Origin: Bacteroidales bacterium
GTDB lineage: Bacteria; Bacteroidota; Bacteroidia; Bacteroidales; ML635J-15
NCBI GenBank assembly: GCA_028686735.1
Contig: JAQUBO010000006.1
Span: 1 to 49,648 of the forward strand
DNA: 49,648 nucleotides
Direction: 5' to 3'
The notes under the pieces are model-generated. The model saw only the letters and a program-made list of their open reading frames with translations, did no database searches and was not told where the DNA came from. Shown here piece by piece: positions 1-49,648 of this stretch. Each line of letters begins with the position of its first letter. Positions within the stretch are counted from its first letter, which is position 1. The position numbers were made by a program, and so were the translations under genes.

Positions 1-2030
1 GAATTAGCAAATGTTGTAGTAAGATTAGAATCTGACACATCCCAAACCACATTAGTACCTTTTAATTTTAAAACGGTATTAGTTAAATCTATAGTTCTAA
101 CATTTGAATTTGTTGATATAAAATTATCAATATCTGCTAATCCTCCGCTAAATTTCAAACGTCCATTAATAAAGTTTAAATCATTATTTATGACAACAGC
201 ATCAACAAAATTCCACAATTGAGTTCCTTCAACAAACACTTTTGCATTGAATTCAGATCCATTTGAAGTAATAGTAAGTGTGTCATAAGGAGCGGAACTT
301 TCAAGGTAGATATTTCCATTAAAATCAGCACTCAGATTATTATTTAAAACGATACTATCTGTAACAAACAAATTTCCATCACCATCAAAAACTATATTTC
401 CAGATAATCCTGTCCATGTCATCGAAGCACAATAAGCATAATCGAAAAGTTTTACAGTATCATTAGCTGAGAACGAACTATTGTCAAATACCACATGCGT
501 GTTTTTAGATGGGATACATGCGTCTGGTACTCCACCTGAAGAAGCTGACCAATTTCCTGTATCGTTCCATTTACCTGTATTTCCAATCCAATATAGAGTT
601 GAAACACTTGCTGGCTCAGTGATTGTAAAATTAACATTTCCTCCTTCGTCAAATGAATTTGAAGCCGTAAAAACAGAACCAGTAGCCTTTACATTAGATA
701 TTTTTAGATATTGAGCTGAGACTGGTGAAGAAGCATTAAAGACTGGCAAAACATTTACACAAGTTCCTGTTAAGAGCAACTCTTCGTCACACAAAGCACG
801 CAACTCAATATATTGACCACAGTTTCCAATAGCATTCAAGTTTGCAAAATTAATTTCTGTTTCACTTTCCATTAGCATTTTTACACCAGGAGCAAGATTG
901 AAATTTGCACAAGCAATTTTACCATCCCATAAAACTTTTTGAGCAGATACAACTGAGACATCTACAAATTGCAAGTCACTTTTATTTGTGTTAAAAACAA
1001 GATCTTCTGTACCACTAAAAATAAGATTGGCTGTTGCTGACATAAATGTTAGCCCAATACTTTGAAGGGATATTTCGGAGACAGTTAAATCAGATGTTCC
1101 TAAGTCAATTGTTCTAACCATCGGCTCTGTACTCTCGAAAGAATGGCAAGTAATATTGTGATTTTGCGAATAGAATTTTCCGGAGAATTGTAATAAAATA
1201 TCCTTATCAGTATTTATATCACTTATTGCAAAATACTTTTTACCTGAGTTAAAAATAATTTCAGATGTAAGCGTATGATTTTCGAAATTAACATAATTCG
1301 TATCAACTAATTGTGAAATAAATTTAATGGCACCATTAAAAGCAGCTATATCTAACTGGTCTGTAAAGTGCAATGATCCACGACAAAAAACAGTATCAAT
1401 TCCAGTAATTGCAGCATCTGTTACAGAGACGGGTAATTGGGTATTAGACTGTGCGTTAAAGTGTCTGATTTTCAGATTATTAGACGAAAGATTTAATGTT
1501 CCATTTATCAGTCTTAAATCTTTTTTTGGCAACTGCAAATCAGATATCACATTTAAGTTTCCGTTATCAATATCAATTAAAACATTTGCATTTATTTCAT
1601 GATCAACAGGATCGAAAATCAAAGTTTGACCTGCAAGTAATGGTCGGAAAATAATTAATCCACTAATATTAAAGTTAAGGTTTGCTTTGCCAGGAAGTAT
1701 TAGAGTTGATCCAAATATTAATGTATCACTTGATGTTGAAATAAATTCAGGTAAATTTATTACTCCAGTCCAATCCATTAATGCACATTCAATAAAACTT
1801 GTATCTATTGCACAAACTTGTGAGTCATTAACAAAAGAATTTTCATCAAAATATACGTTGTCATTAATACCCGGGATAGTAGTATGCATATTGCTACCAC
1901 CAGAACTTGTTGCCCAGTGAGTTGTATAATCTGTCCAATCTCCACCATCTCCTACCCAATAATAGTCATCGGCAAAAAGGTTAGCAACGAATAGACTTAA
2001 AATCAAACTTATTGATAGTATTTTTTTCAT
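1..2030 (-). CDS. Large secreted surface/adhesin-like protein, truncated by window edge (C-terminus missing)
   Basis: Minus-strand frame opens at ATG 2030 with a signal peptide (MKKILSISLILSLFVANLFADDYYWVGDGGDWTDYTTHWATSSGG) and appears to stay open to base 1; absent from the ORF track because no stop lies inside the window. Contains two YYWVG/LYWIG-x-W-x-HW/NW-SSGG type motifs typical of Bacteroidetes T9SS cargo. Confidence 0.85.
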   Translation of the reverse strand, partial: MKKILSISLILSLFVANLFADDYYWVGDGGDWTDYTTHWATSSGGSNMHTTIPGINDNVYFDENSFVNDSQVCAIDTSFIECALMDWTGVINLPEFISTSSDTLIFGSTLILPGKANLNFNISGLIIFRPLLAGQTLIFDPVDHEINANVLIDIDNGNLNVISDLQLPKKDLRLINGTLNLSSNNLKIRHFNAQSNTQLPVSVTDAAITGIDTVFCRGSLHFTDQLDIAAFNGAIKFISQLVDTNYVNFENHTLTSEIIFNSGKKYFAISDINTDKDILLQFSGKFYSQNHNITCHSFESTEPMVRTIDLGTSDLTVSEISLQSIGLTFMSATANLIFSGTEDLVFNTNKSDLQFVDVSVVSAQKVLWDGKIACANFNLAPGVKMLMESETEINFANLNAIGNCGQYIELRALCDEELLLTGTCVNVLPVFNASSPVSAQYLKISNVKATGSVFTASNSFDEGGNVNFTITEPASVSTLYWIGNTGKWNDTGNWSASSGGVPDACIPSKNTHVVFDNSSFSANDTVKLFDYAYCASMTWTGLSGNIVFDGDGNLFVTDSIVLNNNLSADFNGNIYLESSAPYDTLTITSNGSEFNAKVFVEGTQLWNFVDAVVINNDLNFINGRLKFSGGLADIDNFISTNSNVRTIDLTNTVLKLKGTNVVWDVSDSNLTTTFAN

Positions 2031-2066
2031 AATTTACAATTATTCATAATGTTAGAATGCAATATT

Positions 2067-3935
2067 CTATTTTTTTCTAAAAAGCCTAAAATCGACTCTT
2101 CTGTTAATTGACATTTCAAAATTTGGTAAACCTCTTCCCAAATAACTGGCAATAGATACACCTGTTAAGTCGTACTTTTCTTCAATTTCTTTTTTTAACA
2201 AATCTGCTTCCGCTATATTATCAAAATCGCCTACACAATAGCTATAATATTTTGAATTAGGGAGTACCAAAATATCATAACGATTCTCTAATCGATTGCT
2301 AAACCATTCAGCTCCCTCATCATTATTAATTGTACCAACAGCAACATGGTATCTCAAATTATCAACAATAACGTCCTGTTTTACACTAAGACCTTCAAAA
2401 GTTATTTGTGATTTTGGAACACCAAAGCTAAACAGTTTTTGTGCTACAGATTCCGCTCTTTTAATTGACAGTTCAGAATTTATTGCATCTGTTCCTGAAA
2501 TATCGGTATAACCAGACAACTGAACATGAACATCTTTATATTCAATTAAAGAATCAGCAAGATTCTTCAAAGCATTATCATAATTACTATAAATCTCTGA
2601 ACTATTAGTTTTGAAAAATACTTTTGGGGCATTAAAATCTGCAATGTCCATTTGATGAACAACAACAACAACTGTTTCGTCAGGTACTATTACAGGTTCA
2701 TCTTGTATTTTTGTTAATTTGTAAACATCAAAACCACCTTTTCCAATTGACGATCTTCTTGATGATAATAAGAACTCGTTACCTGCATAAGGATAAAAGA
2801 ACATGTCTTGCCCTATTGAATTAATTGGAGCTTTTAGATTTTCGGGTTTTGAAAATGAATTTCCATCAATGTGAGAAATAAAAACATCAAAATTACCATA
2901 TCCAGGTAATCCTAAAGATGAAAAATACAAAACAGAATCGTTTACTACTGGAGCAATTTCGTCTAATGGAGTATTTATTTTATTCCCAAGATTTACTGGA
3001 ACTGTCCACTGATTATTCTTATAATCAGAATAATAAATATCCATACCACCATAACCATTAGGCATGTCGGATGTAAAATACAATCTGTTACCATTCTTAG
3101 TAAATGAGGGATGAGAAATATTTATATCGTCTGGCATACCCTGCCAAGTGAATTTCTCTAAACCGTCAATAGAGTTATTATTTTCACTTTCAAACAGTAT
3201 AACTGATTTTGCTAAAGTAATTTCTTGGAGGCTCTTACTTATTTTCCGCACCGAATGAGCATATTGTTTTCTTGATTCACTATATACAGTAAGACTGCAC
3301 CAATATTTATTTGTTAAATAATCTTTAATTTTATTAGTTCCCTGTGAATTATAAGAATTTAACTGTGGGATTCCATTTCCTGCAATAAGGACTTCGCCCT
3401 CTGCATATTCTTTATTGGAGAGATAGATAAAGTTTTCGTCCTTTTGACATGCACAAATCTCATTATAAGCAGTATTCATTTCGTTGAAACTTTCGATTGT
3501 ATAATCTTGCTCTTCACTATTCCACTTTTTTAACGAATCACATGACACCATTCTATTATAAACTAATAAGTCGTCTTCATTTTCGGACAGATAAGTTAAA
3601 AAATGTTCTTTTGCTTGTTGATACTTTTCACTAATCAAGAGTAATTCGGCATAACTCACATGATTTTCAATTGCTACTTTAGGACGAGTCAATAATTCTG
3701 CATAAACAGTTTCTGCATTTCCATATTTTCTTGTCATTAAATAACAATATCCGAGATTTTCTAGGGATGTTGTGGATAATTTTTTTATTTCACCACCCAT
3801 CAAAATAACATTAATTGCATCATCATATTTTTGTTCGGCAATAAAGTCATTTACTGCATTCTCCTGAGATATTAAATTAGTACTCAGAAATAACATCAGA
3901 CTTAAAACAATGCAAAAAGAAAAATAATACTTCAT
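2067..3935 (-). CDS. OmpA-family protein with TPR-like N-terminus and PD40/WD40-like repeats; SPOR-like insertion near C-terminus
   Basis: Signal peptide; SHPSFTKNGNRLYFTSDMPNGYGGMDIYYS (PD40 type); OmpA motif VQLSGYTDISGTDAINSELSIKRAESVAQKL and terminal NRRVDFRLF. Confidence 0.88.
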   Translation of the reverse strand: MKYYFSFCIVLSLMLFLSTNLISQENAVNDFIAEQKYDDAINVILMGGEIKKLSTTSLENLGYCYLMTRKYGNAETVYAELLTRPKVAIENHVSYAELLLISEKYQQAKEHFLTYLSENEDDLLVYNRMVSCDSLKKWNSEEQDYTIESFNEMNTAYNEICACQKDENFIYLSNKEYAEGEVLIAGNGIPQLNSYNSQGTNKIKDYLTNKYWCSLTVYSESRKQYAHSVRKISKSLQEITLAKSVILFESENNNSIDGLEKFTWQGMPDDINISHPSFTKNGNRLYFTSDMPNGYGGMDIYYSDYKNNQWTVPVNLGNKINTPLDEIAPVVNDSVLYFSSLGLPGYGNFDVFISHIDGNSFSKPENLKAPINSIGQDMFFYPYAGNEFLLSSRRSSIGKGGFDVYKLTKIQDEPVIVPDETVVVVVHQMDIADFNAPKVFFKTNSSEIYSNYDNALKNLADSLIEYKDVHVQLSGYTDISGTDAINSELSIKRAESVAQKLFSFGVPKSQITFEGLSVKQDVIVDNLRYHVAVGTINNDEGAEWFSNRLENRYDILVLPNSKYYSYCVGDFDNIAEADLLKKEIEEKYDLTGVSIASYLGRGLPNFEMSINRRVDFRLFRKK

Positions 3936-3964
3936 AAAATAAATATTTTGCTAAACAATTAACA

Positions 3965-4900
3965 CTAGTAGAACATTGGCATGCTTGTTTGACTTTCCAC
4001 GGAACTGCTTTTACTTGGAATACGATATGAAACATGGAATTCATTTGAACCAAAAGAATACATACTAATATCTGAGAGAGTCATATCGTAAGAATAACCA
4101 ACTCTAAAATTATTAAATGAAACAAAAGCCATATAAACCACTGCGTCTTCATATCTGTAAGACACACCCAATCCAAACCTATTTTTATAAACACCTCTTA
4201 GGTTCACATCAAACTGAAATGGTGCATTTATTTGATACTGAACCAAAGCAGAAGGATCTATTGAGAAATCTTCGTGAACATGAAATTGATATCCACCAAC
4301 TAAATAAAACGATCTTTCTATAGGGTTCTCAATTTGGTCCATAACCTGAAATAAATCTCTCCTAATCTGCAACAAATTAAATACAGATAATCCGACATAA
4401 TATTGATTGTTTTTTGAAAACATTACACCAAAATTTGCATCTGGACAAAACTGATTATTAAATCCACTTTCGGCAGCTGGATCATTTGGTTGATCTGTAG
4501 TTATCAAACTAGCATTAAGATAATGTTGAAACACAACAGGAGCTAAACCAAAAGACAATTTTTTTGAGAAATCTTCTGACAATGGAATATGATAGGCAAA
4601 AGATACTTGCATTCCTGTTCTACGCGTTGGAGATGTTAGCTCATTAAATAATGAAATTCCCAAACCCACATTTTTACCCATATATTTATGTGCATTAAAA
4701 TATTGGGTTACTGGAGCACCTTCGAATCCGACCCATTGCTGACGATAGTTTAAACTTATAGGTGTAAAATCATAACTTCCTGCTACAGCAGGATTCACTG
4801 TAGATAAATCCATCATATACTGTGAATGCAAAGGTATTTGTTGACTAAAAGCATTTAATCCTAAAGCTAAAATCGTAATTAATAAGATTGTTTTTTTCAT
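3965..4900 (-). CDS. PorP/SprF-family type IX secretion system membrane protein
   Basis: FSQQIPLHSQYMMDLSTVNPAVAGSYDFTPISLNYRQQWVGFEGAPVTQYFNAH is the characteristic PorP/SprF N-terminus. Confidence 0.93.
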   Translation of the reverse strand: MKKTILLITILALGLNAFSQQIPLHSQYMMDLSTVNPAVAGSYDFTPISLNYRQQWVGFEGAPVTQYFNAHKYMGKNVGLGISLFNELTSPTRRTGMQVSFAYHIPLSEDFSKKLSFGLAPVVFQHYLNASLITTDQPNDPAAESGFNNQFCPDANFGVMFSKNNQYYVGLSVFNLLQIRRDLFQVMDQIENPIERSFYLVGGYQFHVHEDFSIDPSALVQYQINAPFQFDVNLRGVYKNRFGLGVSYRYEDAVVYMAFVSFNNFRVGYSYDMTLSDISMYSFGSNEFHVSYRIPSKSSSVESQTSMPMFY

Positions 4901-4921
4901 CTTTTTAAATGTTTTGATCGT

Positions 4922-7360
4922 TTATTTTAATATTGTTATTGTCCCTGTTAGTGTTTCTAAACTTGTTGTAAAACTCAAAATATAGTAATAAGTCCCTGCT
5001 GGTAATGGATTTCCATTATATGTTCCATCCCAATTACTTGCATATCCTGGAGATTCAAAAACTACAGACCCCCATTTATTAAATATCTGCATATTACAAT
5101 CAGGATATAGATACAAGTTATTTATTACCCAATCGTCATTAATTCCGTCTCCATTAGGAGAGAAAGATGTTGGAATTGTTAAACATGCAACTTCGCTAAT
5201 TTCTACAGTAGTAGAAGCATTTGCAGAACATCCGTAAACATCTATAACATCCAAGGTATATTCTCCTCCAGTTAAATCGTAAATATCATCAGTTGTTTCG
5301 GTATTACTCCAAGTCAGATCATATCCACCGCTGCCTCCTTCAATATAAGAAGTAATATAACCATCAGATTGGTCGATACAACTAGTTTTATAAGATGTTA
5401 GCTTGATATATATTGGCTCTGGTTCTGTAATTACTGCCTGAATATAAGCTAGGCAAGAATTTGCATCAGATACCGTTAAAGAATATTGTCCTACAGAAAG
5501 ATCGAGTAAGTCAGCAGTAGTTGCATCATTAGACCAAATATATGAATATGGTTCTGTTCCACCAGCAACCTGAGAATGAATACTACCTGAAGTACCTCCA
5601 GCACATTGAATGTTACTTTCAGTAATACTTAGTTCAATAGCTTCTGGTTCATTAATAATAACTGAATATTCACTTCGGCAACCCATTGTGTCAATCACCT
5701 CTACAGTATAATTACCTTTCCCGACATTATTTATATCCTGAGTTAAACCTGCAAGAGCAAATTCTGGATCATACCAATGATATCTGTATGGTTCTAATCC
5801 ACCTTCAAGTGTTAAATCAATACTTCCGTCATTAAAACCATTACAACTAGGCTGAACAGCAGAATGAGTAAAGCTAAATGATTCGGGTTGAGTAACCAAT
5901 ATATCGCTTGAGTACTCTACATTATTTCCATCAGTTAAAGTAAGAGAATACGTTCCGGCAGCAATATTTAATATGTATGATAAATCACTACCTGTTGACC
6001 AAGAATATAAATATGGTGGAGTACCTCCTGAAGCATAAGCATAAATTTTTGCATCAGTAGATCCATGGCATGATGCATCTGTTGCAACGTATGAAAATGT
6101 CAGAGCCTCGAGTGGTTCATTAATTATTATTGATTCCTCAACAAAACAACTATTTATATCAGTAACTGTAACGGTATATTCTCCTGCTGGAACATTATTA
6201 TTATCTTCTGTTGTTACTCCATTTGACCAATCATAAGAATATGGAGGGACTCCACCACTAACAGTTAGGTCAATCTGTCCATCAGAACCACCGAGAAAGT
6301 TTACATTTGACCCAGAAATTAAAGTAACTAATTCTGTCGGGCTTGTAATTTCGAAATCATCTGTCAAGCTACATCCATTAGCATCGGCTACCGTTACAAA
6401 ATATTGGTCGCTATCTAAATTTGTTATTTCAGGGATATCGTAACTCAACATCAATGATGAATTTGCCCATGTAAATGAGTATGGCTGTATTCCACCCTGA
6501 ACACTTAATGTAATACTTCCGTTTTCTTCTCCAAAACACATATTATCAATATCAGTTCCAGCCATTTCAAGTACATCTGGATTTTCAATTACAACAGTGT
6601 GTGTAGTTTGGCAATTTAAAATATCTTTAATAATTAGATTGTATGTTCCAGCAGGAATATTGGTTAAATCCTGAGAGTTAAATGCATTACTATTCCAATT
6701 ATATATATAAGGAGGTGTCCCACCCCAAACACTAACATCAATAGCAGAATTAGAATCACCAAAACATAAAATATCAGTAGCAACATAATCGGACCCCAAA
6801 GCCATTGCAGGTTCTGTTAATGTAGCACCATTAGATGTTTCACATCCGTGATCATCAACGATAGTAACATTATATGTACCTGCAACTATATTGGTATTAT
6901 CTTCTGTTGAAAGTCCATTCGACCATGTGTAAGTATAAGGCTCTGTACCACCAGTAACATCCAAAAAGATATTTCCTGTTGACTGACCGAAACAATTGAT
7001 ATTATTATGAGTTACGTGAGATTCAAGGACATCTGGCTCAGTAATACTAAAAATATCAAAAGCGACACAACCAGTATTATTATCAATAACCCTAACGTCA
7101 TAATACCCTGCTGGTAAGTTGTTTAAGTTATCAACGTTAATATCGCCTGTTGACCATGTAATAGTATAAGCACCTGCGGAAGGGGAAATAGTAAGAGACA
7201 AGCTCCCATCTGTATCACCCTTACATGTTGCATGTGTACCAGTTAGTGAAATAGTATGACAAGGTGGTCTAGCATCGATTTTCTCTGCTAAAACCTGTTT
7301 TACGGGAAGAATAAGCAAACCCGCAAAAATCAAAATCAAAATCCAATTTTTAACTTCCAT
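4922..7360 (-). CDS. SprB-repeat surface protein with T9SS type B C-terminal domain
   Basis: Repeated GGTPPYxYxWSxG...AGTYxxTVTDxxGC units; C-terminus IPTSFSPNGDGINDDWVINNL...IFNKWGSVVFES...WDGTYNGNPLPAGTYYYIL. Confidence 0.93.
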   Translation of the reverse strand: MEVKNWILILIFAGLLILPVKQVLAEKIDARPPCHTISLTGTHATCKGDTDGSLSLTISPSAGAYTITWSTGDINVDNLNNLPAGYYDVRVIDNNTGCVAFDIFSITEPDVLESHVTHNNINCFGQSTGNIFLDVTGGTEPYTYTWSNGLSTEDNTNIVAGTYNVTIVDDHGCETSNGATLTEPAMALGSDYVATDILCFGDSNSAIDVSVWGGTPPYIYNWNSNAFNSQDLTNIPAGTYNLIIKDILNCQTTHTVVIENPDVLEMAGTDIDNMCFGEENGSITLSVQGGIQPYSFTWANSSLMLSYDIPEITNLDSDQYFVTVADANGCSLTDDFEITSPTELVTLISGSNVNFLGGSDGQIDLTVSGGVPPYSYDWSNGVTTEDNNNVPAGEYTVTVTDINSCFVEESIIINEPLEALTFSYVATDASCHGSTDAKIYAYASGGTPPYLYSWSTGSDLSYILNIAAGTYSLTLTDGNNVEYSSDILVTQPESFSFTHSAVQPSCNGFNDGSIDLTLEGGLEPYRYHWYDPEFALAGLTQDINNVGKGNYTVEVIDTMGCRSEYSVIINEPEAIELSITESNIQCAGGTSGSIHSQVAGGTEPYSYIWSNDATTADLLDLSVGQYSLTVSDANSCLAYIQAVITEPEPIYIKLTSYKTSCIDQSDGYITSYIEGGSGGYDLTWSNTETTDDIYDLTGGEYTLDVIDVYGCSANASTTVEISEVACLTIPTSFSPNGDGINDDWVINNLYLYPDCNMQIFNKWGSVVFESPGYASNWDGTYNGNPLPAGTYYYILSFTTSLETLTGTITILK

Positions 7361-7366
7361 TATTAT

Positions 7367-10300
7367 CTATCTTAAAATTGTAATTGTTCCAGTATAAGGA
7401 CTATCCCCATTATTCAAATCAACTATATAATAGTACGTTTCTGATGGCAATTGATTACCATTAAATGTACCATCCCAAGGAGTATAAGTTCCTGTGCTTT
7501 CGAAGAGAATACGCCCCCATTTATTAAATATTTGAACTCTAGCATCTGAGTATGTATCGATACTTCTAATAACCCAGGTATCATTTATACCGTCATTATT
7601 AGGAGAAAAACTAGATGGGATATTCAGACACTCAATATAATTTGGTTCTATTTCAAACTCATACAATGATTCACATTTATTATCATCAGAAACAGTAAGA
7701 GTATATTGTCCAGGTGCAAGATTATCGACATTTTGAACTGTTAAGCCATTTGACCAGACAAAGAAATAATTACCTGTACCACCTTCAACAACAACATTAA
7801 TTGCTGCATCATCTAAATCCTTACAAGTTACAGGAATAATTTCTGATGTAAGAAAAATCTCAGTAAAACTTTCGACGACACCACTTTCTGAATATTCACA
7901 ATCATTTGCATCGCTAACTGTAAGATCATAAGTTCCAGCAGACACATTACTGAGTTCCTCTGTATTATCTCCATTACTCCATTCATACGAATAAGGCTCT
8001 GTTCCACCAGTGATTGTTGGTGTTAAACTTCCATCGAAACCGTTAAAACAAGAAACCAAATTAGATACAAAATCAATTGTCACAGAATCGGGCGACATGA
8101 TAGCAAATTCACTTATAATAAAGCAATTATTTGCGTCTTTAATTCTGATATTGTAAATGCCAGTAAATATATTATCAATAGATTGTTGATTAGTACTAAA
8201 GACATAGGTGTTATCGTCCCAAATCAAAGAATAAGGAATTGTACCACCCGACATTGTGATATCTATTGCCCCATCACCATATCCAAAGCATGAAACAGGA
8301 GTTACAACATGCTCAATCGCTAATGGAAGTTCTGGTTCATTTACAACACCACCACTATAAGCGATACAATTATGAGCATCAGTAACAGTTATTGTATAAG
8401 TTCCAGCAACAACATCTGTTATGTTTATTGTAGTTTCATTATTAGACCATAAATAAGTATATGGTGATGTTCCTCCATTAATTATTGCTGAAACAGTTCC
8501 TGTTGCCGCACCATAACATAAAACATCTGTTGGTTTTGTTTCAACCATTAGTTCTTCTGCTGGTTGATTAATAAAAGTGCTTAGTACTGAAACACAATTA
8601 TTAAAATCAGTTACAGTAACAAAGTATTCACCTGCCACCAAGTTGCTTATTGTTTCGGTATTTTCACCGTTAGACCATTCAAAAGTATAAGGAGGTGTTG
8701 CTCCAGAAACTGTTAGGGTAACCTCTCCTTGTGCAAGTCCTTTACATAATACATCCTGAATCTCAAACTCATAATACAATGAGTCGGGTTGATTAACAAT
8801 AAAAACGGATGTGTCAGAACATAATAAAGCATCATAAATAATTAATTGATATGTCCCTGCAGGCACATTTACGAGAGCCGATGAGGTTTGATTTATGATA
8901 TTAAAATCGGAATTATACCATAAATAAGAATATGGAGGAGTCCCTCCACTAACAGTAACATCTATAGAACCATTAGAATCGCCATAACATAGAACATCTG
9001 TAAGCGTTGAAGTTTTTGATAATGGATTTGCTGGACCAGTAATATCAATAGTTTCGTATTTTTTACATCCATTAACATCTGAGATTGTTATTTGATATGT
9101 TCCAACAGGAAGATTCATATCTGAACTTGCTGTACTCCCAGTATTCCACAGATATGAGTATGGTTCCACACCACCGTAAACTTCCAATTCAATAGACCCA
9201 GTATTTTCTCCATAGCAAGATACATTTTCAGAACTAACAGTAACTAATATGTCTTCAGGTTTTATTAAAACAAAACTCTGAGTTAAGCTACACGAATTAT
9301 CATCTGTAACAGTAACAGAAAAATCTCCAGCATCTAAATTAGATATATCTTCAGTGGTTTCGCTATTTGACCAATTATAAGAATATGGTTGAGTTCCGCC
9401 AGTAATATTAATGTCGATACTGCCATCATTACTAGCAAAACAGTTGGGATTAACAACATCAAATGATATTGCCAATGCAGCTTCTGGTTCTACAATAACT
9501 TTAGAATCGAACACTGAACAATTTTTAGTGTCGCGAACAATAACCCAATGAGTTCCTGCTGGTAATCCTGTTTGAGTATTCGTTGTTTGATTTGTTGATA
9601 TAATTTCACCATTTGACCATTCATAGATATATGGTGGATTTCCATTTGTTACAGTGGCAGTAGCTGTACCTGTTTCATCGCCATAGCAAAGAACATCTGT
9701 TACATTTAAGTCAACAGAAAACTTACGAGGTTCAAGCCTAAAAGGTGTTTGATTAGGAAATGAATTAAAACCTTGCATAGCCCAATTATTATTACACCAA
9801 TCATACTTAATATTAAATAGATTTGGTTGCCAATCAACGAGTGGACCAAAACCTACATCAAATCCATCAAAAACAACTTCGGGCGTGCAAACAGTTTTTT
9901 TACAAAATTTTAATGGATTAGACCAAGTAGGGCAAGGATAATAAATAGGGATACAAATCTGAGGAATTACAGTAACAGAATTCATTCCCAAATTGAAAGT
10001 CAACATTTCAAAAACAAAATCCAAAGCTATACTATCGTAAGTATGATTTGTGAAAGTATTTTCCATTTCAAATGATGGAGTTACCTCAATAAAATCATAA
10101 TTACATGGATAATCTATTTTTATTCTATCTCCCACAGTATAATCTATTTCTGATCCGTACCCTTGTGCAATAATATTCCCGTTTGTAGGATTAATTACTT
10201 CATAATCAAGATCTGTTTCGAAATTAAATTTTCCTTTCATAGTTGGATCTAAAATTAGATGTTGTTTATGAAATAAGGCAACTCTAAATCCAGCTTCCAA

Positions 10301-11194
10301 AAGAGTGTAATTTAGATAAATTGGTCCTGCCTCCCAACTATTACTTAAATTTGCAAAAACTGCGGATACATAAGGTATGTGAAGAGCTCCAATAAAATTA
10401 GGGATAGAAAAATAGAGCTTAAAATACGAGTCGTTTGAGTTTATGGGATTAAGAAAAGAGTGAAGTTCGTTTCCATCCAAATAAGTTGTTGCTCCAGCAT
10501 TACTTGGCAAGTTTATGTCTGTGGTTGATATGCTATAAGGATCCTCATAATGAAAAGGAAAAACACCACCTACCGGCCAATTGAACATACCATCCAACAA
10601 ACTTATTCCATTAAGACTACTGACACTAACCATATCATATTCTCTTGTAGGCAGGTTAAGATCTAAAATATCAATATTTGAACAACCAAATACACACACA
10701 TTTGCTGATAAATTTAATCCCATTCCAAATTTGAGATAGAGTCTCATATTTGCATCGTAAACATCTGTTACAATATTACTTGCACCAGGAGGCGGTGTTG
10801 GTGTAAAAGATGTATTAATAATTAACTGCTCTCCTGGGTCAAATGAAAAATTTGGAGGTCTAACAATATGCATATTTGCATCATAATCAATATCTACTTG
10901 CTCTGTTCCAAAGTTTATTTGTAATCCAGCTCCAACTTGCGCCCAAGCTCCTGCACTAATACTCGCTCCAAAATCAAAACCTGCAACATTGTATATAGGA
11001 CCAAAAGTTATACTATTATTAAAACCTTCATCAAAGAAAACATGATTAATTTCAAACAGCCCACCCGTTCCGGCTTGCCAAAGATTCTGATTATTTGTTT
11101 CAAATGGTGTGTGATAATTTTCTGTTACTTGAGAATAGCTAAATATCGAAATAAAAGAAAATATCAATATGATAAATGTTTTTTTCATAATCAA
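7367..11194 (-). CDS. SprB-repeat surface protein with T9SS type B C-terminal domain (1275 aa)
   Basis: Unique ~480 aa N-terminus, then multiple SprB-type repeats and C-terminal IPSSFSPNNDGINDTWVI...IFNKWGRILFES...TYYYIVDL. Confidence 0.93.
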   Translation of the reverse strand: MIMKKTFIILIFSFISIFSYSQVTENYHTPFETNNQNLWQAGTGGLFEINHVFFDEGFNNSITFGPIYNVAGFDFGASISAGAWAQVGAGLQINFGTEQVDIDYDANMHIVRPPNFSFDPGEQLIINTSFTPTPPPGASNIVTDVYDANMRLYLKFGMGLNLSANVCVFGCSNIDILDLNLPTREYDMVSVSSLNGISLLDGMFNWPVGGVFPFHYEDPYSISTTDINLPSNAGATTYLDGNELHSFLNPINSNDSYFKLYFSIPNFIGALHIPYVSAVFANLSNSWEAGPIYLNYTLLEAGFRVALFHKQHLILDPTMKGKFNFETDLDYEVINPTNGNIIAQGYGSEIDYTVGDRIKIDYPCNYDFIEVTPSFEMENTFTNHTYDSIALDFVFEMLTFNLGMNSVTVIPQICIPIYYPCPTWSNPLKFCKKTVCTPEVVFDGFDVGFGPLVDWQPNLFNIKYDWCNNNWAMQGFNSFPNQTPFRLEPRKFSVDLNVTDVLCYGDETGTATATVTNGNPPYIYEWSNGEIISTNQTTNTQTGLPAGTHWVIVRDTKNCSVFDSKVIVEPEAALAISFDVVNPNCFASNDGSIDINITGGTQPYSYNWSNSETTEDISNLDAGDFSVTVTDDNSCSLTQSFVLIKPEDILVTVSSENVSCYGENTGSIELEVYGGVEPYSYLWNTGSTASSDMNLPVGTYQITISDVNGCKKYETIDITGPANPLSKTSTLTDVLCYGDSNGSIDVTVSGGTPPYSYLWYNSDFNIINQTSSALVNVPAGTYQLIIYDALLCSDTSVFIVNQPDSLYYEFEIQDVLCKGLAQGEVTLTVSGATPPYTFEWSNGENTETISNLVAGEYFVTVTDFNNCVSVLSTFINQPAEELMVETKPTDVLCYGAATGTVSAIINGGTSPYTYLWSNNETTINITDVVAGTYTITVTDAHNCIAYSGGVVNEPELPLAIEHVVTPVSCFGYGDGAIDITMSGGTIPYSLIWDDNTYVFSTNQQSIDNIFTGIYNIRIKDANNCFIISEFAIMSPDSVTIDFVSNLVSCFNGFDGSLTPTITGGTEPYSYEWSNGDNTEELSNVSAGTYDLTVSDANDCEYSESGVVESFTEIFLTSEIIPVTCKDLDDAAINVVVEGGTGNYFFVWSNGLTVQNVDNLAPGQYTLTVSDDNKCESLYEFEIEPNYIECLNIPSSFSPNNDGINDTWVIRSIDTYSDARVQIFNKWGRILFESTGTYTPWDGTFNGNQLPSETYYYIVDLNNGDSPYTGTITILR

Positions 11195-11197
11195 AAA

Positions 11198-11755
11198 TTA
11201 AAATTCTACTGATAGTAAACTTTGAACAATCACAGGGCGAAGCAGCATATCAAAACCTGCAGGATAATTTGCTTGTAAGAAAATCATTTGTTTTTCATCA
11301 CCTGTTACAAACATTATTCTGATTATATCAACTTTATCAACAACAAAACCATAGAAATAAAATTTTGCTTGATAACCTGCCAATGTTTTTGTTTCCTCAA
11401 AGCCCAAGAATTTTGCATTATCTACAGCACTAAAAGCAGAGTCTGCAACATTTTCATAAAATCCAATATACGGAACATCTTTATACTCAAACCCAACAAT
11501 ACTTGCGGCTGTTCCAGTATTTAAAAATCCGGAAACCTCATCTGAACTAAACTCCATGAAATGTTTTGGCGGTCTTATTGTGATATTAGTATTTTTAAAC
11601 CCTTGATACTCTTTAGATAAATCCATATCTCTGTACACAGATGCATCTGTTGTATCAACTATTACAACCGAATCTTGAACATTTTGAGAAAAAGCTATAA
11701 CACAAAAACATTGTGCGATAATAAGGATAAAGATTTTTTTCAACGAACAATTCAT
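11198..11755 (-). CDS. Secreted hypothetical protein
   Basis: 185 aa with signal peptide (KKIFILIIAQCFCVIAFSQ); first gene of the apparent operon. Confidence 0.75.
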   Translation of the reverse strand: MNCSLKKIFILIIAQCFCVIAFSQNVQDSVVIVDTTDASVYRDMDLSKEYQGFKNTNITIRPPKHFMEFSSDEVSGFLNTGTAASIVGFEYKDVPYIGFYENVADSAFSAVDNAKFLGFEETKTLAGYQAKFYFYGFVVDKVDIIRIMFVTGDEKQMIFLQANYPAGFDMLLRPVIVQSLLSVEF

Positions 11756-11936
11756 ATAAGTGACTTTTAATTATTTACAAAAATACGTAAAAACGAATAA
11801 AAATTCCAATAAAGAAGAATTTTATTTTCACAAAAAACAACTAAGTTGCGATTTTATTACATATGTTATTATTTCGTAAATTAGTATTTAACTACTACAC
11901 AGTCTCTTAAAACCGAATAAAAACTTTTTATTATGA

Positions 11937-12236
11937 CTAGTCTTGATAAGTACATGACAAAAATTTAACAATATCTATTTCTGTTTGATATTTCACAATC
12001 TGCTTTTCTCGTTACTGCCACAATTTGGTTTACGACCACAATCTGGTTTTCGAGTTCGACCACAATCTGATTTTCGAGTTACTCGAAAACCAATACTTGT
12101 GAGCAAAAGAAAACATTTAACGTGCTGAATGGCAAGACTTTTAGCATTGCTTATTTTATTAATGATAAATTGTTAATAAGTGCTTAGTTTATAATTGATT
12201 AATAATTTTTGTCATGTACTAAGCTAGTCTTGATAA
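11937..12236. mobile_element. Short non-coding insertion-like element with inverted ends and a 13-bp flanking direct repeat
   Basis: AGTACATGACAAAAATT (11949-11965) is the exact inverse of AATTTTTGTCATGTACT (12204-12220); flanked by direct repeat CTAGTCTTGATAA at 11937-11949 and 12224-12236. Confidence 0.6.
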
Positions 12237-12628
12237 AAACAATAAAATGAATACTCAATATTTTACCTAAATTATTTATCATGGCTGTGCAATTAAAGAA
12301 ACTTTCATTTATGAATCTATTAAATTTTATCGCCCAATATCTAGATGAGGTCTCATGAAAGACTAATGTTTTTTTACTTTCCATGTTCCAATTTTGTGGT
12401 CTTGTTTTGTGATCTTTACTGACGTTTACATTGCCTCCATTACTAATAGAAATAAAATTGAATTTCTTTGTCGGCAATGTAAAGTCAAAATTCTACTGCA
12501 AATTTAAGGCTAATCTTTAAATCAGGGAATTTCAGCCAGAATACTTGCAGAGCTATCTCAATGAATTTAGGTATAACATTGAGCAATCATTAAATAATAG
12601 TATAATTTTAAAAATGTATTTACAAAAA

Positions 12629-12653
12629 AAGACGGGGCTTAAAGCCCCGTCTT
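12629..12653 (-). terminator. Rho-independent terminator of the OmpA/PorP/adhesin operon
   Basis: Perfect 12-bp stem AAGACGGGGCTT/AAGCCCCGTCTT followed by a T run on the minus strand, just downstream of the 12678-14702 CDS. Confidence 0.85.
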
Positions 12654-12677
12654 AAAAGGAAAAAAACACTGAAAATC

Positions 12678-14702
12678 TTAATCTTCTGTACTATATATAA
12701 CAGGCTGTTCTTTACTAAAACCAGTAACTTTAAATTCTGTACGGCGATTCATCTGGTGTTCTTCGTCAGAGCATTTTACACCATTAGAACACTTATTTAC
12801 TAAAGCAGTCTCGCCATATCCTTTTGCAGTTATTCTGTTTTTATCAATGTCATGTTCGATAATATACTGAACTGCAGACTCTGCTCTCTTTTGCGAAAGT
12901 GATTTATTGTAAGAATCAGATCCTCGTGAGTCCGTATGAGAACCTAACTCGATAATAATAGAAGGATTCTCGACAAGTAAATCAACAATCTTATCTAACT
13001 CGATCGCTGCATCGGGTCTTATATCCCATTTATCGAAGTCATAATAAATATTTTCGATAACAATTGCTTTATTAATAACAATCTTTTCTAAAATTAATTG
13101 TGCGTAAACTGTATCATTCATCGTTTCACAAACGGTTTCAAAATCATAGGCCTGAGTAAAATAACCTTCTTTAATTCCATTGACAACATATTTAGCATCA
13201 CAATCCACAGTGGTCATATATAATCCAGGAGATGACTCCTCAATCGAAATTGAATTAATTTCTTCATTAATATGATAATGCACATCAACATCAGCTAAAG
13301 CTACAATGGTTTCATCGTCCATTCTTTCATAAGTATTTACAACAAGTATCAACTCTGTAGGAACAGGAGGAGGTGGAGGCGAATAAATAAAACTATAAAT
13401 ATCATCACTGCCTAAGCCTCCATAACGATTTGACGAAAAGTAGCCAATACTATCCGTTTCAAGAACATAAATTGAAAAATCGTCTTTCGGTGAATTTAAT
13501 GGATACTTTAAATTTTCGGGTTTTGACCATTTGTTTTTATTTCCTGTTGACTTAAATAAATCTAAACCGCCCATCCCTGCATGACCATCACTTGAAAAAT
13601 ACAGTATTCCGTTTCTATCAACAAAGGGAAAAACTTCTTTACCGTCAGTATTTATTTTATCACCAGCATTTTGTGGGGCTCCCCAAGAACCATCACTATT
13701 TTTTTCACTATAATAAATGTCTGTCTCACCAAAACCTCCAGGCATATCCGAAACAAAATACAATATTTTTCCATCTGGCGACAATGCTGGATGACCTGTT
13801 GAATAGAGTTCTGCATTATTATTCTCAAAAGGAGTTATTTTATCCCATTTCCCATCAATAAGTTCCGCTGAATATATCTCAAGTCTATTAGTATAAATAT
13901 CACTTTCATAATCATTAAACCAACTTGTTGGATCTGGATTAGTTGTCTTTTGAGTCTGTTTAACAGTTTTAGTTCGTGTAAAATATATTTTATTATTGTT
14001 TTCAGCAAAAACCCCTGGTCCATTATGAAATTGGTCGTTAATTTCTTTAATAAAATTGATTTCTTCAACATCAGATTGCTTCATTTTAACTTCATACAAT
14101 TTTAAATATGGATTTCCTGTCCAGCCATAAACATTATTATTTATAGGAGGCATACTTTCCGAAGTTCTATCCGACGTAATGTAAAAGTCCTCTTCAAAAG
14201 CAATTAGACCAAAATCTGATTTGTCGGAATTAAATTTCTCTTCGTTTTTGACAATAAAGTGTTCAGGTTCGTTTGTCCAGGAAATTGCTTTTTTTGAAGA
14301 TTGTATCTTTTTATCAACAATTTTACTTTCAGATGGAACTAAAGTTTTATACTTCTCATATTGAATATTTGCATCTGAGTATCGACCTTCCGATTTAAGT
14401 AAATCAGCATAAATCATAATATCTTCAGCTTTTACATCAGAAGTATTTACAAGTTTTTCCATCCACTTGACAGCAGACTTTGTATCATTAACCTGCATAT
14501 AACAATATGTTACATTCCGAATTTCTTTTGAAGTAGCCGGATGCTTTTCAAAACGCTGTTGATATGTTTCAATAGCTTTAAAATACTCATACTTTTGCAT
14601 TTGTTCTTCGGCCTTTGCATTAGACTGTGCATTTACACCATTTACTGTAAAAATAAACAGTAAAGGAAGAAACATTTTAAATATTGTATAATTTGTTTTC
14701 AT
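12678..14702 (-). CDS. OmpA-family protein with TPR and PD40 repeats
   Basis: HPALSPDGKILYFVSDMPGGFGETDIYYSE (PD40); IENIYYDFDKWDIRPDAAIELDKIVDLL...SHTDSRGSDSYNKSLSQKRAESAVQYII...NRRTEFKVTG (OmpA). Confidence 0.93.
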   Translation of the reverse strand: MKTNYTIFKMFLPLLFIFTVNGVNAQSNAKAEEQMQKYEYFKAIETYQQRFEKHPATSKEIRNVTYCYMQVNDTKSAVKWMEKLVNTSDVKAEDIMIYADLLKSEGRYSDANIQYEKYKTLVPSESKIVDKKIQSSKKAISWTNEPEHFIVKNEEKFNSDKSDFGLIAFEEDFYITSDRTSESMPPINNNVYGWTGNPYLKLYEVKMKQSDVEEINFIKEINDQFHNGPGVFAENNNKIYFTRTKTVKQTQKTTNPDPTSWFNDYESDIYTNRLEIYSAELIDGKWDKITPFENNNAELYSTGHPALSPDGKILYFVSDMPGGFGETDIYYSEKNSDGSWGAPQNAGDKINTDGKEVFPFVDRNGILYFSSDGHAGMGGLDLFKSTGNKNKWSKPENLKYPLNSPKDDFSIYVLETDSIGYFSSNRYGGLGSDDIYSFIYSPPPPPVPTELILVVNTYERMDDETIVALADVDVHYHINEEINSISIEESSPGLYMTTVDCDAKYVVNGIKEGYFTQAYDFETVCETMNDTVYAQLILEKIVINKAIVIENIYYDFDKWDIRPDAAIELDKIVDLLVENPSIIIELGSHTDSRGSDSYNKSLSQKRAESAVQYIIEHDIDKNRITAKGYGETALVNKCSNGVKCSDEEHQMNRRTEFKVTGFSKEQPVIYSTED

Positions 14703-14788
14703 AATTCTTTTGTTTTTGTTGCGGTGCCTTCGATTTCGCTCAGTTACCCAATATTCATTTAATGAAAAATCTCTAAAATAGTAATTCG

Positions 14789-15742
14789 TTAAAAATATCT
14801 CGGTGTTTTCATCCTAGTATCGCGTTTTCTTGGTAAAGTATAATCTAGCATTATTTCATGACCAGAAAAACCACTTAAAGCAGTTAAACTATGAGTATAT
14901 GCATATCCAATTACAAGACTTGGATTTATATTCCATTCTGTCATAAACACAATAGCATCTCTTAATTTAAGACTATTATCAAGACTCTCACTAGCTAGCA
15001 AATCGGCACCAAATCTATAAGTTGCACCTAACCAGAATGTTTCTTTAAATAAGACATAAGTACTAACATCAAAATTTGTCAAAGCTTTAAAGTCTTCTCT
15101 AATAAGAAAACTAGGCTTTAACTTAATATCTTTACCAAGATCAAAAACATAACCAGCTGTAAAATAATAATGTCTTTGTTGAGCAACAGCGTAACCATCA
15201 GGAGCTTGAATTAAATCTCCCAATAAATCGGTAGAAGATAATCCTGCATAAAACCTATCTGAGTAAAGAAACAATCCAAACTTAGGGTCAATACGGAGTG
15301 AGTTTACCCTAGTTACTGGAACAGCTGCGTCGTCAATAGTTTCAGAGTTGAGTTTTGTTCCATCTAAAGTAAAATAACTAATACCTGCTGCTAAACCCAT
15401 AGAAAGTTTAAACTTATCATTCAATTTTAAAATGTAAGAGTAAGATCCATACAAAGATTGCTGGTACTGTGCTCCTATTTTATCATTAATAAATTGTAAA
15501 CCTAATCCCATAGATTCTGATAATGCTCCTTCTATACTAATCATTTGAGTTGAGGGTGCTCCGTCAAGACCTGTCCACTGCGAGGTGTAAACTGAGTTTA
15601 TACTTGTCCATTGTTTTGTTCCTGCATACGCAGGATTTATTGTCATTGGATTAAAAATGTATTGGTTAAATACAGAGCTTTGCTGAGCAAAACCCTGTAT
15701 TGTTAATAATACTAAAACCACTAATATATATTTACTTTTCAT
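14789..15742 (-). CDS. PorP/SprF-family type IX secretion system membrane protein
   Basis: SVFNQYIFNPMTINPAYAGTKQWTSINSVYTSQWTGLDGAPSTQMISIEGAL. Confidence 0.93.
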   Translation of the reverse strand: MKSKYILVVLVLLTIQGFAQQSSVFNQYIFNPMTINPAYAGTKQWTSINSVYTSQWTGLDGAPSTQMISIEGALSESMGLGLQFINDKIGAQYQQSLYGSYSYILKLNDKFKLSMGLAAGISYFTLDGTKLNSETIDDAAVPVTRVNSLRIDPKFGLFLYSDRFYAGLSSTDLLGDLIQAPDGYAVAQQRHYYFTAGYVFDLGKDIKLKPSFLIREDFKALTNFDVSTYVLFKETFWLGATYRFGADLLASESLDNSLKLRDAIVFMTEWNINPSLVIGYAYTHSLTALSGFSGHEIMLDYTLPRKRDTRMKTPRYF

Positions 15743-15771
15743 TTTGTTAATTGTTTTAAGTTAAACCTGAC

Positions 15772-18700
15772 TTATCTTAATATTGTTATGTATCCATCTA
15801 TTGTTTTCATCTCATCACACATTCTTACATTTAAAATGTAGAAATAAGTTCCTTCACTTAAATTACTACCATCCCATGTATTATTATAAGAAGACTTAGT
15901 GTAAACTTCGTTACCCCATCTGTTTAGAACAACAAGTTTGTTTTCACGGAACAGCTCAATGTTTTTAATTGTAAAGAGATCGTTTTGCCCATCATTATTT
16001 GGAGTAAACACATTATGAACTTCAGGCAGCTCAGAAATCTGCTCTGTATCTATTATTATTTCATAAGTTACTTCACAACCTTTAAGGTCTGTAACAGTAA
16101 CAGTATGAGTACCAGCATTTAATCCAGTTACTATACTCTGATTAGAGCCATCTCCCCAAATATAGTCATAAGGAGCAAACCCACCAATAACTTCAATTTC
16201 TACTTCTCCATTATTGTTTCCATTACAGTCAGCATTAGTTTTAGAAATTAGTTCAAATTCAATAGGCTCGCTTGCAATAATGTTTACTTCTGTTTCGGCG
16301 GGACAACCATGCGAATCTCTAATTGTGATTACATTGTTACCTGAAGCAAGATTGTTTAAGATACTATCATAATATACCTCATCGCCATTTACGGTAAAGA
16401 TGTAAGGAGCATCACCGCCTGAGATATCCATCTCAACAACAGCATCATTCATTCCATAACAATTATTATGATTTATAACGGTCGCTGTTGCCTCAAGTGT
16501 ATTTAAACTCTCAACTGGAACTTCAATCACAGGACTTACACAATTATTTGCATCAATAGCAACAATAAATAGTGATGTTTCATTAGTTAAGTCTGCGAAA
16601 CTACTTGTTTCGTGATAAGTTGCACCTCCATCAATTGAATAATTAAAAGGTTCTGTACCACCAGTAGCACTCAGGTTTATGCCAACAATTCCAGTTTCAC
16701 AATAAGAATTATAAGTTAAACTAAACGCTTCTGGCGAGCCTATTGTGGCTTCAACAATCTGATAACAACCGTTTTCGTCAGTTACCATTATTGTATATTC
16801 TCCTGCTGTCAGATTTTCAAACACATTTGAGATTTGAGATTCACCACCATTAAGGCTATATAAATATTCGCCAGTTCCACCAGTTGCATTAACATTTAAT
16901 GTCGCATCATCTGCACCAAAACAAGTTACCATATCATCTCCGCTTACACTTGCGTTTATTGCAGATGGATTAGTTATTGTTTGTTCTTCAGTAATTACAG
17001 AACATCCATTCTCGTCCACTACCTCAACAGTATAAACACCTGCTGAAAGGTTTTCAAAAATGTTTGATGATTGAGAAATTTCACCGTTTAAAATATAAGT
17101 ATATTCGCCAGTTCCACCAGTTGCACTAACTGTAAGTGTTGCATCGTTTGCATCAAAACAAGATACTTGTATGTCTGCACTTGCAGTTGCCTCAAGTTGT
17201 TCTGGATTAGCAATAATTACAGCGTCAGCTACTACTGAACATCCATTTTCATCAACAACTTCAACTGTATATGTATCAGCAGGTAAGCCTGTAAATATGT
17301 TTGATGATTGTGCTAAACCACCATTTAAGCTATAAGTCAAATCTCCATAAGCACCTGTAACTGTTACAGTAATTTCACCATCAGATACATCTGAACATGT
17401 AACTTGAGATGAGGCACTTATATCAATCTCTAGAGTTGAAATACTTACCAATTGCTCACATTGTGATTCATTTCCATTTACATCAATAACCGTCCATGTA
17501 ACTGTTGTTGTTTCTCCGATTGGAAATACAGCTGGTGCATCATTAGATATATCAGCGATTCCACAATTATCAGAAACAACTGGAGCTATAAGTTCAATTA
17601 CATTAGAACAACTTGAAATGTCGTCTGGACATATTATCTCAGGTATTTGATTATCTGTTACTGTTACTAATTGCTCACATGTTGCAATATTACCAGAAGC
17701 ATCTTCTACTGTCCAAGTTACTGTAGTTGTTCCGATTGGGAATACCGCTGGAGCATCATTTGTTACACTTGCAACAGTACAATTATCATCAGTTGTTGGT
17801 GTTCCTAAAACAACACCACTTGCTGTACATTCGTCAACATCTGTATTTACTGCTACATCGACTGGACAAGTTATTGTCGGTAATTCAACATCTGTTACTG
17901 TTACTAATTGCTCACATGTTGCAATATTACCAGAAGCATCTTCTACTGTCCATGTTACTGTAGTTGTTCCGATTGGGAATACCGCTGGAGCATCATTTGT
18001 TACACTTGCAACAGTACAATTATCATCGGTTGTTGGTGTTCCTAAAACAACACCACTTGCTGTACATTCGTCAACATCTGTATTTACAGCTACATCGACT
18101 GGACAAGTTATTGTCGGTAATTCAACATCTGTTACTGTTACTAATTGCTCACATGTTGCAATATTACCAGAAGCATCTTCTACTGTCCATGTTACTGTAG
18201 TTATTCCGATTGGAAATACCGCTGGAGCATCATTTGTTACACTTGCAACAGTACAATTATCATCGGTTGTTGGTGTTCCTAAAACAACACCACTTGCTGT
18301 ACATTCGTCAACATCTGTATTTACTGCTACATCGACTGGACAAGTTATTGTCGGTAATTCAACATCTGTTACTGTTACTAATTGCTCACATGTTGCAATA
18401 TTACCAGAAGCATCTTCTACTGTCCATGTTACTGTAGTTGTTCCGATTGGAAATACCGCTGGAGCATCATTTGTTACACTTGCAACAGTACAATTATCAT
18501 CAGTTGTTGGTGTTCCTAAAACAACACCACTTGCTGTACATTCGTCTGCATCAGTATTTACAGAAACATCTGTAGGACAAGTTATTGTTGGTAATTCAAC
18601 ATCTGTAACAACAACAAGTTGATTACAAGTTGCGAAGTTTCCACTATAATCAGTAACAGTCCAAGTAATAGTTGTTGTACCCAAAGGATATGGGTCGGAT

Positions 18701-21700
18701 AATGCTAGCATATCATCTCTTACGCCAATTACAGTATTCACACCACAATTATCATTAACTGTTGGAGTGCCAATAACAACACCTGTTGCTTCACAAGAAC
18801 CAGCATCGCTATTTACGGCAACATCAGCTGGACAAGTTATTGTTGGATCCTCAGAATCTAAAACAGTAACTATAATATCAGCAGCATCACAATTTAAAGG
18901 ATTGATTACTTCACAAATCTGATATGATAAATTGTATGTTCCAACTGCTAAACCAGCAGGGATATTCAAATCTCCGTTGGCTGAAATTGTAACACCTGTT
19001 ATGCCACCATCATTTGTTATTGTAATAGTTACATCATTAAAATCAACTGGTATAGCATCAAGTAAGTCGTTAGAAAGAACATTTCCAGCAATTCCGCCAA
19101 GTTCGCAATCAACAGGAGTAGATGTAAAATCGTCATCAACTGCACCAATACCTGTTGCGAGTACTGTAACAAACACTTGAGCATCATCACAATTGCCAGG
19201 ATTTAAGACTTCACAGATTTGATAAGTTAAATAGTAAGTACCTGCAGGAGTTCCTGGAAGAACATCAACAGTACCATCAGGATTAAGAACTAAGTATCCG
19301 TTAGCTTCAGGAATTGTTTCTGTCAAACTTACTTCCGTCGGATTAACGGGATTTCCATTCAATAAATCATTATCAAATACAACCACAACAGCGGTTTCGC
19401 CTGCAAATCCATTAATATTATTAGCATAATCATCATTTGCAATTATTGTAGCTGCACTCACTGTGATAATAACATCAGCATCATCACAATTAGTAGGGTT
19501 TAAAACTTCACAGATTTGATAAGTCAAAGTATAAGTTCCCTCTGGTGTTCCAGGAGCTAAATCTACGCTTCCATCAGGATTTAAAGTAAGATATCCATTA
19601 GGTTCTGGAACAGTTTCGGTTAAAATTACTTGACTAGGAATAACAGGATCTCCATTTAACAAGTCATTGTCAAACACGTTAAGGATTCCATTTTGTCCAG
19701 TATATCCATTTACATTATTTCCAGTATCATCATTTGCAATAATAGGAGTTGCTGCAACGGTTACAGTTACAATTGCATCATCACAATTAGTGGGATTTAA
19801 AACCTCACAAATCTGATAAGTTAAAGTATAAGTACCCTCAGGTGTTCCTGGAGCTACGTCCACTGTTCCGTCAGGATTTAAAGTAAGATTTCCAGTAGGA
19901 TCGGCTACAGTTTCTGTTAAATTAACGTCTGCAGGATTAACTGGACTGCCACTTAACAAGTCGTTATCAAACACATTGACAACAGCTGTTTCACCAGCAT
20001 AACCATTTACATCATAAGCAAAATCATCGTTTGCGATAATCGAAGCCGCTGCAACAGTAATTGTTACAATTGCATCATCACAATTAGTGGGATTTAAAAC
20101 CTCACAAATCTGATAAGTTAAAGTATAAGTTCCTTCTGGTGTTCCAGGAGCTACGTCCACTGTTCCATCAGGATTTAAAATAAGATACCCGTTTGGTTCA
20201 GCAACTGTTTCTGTAAGAATTACTTCTGCTGGGTCAACAGGATTTCCGTTTAACAAATCGTTGTCAAATACATTTAAAATAGCATTTGCTCCTGTATTTC
20301 CATCAATACCACCAGCTGTATCGTCATTTGCAATAATTGCAGGAGCTTCAACTGTAATAGTAACAATCGCATCATCACAATTTGTTGGATTTGCAATTTC
20401 ACAGATTTGATAAGTCAATGTATAAGTTCCCTCTGGTGTTCCAGAAGCAATATCTACACTGCCATCAGCATTAAGCGTTAAATTCCCTGTTGGATCAGCA
20501 AGCGTTTCAGTCAGAATTAAATCTGCAGGAATTACTGCTAGACCGTTTAACAAGTCATTTCCAAAAACATTAAGAATATTTACTGCTCCAAGGTAACCAT
20601 TTATAGGTCCGCCATTATCATCATTTGCAATAATAACATTAACTGGATTAGTAATTTCGTCATCTTCGTTGTTATTTGTATCAGGATCATACTGGTCTAA
20701 ATCAGTGATTGTTGAAATATTTAAATAGTCAACACCTACACCTGGCAAATTAACAGTCGCCGTAATATCTAGCACTACAGTTCCTGGGAAAGGTATATTT
20801 GCAATATTCCATATTCCAGTAATATTATCATAAGTACCCGACAATGTGTTGTGCGAAACATAAGTATAACCATTAGGCAACAAGTCTGTAACTTCCACAT
20901 TATCAGCAGCAGTAGGTCCATAATTTGTTACTGTTAAAGTAAACACCACATCATCGCCTACATAAGGAGTACTATTATCAACAGTTTTCACTATCCCCAA
21001 ATTAGCTTGTGAGCGAATTGGAGTAATAACTGTTGAAATATTATTTGTAAGGTCTGGGTCAGTTATACCATCAGTATTTGTAATTGTCCCTATATTAGCT
21101 ATAGTACCACTTGCATTGTCTTCAACTACACCTCTAAGTATAATTAAACATCTTCCTCCTGCTGGTATTGTACCTTGATTTCCTGAACCTGTCCATGGCC
21201 CATAATTTGCTTGACATCTTGAAGCTATAAAGCTCGAAACACCAGTTGGCAGCATATCTGTAATTTCAGCATTTGTAACATCACTAGGTCCATGGTTTGT
21301 ATAAACTAAAATATAATAAATTGAATCTCCAGCTGTAATTTCCAGAGGGCTTATCATAAGTGAATATGGGTCTCCGTATAGTTGAGTGGAGTCAATTGGA
21401 ATAATAGCAGGGTCAATTTGGATTTTAACAATTTCTAGGTCAGATACAACATTAACCGGCGTAACAATTGTTGATGTGTTATTTGTATTATCTGGGTCAG
21501 GAGTATCAGCCTCAACGACAGCAGAATTTGTAATGTTAGCTGTAACATTACTACGCACAGTTCCCCTAATTGCTAGTTGGAATGTTGCAAGTGGGGTCAT
21601 TGTGCCAATATGATACTCATTTATCCAAGGCAACCAAGTTGCTCCACCATCATCAGAATACTCAACATTAGTTAAAATAGATAAATTTATTACATCATGA

Positions 21701-24700
21701 ATATTTACACCAAGGGCATCAAAAGTATTACTGTTATTTGTTACATCAATTGTATATTCAATTAGCTCACCAGCCACAACAGATGCTGGGCCAGTTTTTA
21801 TTATTGAAACGTCAGCTTCTTCATTTAATGGAGTTAATATAGTTTCTTCATTATTAGTAATATCTGGATCTGAAACATCAGAGGTAACAGAAGCTGTATT
21901 TGGTATTGGATCAACATTTGGAGCAGGGCTCATGTCAATTATTGTTCCTCTTATTCTAATAGAAGAGCTTGCACCATCGGCTAAAGTACCGATATTCAAA
22001 CTACCCGTCCAAGGGCTCAACCATGTGCCTCCGCCATCAATTGAATATTCTACACTAGAAATAACTGCTGGGTCAATTACATCAGTAATAATTACATTAG
22101 TTGCATCACTAGGTCCGTAGTTAGTTATTGTAATTTGATAAACTATCTGACTTCCAATTGTTACAGATGAACCAATCGTTTGTTTTTTTAGATTTAAGTC
22201 TGCTGATTGCACAATAGTAGTAATAAGCGTAGATTCATTGTTTGTCAAATCTGGATCAAAAGTATCTGAACTATAAATTGTACCAGTATTTGTTAATGTT
22301 CCAGTTGTATTTGGATCAACATCACCACGAATAAGGATATTATTTACTCCAGGAAAGTCAAAATCTGCCAACATTCTTGTACCACCCCATGAGAACCATG
22401 AATTACCAAAATTCAATGAATATTCTGGATTAGTAATACCAGTAGGGAGCATATCTGTAATCAGAGCGTTAATTGAATGATCAGGTCCATTATTAAGCAC
22501 TTGAAGGAAATAATAAATTTTTGTTCCTGCAGTAATAACAGACGGAGCCACTGTAATGAGTCCTGCGGGACTTCCAATAGGAAGATTTGAAGGATTGATT
22601 TGAGATTTTGCAATTGAAACATCAGATGTTTTAATAATTTCTATTGTAACAACAGCCTCATCACAATTTGTTGGATTTAAAACTTCACAAATTTGATATG
22701 TTAAAGTGTAAGTTCCACCAGGAGTATTTGGAGCAACATCAACAGAACCATCAGGATTTAAAGTAAGAGTTCCTGTTGGATCAGGAGTAATTTCTGTAAG
22801 TATAACTTCAGCCGGATTAACAGGGTTACCATTTAATAAATCATTATCAAATACATTAAGCACATCTGTTTGGCCAGTTGTTCCATTAATACCAGTTGCA
22901 GAATCGTCGATTGCATCAATAATTGGAGCTTCAACAGTAATAGTAACAGTTGCTTGGTCGCAATTTGTTGGATTAGCAATTTCACATATTTCATAAACAA
23001 GATAATATGTCCCAGCTGGAGTTCCAGGAGCAACAACCACATCAGTTCCTACTAAAGTAATATTTGGATCTGTTGAGCTAATAAATCCAAGATTAACATC
23101 TAAAGGATCTACTGGCAACCCATTTAAAAGGTCATTAACCAAAACATTTGTAACAGCAATACCGCCGTCATATCCGTTAATTGTACCACTATCATCAACA
23201 GCAATAATTTCCAAAGCATTATTTACAGTAATTTGTGTTGTAACAGAACAACCAAAGCTATCAAAAACAGTAATATTATAAGTTCCAGCACTTAATCCGC
23301 TAAAAACATTTGAAGCTTGAGGAGTTCCACCATCAATAGAATAAGTATATCCAGGAGTACCGCCACTTGCAGCAACAGTTATCTCGCCATCATTACCATT
23401 AAAACTACTAATCTCAGCAGTTACAGATAAACCTACCACTAATTCTGGTAATACAGTTACCTCTACATTCGCACAAGAAGAAATTCCACAAGAATTTTCC
23501 CAAGCTGCATAGTATGTTGTTGTTACAGTTGGAGAAGCAATACTTAAATTATTTCCTGTTCCGATAAGTGTACCACCACAAGAACCAGAGTACCAATTTA
23601 GAACATCTCCTGAACCGCCTGTTGCGGTTAGAACGATATTCCCAGCATCATTAAAACAAACGCTACTGTTATCGGATACTGCCAAAGTTGGAGCAACTGG
23701 TAATGGATTAACAACAACCTCGATAGGAATTGCGTTAGAGCTAATACATGAACCACCCAATCCTTCAGAAACATAGTACGTAAACGTTCCTGCAGCAGCA
23801 GTAGAAGGAGTAATTGATAATTGTGGCGTACCACCGAGTGTTGAATAATAATATAAAGTATATGAAGGGTCGCTTGCCGTTGCTGTTAGAGGATTTGCAA
23901 CTTCATTTTGACAATATTCAACCGGACTAGTTGCCGTTGGACTTGTTATCAAATCAACAACCTCAATTGTAAACTCAAAATAACATGAAGATGCACCTGG
24001 AGGAACAGCATAATATGTGCTAACACCAAGTGTTGCAGGAAATGGATTAGTAATTGTATATTCTACAGAAGTTCCTGTTACAGGATATTCATTGTAAAAT
24101 CTTGAACCTGCAGGTAAATGTCCTGATATTTCTGTAATAGATATATTGGCACCTACATTACATTTTAAAAACTCAAGAACAGTTGGAGTAGCATCACAAT
24201 TTGCAGTTACATAAGAGTCTGCATCAATTGAAAACACATAAGGGACTAAAATAGGTTCTCCAATACAACCTCCAGACATTTGGTATCCTTGCATTGTTGG
24301 TTGATTAGTAAATGCTGTATTACTTATCTGTCCAACTCCACTCATATAACCATTAATAATTATTTCGGGATTACAATTAGTATTTGAAAGGATTACACAA
24401 TCTTCGGTAACTTTAATTTTGTAAGTTAATGTTCCAAGCAAATCATTTGCATCTGCGGGTAATGGCAATGTACCAATATCCCAAACAATAGAACCGTTTG
24501 CACCTAAAAAAGGATCAAAATAAACATTATTAGGTGTTGGTAAAGGAGTAAAAAATATTTGAGCAGAACTACTCACATAGTTTGAAGCATAAGGTATCGG
24601 CACTATTACTTTAGAGTTATCAATTGGTTCTGTTCCTTTATTTTTAACATCTATTGTAATTTCAATTTCATTTCCTGGTTGAGCCACTAATGGGTTTCCT

Positions 24701-25899
24701 ACAATATAAGGAACACCATTAATGCTTTGAATTGCTGTTTGAGCTTCTGGCGTCGGAATATATGCATCTACAGACATTGCCATCATAAGAATTGTATATG
24801 TATCCTGAGTAGTTCCATATCTGAACTGTGCAGAAGTTTGATTATTTGTAATTACAGAATTTCCAGAGTTTGGAATATCAAACATTGAAATATCAATACC
24901 TGTATTATTTAACAAATTTGGATTTCTAGCATTACCACCTGTAAAAATCGAACTATTAAAAAAGTTATTTGAAGAATTTCCGGCATGATTGATATCGACC
25001 CAATTTGTGTTTGCATGGTTACGTATTTGCAAATAGTCACCAGAAATATTTCTATCACCTTCACCTGCCACTACACCTAGTTTCATATTTACGTTTCCAC
25101 TTTGGGTCGTATTAAATCCAGAAACTGGGATAGTATAATTAGCAGTTACATTTCCAGCTACATAAGCATGACCATCAAATACGGTAACATCACGCCAATT
25201 CATTTTAGAGTTTTCGTAAATAACAATCATTCCCCATCCACCATAATATCCGGTACTACCACCGTTACCTTCTCTGAGTGCAACATTACCAACAAAGTAC
25301 TCACCAATTCCATTCTGACGCACATAATCAGTTATTTCAGCATAAGCCGAGTACATTTGTCCATGATTAGTTACTGGATAATAAATATCATTTGAATTTG
25401 CGGTTACAGTTGTATATGAAGATGCACCAGGTCCTTTTAAAAGAACTTTTTGTTTATCAAAATTAACTGTTACTGAACCTTTGGTTACAGAGAAAGTTAA
25501 TGGACTATTCCCACCATCGTGTGATCGACCTGTCCAATATAATCCAGCATAAACAATATTAGAACAATTGGGATCTGCTCCATTCTCTGTCGAAAGAGTA
25601 AGACTTGCTGAAGACGAATTTAATGTCGTAGCATCACTATCAACATCAACATACATCATATAATTATTATTGGAGACATTATCCCCATAACTATACGGAG
25701 TTAAATTCGTATTACCAATTAAAGTAAAGTCTCCTTTAACATTATAAATAAACTTTCCAGGAGTATATTGAGAACTCCTTTGAGTAAACGATTCTATTAC
25801 CTGCGCACTTAAATCACTAATTCCGCTTGTTACAAACAGAATAAATGTGAAAAATAAAAAAAGTTTCGCATATTTGGATAAAAGTAAATTGTTTTTCAT
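15772..25899 (-). CDS. Giant multidomain adhesin (3375 aa): DUF11, Ig-like, HYR and SprB-type repeats with T9SS type B C-terminal domain
   Basis: Signal peptide; several DUF11-like units ([41 protein letters not shown]); [13 protein letters not shown]...[22 protein letters not shown] repeats; HYR units ([16 protein letters not shown]...[18 protein letters not shown]); C-terminus [21 protein letters not shown]...[34 protein letters not shown]. Confidence 0.95.
   Translation of the reverse strand: [3375 protein letters not shown]
17654..18601 (-). repeat. Four near-identical 237-bp in-frame tandem repeats encoding HYR domains
   Basis: Units begin at 17654, 17891, 18128 and 18365 (exact 237-bp spacing) with only a few base differences; each encodes 79 aa. 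Confidence 0.95.
19150..20640 (-). repeat. About five tandem ~300-bp repeats encoding Ig-like [28 protein letters not shown] units
   Basis: Recurring caatta/tttGTxGGATTTAAxACxTCACAxATxTGATAxGTxAAxGTATAAGT blocks at about 300-bp spacing; two related diverged units lie near 22640-23210. Confidence 0.85.
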
Positions 25900-25927
25900 A
25901 ACTGTAATTTTAATTTTTTAACAATAT

Positions 25928-26464
25928 TTATTGGGCTATGCTAATATCATAAAGTAAGATGTAATTACCATCTTTGGGATTGACAACTAAAGAGTTAATA
26001 TCTTTTGAACTTGCCTCTACATCAGATCTTAAAACAATGTAATTTAGTTTAGGCAAATGATTTAAGTTGTTTAAATCTAACTTGGCATATTTTTCATTTT
26101 CGATGTTGATTATCAAAATCTCGATTTCATTCAAATCTGAATTCTTTTGGTAAACCGTAGAAATATCGGAGAGGTTTACAAGAATTGCTTTTGGCCTTTC
26201 TTCTCCAATTATTTTCACATTCTCTTTTGATAAAACTGCTGTTGCATTAAAATCATAGTAGAGACTGCGTAATTTTTCCAAATCATTACCTGATGATTTA
26301 ACAGAAACGGTATTCTCTAAATAATCGTCAATTTTAATAGCATTTTGACTATATATAAAACTGTTAAATATTAACATGATTGCTAATAAGAATACTGAAA
26401 AACTAATTGTTGCTTTCATAATTTTAATTTTAATGTTTTTATCATACATGAGTATAAACATCAA
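25928..26464 (-). CDS. Secreted hypothetical protein
   Basis: 178 aa; hydrophobic signal region KATISFSVFLLAIMLIFNSFIYSQ; precedes the giant adhesin. True start is probably the internal MKATIS. Confidence 0.7.
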   Translation of the reverse strand: MMFILMYDKNIKIKIMKATISFSVFLLAIMLIFNSFIYSQNAIKIDDYLENTVSVKSSGNDLEKLRSLYYDFNATAVLSKENVKIIGEERPKAILVNLSDISTVYQKNSDLNEIEILIINIENEKYAKLDLNNLNHLPKLNYIVLRSDVEASSKDINSLVVNPKDGNYILLYDISIAQ

Positions 26465-26688
26465 AATATAATTATTGTTTAGACTAATTCTATTTAATTA
26501 TTGAATATTTAGAATAGAGAACCTTATTACACTCTATTACAAGGAGTTATCTTAATGAAATATTTAGAGAATATGCTATAAAACACAAACCATTCTAAAT
26601 AAGGCTGGTGTAAAAATTGTAATTCATATAAATTTCAGAACAAATTATTATTATTATTATGAAAAATAATGTATATAAAATATTTTAT

Positions 26689-27072
26689 TTAATCAACATT
26701 TGGATCTTCAAAAGGCTCAACCAAATCATCAGCTACATCATCATCATCATCATCACTAATTGCATCGCTCATATAGTCTAATTCGGCATATTTATCAGCA
26801 AACTCTTCCTTACTCGCAACCTTCAACATACCCGCATCATTATAGTCATCATCATCATCAATAATATCTATTGCCTCTTGGTTAGTCATCCTTACTAAAT
26901 AGATTTTTTCGTCCGTTTCAAAAGGCAAAGCACTAACAAGTCTCCCCTCTTTATTGGTAAATTGTATCAGAAACTGACTAAATCCTTCTGGATATGTAAG
27001 CTTTATTTGTTCTTGAATTTCTTTTGATAACTTCTCGAAATCCTGTATTACTCGTAGTTTGCTGGTATTCAT
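26689..27072 (-). CDS. Small acidic protein with poly-Asp C-terminal region
   Basis: 127 aa; IIDDDDDYND and ISDDDDDDVADDLVEPFEDPNVD tail encoded by CAT/TCA trinucleotide runs. Confidence 0.75.
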   Translation of the reverse strand: MNTSKLRVIQDFEKLSKEIQEQIKLTYPEGFSQFLIQFTNKEGRLVSALPFETDEKIYLVRMTNQEAIDIIDDDDDYNDAGMLKVASKEEFADKYAELDYMSDAISDDDDDDVADDLVEPFEDPNVD

Positions 27073-27235
27073 AATAATAAAATATTGACGTTAATGTTTA
27101 CTATAATATTCGGTGTAAATGTCTAAAAAATATTATATATTCAAAAGAACTTTAACGAAAATAAAAATAAACTTTTTTTTGCTATTTAAACTCCTCAAAA
27201 ACTATCAAATTACAATTTCGAGAGTACCATAATAT

Positions 27236-27266
27236 TTTGTAATTTCACCTAAAATTACTATCTTTA
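27236..27266 (+). promoter_or_regulatory. Bacteroidetes-type promoter (-33 TTTG, -7 TATCTTTA)
   Basis: TTTG 27236-27239, 19-nt spacer, TATCTTTA 27259-27266, upstream of the 27324 CDS; matches the Bacteroidetes TTTG/TAnnTTTG pattern approximately. Confidence 0.4.
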
Positions 27267-27323
27267 CATAAAACACCAATGGCATAAATATTGTTTATAA
27301 AACAAACCATAAATTAGAAAACT

Positions 27324-29933
27324 ATGAAAAAAAATTTACTTTTTGTCTTTGCACTCATATCAGTTGCTTTTGTATTTGCACAAAATGATAGTCTCAGTTA
27401 TGAAGATTTTCAAAAAAACTATCAAGACTTTATTCAACAGGAATCCCAAGCCTTTGAAAGATTTAAAGAAGAGAGAGACACTGAATTTTCGGACTTTTTA
27501 AAACAAGATTGGGAAAGTATTGAATTATTAAAACAAGGAAAACCAATTTCGTTCCCAGGACCCAAAGAAATTCCGACTTTTAAAGCCGAAAAAAGCAATA
27601 TCCCAATAAAAAAGATACCAGAAAAGAAAATTACCGAAATAAAATTAGCAGAAGCATCAAAAATTGAGATGGACTTACGACCACTCCCAAAACCCCAACC
27701 AATAACAACCAAAAAAGATTATGATTTTCGGCAAATTGATTTTTATGGAACAAATTTAGATTTTATTTTCCCAAAAAAATTTAACAATCTCAAATTATCC
27801 GAAGTAAGCGAAAAAGAAATTGCAAACTTTTGGACACAAACCTCTGAGTCTGATTATTATAGACTAATAGAGCAAATGTTAGAATATAAAAACGATCTAA
27901 ACCTTAACGACTTTGCTTTTCTGAAATTAACAGAAAAAGTTTCTGCTTCTATCTTATCAACACCTAATGAACAAAGATTATTAAGCTGGTTTTTATTATC
28001 AAAAACAGGTTACAAAATAAAAGTAGGATACGAAAAAAGAAATATACATCTGTTAGTCCCAGTCGTTAATTTAATGTACGGCTATTCATATTTTATATTC
28101 GACAACTTAAAATATTATGTTTTTGAAAAAGATTGTCAAATAGGCACTTTATACACCTATAAACAAAACTATCCTGGTGCAAATCGCATAATGAATTTTA
28201 ATATGTATATCGCTCCTTTATTTGAGGAAAATAATTTAACACGAACATTAAACTTTAATTACGATAGCAAAAATTACAACTTTAAAATAGACTATAATAA
28301 AAACCTTATAGACTTTTACGCTGATTACCCTCAAGGAGAAATTCAAATATTTTTCGATGCTGGAATATCACATACCGCAAAAGAATCTTTAGACCGCTAT
28401 ATTGATTCTGCAATTGTAAATATGGACGAAATTACCGCTGCAAACTTTCTTTTGCACTTTGTTCAAACAGCATTTAGTTATCAAACCGATGGAGAACAGT
28501 TTGGATACGAAAAATTCTTTTTCCCCGAAGAGATATTTCATTACAAACACGCCGATTGCGAAGATCGATCTGTTTTTTACAGTTATCTTATAAACGAATA
28601 CCTAAACCTTCAAGTAATTGGGTTAAATTATCCTGGACACATTGCGACTGCGGTTAAATTTAATGATAAAACCGATGGTATGTATTTCGAAATAGAAAAC
28701 GAAAGATATGTAATTTGCGATCCTACATTCATAAATGCTCCCGTTGGTGCTTGCATGCCAGAGTATGTAAAAGCAGATGTAAGTATTTTAGAACTTAATA
28801 ACAGCCATTTAAATTATAATAAAGAAGAACAAATTTGGCAACAACTAATAAATCAAGGGCTTATAAGAACAAATTATAAAAACGATATTGTTAAATCTGA
28901 TAATGGATATTTTGCAATTGGAAACCTGCAAGATTCAACTATTATAAACGGAAACTTAATAAGACTCGCTGATAACAATGAAAGCATTTTTATATGCTTT
29001 TGTAATGAACTTGGTAAAATTTCAAATTTTAAACAAATTTACGGAGACGAGTTCCTAATTACATCGGGTATATTTATCAAAAACAATCAGATTTTTATTT
29101 CTGGATATTTTAATAATAATCTAAAATTTGAGAATAATTCACTTAAAACAAAATACCACCGAGAAATGTTTATTGCAGCTTTTGACAATAATTTGGAACT
29201 TTTATGGCTAAAAAATTCAGGAGCTTTTCAAGAAAACGCATCTATAAACAATTATTTCAATTTAAGCGTTAATACTAATGGAGAAATTCTAAATAAAACA
29301 GATATAAGCGAACAATCTTTTGTAAATCAACAAGATATTATCAGTCAAGATAATGATAAAATTATTTTCTGGGGACATTTTGCTTCCATTCATCCTTACC
29401 TTGCCCAAAGCAAAATATATGATAAAAAAAGCTCTTACGAATTTGCAATAGCATTAAATGAATTAACCCAAAGTTTTTTATCAAAAAAATACGATAACAA
29501 TATTGCATCTTTATGTGCATTTCTTACAATTTTAGAAAATGGCAAAATAAAACTAAAAGGAAAAGAAATAATGGCGGCAATTACTACAATGAATCCAAAA
29601 TTTGAGGAATTTTATCCTAAACTTTATAAAAACTTAAGAGATATTGTCAAAATTAAAAGCAAAAATGATATTGTAAGCTTAAATGTTAAAACCTTAGATA
29701 ATTTTCGTTTAAACGGAATTATTATTGACAATAATGCTCGAATACACATACGTACATATACCAATGGAAACATTCAAGTATCAGTATTATCGGGGATTAA
29801 TTACCGCCCATTTTTAAGAAAACACAAAGTTAATTACTTTAAGATATATAAAAACAAAGACAAAATAATTATTAACTATGCTGCCAATAACAACCAAAAA
29901 GTAATTAAATTAAAGAAAGATTTGTTAAAATAA
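27324..29933 (+). CDS. Transglutaminase-like domain protein, secreted
   Basis: Signal peptide; catalytic-like triad context HADCEDRSVFYSYL (Cys), YPGHIATAVKF (His), YVICDPTFINAPVG (Asp). Confidence 0.8.
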   Translation: MKKNLLFVFALISVAFVFAQNDSLSYEDFQKNYQDFIQQESQAFERFKEERDTEFSDFLKQDWESIELLKQGKPISFPGPKEIPTFKAEKSNIPIKKIPEKKITEIKLAEASKIEMDLRPLPKPQPITTKKDYDFRQIDFYGTNLDFIFPKKFNNLKLSEVSEKEIANFWTQTSESDYYRLIEQMLEYKNDLNLNDFAFLKLTEKVSASILSTPNEQRLLSWFLLSKTGYKIKVGYEKRNIHLLVPVVNLMYGYSYFIFDNLKYYVFEKDCQIGTLYTYKQNYPGANRIMNFNMYIAPLFEENNLTRTLNFNYDSKNYNFKIDYNKNLIDFYADYPQGEIQIFFDAGISHTAKESLDRYIDSAIVNMDEITAANFLLHFVQTAFSYQTDGEQFGYEKFFFPEEIFHYKHADCEDRSVFYSYLINEYLNLQVIGLNYPGHIATAVKFNDKTDGMYFEIENERYVICDPTFINAPVGACMPEYVKADVSILELNNSHLNYNKEEQIWQQLINQGLIRTNYKNDIVKSDNGYFAIGNLQDSTIINGNLIRLADNNESIFICFCNELGKISNFKQIYGDEFLITSGIFIKNNQIFISGYFNNNLKFENNSLKTKYHREMFIAAFDNNLELLWLKNSGAFQENASINNYFNLSVNTNGEILNKTDISEQSFVNQQDIISQDNDKIIFWGHFASIHPYLAQSKIYDKKSSYEFAIALNELTQSFLSKKYDNNIASLCAFLTILENGKIKLKGKEIMAAITTMNPKFEEFYPKLYKNLRDIVKIKSKNDIVSLNVKTLDNFRLNGIIIDNNARIHIRTYTNGNIQVSVLSGINYRPFLRKHKVNYFKIYKNKDKIIINYAANNNQKVIKLKKDLLK

Positions 29934-29957
29934 ACTATATTTGAGCTAAATTTAAAA

Positions 29958-31295
29958 ATGCTATTCATGAAGAAAATATTTACTGTTTCGATTATATTAA
30001 TAAGCATGTCAATTGTTATAGGAGGATGTGCATCTCAACGCTACACAAAGAAAGCAGCAAAACTAGAAGCTATGGGGCAATATAGTGATGCAGCAGACTT
30101 TTATTATCAAGCTATTAAAATTAAAAACACCAATATCGAAGCATTTGCAGGACTAAAACGAACTGGTCAAATGAATTTAAGCAAAAAACTATCCGAGTTT
30201 AATAAATCATATAATAAGCAAAATAACAAAGATGCAGTTTATCTTTACGAAGATGCACGTGATTATTACAACAAAATATCAGATGTAGGAATAGATTTGA
30301 ATTTTCCATCTTTTTATACCGATTATTACGAAGAGGTTAAAAATATTTTTCTCGAAAATCAATACTATAATGCTTCTACTTTACTTACTGAAGAAAAATT
30401 TGCTGAAGCAGAAAGCATTTTTAAAGAGATTGTAAGACTACAACCCAACTACAAAGACTCAAAAGAAAAATTAATAACTGCTACTTATGAACCTAAATAC
30501 AGAGATGGATTACAAAAAATGGATCTTGGCAAATATCGTCAGGCCTACTATACCTTTGACAACATAACTAAAAAAGCAGGAGCATATAAAAGCTCTTATG
30601 ATTTAAAAGCTGAAAGCCTAAAAAAAGGCACCATTAACATAGTAATAGAAAATATTAAAAACCAAACTGGGTCAAGTGAAATTACTAATAACTTAGAAAG
30701 TAAGATAATTACTGAAATACAAAATTTTAATAACCCTTTTATAAAACTAATATATTCAGACGCTCAAATCAGAGCATCGGAAACTAACTTAAGTCTATAT
30801 TGCGAAATATCCAAATTTACATACAATAAAGGATATTTAAAAACAACAGAAAAAAAAGGATATTTACGAAAAAAAGTTAAAGTTTTAAACCGTGAAACCG
30901 AAGAGTATGAATATAAAACTCAATACGATAAAGTTACCTATAATGAGTATGAAATGTCTCGTTCTATCAGCATGAATTTTATGTATAAACTCATAAATAA
31001 ACGAACAGGAGAAATAAAATCTACTAGCTCAAAAAATTTCCTTATCAGAGATGATATTCATTATGCGAAATACTCTGGAGACAACAAAAACTTAGTACCT
31101 GGATATTGGAAATACAAAAAATTATCATCATCTGAAGATTATATTAACGACAAAAATTCTGACATTAATAGACTAAATAACCTATTAAATGCCAGATCTC
31201 AAATTAAAACTTATAACACACTATCTGCCGAAGCTATTAATAATGCTGCTGCAATTATTTCTACAGGAGTAAATAATTATGTTAATGAAAACTAA
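29958..31295 (+). CDS. TPR-containing lipoprotein
   Basis: Lipobox-like IGGCASQ; KAAKLEAMGQYSDAADFYYQAIKIKNTNIEAF TPR-like helices. Confidence 0.75.
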   Translation: MLFMKKIFTVSIILISMSIVIGGCASQRYTKKAAKLEAMGQYSDAADFYYQAIKIKNTNIEAFAGLKRTGQMNLSKKLSEFNKSYNKQNNKDAVYLYEDARDYYNKISDVGIDLNFPSFYTDYYEEVKNIFLENQYYNASTLLTEEKFAEAESIFKEIVRLQPNYKDSKEKLITATYEPKYRDGLQKMDLGKYRQAYYTFDNITKKAGAYKSSYDLKAESLKKGTINIVIENIKNQTGSSEITNNLESKIITEIQNFNNPFIKLIYSDAQIRASETNLSLYCEISKFTYNKGYLKTTEKKGYLRKKVKVLNRETEEYEYKTQYDKVTYNEYEMSRSISMNFMYKLINKRTGEIKSTSSKNFLIRDDIHYAKYSGDNKNLVPGYWKYKKLSSSEDYINDKNSDINRLNNLLNARSQIKTYNTLSAEAINNAAAIISTGVNNYVNEN

Positions 31296-31302
31296 ATTTA
31301 AA

Positions 31303-32670
31303 ATGAAAAAGTTCCAAATAATTCTTTGCTTGCAATTATTGGTTTTGATATCATCATGTCAAATTGGAAAAAAATATAATTACGAAAAAAAAGATATGCC
31401 CGAATGGGTTGTTAGTAAACCTCAAACCTCACTATACTACATTGGTGTAAGCTCATCACCAAAAAGAGGCTTTTTACCCGCCGACTACCAAGCAAATGCC
31501 CAACAAAAGGCTCTTGGTGATCTTGCTTCAAGTATCTCGGTAAATATTGAATCAACTTCGGTGCTATCAATAATAGAAACCAACTATAAATTAAACGAAA
31601 ACTTTTCAAGCGATATAACTGCTTCTACAAATCAAACACTTGAAAATTACGAATTAGTTGATACATGGGAAAATGAAGAGTATTATTGGGTATATTACAA
31701 ACTATCTAAAGCAGTTTATGCATCACAAAAAGCTCAACAAAAAGAACAAAGTATCCTTGATGCAAAAAATAAATATTATCAAGGAAGAGAACTGCTGGGC
31801 CGTGATTTGCACTATAATGCATTTCAGTTTTATGTAGAAGCTCTTACGGCTTTAAAACCTTATCTTGGTGAGAATACTCTCACAAATATAAATGGGGAAG
31901 ACAAAGATCTTGGAAACGAAATTTTTGTAGCAATAGCAGATTTTGTTAATAATCTTAAAATCAATTTTAATAATGATGAAATAAAAGTAAAAAAAGCTGT
32001 GGAAATTGATAATGAAATACTTTCTTTTATTATAACAGATAAAAATAATAAACCTGTATCGGGTATTCCGGTAAAAATTAATTTTACAGGCTCTGGACTT
32101 TTACGAAATTCAGAAGTGTCAGCAAATGATGGAAAAGTATATTGCTCTATACGAAAAATTACTTCACAACCTAATCATGAAACCCTTACTGTCTGTATAG
32201 ATATGCTTAGCTTTTCTCGTGCTGCAAAAGACCATATAGTACGAAGTATTATTAAAAATATGCCTGCAAGTGAAAATAAAATGAGAGTAATTGTCGAAAA
32301 ACCTAACTTAAAAATTGATTCAAAAGAAGCTGCATTTGATAATATTCGTAAAGATCAAAAACTAAAAACAACATTCGAAGGATTACTTAATAATGAGTTC
32401 TTTGTAAATCCAAACTTAAAACCAGATTTTACTCTCAAAATTACTAGCAATACCATAAAAAACGGTGAGTATTACGGCGAATCTCAAGTTATTATTAATT
32501 ACACTTTTGATCTAACAGATAATAATGGAAATATAATATTTCGTAAAACTAGATCAGATGAATACTCTGGCACAAATTATCAAGTTGCGGCAAATAAAGC
32601 ATATATCGAAGTCGCAAAATCAATCGAAAGAACAATTGTTCGCGAATTAATATCGTCAATAAATAAATAA
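31303..32670 (+). CDS. LPP20-like lipoprotein
   Basis: LISSCQIGK lipobox; MPEWVVSKPQTSLYYIGVSSSP...AQQKALGDLASSISVNIESTS. The ORF track starts at 31279; the internal MKKFQ start at 31303 is preferred. Confidence 0.7.
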   Translation: MKKFQIILCLQLLVLISSCQIGKKYNYEKKDMPEWVVSKPQTSLYYIGVSSSPKRGFLPADYQANAQQKALGDLASSISVNIESTSVLSIIETNYKLNENFSSDITASTNQTLENYELVDTWENEEYYWVYYKLSKAVYASQKAQQKEQSILDAKNKYYQGRELLGRDLHYNAFQFYVEALTALKPYLGENTLTNINGEDKDLGNEIFVAIADFVNNLKINFNNDEIKVKKAVEIDNEILSFIITDKNNKPVSGIPVKINFTGSGLLRNSEVSANDGKVYCSIRKITSQPNHETLTVCIDMLSFSRAAKDHIVRSIIKNMPASENKMRVIVEKPNLKIDSKEAAFDNIRKDQKLKTTFEGLLNNEFFVNPNLKPDFTLKITSNTIKNGEYYGESQVIINYTFDLTDNNGNIIFRKTRSDEYSGTNYQVAANKAYIEVAKSIERTIVRELISSINK

Positions 32671-32678
32671 TAATATAT

Positions 32679-33002
32679 ATGTCTGTTTTAATGAATTATG
32701 CCATGTTTCCAACAGATAAGGGAGACAGTGTAAGTAAGTTTGTTAGTAAAATAATCAAATTAGTTTCAGACTCAGGTTACGAATACAAACTAAATGCAAT
32801 GGGAACTGTAATTGAAACCGAAAATCTAGAACAAGCATTAGATATTGTAAGCAAATCCTATAAAATTCTTGAGCCTTTTTCTGACAGAGTTTACGCAACA
32901 GTTAGTTTTGATATCCAAACTAATAAATCTATCGGAAGATTAGAAGGAAAAGTAAAATCTATTAAAGATAAAATGTCTGTGACTGAGGAGCAAGGCGACT
33001 GA
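32679..33002 (+). CDS. MTH1187-type (DUF77) thiamine-binding family protein
   Basis: MNYAMFPTDKGDSVSKFVSKIIKLVSDSGYEYKLNAMGTVIETENLEQALDIV; the last residues (VTEEQGD) are encoded by the dispersed repeat. Confidence 0.85.
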   Translation: MSVLMNYAMFPTDKGDSVSKFVSKIIKLVSDSGYEYKLNAMGTVIETENLEQALDIVSKSYKILEPFSDRVYATVSFDIQTNKSIGRLEGKVKSIKDKMSVTEEQGD

Positions 33003-33057
33003 GGAGCGTTGAGGTACGAAACGCATCTCGAAGCCCCGCAGCGTTAAAATCTCGAAG
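32976..33057 (+). repeat. Dispersed palindromic repeat, copy A (3' half only)
   Basis: gtgactgaggagcaaggcgactgaggagcgttgaggtacgaaacgcatctcgaagccccgcagcg matches the 3' half of copies B and D. Confidence 0.9.
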
Positions 33058-33345
33058 TTACCTAAACCGATAAGGCTTAGCCAATTTTGGCAAGTCATCA
33101 ACATTTCCTTCAATAAGTGCAATTTTCTTCTTTCTATTCCAACCTTGTACTTGTTTTTCACGTTTGAAAGCCCAATCTATCCGGCTATATTCTTCGTAGT
33201 ACACCAATTCCACAGGTAAATGTTTTGATGTATGATTTGCACCTTCTCCTGCTTGATGTTGTGCGATTCTTCTATCAAGATCTTTTGTGCTACCAGTATA
33301 AAAACTCCCATCAGCACATTCTAATATGTACATATATCCTTTCAA
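33058..33345 (-). CDS. GIY-YIG nuclease superfamily protein (95 aa)
   Basis: MYILECADGSFYTGSTKDLDRRIAQHQAGEGANHTSKHLPVELVYYEEY: canonical short GIY-YIG domain. Confidence 0.95.
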   Translation of the reverse strand: MKGYMYILECADGSFYTGSTKDLDRRIAQHQAGEGANHTSKHLPVELVYYEEYSRIDWAFKREKQVQGWNRKKKIALIEGNVDDLPKLAKPYRFR

Positions 33346-33376
33346 ATGGTTTTTTTTGTAAAAATAGTAAAAATAT

Positions 33377-33520
33377 AATAAACCGGGGCTTCGAGACGCT
33401 CTGCTCCTCAGCCACCTACATTATTCTTATCAATAACATAGGTGACTGAGAAGCAAGGCGGCTGAGGAGCGTTGAGGTACGAAACGCATCTCGAAGCCCC
33501 GCAGCGTCTCAAAGCCCCGC
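33377..33520 (+). repeat. Dispersed palindromic repeat, copy B (full)
   Basis: ataataaaccggggcttcgagacgctctgctcctcagccacctacattattcttatcaataacataggtgactgagaagcaaggcggctgaggagcgttgaggtacgaaacgcatctcgaagccccgcagcg. Confidence 0.95.
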
Positions 33521-33601
33521 CCCAAAAAAAAACTCCCCCAAAACATTATACTTCCCCAAATTTTTACTAATTTTATACTCTTATACCCATTTTAGTTTAT
33601 T

Positions 33602-36217
33602 ATGTATTATAAAGAAGACACAAAACAAAGCACAAAGAAAAGCATACAATTGCCGGGTTTTACTAAGCGACACAAAGCAATGGCAGAAAATTACTATTGT
33701 TTAAGTCACAATGCCAACACTATTGATAAAATTAATCATTTACAAAAAGCATTATCATTATATCCATTTACAATTAAGTATCATGTTGCTTATGCAATTT
33801 TAATGCGAAAACAAGGTGATATTGAGACAGCCGAACAACACGAAAAACTAGCATCTGGTCTTAAACTTGCTCGAAAAAAACAAATACAACTTGGCATTTC
33901 TGGAAGTTCTGTTTACCGAGCAGCACTTATACAATACTACACTGGGATGTTTCACGATTGGAACAAAGGATACTCAATAGCCTCCGATTTAATTAACAGC
34001 TACCGCAGCTACCGCACATGTCGGGGCTTCGAAACGTTACGCTCCTCAGCATCCTCCATTTCCACAGTTACATACAGCAAAATCGCCAACAGCCCACACA
34101 GTAGTAATCCTAAAGTTTTTGCCAAAAGCTTACAAAATTACAAACCAAAAAGCAATAATGCACGCCGACAATGGCCGGGGGCAAATGCTGCCTTATCTCG
34201 CCGCGGTGCTGCTGCAATTATTACATTTTTTGTGATGAGCTTTGCCGGTTTGCATGCCTCAGCGAGTGAAAATTCTACAAAACCTGAAATCGTTTTACAA
34301 GAAAATGTTAATTGCTTACTGCTTGATAGTCAGATAGTAGAAGATGCTAACCCGCTGTTAATCAAACAGTTACATGCCACTACTCCTGATGAAAAAATCC
34401 CGTTCGGTCTTGACCGAATTGCTTTGTTTTTACTGCTTTTACCGCTTGTGGCATTCGCTCGTTCTGCCTTATCAGGAAAGTCTAAATTGTTGTGCTACAT
34501 ACTTATTTCTAGCATCTTCGCACTAGGAATCAACACAGCAGTGCAAGGACAAGCAGCAAGCGGATGGGGAATGGTAAAAGACAATAATAATGAACGTATG
34601 AATCAAGCTCGAGTCACATACATAATGGCTGAAAATGAACTACAATGCCTCGATGTAAATACACTCAGTGATGGAATGTACTTTTTTAACAACATCGACC
34701 TCATCACAACAAACATCGAAAATAAACCAACACTTGAAGAACTCACAACATACATCGGCACAGGCCAAGATCATAATATTAACATTCAAACATTTACCCT
34801 GAGCCAGTCGAAGGGACAACCAACAAACGCAACAATGTATAACATGCTCGGTCAACCAATAACAACAATCAATCCAGAATGGGACGGAGAACTCGCTCAT
34901 TATTATTGGGACGGAAGCGTAAACGGACAAGAACTCCCAGTAGGAAGTTACATTTTTACAACAGCAGTTAATGGCGAACAATTCACGCAAAAAGTTATGC
35001 AACTCAACAACGGCTCATTTATTGGCGACAATTATCAAGTTGAAGAAAAAAATCTTATGAACAACAAATCTTCACAAACAGTTGAAAAAAAATTCTACGT
35101 TGAATTAACACCAGACCCTAACGGCGATCAATTCCTACCACAAGTAGATACTGTATGGCTACACGAAGGAACAGATAATGAAGTCTTTCATTACGTAGAA
35201 CCTATTCCTGCAACTATTGATCAATACTTCAAACTCGTTGACAGCAACACTCGAGAAGGATTAGAAAATTTTACTATTCGTGCGCGAGATACAGATGCAA
35301 GTGGAGAAATTCTTGACAGCTCATTAACTAACGCAAACGGAATCGCGCTCTTAGAAAATATTCCTGAAGACGCATTACTCTATTTAGAATACGGACCAGA
35401 ATTTAGTAACGGCGCAGACACCTCATACTACTCAAGCAAAGGAAACAAATGGCAAATGCTACCAGACACCTGGTTTGCAAACGACACCATAAGTCCGGAC
35501 ACTGTAAAACTCGCTCTTCCAAACAAAAACTTAATCATCCCACAAACAATAAACGATCCAGCACCAGCAACAATCTGGACACCTGCAAGTTATATTAGAG
35601 AACTAGTTGGATATGATCAAATTGCAGGAGAAGATTTTGTAAATATCGAACAAGCTTGTCGAAATGAAATACGGATTTGGATAGATGAAGAAAGTTTTAC
35701 ATCCTTGCAATTAGAAAATATGGAAAATTTATTACAAGATATAGATAGTTTATTTTACGGGACCGAACAATTTACCTACACAATTGTTGAAGATAGTATT
35801 AACACGGAAAATCTATCTTATATGAGCGATTATCATCACAGCGAAAATTATTACCCTGGAGAACTTGGCTATAACATCAGAGACGGACCCGGACACGTTA
35901 GCCCCAAATCAAAATCTTACAACGAATTTATTATTAACGAACAAAATACAGACAATATGAGAATAATTTTAGGAGGTAATATTTGGACCTCAACATACGA
36001 TGAAGAATTCATAAAAGAAACAGTGATGAGACTTAACGAATTTCAAAACGTAACATCACGACCAAGCTTTGGAAACCTCATGCCAACATACCCTAATTAT
36101 TTTGATAGAGCAATAACACGAACAATTCGAGTTAATCATTATAACCGTGTAAGCTTAAGTGACGAACGAGTACAAAGTTTTAGTTTAGAACATTTACAAG
36201 ATTATTTTAACGAATAA
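33602..36217 (+). CDS. Large hypothetical protein; TPR-like N-terminus, central membrane segments, FlgD/T9SS-sorting-like segment
   Basis: 871 aa ORF; NMLGQPITTINPEWDGELAHYYWDGSVNGQELPVGSYIFTTAVNGEQFTQKVM; carries two repeat-derived insertions (34019-34058, 34796-34818). Confidence 0.6.
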   Translation: MYYKEDTKQSTKKSIQLPGFTKRHKAMAENYYCLSHNANTIDKINHLQKALSLYPFTIKYHVAYAILMRKQGDIETAEQHEKLASGLKLARKKQIQLGISGSSVYRAALIQYYTGMFHDWNKGYSIASDLINSYRSYRTCRGFETLRSSASSISTVTYSKIANSPHSSNPKVFAKSLQNYKPKSNNARRQWPGANAALSRRGAAAIITFFVMSFAGLHASASENSTKPEIVLQENVNCLLLDSQIVEDANPLLIKQLHATTPDEKIPFGLDRIALFLLLLPLVAFARSALSGKSKLLCYILISSIFALGINTAVQGQAASGWGMVKDNNNERMNQARVTYIMAENELQCLDVNTLSDGMYFFNNIDLITTNIENKPTLEELTTYIGTGQDHNINIQTFTLSQSKGQPTNATMYNMLGQPITTINPEWDGELAHYYWDGSVNGQELPVGSYIFTTAVNGEQFTQKVMQLNNGSFIGDNYQVEEKNLMNNKSSQTVEKKFYVELTPDPNGDQFLPQVDTVWLHEGTDNEVFHYVEPIPATIDQYFKLVDSNTREGLENFTIRARDTDASGEILDSSLTNANGIALLENIPEDALLYLEYGPEFSNGADTSYYSSKGNKWQMLPDTWFANDTISPDTVKLALPNKNLIIPQTINDPAPATIWTPASYIRELVGYDQIAGEDFVNIEQACRNEIRIWIDEESFTSLQLENMENLLQDIDSLFYGTEQFTYTIVEDSINTENLSYMSDYHHSENYYPGELGYNIRDGPGHVSPKSKSYNEFIINEQNTDNMRIILGGNIWTSTYDEEFIKETVMRLNEFQNVTSRPSFGNLMPTYPNYFDRAITRTIRVNHYNRVSLSDERVQSFSLEHLQDYFNE
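34019..34058 (+). repeat. Fragment of the dispersed repeat 5' arm inside a CDS
   Basis: tgtcggggcttcgaaacgttacgctcctcagcatcctcc versus cggggcttcgagacgctctgctcctcagccacc. Confidence 0.75.
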
Positions 36218-36241
36218 CATTTTTAATTCTAAAAAAATAAC

Positions 36242-36261
36242 TGAACGTCAAATGACGTTCA
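36242..36261. terminator. Hairpin terminator between convergent genes
   Basis: TGAACGTCA-AA-TGACGTTCA perfect 9-bp stem flanked by A/T runs. Confidence 0.75.
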
Positions 36262-36274
36262 TAAAAATAAAAAA

Positions 36275-37000
36275 CTAATAGACTACAACTTCTTGTGTTT
36301 GGTAATTTTCAAATCCGCCAGCAATTGTCGCAAAACAACACGCAGCATCTCGAACATCATGTTGCGTTAAATAAACTAAAGGAATATCTTCAGATATAAA
36401 ACAATTATTAGTGTATTGATTCCACCACGAGTCGCCTGCTAAAAAATTATCACAATTATTAGTTAAATTTCCTGTAAAACCAGAATCACAAGTAAAAAAA
36501 TCTACAACACAATTTCCTTCAATATAAACATAACCTTCTGGACACCAGTAGTCGCCTTGATATTGATTATCTTCAACTGGTTCGCTTTGACAAACGAGCG
36601 TGTCGTCAGTGTTGGTGTTGTGAAGCGTTATAGGAAATCCTTGTTCGCTTTCATCAGTTACACACATTAAGTTTTCATCGTCAGCCGCTGCTACGTCACA
36701 CGTTAAGTCATAACAATGTTCTACGTCTTCACAACTAGAAACAAGTGTTAAAAACGCCGTGTAACTTGTCGGGTAAGAGGAAGCAAAAGTAGATGTTACT
36801 AATGAACCAATAGGAATAGGAGCTGTTGCTCTTCCAGTAAGTTGATTTTCAGAAGAATCGCTTTTAACCGTGCAACCACTTCGAGCACAATCTAATTGTT
36901 CAAAAGAATCAACACTAGTAACGTCTCTAACAACAACATCTTTGGTTCCAAAAAGTTCACAAGTATCGTAACAGTCTTCACCGACATACCCAGGACTCAT
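36275..37000 (-). pseudogene. Cys-rich hypothetical ORF, probably 5'-truncated
   Basis: 241 aa with many Cys (CPEGYVYIEGNCVVDFFTCDSGFTG) but no signal peptide; coding-like frame extends upstream of the ATG (HKDRKLTVFPN) to a TGA. Confidence 0.45.
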
Positions 37001-37164
37001 ATTTGGGAAAACAGTAAGTTTTCTATCTTTATGTCAAAATGAGATGATCGAATTTAATCTTACAAGCCTTCTAATTACAGCATTCCAATATTTGTGTCCT
37101 GTTAATTTCCAATAATCAGGTCTTTTGTAGTTCCCAAAATCGAAGCTTTAGTTTATAATATAAA

Positions 37165-37303
37165 CCGGGGCTTCGAGACGCTCTGCTCCTCAGCCACCTA
37201 CATTATTCTTATCAATAACATAGGTGACTGAGGAGCGTTGAGGTACGAAACGCATCTCGAAGCCCCGCAGCATCTCGAAGCCCCGCAGCGTCTCGAAGGC
37301 ACC
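37165..37303 (+). repeat. Dispersed palindromic repeat, copy C
   Basis: Same as copy B but lacking agaagcaaggcggctg and with a duplicated atctcgaagccccgcagc tip. Confidence 0.93.
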
Positions 37304-37310
37304 GGCTGAT

Positions 37311-37403
37311 GAATATTATCGGCATTGGGTTTATAATCCAGTATATAAACTTTATTATTCCTGTATTGTAAAATATCAATATGTCTGGTTATAAAATTAT
37401 GTG
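37311..37403 (-). pseudogene. Fragment of a paralogue of the RecB/Cas4-like nuclease domain of the 39362-40348 CDS
   Basis: Encodes NFITRHIDILQYRNNKVYILDYKPNADN versus NGYITGHIDILQYRNNKVYILDYKPKADK in the intact gene; the DNA also aligns with scattered differences. Confidence 0.85.
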
Positions 37404-37416
37404 TCGTGCGCAGGCT

Positions 37417-37445
37417 ATCATGGTACGAATGTGTCGTGCCATGAT
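37417..37445. repeat. Hairpin repeat, copy 1 (left of AbiE-like module)
   Basis: ATCATGGTACGA-ATGTG-TCGTGCCATGAT; 12-bp stem with one G-U pair. Confidence 0.8.
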
Positions 37446-37540
37446 TTTGGGGCAGCGTTTTTGATTTTCGGATATAGGACAAAAGCATCCTGAAATTTCA
37501 TGATAATGGGGACATGCAATTAACTACAGATTTTCACATT

Positions 37541-38542
37541 TTACTCATCTATTGTTATATTTATATTTCGTATTTTGTCTGTCAATTCCGATATTTTAGT
37601 TAATAATTCTTCAAATGTCTTTTTTGATTTGTCGTAGATAAAACTTTCCCGTAGATTATCGTAATCGTTTTTCCAATCCTTAATCAACTTTTCAGGTGGA
37701 TAAATTTGTATTGCATCAGGATAATGAGACCGATAATCTAAATTTTGGATATCATTGAATTTTTGCCTGTGTTTTATTATTGTTTTGTATAATTCTGTAT
37801 TTTGCAATGCCAATTCTGCATAAGGACTGTTCATCATTTTTTCCAAATCGTATAAATGTCTTGACATTCTTTCAGTGCGTGGATTGTCTTTTTGATATTC
37901 TTCGTGCAATAAGAATATCTTTTCTAAAAAAGTACGTTCAGGCAAAACAGATTTAAACATACATTTTATTTCGTTATCTATTTGGATATATTGATGATGG
38001 ATTAATGTTGTAATTTCTTGTTCCGAATAAGGCTCATCAAGTGACATAGCACTAAATTCGATTTTTACGACAGGCAAAATATAATCAATTATCGTGGCAA
38101 GAATGCTTTTGTATTTCACTTCGATAGTTGTAATCATCGCACTACTGTTCTCAGTAACAAGTTTTATTTCATAACCAGTGATTCCATTATAAATCAACAC
38201 CTTATCCAATTCGTCTATCAGTGTGCCTTCTATATAATGAAATACATTTCGACGAATTTTTGCTCGTTGTTGTTTAGTTTCTTCTTGTAAACAAAAATAT
38301 GTTCGATTTATTGCCAAATCAATATCTTCACTAAAACGATTAATCAGCCCCCACGCCTTGCTTAAAGAAGTTCCACCTTTGAATTGTAAAAAATTAGCAC
38401 AAGACGTTTTTGACAAAGCCATCAAAACAGCACATACCCACCAATCTTTTTCGACCGCTTGTTCAATAATATTATTTGTAACTGCCGTTTGTTGAAGCAT
38501 TACAAGCTTTTCATCATTATTGTATCGAACCCAAATACTCAT
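37541..38542 (-). CDS. AbiEii/AbiGii-type nucleotidyltransferase toxin family protein
   Basis: FLQFKGGTSLSKAWGLINRFSEDIDLAINR is the family nucleotidyltransferase motif. Confidence 0.92.
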   Translation of the reverse strand: MSIWVRYNNDEKLVMLQQTAVTNNIIEQAVEKDWWVCAVLMALSKTSCANFLQFKGGTSLSKAWGLINRFSEDIDLAINRTYFCLQEETKQQRAKIRRNVFHYIEGTLIDELDKVLIYNGITGYEIKLVTENSSAMITTIEVKYKSILATIIDYILPVVKIEFSAMSLDEPYSEQEITTLIHHQYIQIDNEIKCMFKSVLPERTFLEKIFLLHEEYQKDNPRTERMSRHLYDLEKMMNSPYAELALQNTELYKTIIKHRQKFNDIQNLDYRSHYPDAIQIYPPEKLIKDWKNDYDNLRESFIYDKSKKTFEELLTKISELTDKIRNINITIDE

Positions 38543-39156
38543 TTTGTTGTCTTTTTTATAATTGGTAAAAGTAGTTCTTTAATCCATACTGGTGATAAGT
38601 ATAAATCATGCATCATTGTTGTTTTTTCTTCTGCATTGCTCTCTAAAATAAGATCAAAGATTTTATTCCGGATATCGTCTGTAACTCGATTTTTACTAAG
38701 TTCTTTCAGGGCAATAATTATTAATGGCAAAAGCTTACCTTTAAATTGAAAGTTTTTTTGAACAGCATTTTTAAAAATAATATATCTTTCCCCAACTTTT
38801 ACTTTTCGCTTTGCTCCATTTGTAATATATACTGCATTCATTGGTACTTGTGTTGAAAATCCTAAAATATTCAATGCAGTATCGCCTGTTGGCATAATTT
38901 GTGCCTTGTCCCGTTCGGCTATCTTTTGGGCAATTTGATCTAATGTGGGATGCATTATACCGAATTGTGTTTTTTTAGGGTTCATATAAATGCCTGTTGC
39001 CAAACGAATAATTGTGCCTTCCTTTTGCAAACGTGATAGCGTCCGTGTAACCAGATTATCATTGTTTAAACTCTCAAAATCCTTGATTGTAAACAATTCA
39101 CCTGCCTTAATTTGTTTTATTTGGTCTCTTATTTTTTGTGAAATACTATCTTCCAT
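38539..39156 (-). CDS. AbiEi-like/DUF6088-type antitoxin partner
   Basis: MEDSISQKIRDQIKQIKAGELFTIKDFESLNNDNLVTRTLSRLQKEGTIIRLATGIYMNPK (winged-helix type); overlaps the toxin start by 4 bp. The ORF track start at 39300 is probably too far upstream. Confidence 0.85.
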   Translation of the reverse strand: MEDSISQKIRDQIKQIKAGELFTIKDFESLNNDNLVTRTLSRLQKEGTIIRLATGIYMNPKKTQFGIMHPTLDQIAQKIAERDKAQIMPTGDTALNILGFSTQVPMNAVYITNGAKRKVKVGERYIIFKNAVQKNFQFKGKLLPLIIIALKELSKNRVTDDIRNKIFDLILESNAEEKTTMMHDLYLSPVWIKELLLPIIKKTTK

Positions 39157-39274
39157 ATTTTTTACATTTGTCTGAAATATCTGGTAAATATCGGACAAAT
39201 ATACAAATATTTTTACTAATTTAAATATCAAAATTTCCAATCTTAACATGAATTTGAAAACTTTGAGTACAGCC

Positions 39275-39303
39275 ATCATGGCACTAGTGTTTAGTGCCAT
39301 GAT
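39275..39303. repeat. Hairpin repeat, copy 2 (right of AbiE-like module)
   Basis: ATCATGGCACTA-GTGTT-TAGTGCCATGAT perfect 12-bp stem. Confidence 0.85.
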
Positions 39304-39361
39304 TGTTTGGTAGCGTTTGTATATCTCCTAGGGAGAAAGACAGTGCTTGTCCCCAACCACT

Positions 39362-40348
39362 CTATTTATAATTCTGCATCAAATATTTATATACTTTCAT
39401 AGCTCCAGTTTCATAATATATATTCTCATCAAACCAAGCAAGTTCAATCTTTGAAAAAGGAATACCAGTTGCTTTGCTTAAGCAGCATGCGTAAATAAAA
39501 AGTTGTCCAAGTGGTTTTTCTTTATCTGCTTTTGGTTTATAATCTAGGATATATACTTTATTATTTCGGTATTGTAATATATCTATATGTCCTGTAATGT
39601 AACCGTTATTAGATTTAAGGTTTTTGAGCCATGGGATAGTTGAATTACTCACATTTATAAAAACAGGCACCTCAACGGCAATAGTGCTTATGTCATTTTT
39701 TAGCATAACTTTTTCCACAGCCGCATGCCTTTTGTAATTATCATCAACAGTAGCGAGTGCAATTCGTGTTAGTTTACATGCATTATTATTCGTTTTACGT
39801 AATTCAACTGCATGATTAATATTTAACTTTACTTTAGAAGCACTCAGAGTACTTTTTGTAAATATATTGTTATCAATTTTACCATAACTTAAGAGTTTTA
39901 AATAATTATATAATCGTTTTTCTTTATTACGGATAAAAGTTTCTAGTTTAAATGAATTTTGCTGATATATATAAACCAATTTATGTAGATACTTATAACG
40001 ATTAATTGTTTGATGCTTTTTACTGAAATCACGAATAAGCTTTACATATTTTTGTAAGTTAAATAGGTCAGCATATTGATTTTTCCAATTTCCAATAGTA
40101 CTTTTTGGAATTCCTGTTTTCTTACTGATTTCAACTATGGTAAACCCTTGATTATAAAGCGATAAGGTTTTAATAACATCTTCTATTTTATACGATTTGT
40201 TTTTTATTGCTTCGTTGGTAAAGCGTTTTTTACATTCTTTACATAAATACAATTGAACAGATTTATGCTTATTCTCTCGCTTGCCTTTTTTTATAATCTT
40301 ATCAGAGCCACAGTATGGGCAATTAATAGTTGAGGTGTTGGGTTTCAT
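39362..40348 (-). CDS. Zinc-ribbon + HTH (IS1-transposase-like) N-terminus fused to a PD-(D/E)XK (RecB/Cas4-like) nuclease domain
   Basis: CPYCGSDKIIKKGKRENKHKSVQLYLCKECKKRF; FTIVEISKKTGIPKSTIGNWKNQYADL; nuclease motifs RHAAVEKVM, GHIDIL, VYILDYKPK, QLFIYA. Confidence 0.8.
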   Translation of the reverse strand: MKPNTSTINCPYCGSDKIIKKGKRENKHKSVQLYLCKECKKRFTNEAIKNKSYKIEDVIKTLSLYNQGFTIVEISKKTGIPKSTIGNWKNQYADLFNLQKYVKLIRDFSKKHQTINRYKYLHKLVYIYQQNSFKLETFIRNKEKRLYNYLKLLSYGKIDNNIFTKSTLSASKVKLNINHAVELRKTNNNACKLTRIALATVDDNYKRHAAVEKVMLKNDISTIAVEVPVFINVSNSTIPWLKNLKSNNGYITGHIDILQYRNNKVYILDYKPKADKEKPLGQLFIYACCLSKATGIPFSKIELAWFDENIYYETGAMKVYKYLMQNYK

Positions 40349-40466
40349 TACATGTTATTTTAACTTGCATTTCTTTATTAGTAGAAAATTATTCTTATTG
40401 GAATGTTTTCGTAATTTTTGTTAAAAATATAAATTATATTTGTTGAAAATATAAAATTACAAGCAA

Positions 40467-41303
40467 ATGACAATAAAATCCGAAATTTTAAGATTAGAAA
40501 TCAAAAATTTAATTGACAGTCCTTTTCAAGGGCGTTTATTTGGTATAAACGATAGTCTTACAAAAGAAGAACAAGAAAAGATTGTTGATTTATCCGAAAG
40601 TATTCGCGAAAATGGATTATTAAATCCTATTGTTGTCAGGCTAAAGAAAAGTGGAAAATATGAAATTATTGACGGACATCGTCGGGTTATTGCCAATAGA
40701 TTGCTTGGTCATGGACAAATAAAAGCAATTGTTAGAGAATATTCTGATAAACAGGCTCAAATATTTAATATAATTGGTAATCTGCAACGTCAGGATTTGA
40801 ATAACATTGAACTTGCATTAGCATATCAGCGTGCTTTGGACAGTAAAATATTTCCGGATAAACGTACTCTTGCAAATTCTCTAGGAATTGACGAAACCTA
40901 TGTTGGCGATCTCTTGAATATGTTACGCATGGATAAACGTGTAGTCAACGATCTTCTTAAAAATCGTAGTATTAAAGATGTTAGAATTTTGCGAATGATA
41001 CGCCTCGAAGCTCCTGTTGACGAAAATGGAAATAGTAACGAGCAATTGGCTCTTTATAATAATATTAAGGATAATAATTTAAGTCGGGGGCAAGTAATTA
41101 CTTTAATCAGAAATAGAAAATTAGAACGCAAGAAAAATGAGAATAAACCTTTAGCTCAATTTAATATTAAACATACAGACAAAACAGTGAATATCAAACT
41201 TAAACTCGATGGTGTTAGCAAAGGCAAGAAACTAATGATTCAAAAAGTCATTGATAAAAGAATGCAGAAATTGCAGGACGAAATAAATGAATTGCTTGCT
41301 TAA
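40467..41303 (+). CDS. ParB/RepB/Spo0J-family protein
   Basis: LSESIRENGLLNPIVVRLKKSGKYEIIDGHRRVIANRLLGHGQIKAIV...NLQRQDLNNIELALAYQRALD. Confidence 0.93.
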   Translation: MTIKSEILRLEIKNLIDSPFQGRLFGINDSLTKEEQEKIVDLSESIRENGLLNPIVVRLKKSGKYEIIDGHRRVIANRLLGHGQIKAIVREYSDKQAQIFNIIGNLQRQDLNNIELALAYQRALDSKIFPDKRTLANSLGIDETYVGDLLNMLRMDKRVVNDLLKNRSIKDVRILRMIRLEAPVDENGNSNEQLALYNNIKDNNLSRGQVITLIRNRKLERKKNENKPLAQFNIKHTDKTVNIKLKLDGVSKGKKLMIQKVIDKRMQKLQDEINELLA

Positions 41304-41320
41304 ATAATATCTATAATAAA

Positions 41321-41458
41321 CCGGGGCTTCGAGACGCTCTGCTCCTCAGCCACCTACATTATTCTTATCAATAACATAGGTGACTGAGAAGCAAGGCGGC
41401 TGAGGAGCGTTGAGGTACGAAACGCATCTCGAAGCCCCGCAGCGTCTCGAAGGCACCA
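41321..41458 (+). repeat. Dispersed palindromic repeat, copy D (full)
   Basis: Nearly identical to copy B across ccggggcttcgag...gaagccccgcagcgtctcgaaggcacc. Confidence 0.95.
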
Positions 41459-41475
41459 AAGCCTTCAAAGTCACA

Positions 41476-42839
41476 CTACCCAAGCTTAAAATAATAATGT
41501 TTTAACCAATAGTTATACATTGGGTCAAGTATAGTTATTGAATTATCAAATAAATCAATAACTTCTTTATTTTCGAGACTGGATTTTATTCTTGCAACAT
41601 TTGCAGATGTGCCAAGATTATACAAGTTGATAACATACTTTGAGCTTAATTGTGTTTCATCAGAAATTAAGGCTTTTAAAAAGTTAACTTGTGTGTTACT
41701 TAAATCATCGGTAAGTTTTTGAAATAAATAGTCTAATTGCAGTATCAAGTTTTCATGTGAATTTAGTACAATTTCTTTGGAGCATTCACTTGTAGATCTT
41801 AACCAAACAAGTTGAGCCAATTGTTGTACATAATATGGATGACACTCAGCCATGTCAACAATCATCTCAGCTAAAGATTTGTCAATCTTTTTACCTGTAT
41901 CTTTAAATCGTTTGATAATAAATTTGGTAAGTGCAGATTTTTCAATTTTTTGTAAAAATAATATGTCTCCAAATTTATAAAACGGCATTGATGATGACGT
42001 AAATACATCCATTAACATGTGTCGTTTACTGCCATATAAACAGTAAGATGTATTTATGTGTTTTTGCCAATTAGACCTTAATTTTTTCTGTATTGCAAGA
42101 GAATCCCCAAAACTTGAAATGTTCTGGAATTCATCAATACAGATTATAAACCTAAATTTTTTATTTGATTCAGGACTAAATGATAAGTTTGGGATTAACC
42201 TGCCTAAAAACCTACCGGATTTTTCGATAATCTCTTCAACTTTAGTATTTGATTGAAGTAATACATTTTTCGCTAGTAAAGTATAGAAATCTTCTTCTGT
42301 ACGAACATTAAATAAATCAATGAAAACAAATCTTAGGTGTTTGTCTTTCTTTACGGCAAGTTTAGATGCTTTTACAACTAACCCGCATTATTACTTCGTG
42401 AGGGCTTCGCCGTTCATGCGATTAGCTTTGTGTAGCTGGTAGGCGTCGAAACTTGCAGATATATCCTTATATTTACTCACATTTTTATTATATTTATAGG
42501 TGTTCGTGAGCTAAAGGTTCAAGAGTTTCGCAACGAAGCAGATGCACAAAGATAATTGTAAGCTTTCTCAAAATTTGACTAATAATAAAACCACAAATAC
42601 CTTGTCAAGCCCCTGACTAACAACTCATTATAAACCAACCAAGAATAATGCGATGAACGGCTTTAGCCCTCACTGAAAGTAATAATGCGGGCTAAGGATG
42701 ATTTACCCCAACGTCTTGGAGAAATCAATATAGTATTTATTCCTGATGTAAAGTTTTTTATTAATCTTTATGATTCATTTTCTCTATTAGTGAAATTTGA
42801 ATCGTATGCAATTTTTCCAAAAGTAAACGGTGCTATCAT
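41476..42839 (-). pseudogene. AAA/archaeal-type P-loop ATPase, interrupted by MITE and an early stop
   Basis: MIAPFTFGKIAYDSNFTNRENES*RLIKNFTSGINTILISPRRWGKSSL [MITE] VVKASKLAVKKDKHLRFVFIDLFNVR...FIICIDEFQNISSFGDSLAIQKKLRSNWQKHINTSYCLYGSKRHMLMDVF. Stop TAA at 42768-42770; insertion at 42382-42691. Confidence 0.92.
42382..42691. mobile_element. MITE copy 1 (310 bp), TSD CTAA
   Basis: Perfect 15-bp terminal inverted repeats CCCGCATTATTACTT/AAGTAATAATGCGGG within ~40-bp imperfect TIRs; flanks CTAA at 42378-42381 and 42692-42695. Confidence 0.95.
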
Positions 42840-42954
42840 AATCAATGAGTTATGTTGACAAATATACAAAATTTATACTAACTAACAAAATACTAACTAA
42901 CAAAATTGTAACTAATATTAAGGGAACTTAGAAATCCACATTTATACAAATGTT

Positions 42955-43105
42955 TTGAAGGCACCGCCTGAAAGAACGTAGGGGACTAAGAAGAAGCAAG
43001 GCACGCGATGCAATGAGCTTGTCGAATTGAACTTCGTCTTGAAGGCACCAACTGAGATAATGAAGGGGATTGAGGGTTTTGGTTCACCAAAACATCTCGA
43101 AGGCC
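42955..43105. repeat. Degenerate dispersed-repeat debris
   Basis: gaaggcaccgcctgaaagaacgtaggggactaag and tgaaggcaccaactgagataatgaaggggattgagg, plus ctcgaaggc tips related to the ends of copies C and D. Confidence 0.5.
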
Positions 43106-43109
43106 TCTT

Positions 43110-43838
43110 TTAAATTGTCTTAAATTCAATTTCTTTATAATAAAATTCTAACATTTTATTATGATTATCACAAATCACTATATGCCCGGTTTTTCTTACA
43201 TCTACAATTTTTGCGGTAAATATTTGTTCTTTTATCATAAATGATGATTCAATATTCAAACGATATAAATATTTTAAATATTTTACTTTAATATCAATAA
43301 AATCTAAACTTTTATACTTTCTAATTTTATCAGAAATAATTTTAGATATTACTCTTATTTCGTCATCAATATTATAATCTGTATTCGTTAAATTTTTTAG
43401 AGACACTGGATTAGGAATTTCATTTGGAAAATCAACTTGATTCAAATTTAATCCAACACCAATAACAGAAGACTTAATAATATTACCATAAAAATCGTTT
43501 TCAACTAGTATTCCAGCAATCTTACTATTGTTTACGTAAATATCATTAGGCCATTTTATTTTTGCCTTAACACCCTTTAAAAAAAGGTAATCACATATTG
43601 CAAGAGAAATAATCATATTTAAACAAAAATGACTCTCTACATCAATATTTGGAAAATTGATAATTGAAAAAAGTAAATTTTTATTTTCTTCGGAATGCCA
43701 TTTATTTTGTGCTAATCCTCTCCCATTTGTTTGAAAACAAGCATAAACAACAGTTTCATCATTTAAGTCTTTATTATTTAAAAGTTCTGACGCAAAAACA
43801 TTAGTAGATTTTATTATGTTTTGTTTAACAAATTTCAT
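43110..43838 (-). CDS. birA: Biotin--[acetyl-CoA-carboxylase] ligase
   Basis: IIKSTNVFASELL...ACFQTNGRGLAQNKWHSEENKNLLFSI...KWPNDIYVNNSKIAGILVEN...VIGVGLNLNQ. Confidence 0.95.
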   Translation of the reverse strand: MKFVKQNIIKSTNVFASELLNNKDLNDETVVYACFQTNGRGLAQNKWHSEENKNLLFSIINFPNIDVESHFCLNMIISLAICDYLFLKGVKAKIKWPNDIYVNNSKIAGILVENDFYGNIIKSSVIGVGLNLNQVDFPNEIPNPVSLKNLTNTDYNIDDEIRVISKIISDKIRKYKSLDFIDIKVKYLKYLYRLNIESSFMIKEQIFTAKIVDVRKTGHIVICDNHNKMLEFYYKEIEFKTI

Positions 43839-43940
43839 TTTTTAATGATATTCTATGGAACTAAATTAGATGAATTTTTACTAACTTAAAACTTTATTTT
43901 AACACTGCAAAAATTATCCTCAAAAATTGTAAATTAAATT

Positions 43941-44207
43941 TCAATCCCTCAATACAGTAAAACTATTAGAGCCTGCTTCATTTCTAAAGGCATCGAATTC
44001 GATGCGTTTAAAATTTGGATTTTTTAATTGTTCCCAAAGTCCTAAAAATTCAATAGTATTTCTGGTTCTCATCCAGTTTTGGATGATGTAATTGGTTCTT
44101 TCAGAGTCTTTGAATTTCGCCATATCTGTTAACGAAATATATTCTTCTTCATTTTGCTTATAAAGAACAATCTCTAATTCATTTACATTCAATTTTGTTT
44201 TGCTCAT
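43941..44207 (-). pseudogene. KilA-N domain protein fragment (C-terminally truncated)
   Basis: EEEYISLTDMAKFKDSERTNYIIQNWMRTRNTIEFLGLWEQLKNPNFKRIEFDAFRNEAGSNSFTV, then early stop. Confidence 0.75.
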
Positions 44208-44279
44208 TAGCAGTTTTTTTATGAATATAAAAGTACTACTTTTTTTTTATTTCTAACAATGGTCATTATAGCCTGTTCT

Positions 44280-44576
44280 TTATTCTGTTACCCTGCGTTT
44301 CAAATCCATTCTTCCATGCAGGATTCTTGTTATTTCAATTGGCTTATTTGTAATTTTTCTGTAGAATATTATGTGTCTATTTTCCTTAAGTCCGAAAAGT
44401 TCTTTTTTTATTCCACTGTAACTCTTTCCTAAATTTGGATTGTCTGCAATTTCCTGACAATTAGATAGTAACATTCTATAATATTTGTCAGCTTGTTGTT
44501 CTGACCACTTGTCAAATGTATAATCCCAAATACTTGATAAATCTTCAACAGTTTTGTTTGTTAGTATAACCCGCAT
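44280..44576 (-). CDS. parE: RelE/ParE-superfamily toxin
   Basis: TNKTVEDLSSIWDYTFDKWSEQQADKYYRMLLSNCQEIADNPNLGKSYSGIKKELFGLKENRHIIFYRKI; current ATG lies in the MITE end. Confidence 0.93.
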   Translation of the reverse strand: MRVILTNKTVEDLSSIWDYTFDKWSEQQADKYYRMLLSNCQEIADNPNLGKSYSGIKKELFGLKENRHIIFYRKITNKPIEITRILHGRMDLKRRVTE

Positions 44577-44881
44577 TATTACTTCGTGAGGGCTTCGCCG
44601 TTCATACGATTAGCTTTGTGTAGCTGGTAGGCGTCGAAACTTGCAGATATATCCTTATATTTACTCACATTTTTTATAATATTTTATAGGTGTTCGTGAG
44701 CTAAAGGTTCAAGAGTTTCGCAACGAAGCAGATGCACAAAGCTAATTGTAAGCTTTCTCAAAATTTGGCTAATAATAAAACCATAAACACCGTGCCAATC
44801 CACTGACTAACAACTTATTACAAACCAACCAGGAATAATGCGATGAACGGCTTTAGCCCTCACTGAAAGTAATAATGCGGG
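44570..44881. mobile_element. MITE copy 2 (312 bp), TSD ATAA
   Basis: Same ends and same orientation as copy 1, high identity throughout; flanks ATAA at 44566-44569 and 44882-44885. Confidence 0.95.
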
Positions 44882-44887
44882 ATAAAT

Positions 44888-45136
44888 TTAGTCATTACTA
44901 TTTCTTCTAGCTTTTAATTCTTGAAGATGTTTCTCTGAATCAAAATCGTGAGCAATTCCACTGTCGATTCCTTCTTTGATTGCATTTTTTAATACAATAG
45001 CTTTACTTTCTTCAGTTTCTAATAATCTAAGTCCTGCTCGAATTACTTCACTTACATTTTTGTATCGACCTGCTGTAACTTGTTTTTCTACGAATTGGTC
45101 AAAATAATTACCGAGTGATACTGATGTGTTTTTCAT
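44888..45136 (-). CDS. parD: ParD-like antitoxin (CopG/RHH type)
   Basis: [43 protein letters not shown]. Confidence 0.93.
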
Positions 45137-45151
45137 ATTCAATATTTTGAA

Positions 45152-45180
45152 ACAAAGTTACCAAATATTGGTAACTTTGT
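45152..45180. promoter_or_regulatory. Perfect palindrome upstream of parD, candidate autoregulatory operator
   Basis: ACAAAGTTACCAA-ATA-TTGGTAACTTTGT, 13-bp arms, ~16 bp upstream of the parD ATG. Confidence 0.7.
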
Positions 45181-45288
45181 CAAGTTTTGCATCAATTTTT
45201 TGTAAATGATGTATGTTTTAGTACTTTTTTGCCCTTTTTCGTTAGCAAAAAAATTTAAATCTATAGGTTGAATCTTATGCGTGGAATT

Positions 45289-45496
45289 GGCTATAACGTT
45301 TTGCAGCTATGTACTGTGCGGAAAAGGAATTGCGAATCCACTATCTTACACGCTATGAGCCGAATTTTGTTATTTTGATTTTATTTTTTCATTTATTAAA
45401 AGCCAAATTACAAAATTTGGCGGTGGAACGGAAATGCGACTCCCAGTATTACCCGCATTAAACTCCGCATGGTATATAGCTGCTGTTAGAGCCTGG
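45289..45496 (-). repeat. Integron attC-like imperfect palindrome
   Basis: Left GGCTATAAC-GTTTT-GCAGCTATGTACTGTGCGGA; right reverse complement GGCTCTAAC-A-GCAGCTATATACCATGCGGA. Confidence 0.6.
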
Positions 45497-46016
45497 TTAT
45501 TTTAAAAATCTTCTTTATTTCGTTAAACTCTTCAACAAATTTAATTTGAGAATTTATATTTTTAGGAATTTTCATGTTTATTATTTTCAACGCCGACTGA
45601 TTAAATAGATTTATTACTTGTTTTTCAAATTCTAAAACACTTTTCCTCTTAATTTTATGTTCTTCTATAGTTGCAGAATAGTCAAATTCACAAATTGGGA
45701 AAGAATACATTTTTATTGTGCATTTAATGAAAAATTCCTCTATTATCTTTTTTTCATTATTTGAATATGATTTTGATTCTGGGCGTACTTCAAGAAGAGT
45801 AGAAGCAAAATATTTATATATTTGATTTTCTGTTGAAGCCTTAGAATCGGACATGTGACCGACTAATCTTCTAAAAGGTGAACGAGCTGTAATATAATGA
45901 GAGTCACCAGTTTGACCAATATAATAGTATGACTTCTCTTCATTTATTATCTCAATTATGTATACAGAATATTTGCTTTGCAAATATTTGCCTTTTAATT
46001 CGAACATTAAGCCCAT
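45486..46016 (-). CDS. Putative GIY-YIG-like domain protein
   Basis: YSVYIIEIINEEKSYYYIGQTGDSHYITARSPFRRLVGHM. Confidence 0.6.
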   Translation of the reverse strand: MGLMFELKGKYLQSKYSVYIIEIINEEKSYYYIGQTGDSHYITARSPFRRLVGHMSDSKASTENQIYKYFASTLLEVRPESKSYSNNEKKIIEEFFIKCTIKMYSFPICEFDYSATIEEHKIKRKSVLEFEKQVINLFNQSALKIINMKIPKNINSQIKFVEEFNEIKKIFKITRL

Positions 46017-46477
46017 CAGTTTTTAATATTAAAGAAACATGTGATTATTCTTGTGCTTTCATTTATCGTAAGACTTGCATTCAAAGTTTTATCTTGATTT
46101 TCATATGAATTTCTCTCAATCCCATTGTTTACAAGGCTATTAGTCATTTTGAAGTTTAAGTCATCTTCTATCTCATCCATTAATTTCCAAACTCTGTCAA
46201 TATGCTGAGTGAACATAATACCTGTCACTTTTGAGTCTCCAAAGTAAACTTTTATTTCATAATTTTTTGAATTTACATCTTTTTCAAGAACAAGTTTTTC
46301 AGCTTCCTCTAGGGCAATAATATAACCTTCAGGGATGTCTTCTTTTACTTCATTAATAGATAATTCTTTTTCAATCCAGTTGTTTGAAATTGTAAATGGT
46401 TTGGTCGCAAACTCTTGACAAAGCACATTAAAAGATAAAAATAGGAATGATGCTAGTAGAATTAAATTTGTTTTCAT
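46016..46477 (-). CDS. Secreted hypothetical protein
   Basis: 153 aa with signal peptide LILLASFLFLSFNVLCQE; coupled to the 45486-46016 CDS. Confidence 0.7.
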   Translation of the reverse strand: MKTNLILLASFLFLSFNVLCQEFATKPFTISNNWIEKELSINEVKEDIPEGYIIALEEAEKLVLEKDVNSKNYEIKVYFGDSKVTGIMFTQHIDRVWKLMDEIEDDLNFKMTNSLVNNGIERNSYENQDKTLNASLTINESTRIITCFFNIKN

Positions 46478-46636
46478 AGTTGTAAGTTTTATGTGTTAGT
46501 GTTTGTTTAACTTGGCTCTAACTCGTTTATATCCACACCCTAATCACATAAGCCTAACAATAAATATTTTATCTATCTGTTAAACATTTATTAACGGGCT
46601 TACTTATTTATTTTGCGAAGGATAACACAAAACTAT

Positions 46637-47386
46637 TTATTCAAAAATATAAATTAGACCTATTTTTAAACCACCATATAAAGGATTAGTTTTAAAATTA
46701 TCTTTTTCATCAGAAAGAACAAAATTACTTTCTTTTTTTTCACCAAGAGCATTTATTCCTTGCATATCGGTTAATATATAATTAAACCTAGCACCAAAAT
46801 TTAATTTTAATACATCTTCAATAATATTAAAATTAGCTCCAAAACCAAATGCCACACCAAAACCTATATTTTTAAAATTTGATTTAACAGCCATATCTTC
46901 TCTATTTGTAAAAGAGTATCCCATATTATGATATATACCAGGTTTTAAAATATCAGTTTCATCATAAGTTATTGAATAAGTTGCTTTGTTTACAAATTGT
47001 AACATTGGACCTAATTCAAAGTAAGTATTTTTACCAAATTTCATTAAAATAGGAATATCAAGAGTATTTAACACAGTTGTTGAATTATAAGCATTTCTCT
47101 CATCTTCGAGTGTATAGAAATACTTAATACTTCCTTCATAATTTTGTTTTATTTTATTAAAATTAATATTAGTTTCGATACCAAACTGATCAGAAAAATA
47201 ATATCCTGCAATAATTCCATAATAATTACCAAAAGAAGCGGCAACATCCATTTCAGCACCAGCATCAAAAACTTGTTTATTCATAAGCCACGTGCTATTA
47301 TATGCAAAATGACCTCCCAAAGTAAGTTGGGCAAAACTCATTGATGCGATACTCATCAAAATAAATAAAAATGTTATTTTTTTCAT
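46637..47386 (-). CDS. Outer membrane beta-barrel (porin-like) protein
   Basis: Signal peptide; LTLGGHFAYNSTWL...YYGIIAGYYFSDQFGIETNINFNKIKQNY...FGVAFGFGANF. Confidence 0.85.
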   Translation of the reverse strand: MKKITFLFILMSIASMSFAQLTLGGHFAYNSTWLMNKQVFDAGAEMDVAASFGNYYGIIAGYYFSDQFGIETNINFNKIKQNYEGSIKYFYTLEDERNAYNSTTVLNTLDIPILMKFGKNTYFELGPMLQFVNKATYSITYDETDILKPGIYHNMGYSFTNREDMAVKSNFKNIGFGVAFGFGANFNIIEDVLKLNFGARFNYILTDMQGINALGEKKESNFVLSDEKDNFKTNPLYGGLKIGLIYIFE

Positions 47387-47507
47387 ATTCCTAAATTTAA
47401 TTTTAATTACTATTTAAAAATAATTTTTACTAAAATTCAAAATTACAAAAAAATTCAATAAAATACAATTTAACAAAATTAAGTTTAGGATATTATATTC
47501 ATCAAAA

Positions 47508-48500
47508 TCACAAACCAATTTTTGCAGATATTTCAAGCATTCTAATAATAGATTTCTCTGCTTTTTTTCGTAAACTTTCTTCAACATTTACTTCTGGAAG
47601 CTCATATTTTAAACAATTATATAATTTTTCAATTGTATTAAGTTTCATATAATTACAATCATTGCAACCACAAGTAGAATCTAGTGCTGGAGCTGGAATA
47701 AAGATCTTATTAGGACTAGCCTTTTTCATTTGATGTAGAATACCAGACTCTGTAGCAACAATATACTTATTAGAACTATCGGTTTGAGTAAATTTAAGTA
47801 AACTCGAAGTACTTCCAACATGCTCTGATACAATTAAAACTGGTTGTTCACATTCTGGATGAGCAATAATTTTTGCATCTGGGTTTTGTTCTTTAAGTTT
47901 TAGAATAGCTTCCAAATCAAAACCTTTATGAACATGGCAAGCACCATCCCAAAGAACCATATTTCTGCCTGTTATACTATTTATATAGTTTCCTAAATTT
48001 TTATCAGGACCAAAAATTATTTTTTCATCTCTATGTAAACTATCAACTATTTGTTTTGCATTCGACGAGGTAACAACAATATCTGTCAAAGCTTTAATTT
48101 CAGCAGTTGTATTAACATAAGAAATAACAGTATATCCTGGATATTGCTTTATAAATTCAGCAAATTTATCAGCTGGACATGAATCAGCTAAGGAACAACC
48201 CGCTTTAAGATCAGGAACTATAACTTTTTTATTCGGCGAGAGAATTTTTGCAGTTTCGGCCATAAAATGAACACCAAGAAAAACTATTATATCAGCATCT
48301 GTTTTTGCAGCTTGTTGTGATAACTGCAAACTATCACCAATATAATCAGAAATATCTTGCAATTCACCATCAATGTAAAAATGACCAAGAATAACTGCGT
48401 TCTTTTCTTTCTTTAATTTATTTATTTCTTCTTTAAGATTTATATCTTTGGGGAGGTCAATTTTTAAAAATCCAAAATTTTGTAAATCTGTATAATTCAT
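47508..48500 (-). CDS. nadA: Quinolinate synthase
   Basis: AVILGHFYIDGELQDISDYIGDSLQLSQQAAKTDADIIVFLGVHFMAETAKILSPNKKVIVPDLKAGCSLADSCP; ALDSTCGCNDCNYMKLNTIEKL. Confidence 0.97.
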   Translation of the reverse strand: MNYTDLQNFGFLKIDLPKDINLKEEINKLKKEKNAVILGHFYIDGELQDISDYIGDSLQLSQQAAKTDADIIVFLGVHFMAETAKILSPNKKVIVPDLKAGCSLADSCPADKFAEFIKQYPGYTVISYVNTTAEIKALTDIVVTSSNAKQIVDSLHRDEKIIFGPDKNLGNYINSITGRNMVLWDGACHVHKGFDLEAILKLKEQNPDAKIIAHPECEQPVLIVSEHVGSTSSLLKFTQTDSSNKYIVATESGILHQMKKASPNKIFIPAPALDSTCGCNDCNYMKLNTIEKLYNCLKYELPEVNVEESLRKKAEKSIIRMLEISAKIGL

Positions 48501-49370
48501 AATAATATAAATGTTTTATTAATTTACTTAAAAATATGATTATTATAATAGTCTGTTAATAACGGTAAAACTTTTTCTAAATTTATTAAATTTTGCTTGC
48601 ATATATTAGTTGTTACTTTTTATAAACAACAAAAGTAAGAAGTTTTGGTTGAATATCAGCTAATTATTTTTTTAATTAACACTTGTTTATAAGTATTAAT
48701 TAAATTTATTTTTCTTAATTTAATTTAAAAATGGTTAATAAAACTGTTCATTAGTATTATTAAATTAATAGTAAGTTTTTTGGTTTTAATAAAAACTTTT
48801 ATATCAGATTTACTTTTCTAATATGCAAGAGAAATTTATAATTAGTTTTCTACAAGTATGAACAAAATTTATAAAATGTGTTGATAATTTACAACATTGT
48901 GTATCAGTTAATTATGATTTTTTTTGTTTTTTAAGCCTCTGTTTTACAATAAATTAACAGTTTTTTTTGATATTGTTGATAAATATTATTTGCTTTTTAA
49001 TAAGAGTTTGAGAGTCAAAATATTGAGAGTTTTTATTTATTTATTTATTGAAATTATAATTTAAAAATAAAAGTTTTTTTCTAAGTTCGTCATTAGAACA
49101 TTGCTAATTATTTCTGTTACAAAAATAAATTAATTATTACACTTTTTTGTAGATTTATTCTAACAATATAGCTTTGAACTGTATTTATAGCACTGAGCGT
49201 AGGTTTGATAAAATAGCATCTAGCTTTAGCTTTGAATCTGCGAAGCAGCTCACGTACATTCTTTAAAATAATTAGTAGTGTGAGTAAAACAAAATAATTA
49301 GAACCGAAGCATGGCGAAGCCAATTGTGTACAGTCAGCGTGTTGGTTTAGAATACCTCATTGTAGGGTTA

Positions 49371-49491
49371 AATTTTTATTAATAACCTTGTCCTTTAGGT
49401 CTGGGGCATTAATAAAAATTATGTCTGGCTTTAGCTATGAACTTTAATGTCATACGACTTTGTAAATTTTATTATTGTCATGGCTAAAGCC
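49371..49491. repeat. Two adjacent hairpins in non-coding tail
   Basis: AATTTTTATTAAT (49371-49383)/ATTAATAAAAATT (49408-49420); GGCTTTAGCTATGA (49427-49440)/TCATGGCTAAAGCC (49478-49491). Confidence 0.7.
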
Positions 49492-49648
49492 TTTTTAGTT
49501 ATTTATGTTATTCATCCCCGCCCTCGTATGTTTGCAAAATAATTGTATTTACAAATTAATAAATTAATTTTGAGAGTTTAATAGAAAAGAAAAGCATGGG
49601 AATAGCATCCCGCCCTTGATAACAAATATGTATATCGTCCTTTAGATT

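Follow-up and report, generated by a model that had tools for sequence, protein, structure and literature searches.

Small standalone GIY-YIG nuclease genes accompany REP/REPIN-type hairpin repeats and are candidates for their dedicated enzyme

The hairpin repeats bordering a small GIY-YIG gene of a Bacteroidales bacterium probably represent a REP/REPIN-type family that has a small standalone GIY-YIG nuclease, and not a RAYT (HUH) transposase, as its dedicated enzyme. The system is far wider than the window, as we call the whole stretch of 49,648 nucleotides analysed here, and far wider than a sequence-only reading of this DNA had suspected. Recognition of the cognate repeats by the nuclease is strongly supported; their binding, nicking or cleavage, copying and dispersal by the enzyme we infer. 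Direct support comes from the association of gene and repeats, the matching of their types, the covariation of the repeat arms, the conserved catalytic residues, and a REP-gene-REP block present in two different neighbourhoods.

Within the window, the ORF listing and BLAST together place the gene between the half copy A and the full copy B, as the sequence-only reading had it, and BLAST also recovered the further copies and the fragment reported there (Table 1). Copy A begins 13 bp beyond the stop codon of the gene, and copy B lies 38 bp ahead of its start. Every full copy in the window consists of two head-to-head hairpins. The claim that the repeat folds was substantiated by the 140-nt copy B, with a predicted fold of -37.4 kcal/mol (z=-6.6 against shuffled sequence). 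The repeat had also been called dispersed. Several copies do occur on the contig, but they span only about 9 kb, and BLAST found none elsewhere in the MAG (4.25 Mb, 404 contigs, 7.4% contamination). Repeat numbers for this genome as a whole come from BLAST and from pattern searches. The window type is thus confined to one contig, whereas related types reach about 30-760 copies per genome in repeat-rich genomes. As in known REPs and REPINs, the repeats are short palindromic hairpins, intergenic, and often in inverted pairs. They do not carry the unpaired GTAG tag typical of RAYT systems, and their foot is only C or CG, which differs from the signature of the CGTC superfamily (CGTC/TGTC/CCTC tag, stem starting with AT, CCA tail).

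Table 1. Positions of the GIY-YIG gene and of the repeat copies in the window
Feature	Position	Strand	Description
Repeat copy A	32979-33044	minus	one REP hairpin and part of the dimer spacer; 97% to the 3' half of copy B (BLAST)
GIY-YIG nuclease gene	33058-33345	minus	95 aa, TTG start, C-terminal tail LAKPYRFR
Repeat copy B	33383-33522	plus	complete REP dimer in head-to-head arrangement (REPIN-like), upstream of the GIY-YIG gene; BLAST query
Copy B hairpin 1	33385-33415	plus	core TTCGAGACGCTCTGCTCCTCA (type V)
Copy B hairpin 2	33458-33500	minus	core TTCGAGATGCGTT..AACGCTCCTCA, opposite strand
Repeat fragment	34022-34060	plus	inside ORF 33602-36217; 82% over 39 bp (BLAST)
Repeat copy C	37165-37303	plus	shortened spacer, extra tandem 3' units; BLAST 87% over 37165-37286
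Repeat copy D	41321-41458	plus	17 bp beyond the stop of a ParB-like gene; BLAST 99% over 41321-41452

Several other features of the window touch the repeats or lie between them. Copy A supplies the final codons and the stop of a thiamine-binding-protein gene (PF01910, 32679-33002). The fragment is in frame within its 871-aa ORF, so that the repeat has turned coding, unless the ORF is itself a fusion spanning it. The protein of 37198-37488 resembles the C-terminal part of gene 39362-40348 (common stretch YNNKVYILDYKP) and runs into copy C, and therefore looks like a remnant. Between copies C and D, an AbiEii-type toxin gene (PF08843, E=1e-29) and an adjoining DUF6088 gene (37541-39300) look like a type IV toxin-antitoxin pair. 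Two near-identical stretches (42379-42695 and 44567-44885, 94-99%) are about 2.2 kb apart. Elsewhere in the MAG, on contig C237, lies a second GIY-YIG homologue, with repeats of another type at its borders. CTTCGACAAGCTCAG repeats occur on contigs C3, C6, C34 and C97 (44 pattern matches in the assembly); neither of the two GIY-YIG genes of this family in the MAG has them alongside, other repeat types being found there.

The window ORF matches the Pfam GIY-YIG domain (PF01541, E=1.8e-18). Only GIY-YIG/T5orf172 models were hit; the Y1 HUH transposase domain (PF01797) of RAYT/TnpAREP is absent. Homologues 86% identical to it have PYRF tails. The AlphaFold2 model is a confident GIY-YIG fold (mean pLDDT 92.7) that ends in a short C-terminal helix, and the 95 residues comprise this domain and tail helix, with no separate DNA-binding region. 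The catalytic-type residues Y6, Y16, R26, H30 and E63 are unchanged in the 49 homologues compared, and the protein is therefore expected to be an active nuclease. The nearest solved structures are the UPF0213 proteins 1zg2 and 1ywl, followed by SLX1 (PDB 7cq2, 6seh), with a Foldseek E of 9.7e-7 against 1zg2 and a profile E of 1e-20 in the UPF0213/SLX1-like comparison. Like UPF0213 proteins, it is a standalone GIY-YIG fold with catalytic Y, R and E. A group I intron endonuclease identity (TIGR01453) was rejected for this protein subtype, since the match was below the cut-off and covered the N-terminus alone.

In one scan of GTDB species genomes, 80 homologous loci were retrieved, mostly from Bacteroidota and otherwise from Chloroflexota, Planctomycetota, Calditrichota, Ignavibacteriota and additional groups. 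A hairpin of the form X-TTCG[AG]..CTCA-X' was present at most 300 bp from the gene in 75 of 81 loci, in 51 of them on both sides, compared with 26 of 926 control windows taken from other parts of these loci (2.8%). Hairpin density fell from 7.4 per kb at less than 250 bp from the gene to 0.03 per kb at 7-10 kb. The excess over distant windows of the same loci was 30-fold or greater. In the 39 kb less than 250 bp from homologous genes we counted 293 such hairpins, whereas 1.2 Mb of Markov-shuffled sequence yielded 15, so that chance does not account for them. The core motif and the tail classes were set after the first loci had been inspected. Because the motif was defined after looking, a motif-free test was added, which, as also the protein tree, is independent of these definitions. 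It takes the longest exact word common to the 400 bp upstream and the 400 bp downstream of the gene, with at least 13 bases as criterion. Such words occurred in 50 of 72 loci but in only 23 of 775 control windows (p=3e-45). In phyla sampled afterwards, the same criterion gave 17 of 25 loci versus 2 of 50 controls (Pseudomonadota) and 17 of 24 versus 0 of 48 (Chloroflexota). The enrichment of repeats beside such genes in related genomes, which the sequence-only reading had put forward as a check, is therefore present. Together with the matching of repeat type and protein subtype across phyla (below), it also supports the proposal made there of a RAYT/REP-like partnership with a GIY-YIG nuclease.

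The repeats beside more distant family members have other sequences. Remoter GIY-YIG homologues (about 45-50% identical) are flanked by TTCGACAAGCTCA hairpins with a TGACA foot, and homologues of Methylobacterium, Sphingomonas, Planktothrix and Spirosoma stand beside still other repeats. Further widespread repeats next to GIY-YIG genes are TGTCACCCTGAGC.., GTCATTGCGAGG.., GTCATCTCGACTGAAG.., TGTCATTTCGAACGAG.., TGTCATTCTGAG.. and TGTCATCCCGAGGAACGAGGGATC.. (loci L126, L129, L136, L139, L151, L154, L205, L219 and L230). Most of the remote GIY-YIG genes have no TTCG-type repeat, though other repeats lay near three that were inspected. As controls, Bacillus subtilis yazA, Escherichia coli yhbQ and one Legionella homologue had no flanking repeats. 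At four loci (L035, L065, L078, L081) the GIY-YIG frame extends into the adjoining repeat and acquires a low-complexity tail, for example PSTGSG or TSSAT.

Among Pseudomonadota the flanking repeats resemble a group that is already named. A 2013 survey (Di Nocera, PMC3733652) described CGTC-tagged REPs that "apparently lack a dedicated transposase". They include Neisseria dRS3 and Rickettsia RPE-4/6, and with their relatives they occur in many phyla, their mover having been left open by the survey that named them (PMC3733652). Passages on CGTC REPs found by term in two later REP surveys (2018, 2025) name no partner either. The homologues of Rhizobium, Shinella and Sinorhizobium (on plasmid records) are bordered by CGTCATCC..GGGCTTGACCC..GGATCCA, and these alphaproteobacterial repeats share with the surveyed CGTC REPs the CGTC tag, a stem starting with AT, a loop of 4-5 nt, the CCA tail and the arrangement in head-to-head pairs (PMC3733652). 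Where the survey reports no transposase, we propose a partner gene; the window repeat itself differs from the CGTC REPs in its C/CG foot. A CGTC-type hairpin lay at most 400 bp from the gene in 24 of 30 Pseudomonadota loci (12 on both sides), with a density of 2.35 per kb near the gene and 0.2 per kb farther away. One CGTC pattern matched a Sinorhizobium meliloti record of 3.7 Mb four times in all, each time within about 650 bp of the gene.

Five repeat core types were distinguished beside the gene, each with its own C-terminal protein tail: TTCGAGnnCCTCA with AYRD, TTCGACnRGCTCA with NYTQ, TTCGRCTnCGCTCA with ECxNxTH, TTCGATA..TACTCA with AKKxxK, and the long core of the window, TTCGAGAC..CCTCA, with PYRF. 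Type I occurs in Bacteroidota, Chloroflexota and Planctomycetota, type II also in Calditrichota and Thermodesulfobacteriota, and type III also in Ignavibacteriota and Calditrichota. Two types are found in Flavobacterium and likewise in Aquimarina, and within these genera they track the protein. The five types require 6 changes (minimum 4) on a protein tree built by maximum likelihood, compared with a shuffled mean of 35.8, and the repeat type agreed with that of the nearest protein from another genus in 70 of 75 cases, where shuffling gave a mean of 22. This score was 64 for residues 76-93 alone and 41 for residues 1-75 alone, which makes the C-terminal tail the best candidate for the specificity element. 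The core type thus follows the protein, above all its tail, and not the host. The type matching is a correlation, to which linked inheritance contributes, since a repeat beside the gene is linked DNA and co-inheritance could explain part of the match; yet short intergenic DNA would otherwise hardly be alike across phyla.

The repeats share a common anatomy of five covarying base pairs, an asymmetric bulge (TTC opposite A), an inner stem and the subtype-specific core, followed at the 3' foot by a conserved unpaired C, often CG. For the arm-pairing test, sequences were picked by their core alone, and for comparison the 3' arms were redealt among them. The five bases on each side of the core pair in 53-99% of distinct copies, compared with 30-74% after shuffling, and several pair types occur per arm position, i.e. 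the arms covary. In 84-96%, the sixth 3' base is a C that has no partner.

Gene presence also predicts repeat number. The gene was found in 54 of 398 Bacteroidota genomes, and at least 10 CTTCGASNNSCTCAG copies were present in 19 of these 54 carriers but in only 15 of the 344 others (OR 11.9, p=6e-10). Among 299 Pseudomonadota genomes, at least 5 CGTC-1 copies were counted in 27 of the 70 carriers and in 25 of the remaining 229 (OR 5.1, p=8e-7). The link persisted under within-genus permutation (p=0.0035; one genus alone p=0.0003). Abundance of the repeats without the gene, which the sequence-only reading had named as evidence against a partnership, was therefore confirmed only for some genomes. 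A profile search of 21 repeat-rich genomes, chosen for showing no gene, left the homologue undetected in 13, which rules out a strict dependence of the repeats on the gene in its simple form. Two of the 21 (G491, G483) have gene matches interrupted by stop codons, and in another genome (G072) a broken gene copy adjoins its repeats. Such genomes suggest that the repeats can outlast the gene, from which repeat-rich, gene-free genomes would follow, or that they have an undetected mover.

Some loci suggest mobility of the unit as a whole. S. meliloti Ak57 and Shinella have a common block of about 375 bp, with REPs at both ends and the gene inside, in neighbourhoods that differ between the two. Sinorhizobium K101 has the same gltA-lpxB spacer as S. 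meliloti, with REPs but without the gene. This is a repeat-bounded presence/absence difference, whatever the direction of the change. The S. meliloti Ak57 record is labelled pSymB; carrying gltA and lpxB at 3.7 Mb, it is probably the chromosome. Its REP array contains a duplicate of the GIY-YIG gene's 3' end (L156 1200-1280). A shared-block analysis of 57 full loci contributed little, as most pairs are so distant that their flanks do not align. A RAYT was rejected as mover of the repeats in the window's genome, where the hairpin lies near none of four Y1 (RAYT-type) matches.

The favoured explanation can be put as follows. The nuclease gene would reside in a cluster of its own repeats, and the enzyme would recognise its cognate hairpin when single-stranded or extruded, reading the core partly via its C-terminal tail. 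It would nick this hairpin, and repair or replication would then copy the hairpin pair to new sites, mostly nearby. The REP-gene-REP block would be the autonomous unit, and the dispersed hairpin pairs its non-autonomous derivatives. GIY-YIG enzymes hydrolyse DNA, without the covalent intermediates that RAYTs use. Strand transfer would therefore need host repair, which counts against this explanation, as does the confinement of the window MAG's repeat to one contig.

The main rival shares the specific recognition and reverses the dependence: the repeats spread by other means, and a small homing-type GIY-YIG gene cuts them and inserts itself by repair, as a parasite. It would account for the repeat-rich genomes without the gene, for the REP pair that K101 has where S. 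meliloti carries both REPs and gene, and for the several gene copies that occur per genome, and GIY-YIG is a classic homing-endonuclease fold. It explains less well why repeat density peaks around the gene and fades with distance, why the gene predicts repeat number even within genera, and why the repeat cores change along with the protein subtype; nor are the Y1 matches of the window's genome flanked by these hairpins. We consider this rival unlikely, though a serious competitor. A host repair or regulatory nuclease, which processes hairpins or branched DNA next to repeats kept as regulatory or termination elements, appears improbable. The closest solved structures, UPF0213 proteins and the structure-specific nuclease SLX1, would fit such a role, as would the housekeeping relatives without repeats (B. 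subtilis yazA in an operon, E. coli yhbQ). However, the patchy presence among Bacteroidota, the neighbours that differ from genome to genome, the cassette-like unit and the broken copies suggest a mobile element instead of a conserved host role. That small selfish genes and repeats merely gather in the same permissive intergenic space, both being intergenic, deserves hardly any credence: this hotspot explanation is refuted by the flank excess over distant and control windows, by the motif-free test, and by the type matching on the protein tree, which across phyla cannot arise from a hotspot.

The REP/REPIN kind of element is already known, and what is proposed here is a REP system with a different enzyme. 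As in RAYT/TnpAREP systems (GTAG REPs, REPtron, REPIN), a single small enzyme gene is bordered by head-to-head hairpin repeats, enzyme and repeat subtypes are cognate, and solitary repeats lie elsewhere. The GIY-YIG-associated repeats also have a bulged stem and an unpaired, conserved foot, both of which have been shown to be important for TnpAREP on GTAG REPs (PMC8266576). The differences are a GIY-YIG enzyme in place of an HUH Y1 transposase, a foot of C/CG, TGTCA or CGTC in place of GTAG, and an expected hydrolytic chemistry. Small UPF0213/SLX1-like nucleases have the same fold and size as the window protein, but the UPF0213-like yazA, yhbQ and Legionella homologue stand without flanking repeats, whereas the repeat-associated proteins have subtype-specific C-terminal tails. 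With the GIY-YIG homing endonucleases I-TevI and I-BmoI the system shares the nuclease domain, and there is the weak, sub-cut-off N-terminal match to the intron endonuclease model. It differs from them by having neither a separate DNA-binding region nor an intron, and it is associated with numerous dispersed hairpins instead of a single cognate site. Our search of the open-licence literature of PubMed Central found no paper that ties GIY-YIG nucleases to REPs.

GIY-YIG enzymes of this small kind are thus strong candidates for the partner that spreads some of the commonest bacterial repeats. Beyond the window family, we lean towards a wider reading, in which small GIY-YIG nucleases would form a second, HUH-independent class of REP dispersal, would be the missing partner of the CGTC/TGTC-tagged repeats (e.g. 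CGTCATTCCCGCG..CGGGAATCCA, TGTCATTCTGAG..GAATCT, CTTCGACAAGCTCAG), and would choose their hairpins with the C-terminal tail, in at least Bacteroidota, Pseudomonadota, Chloroflexota, Cyanobacteriota, Calditrichota and Ignavibacteriota. The enzyme is small and easy to purify and comes with five natural repeat specificities and tails to match, which makes the question of the mover testable at the bench. If true, much of the short-repeat content of bacterial genomes would be accounted for by a nuclease family other than HUH; a compact nuclease specific for hairpins, whose recognition tail appears swappable, would be at hand; and the REPIN way of life would have had an independent origin.
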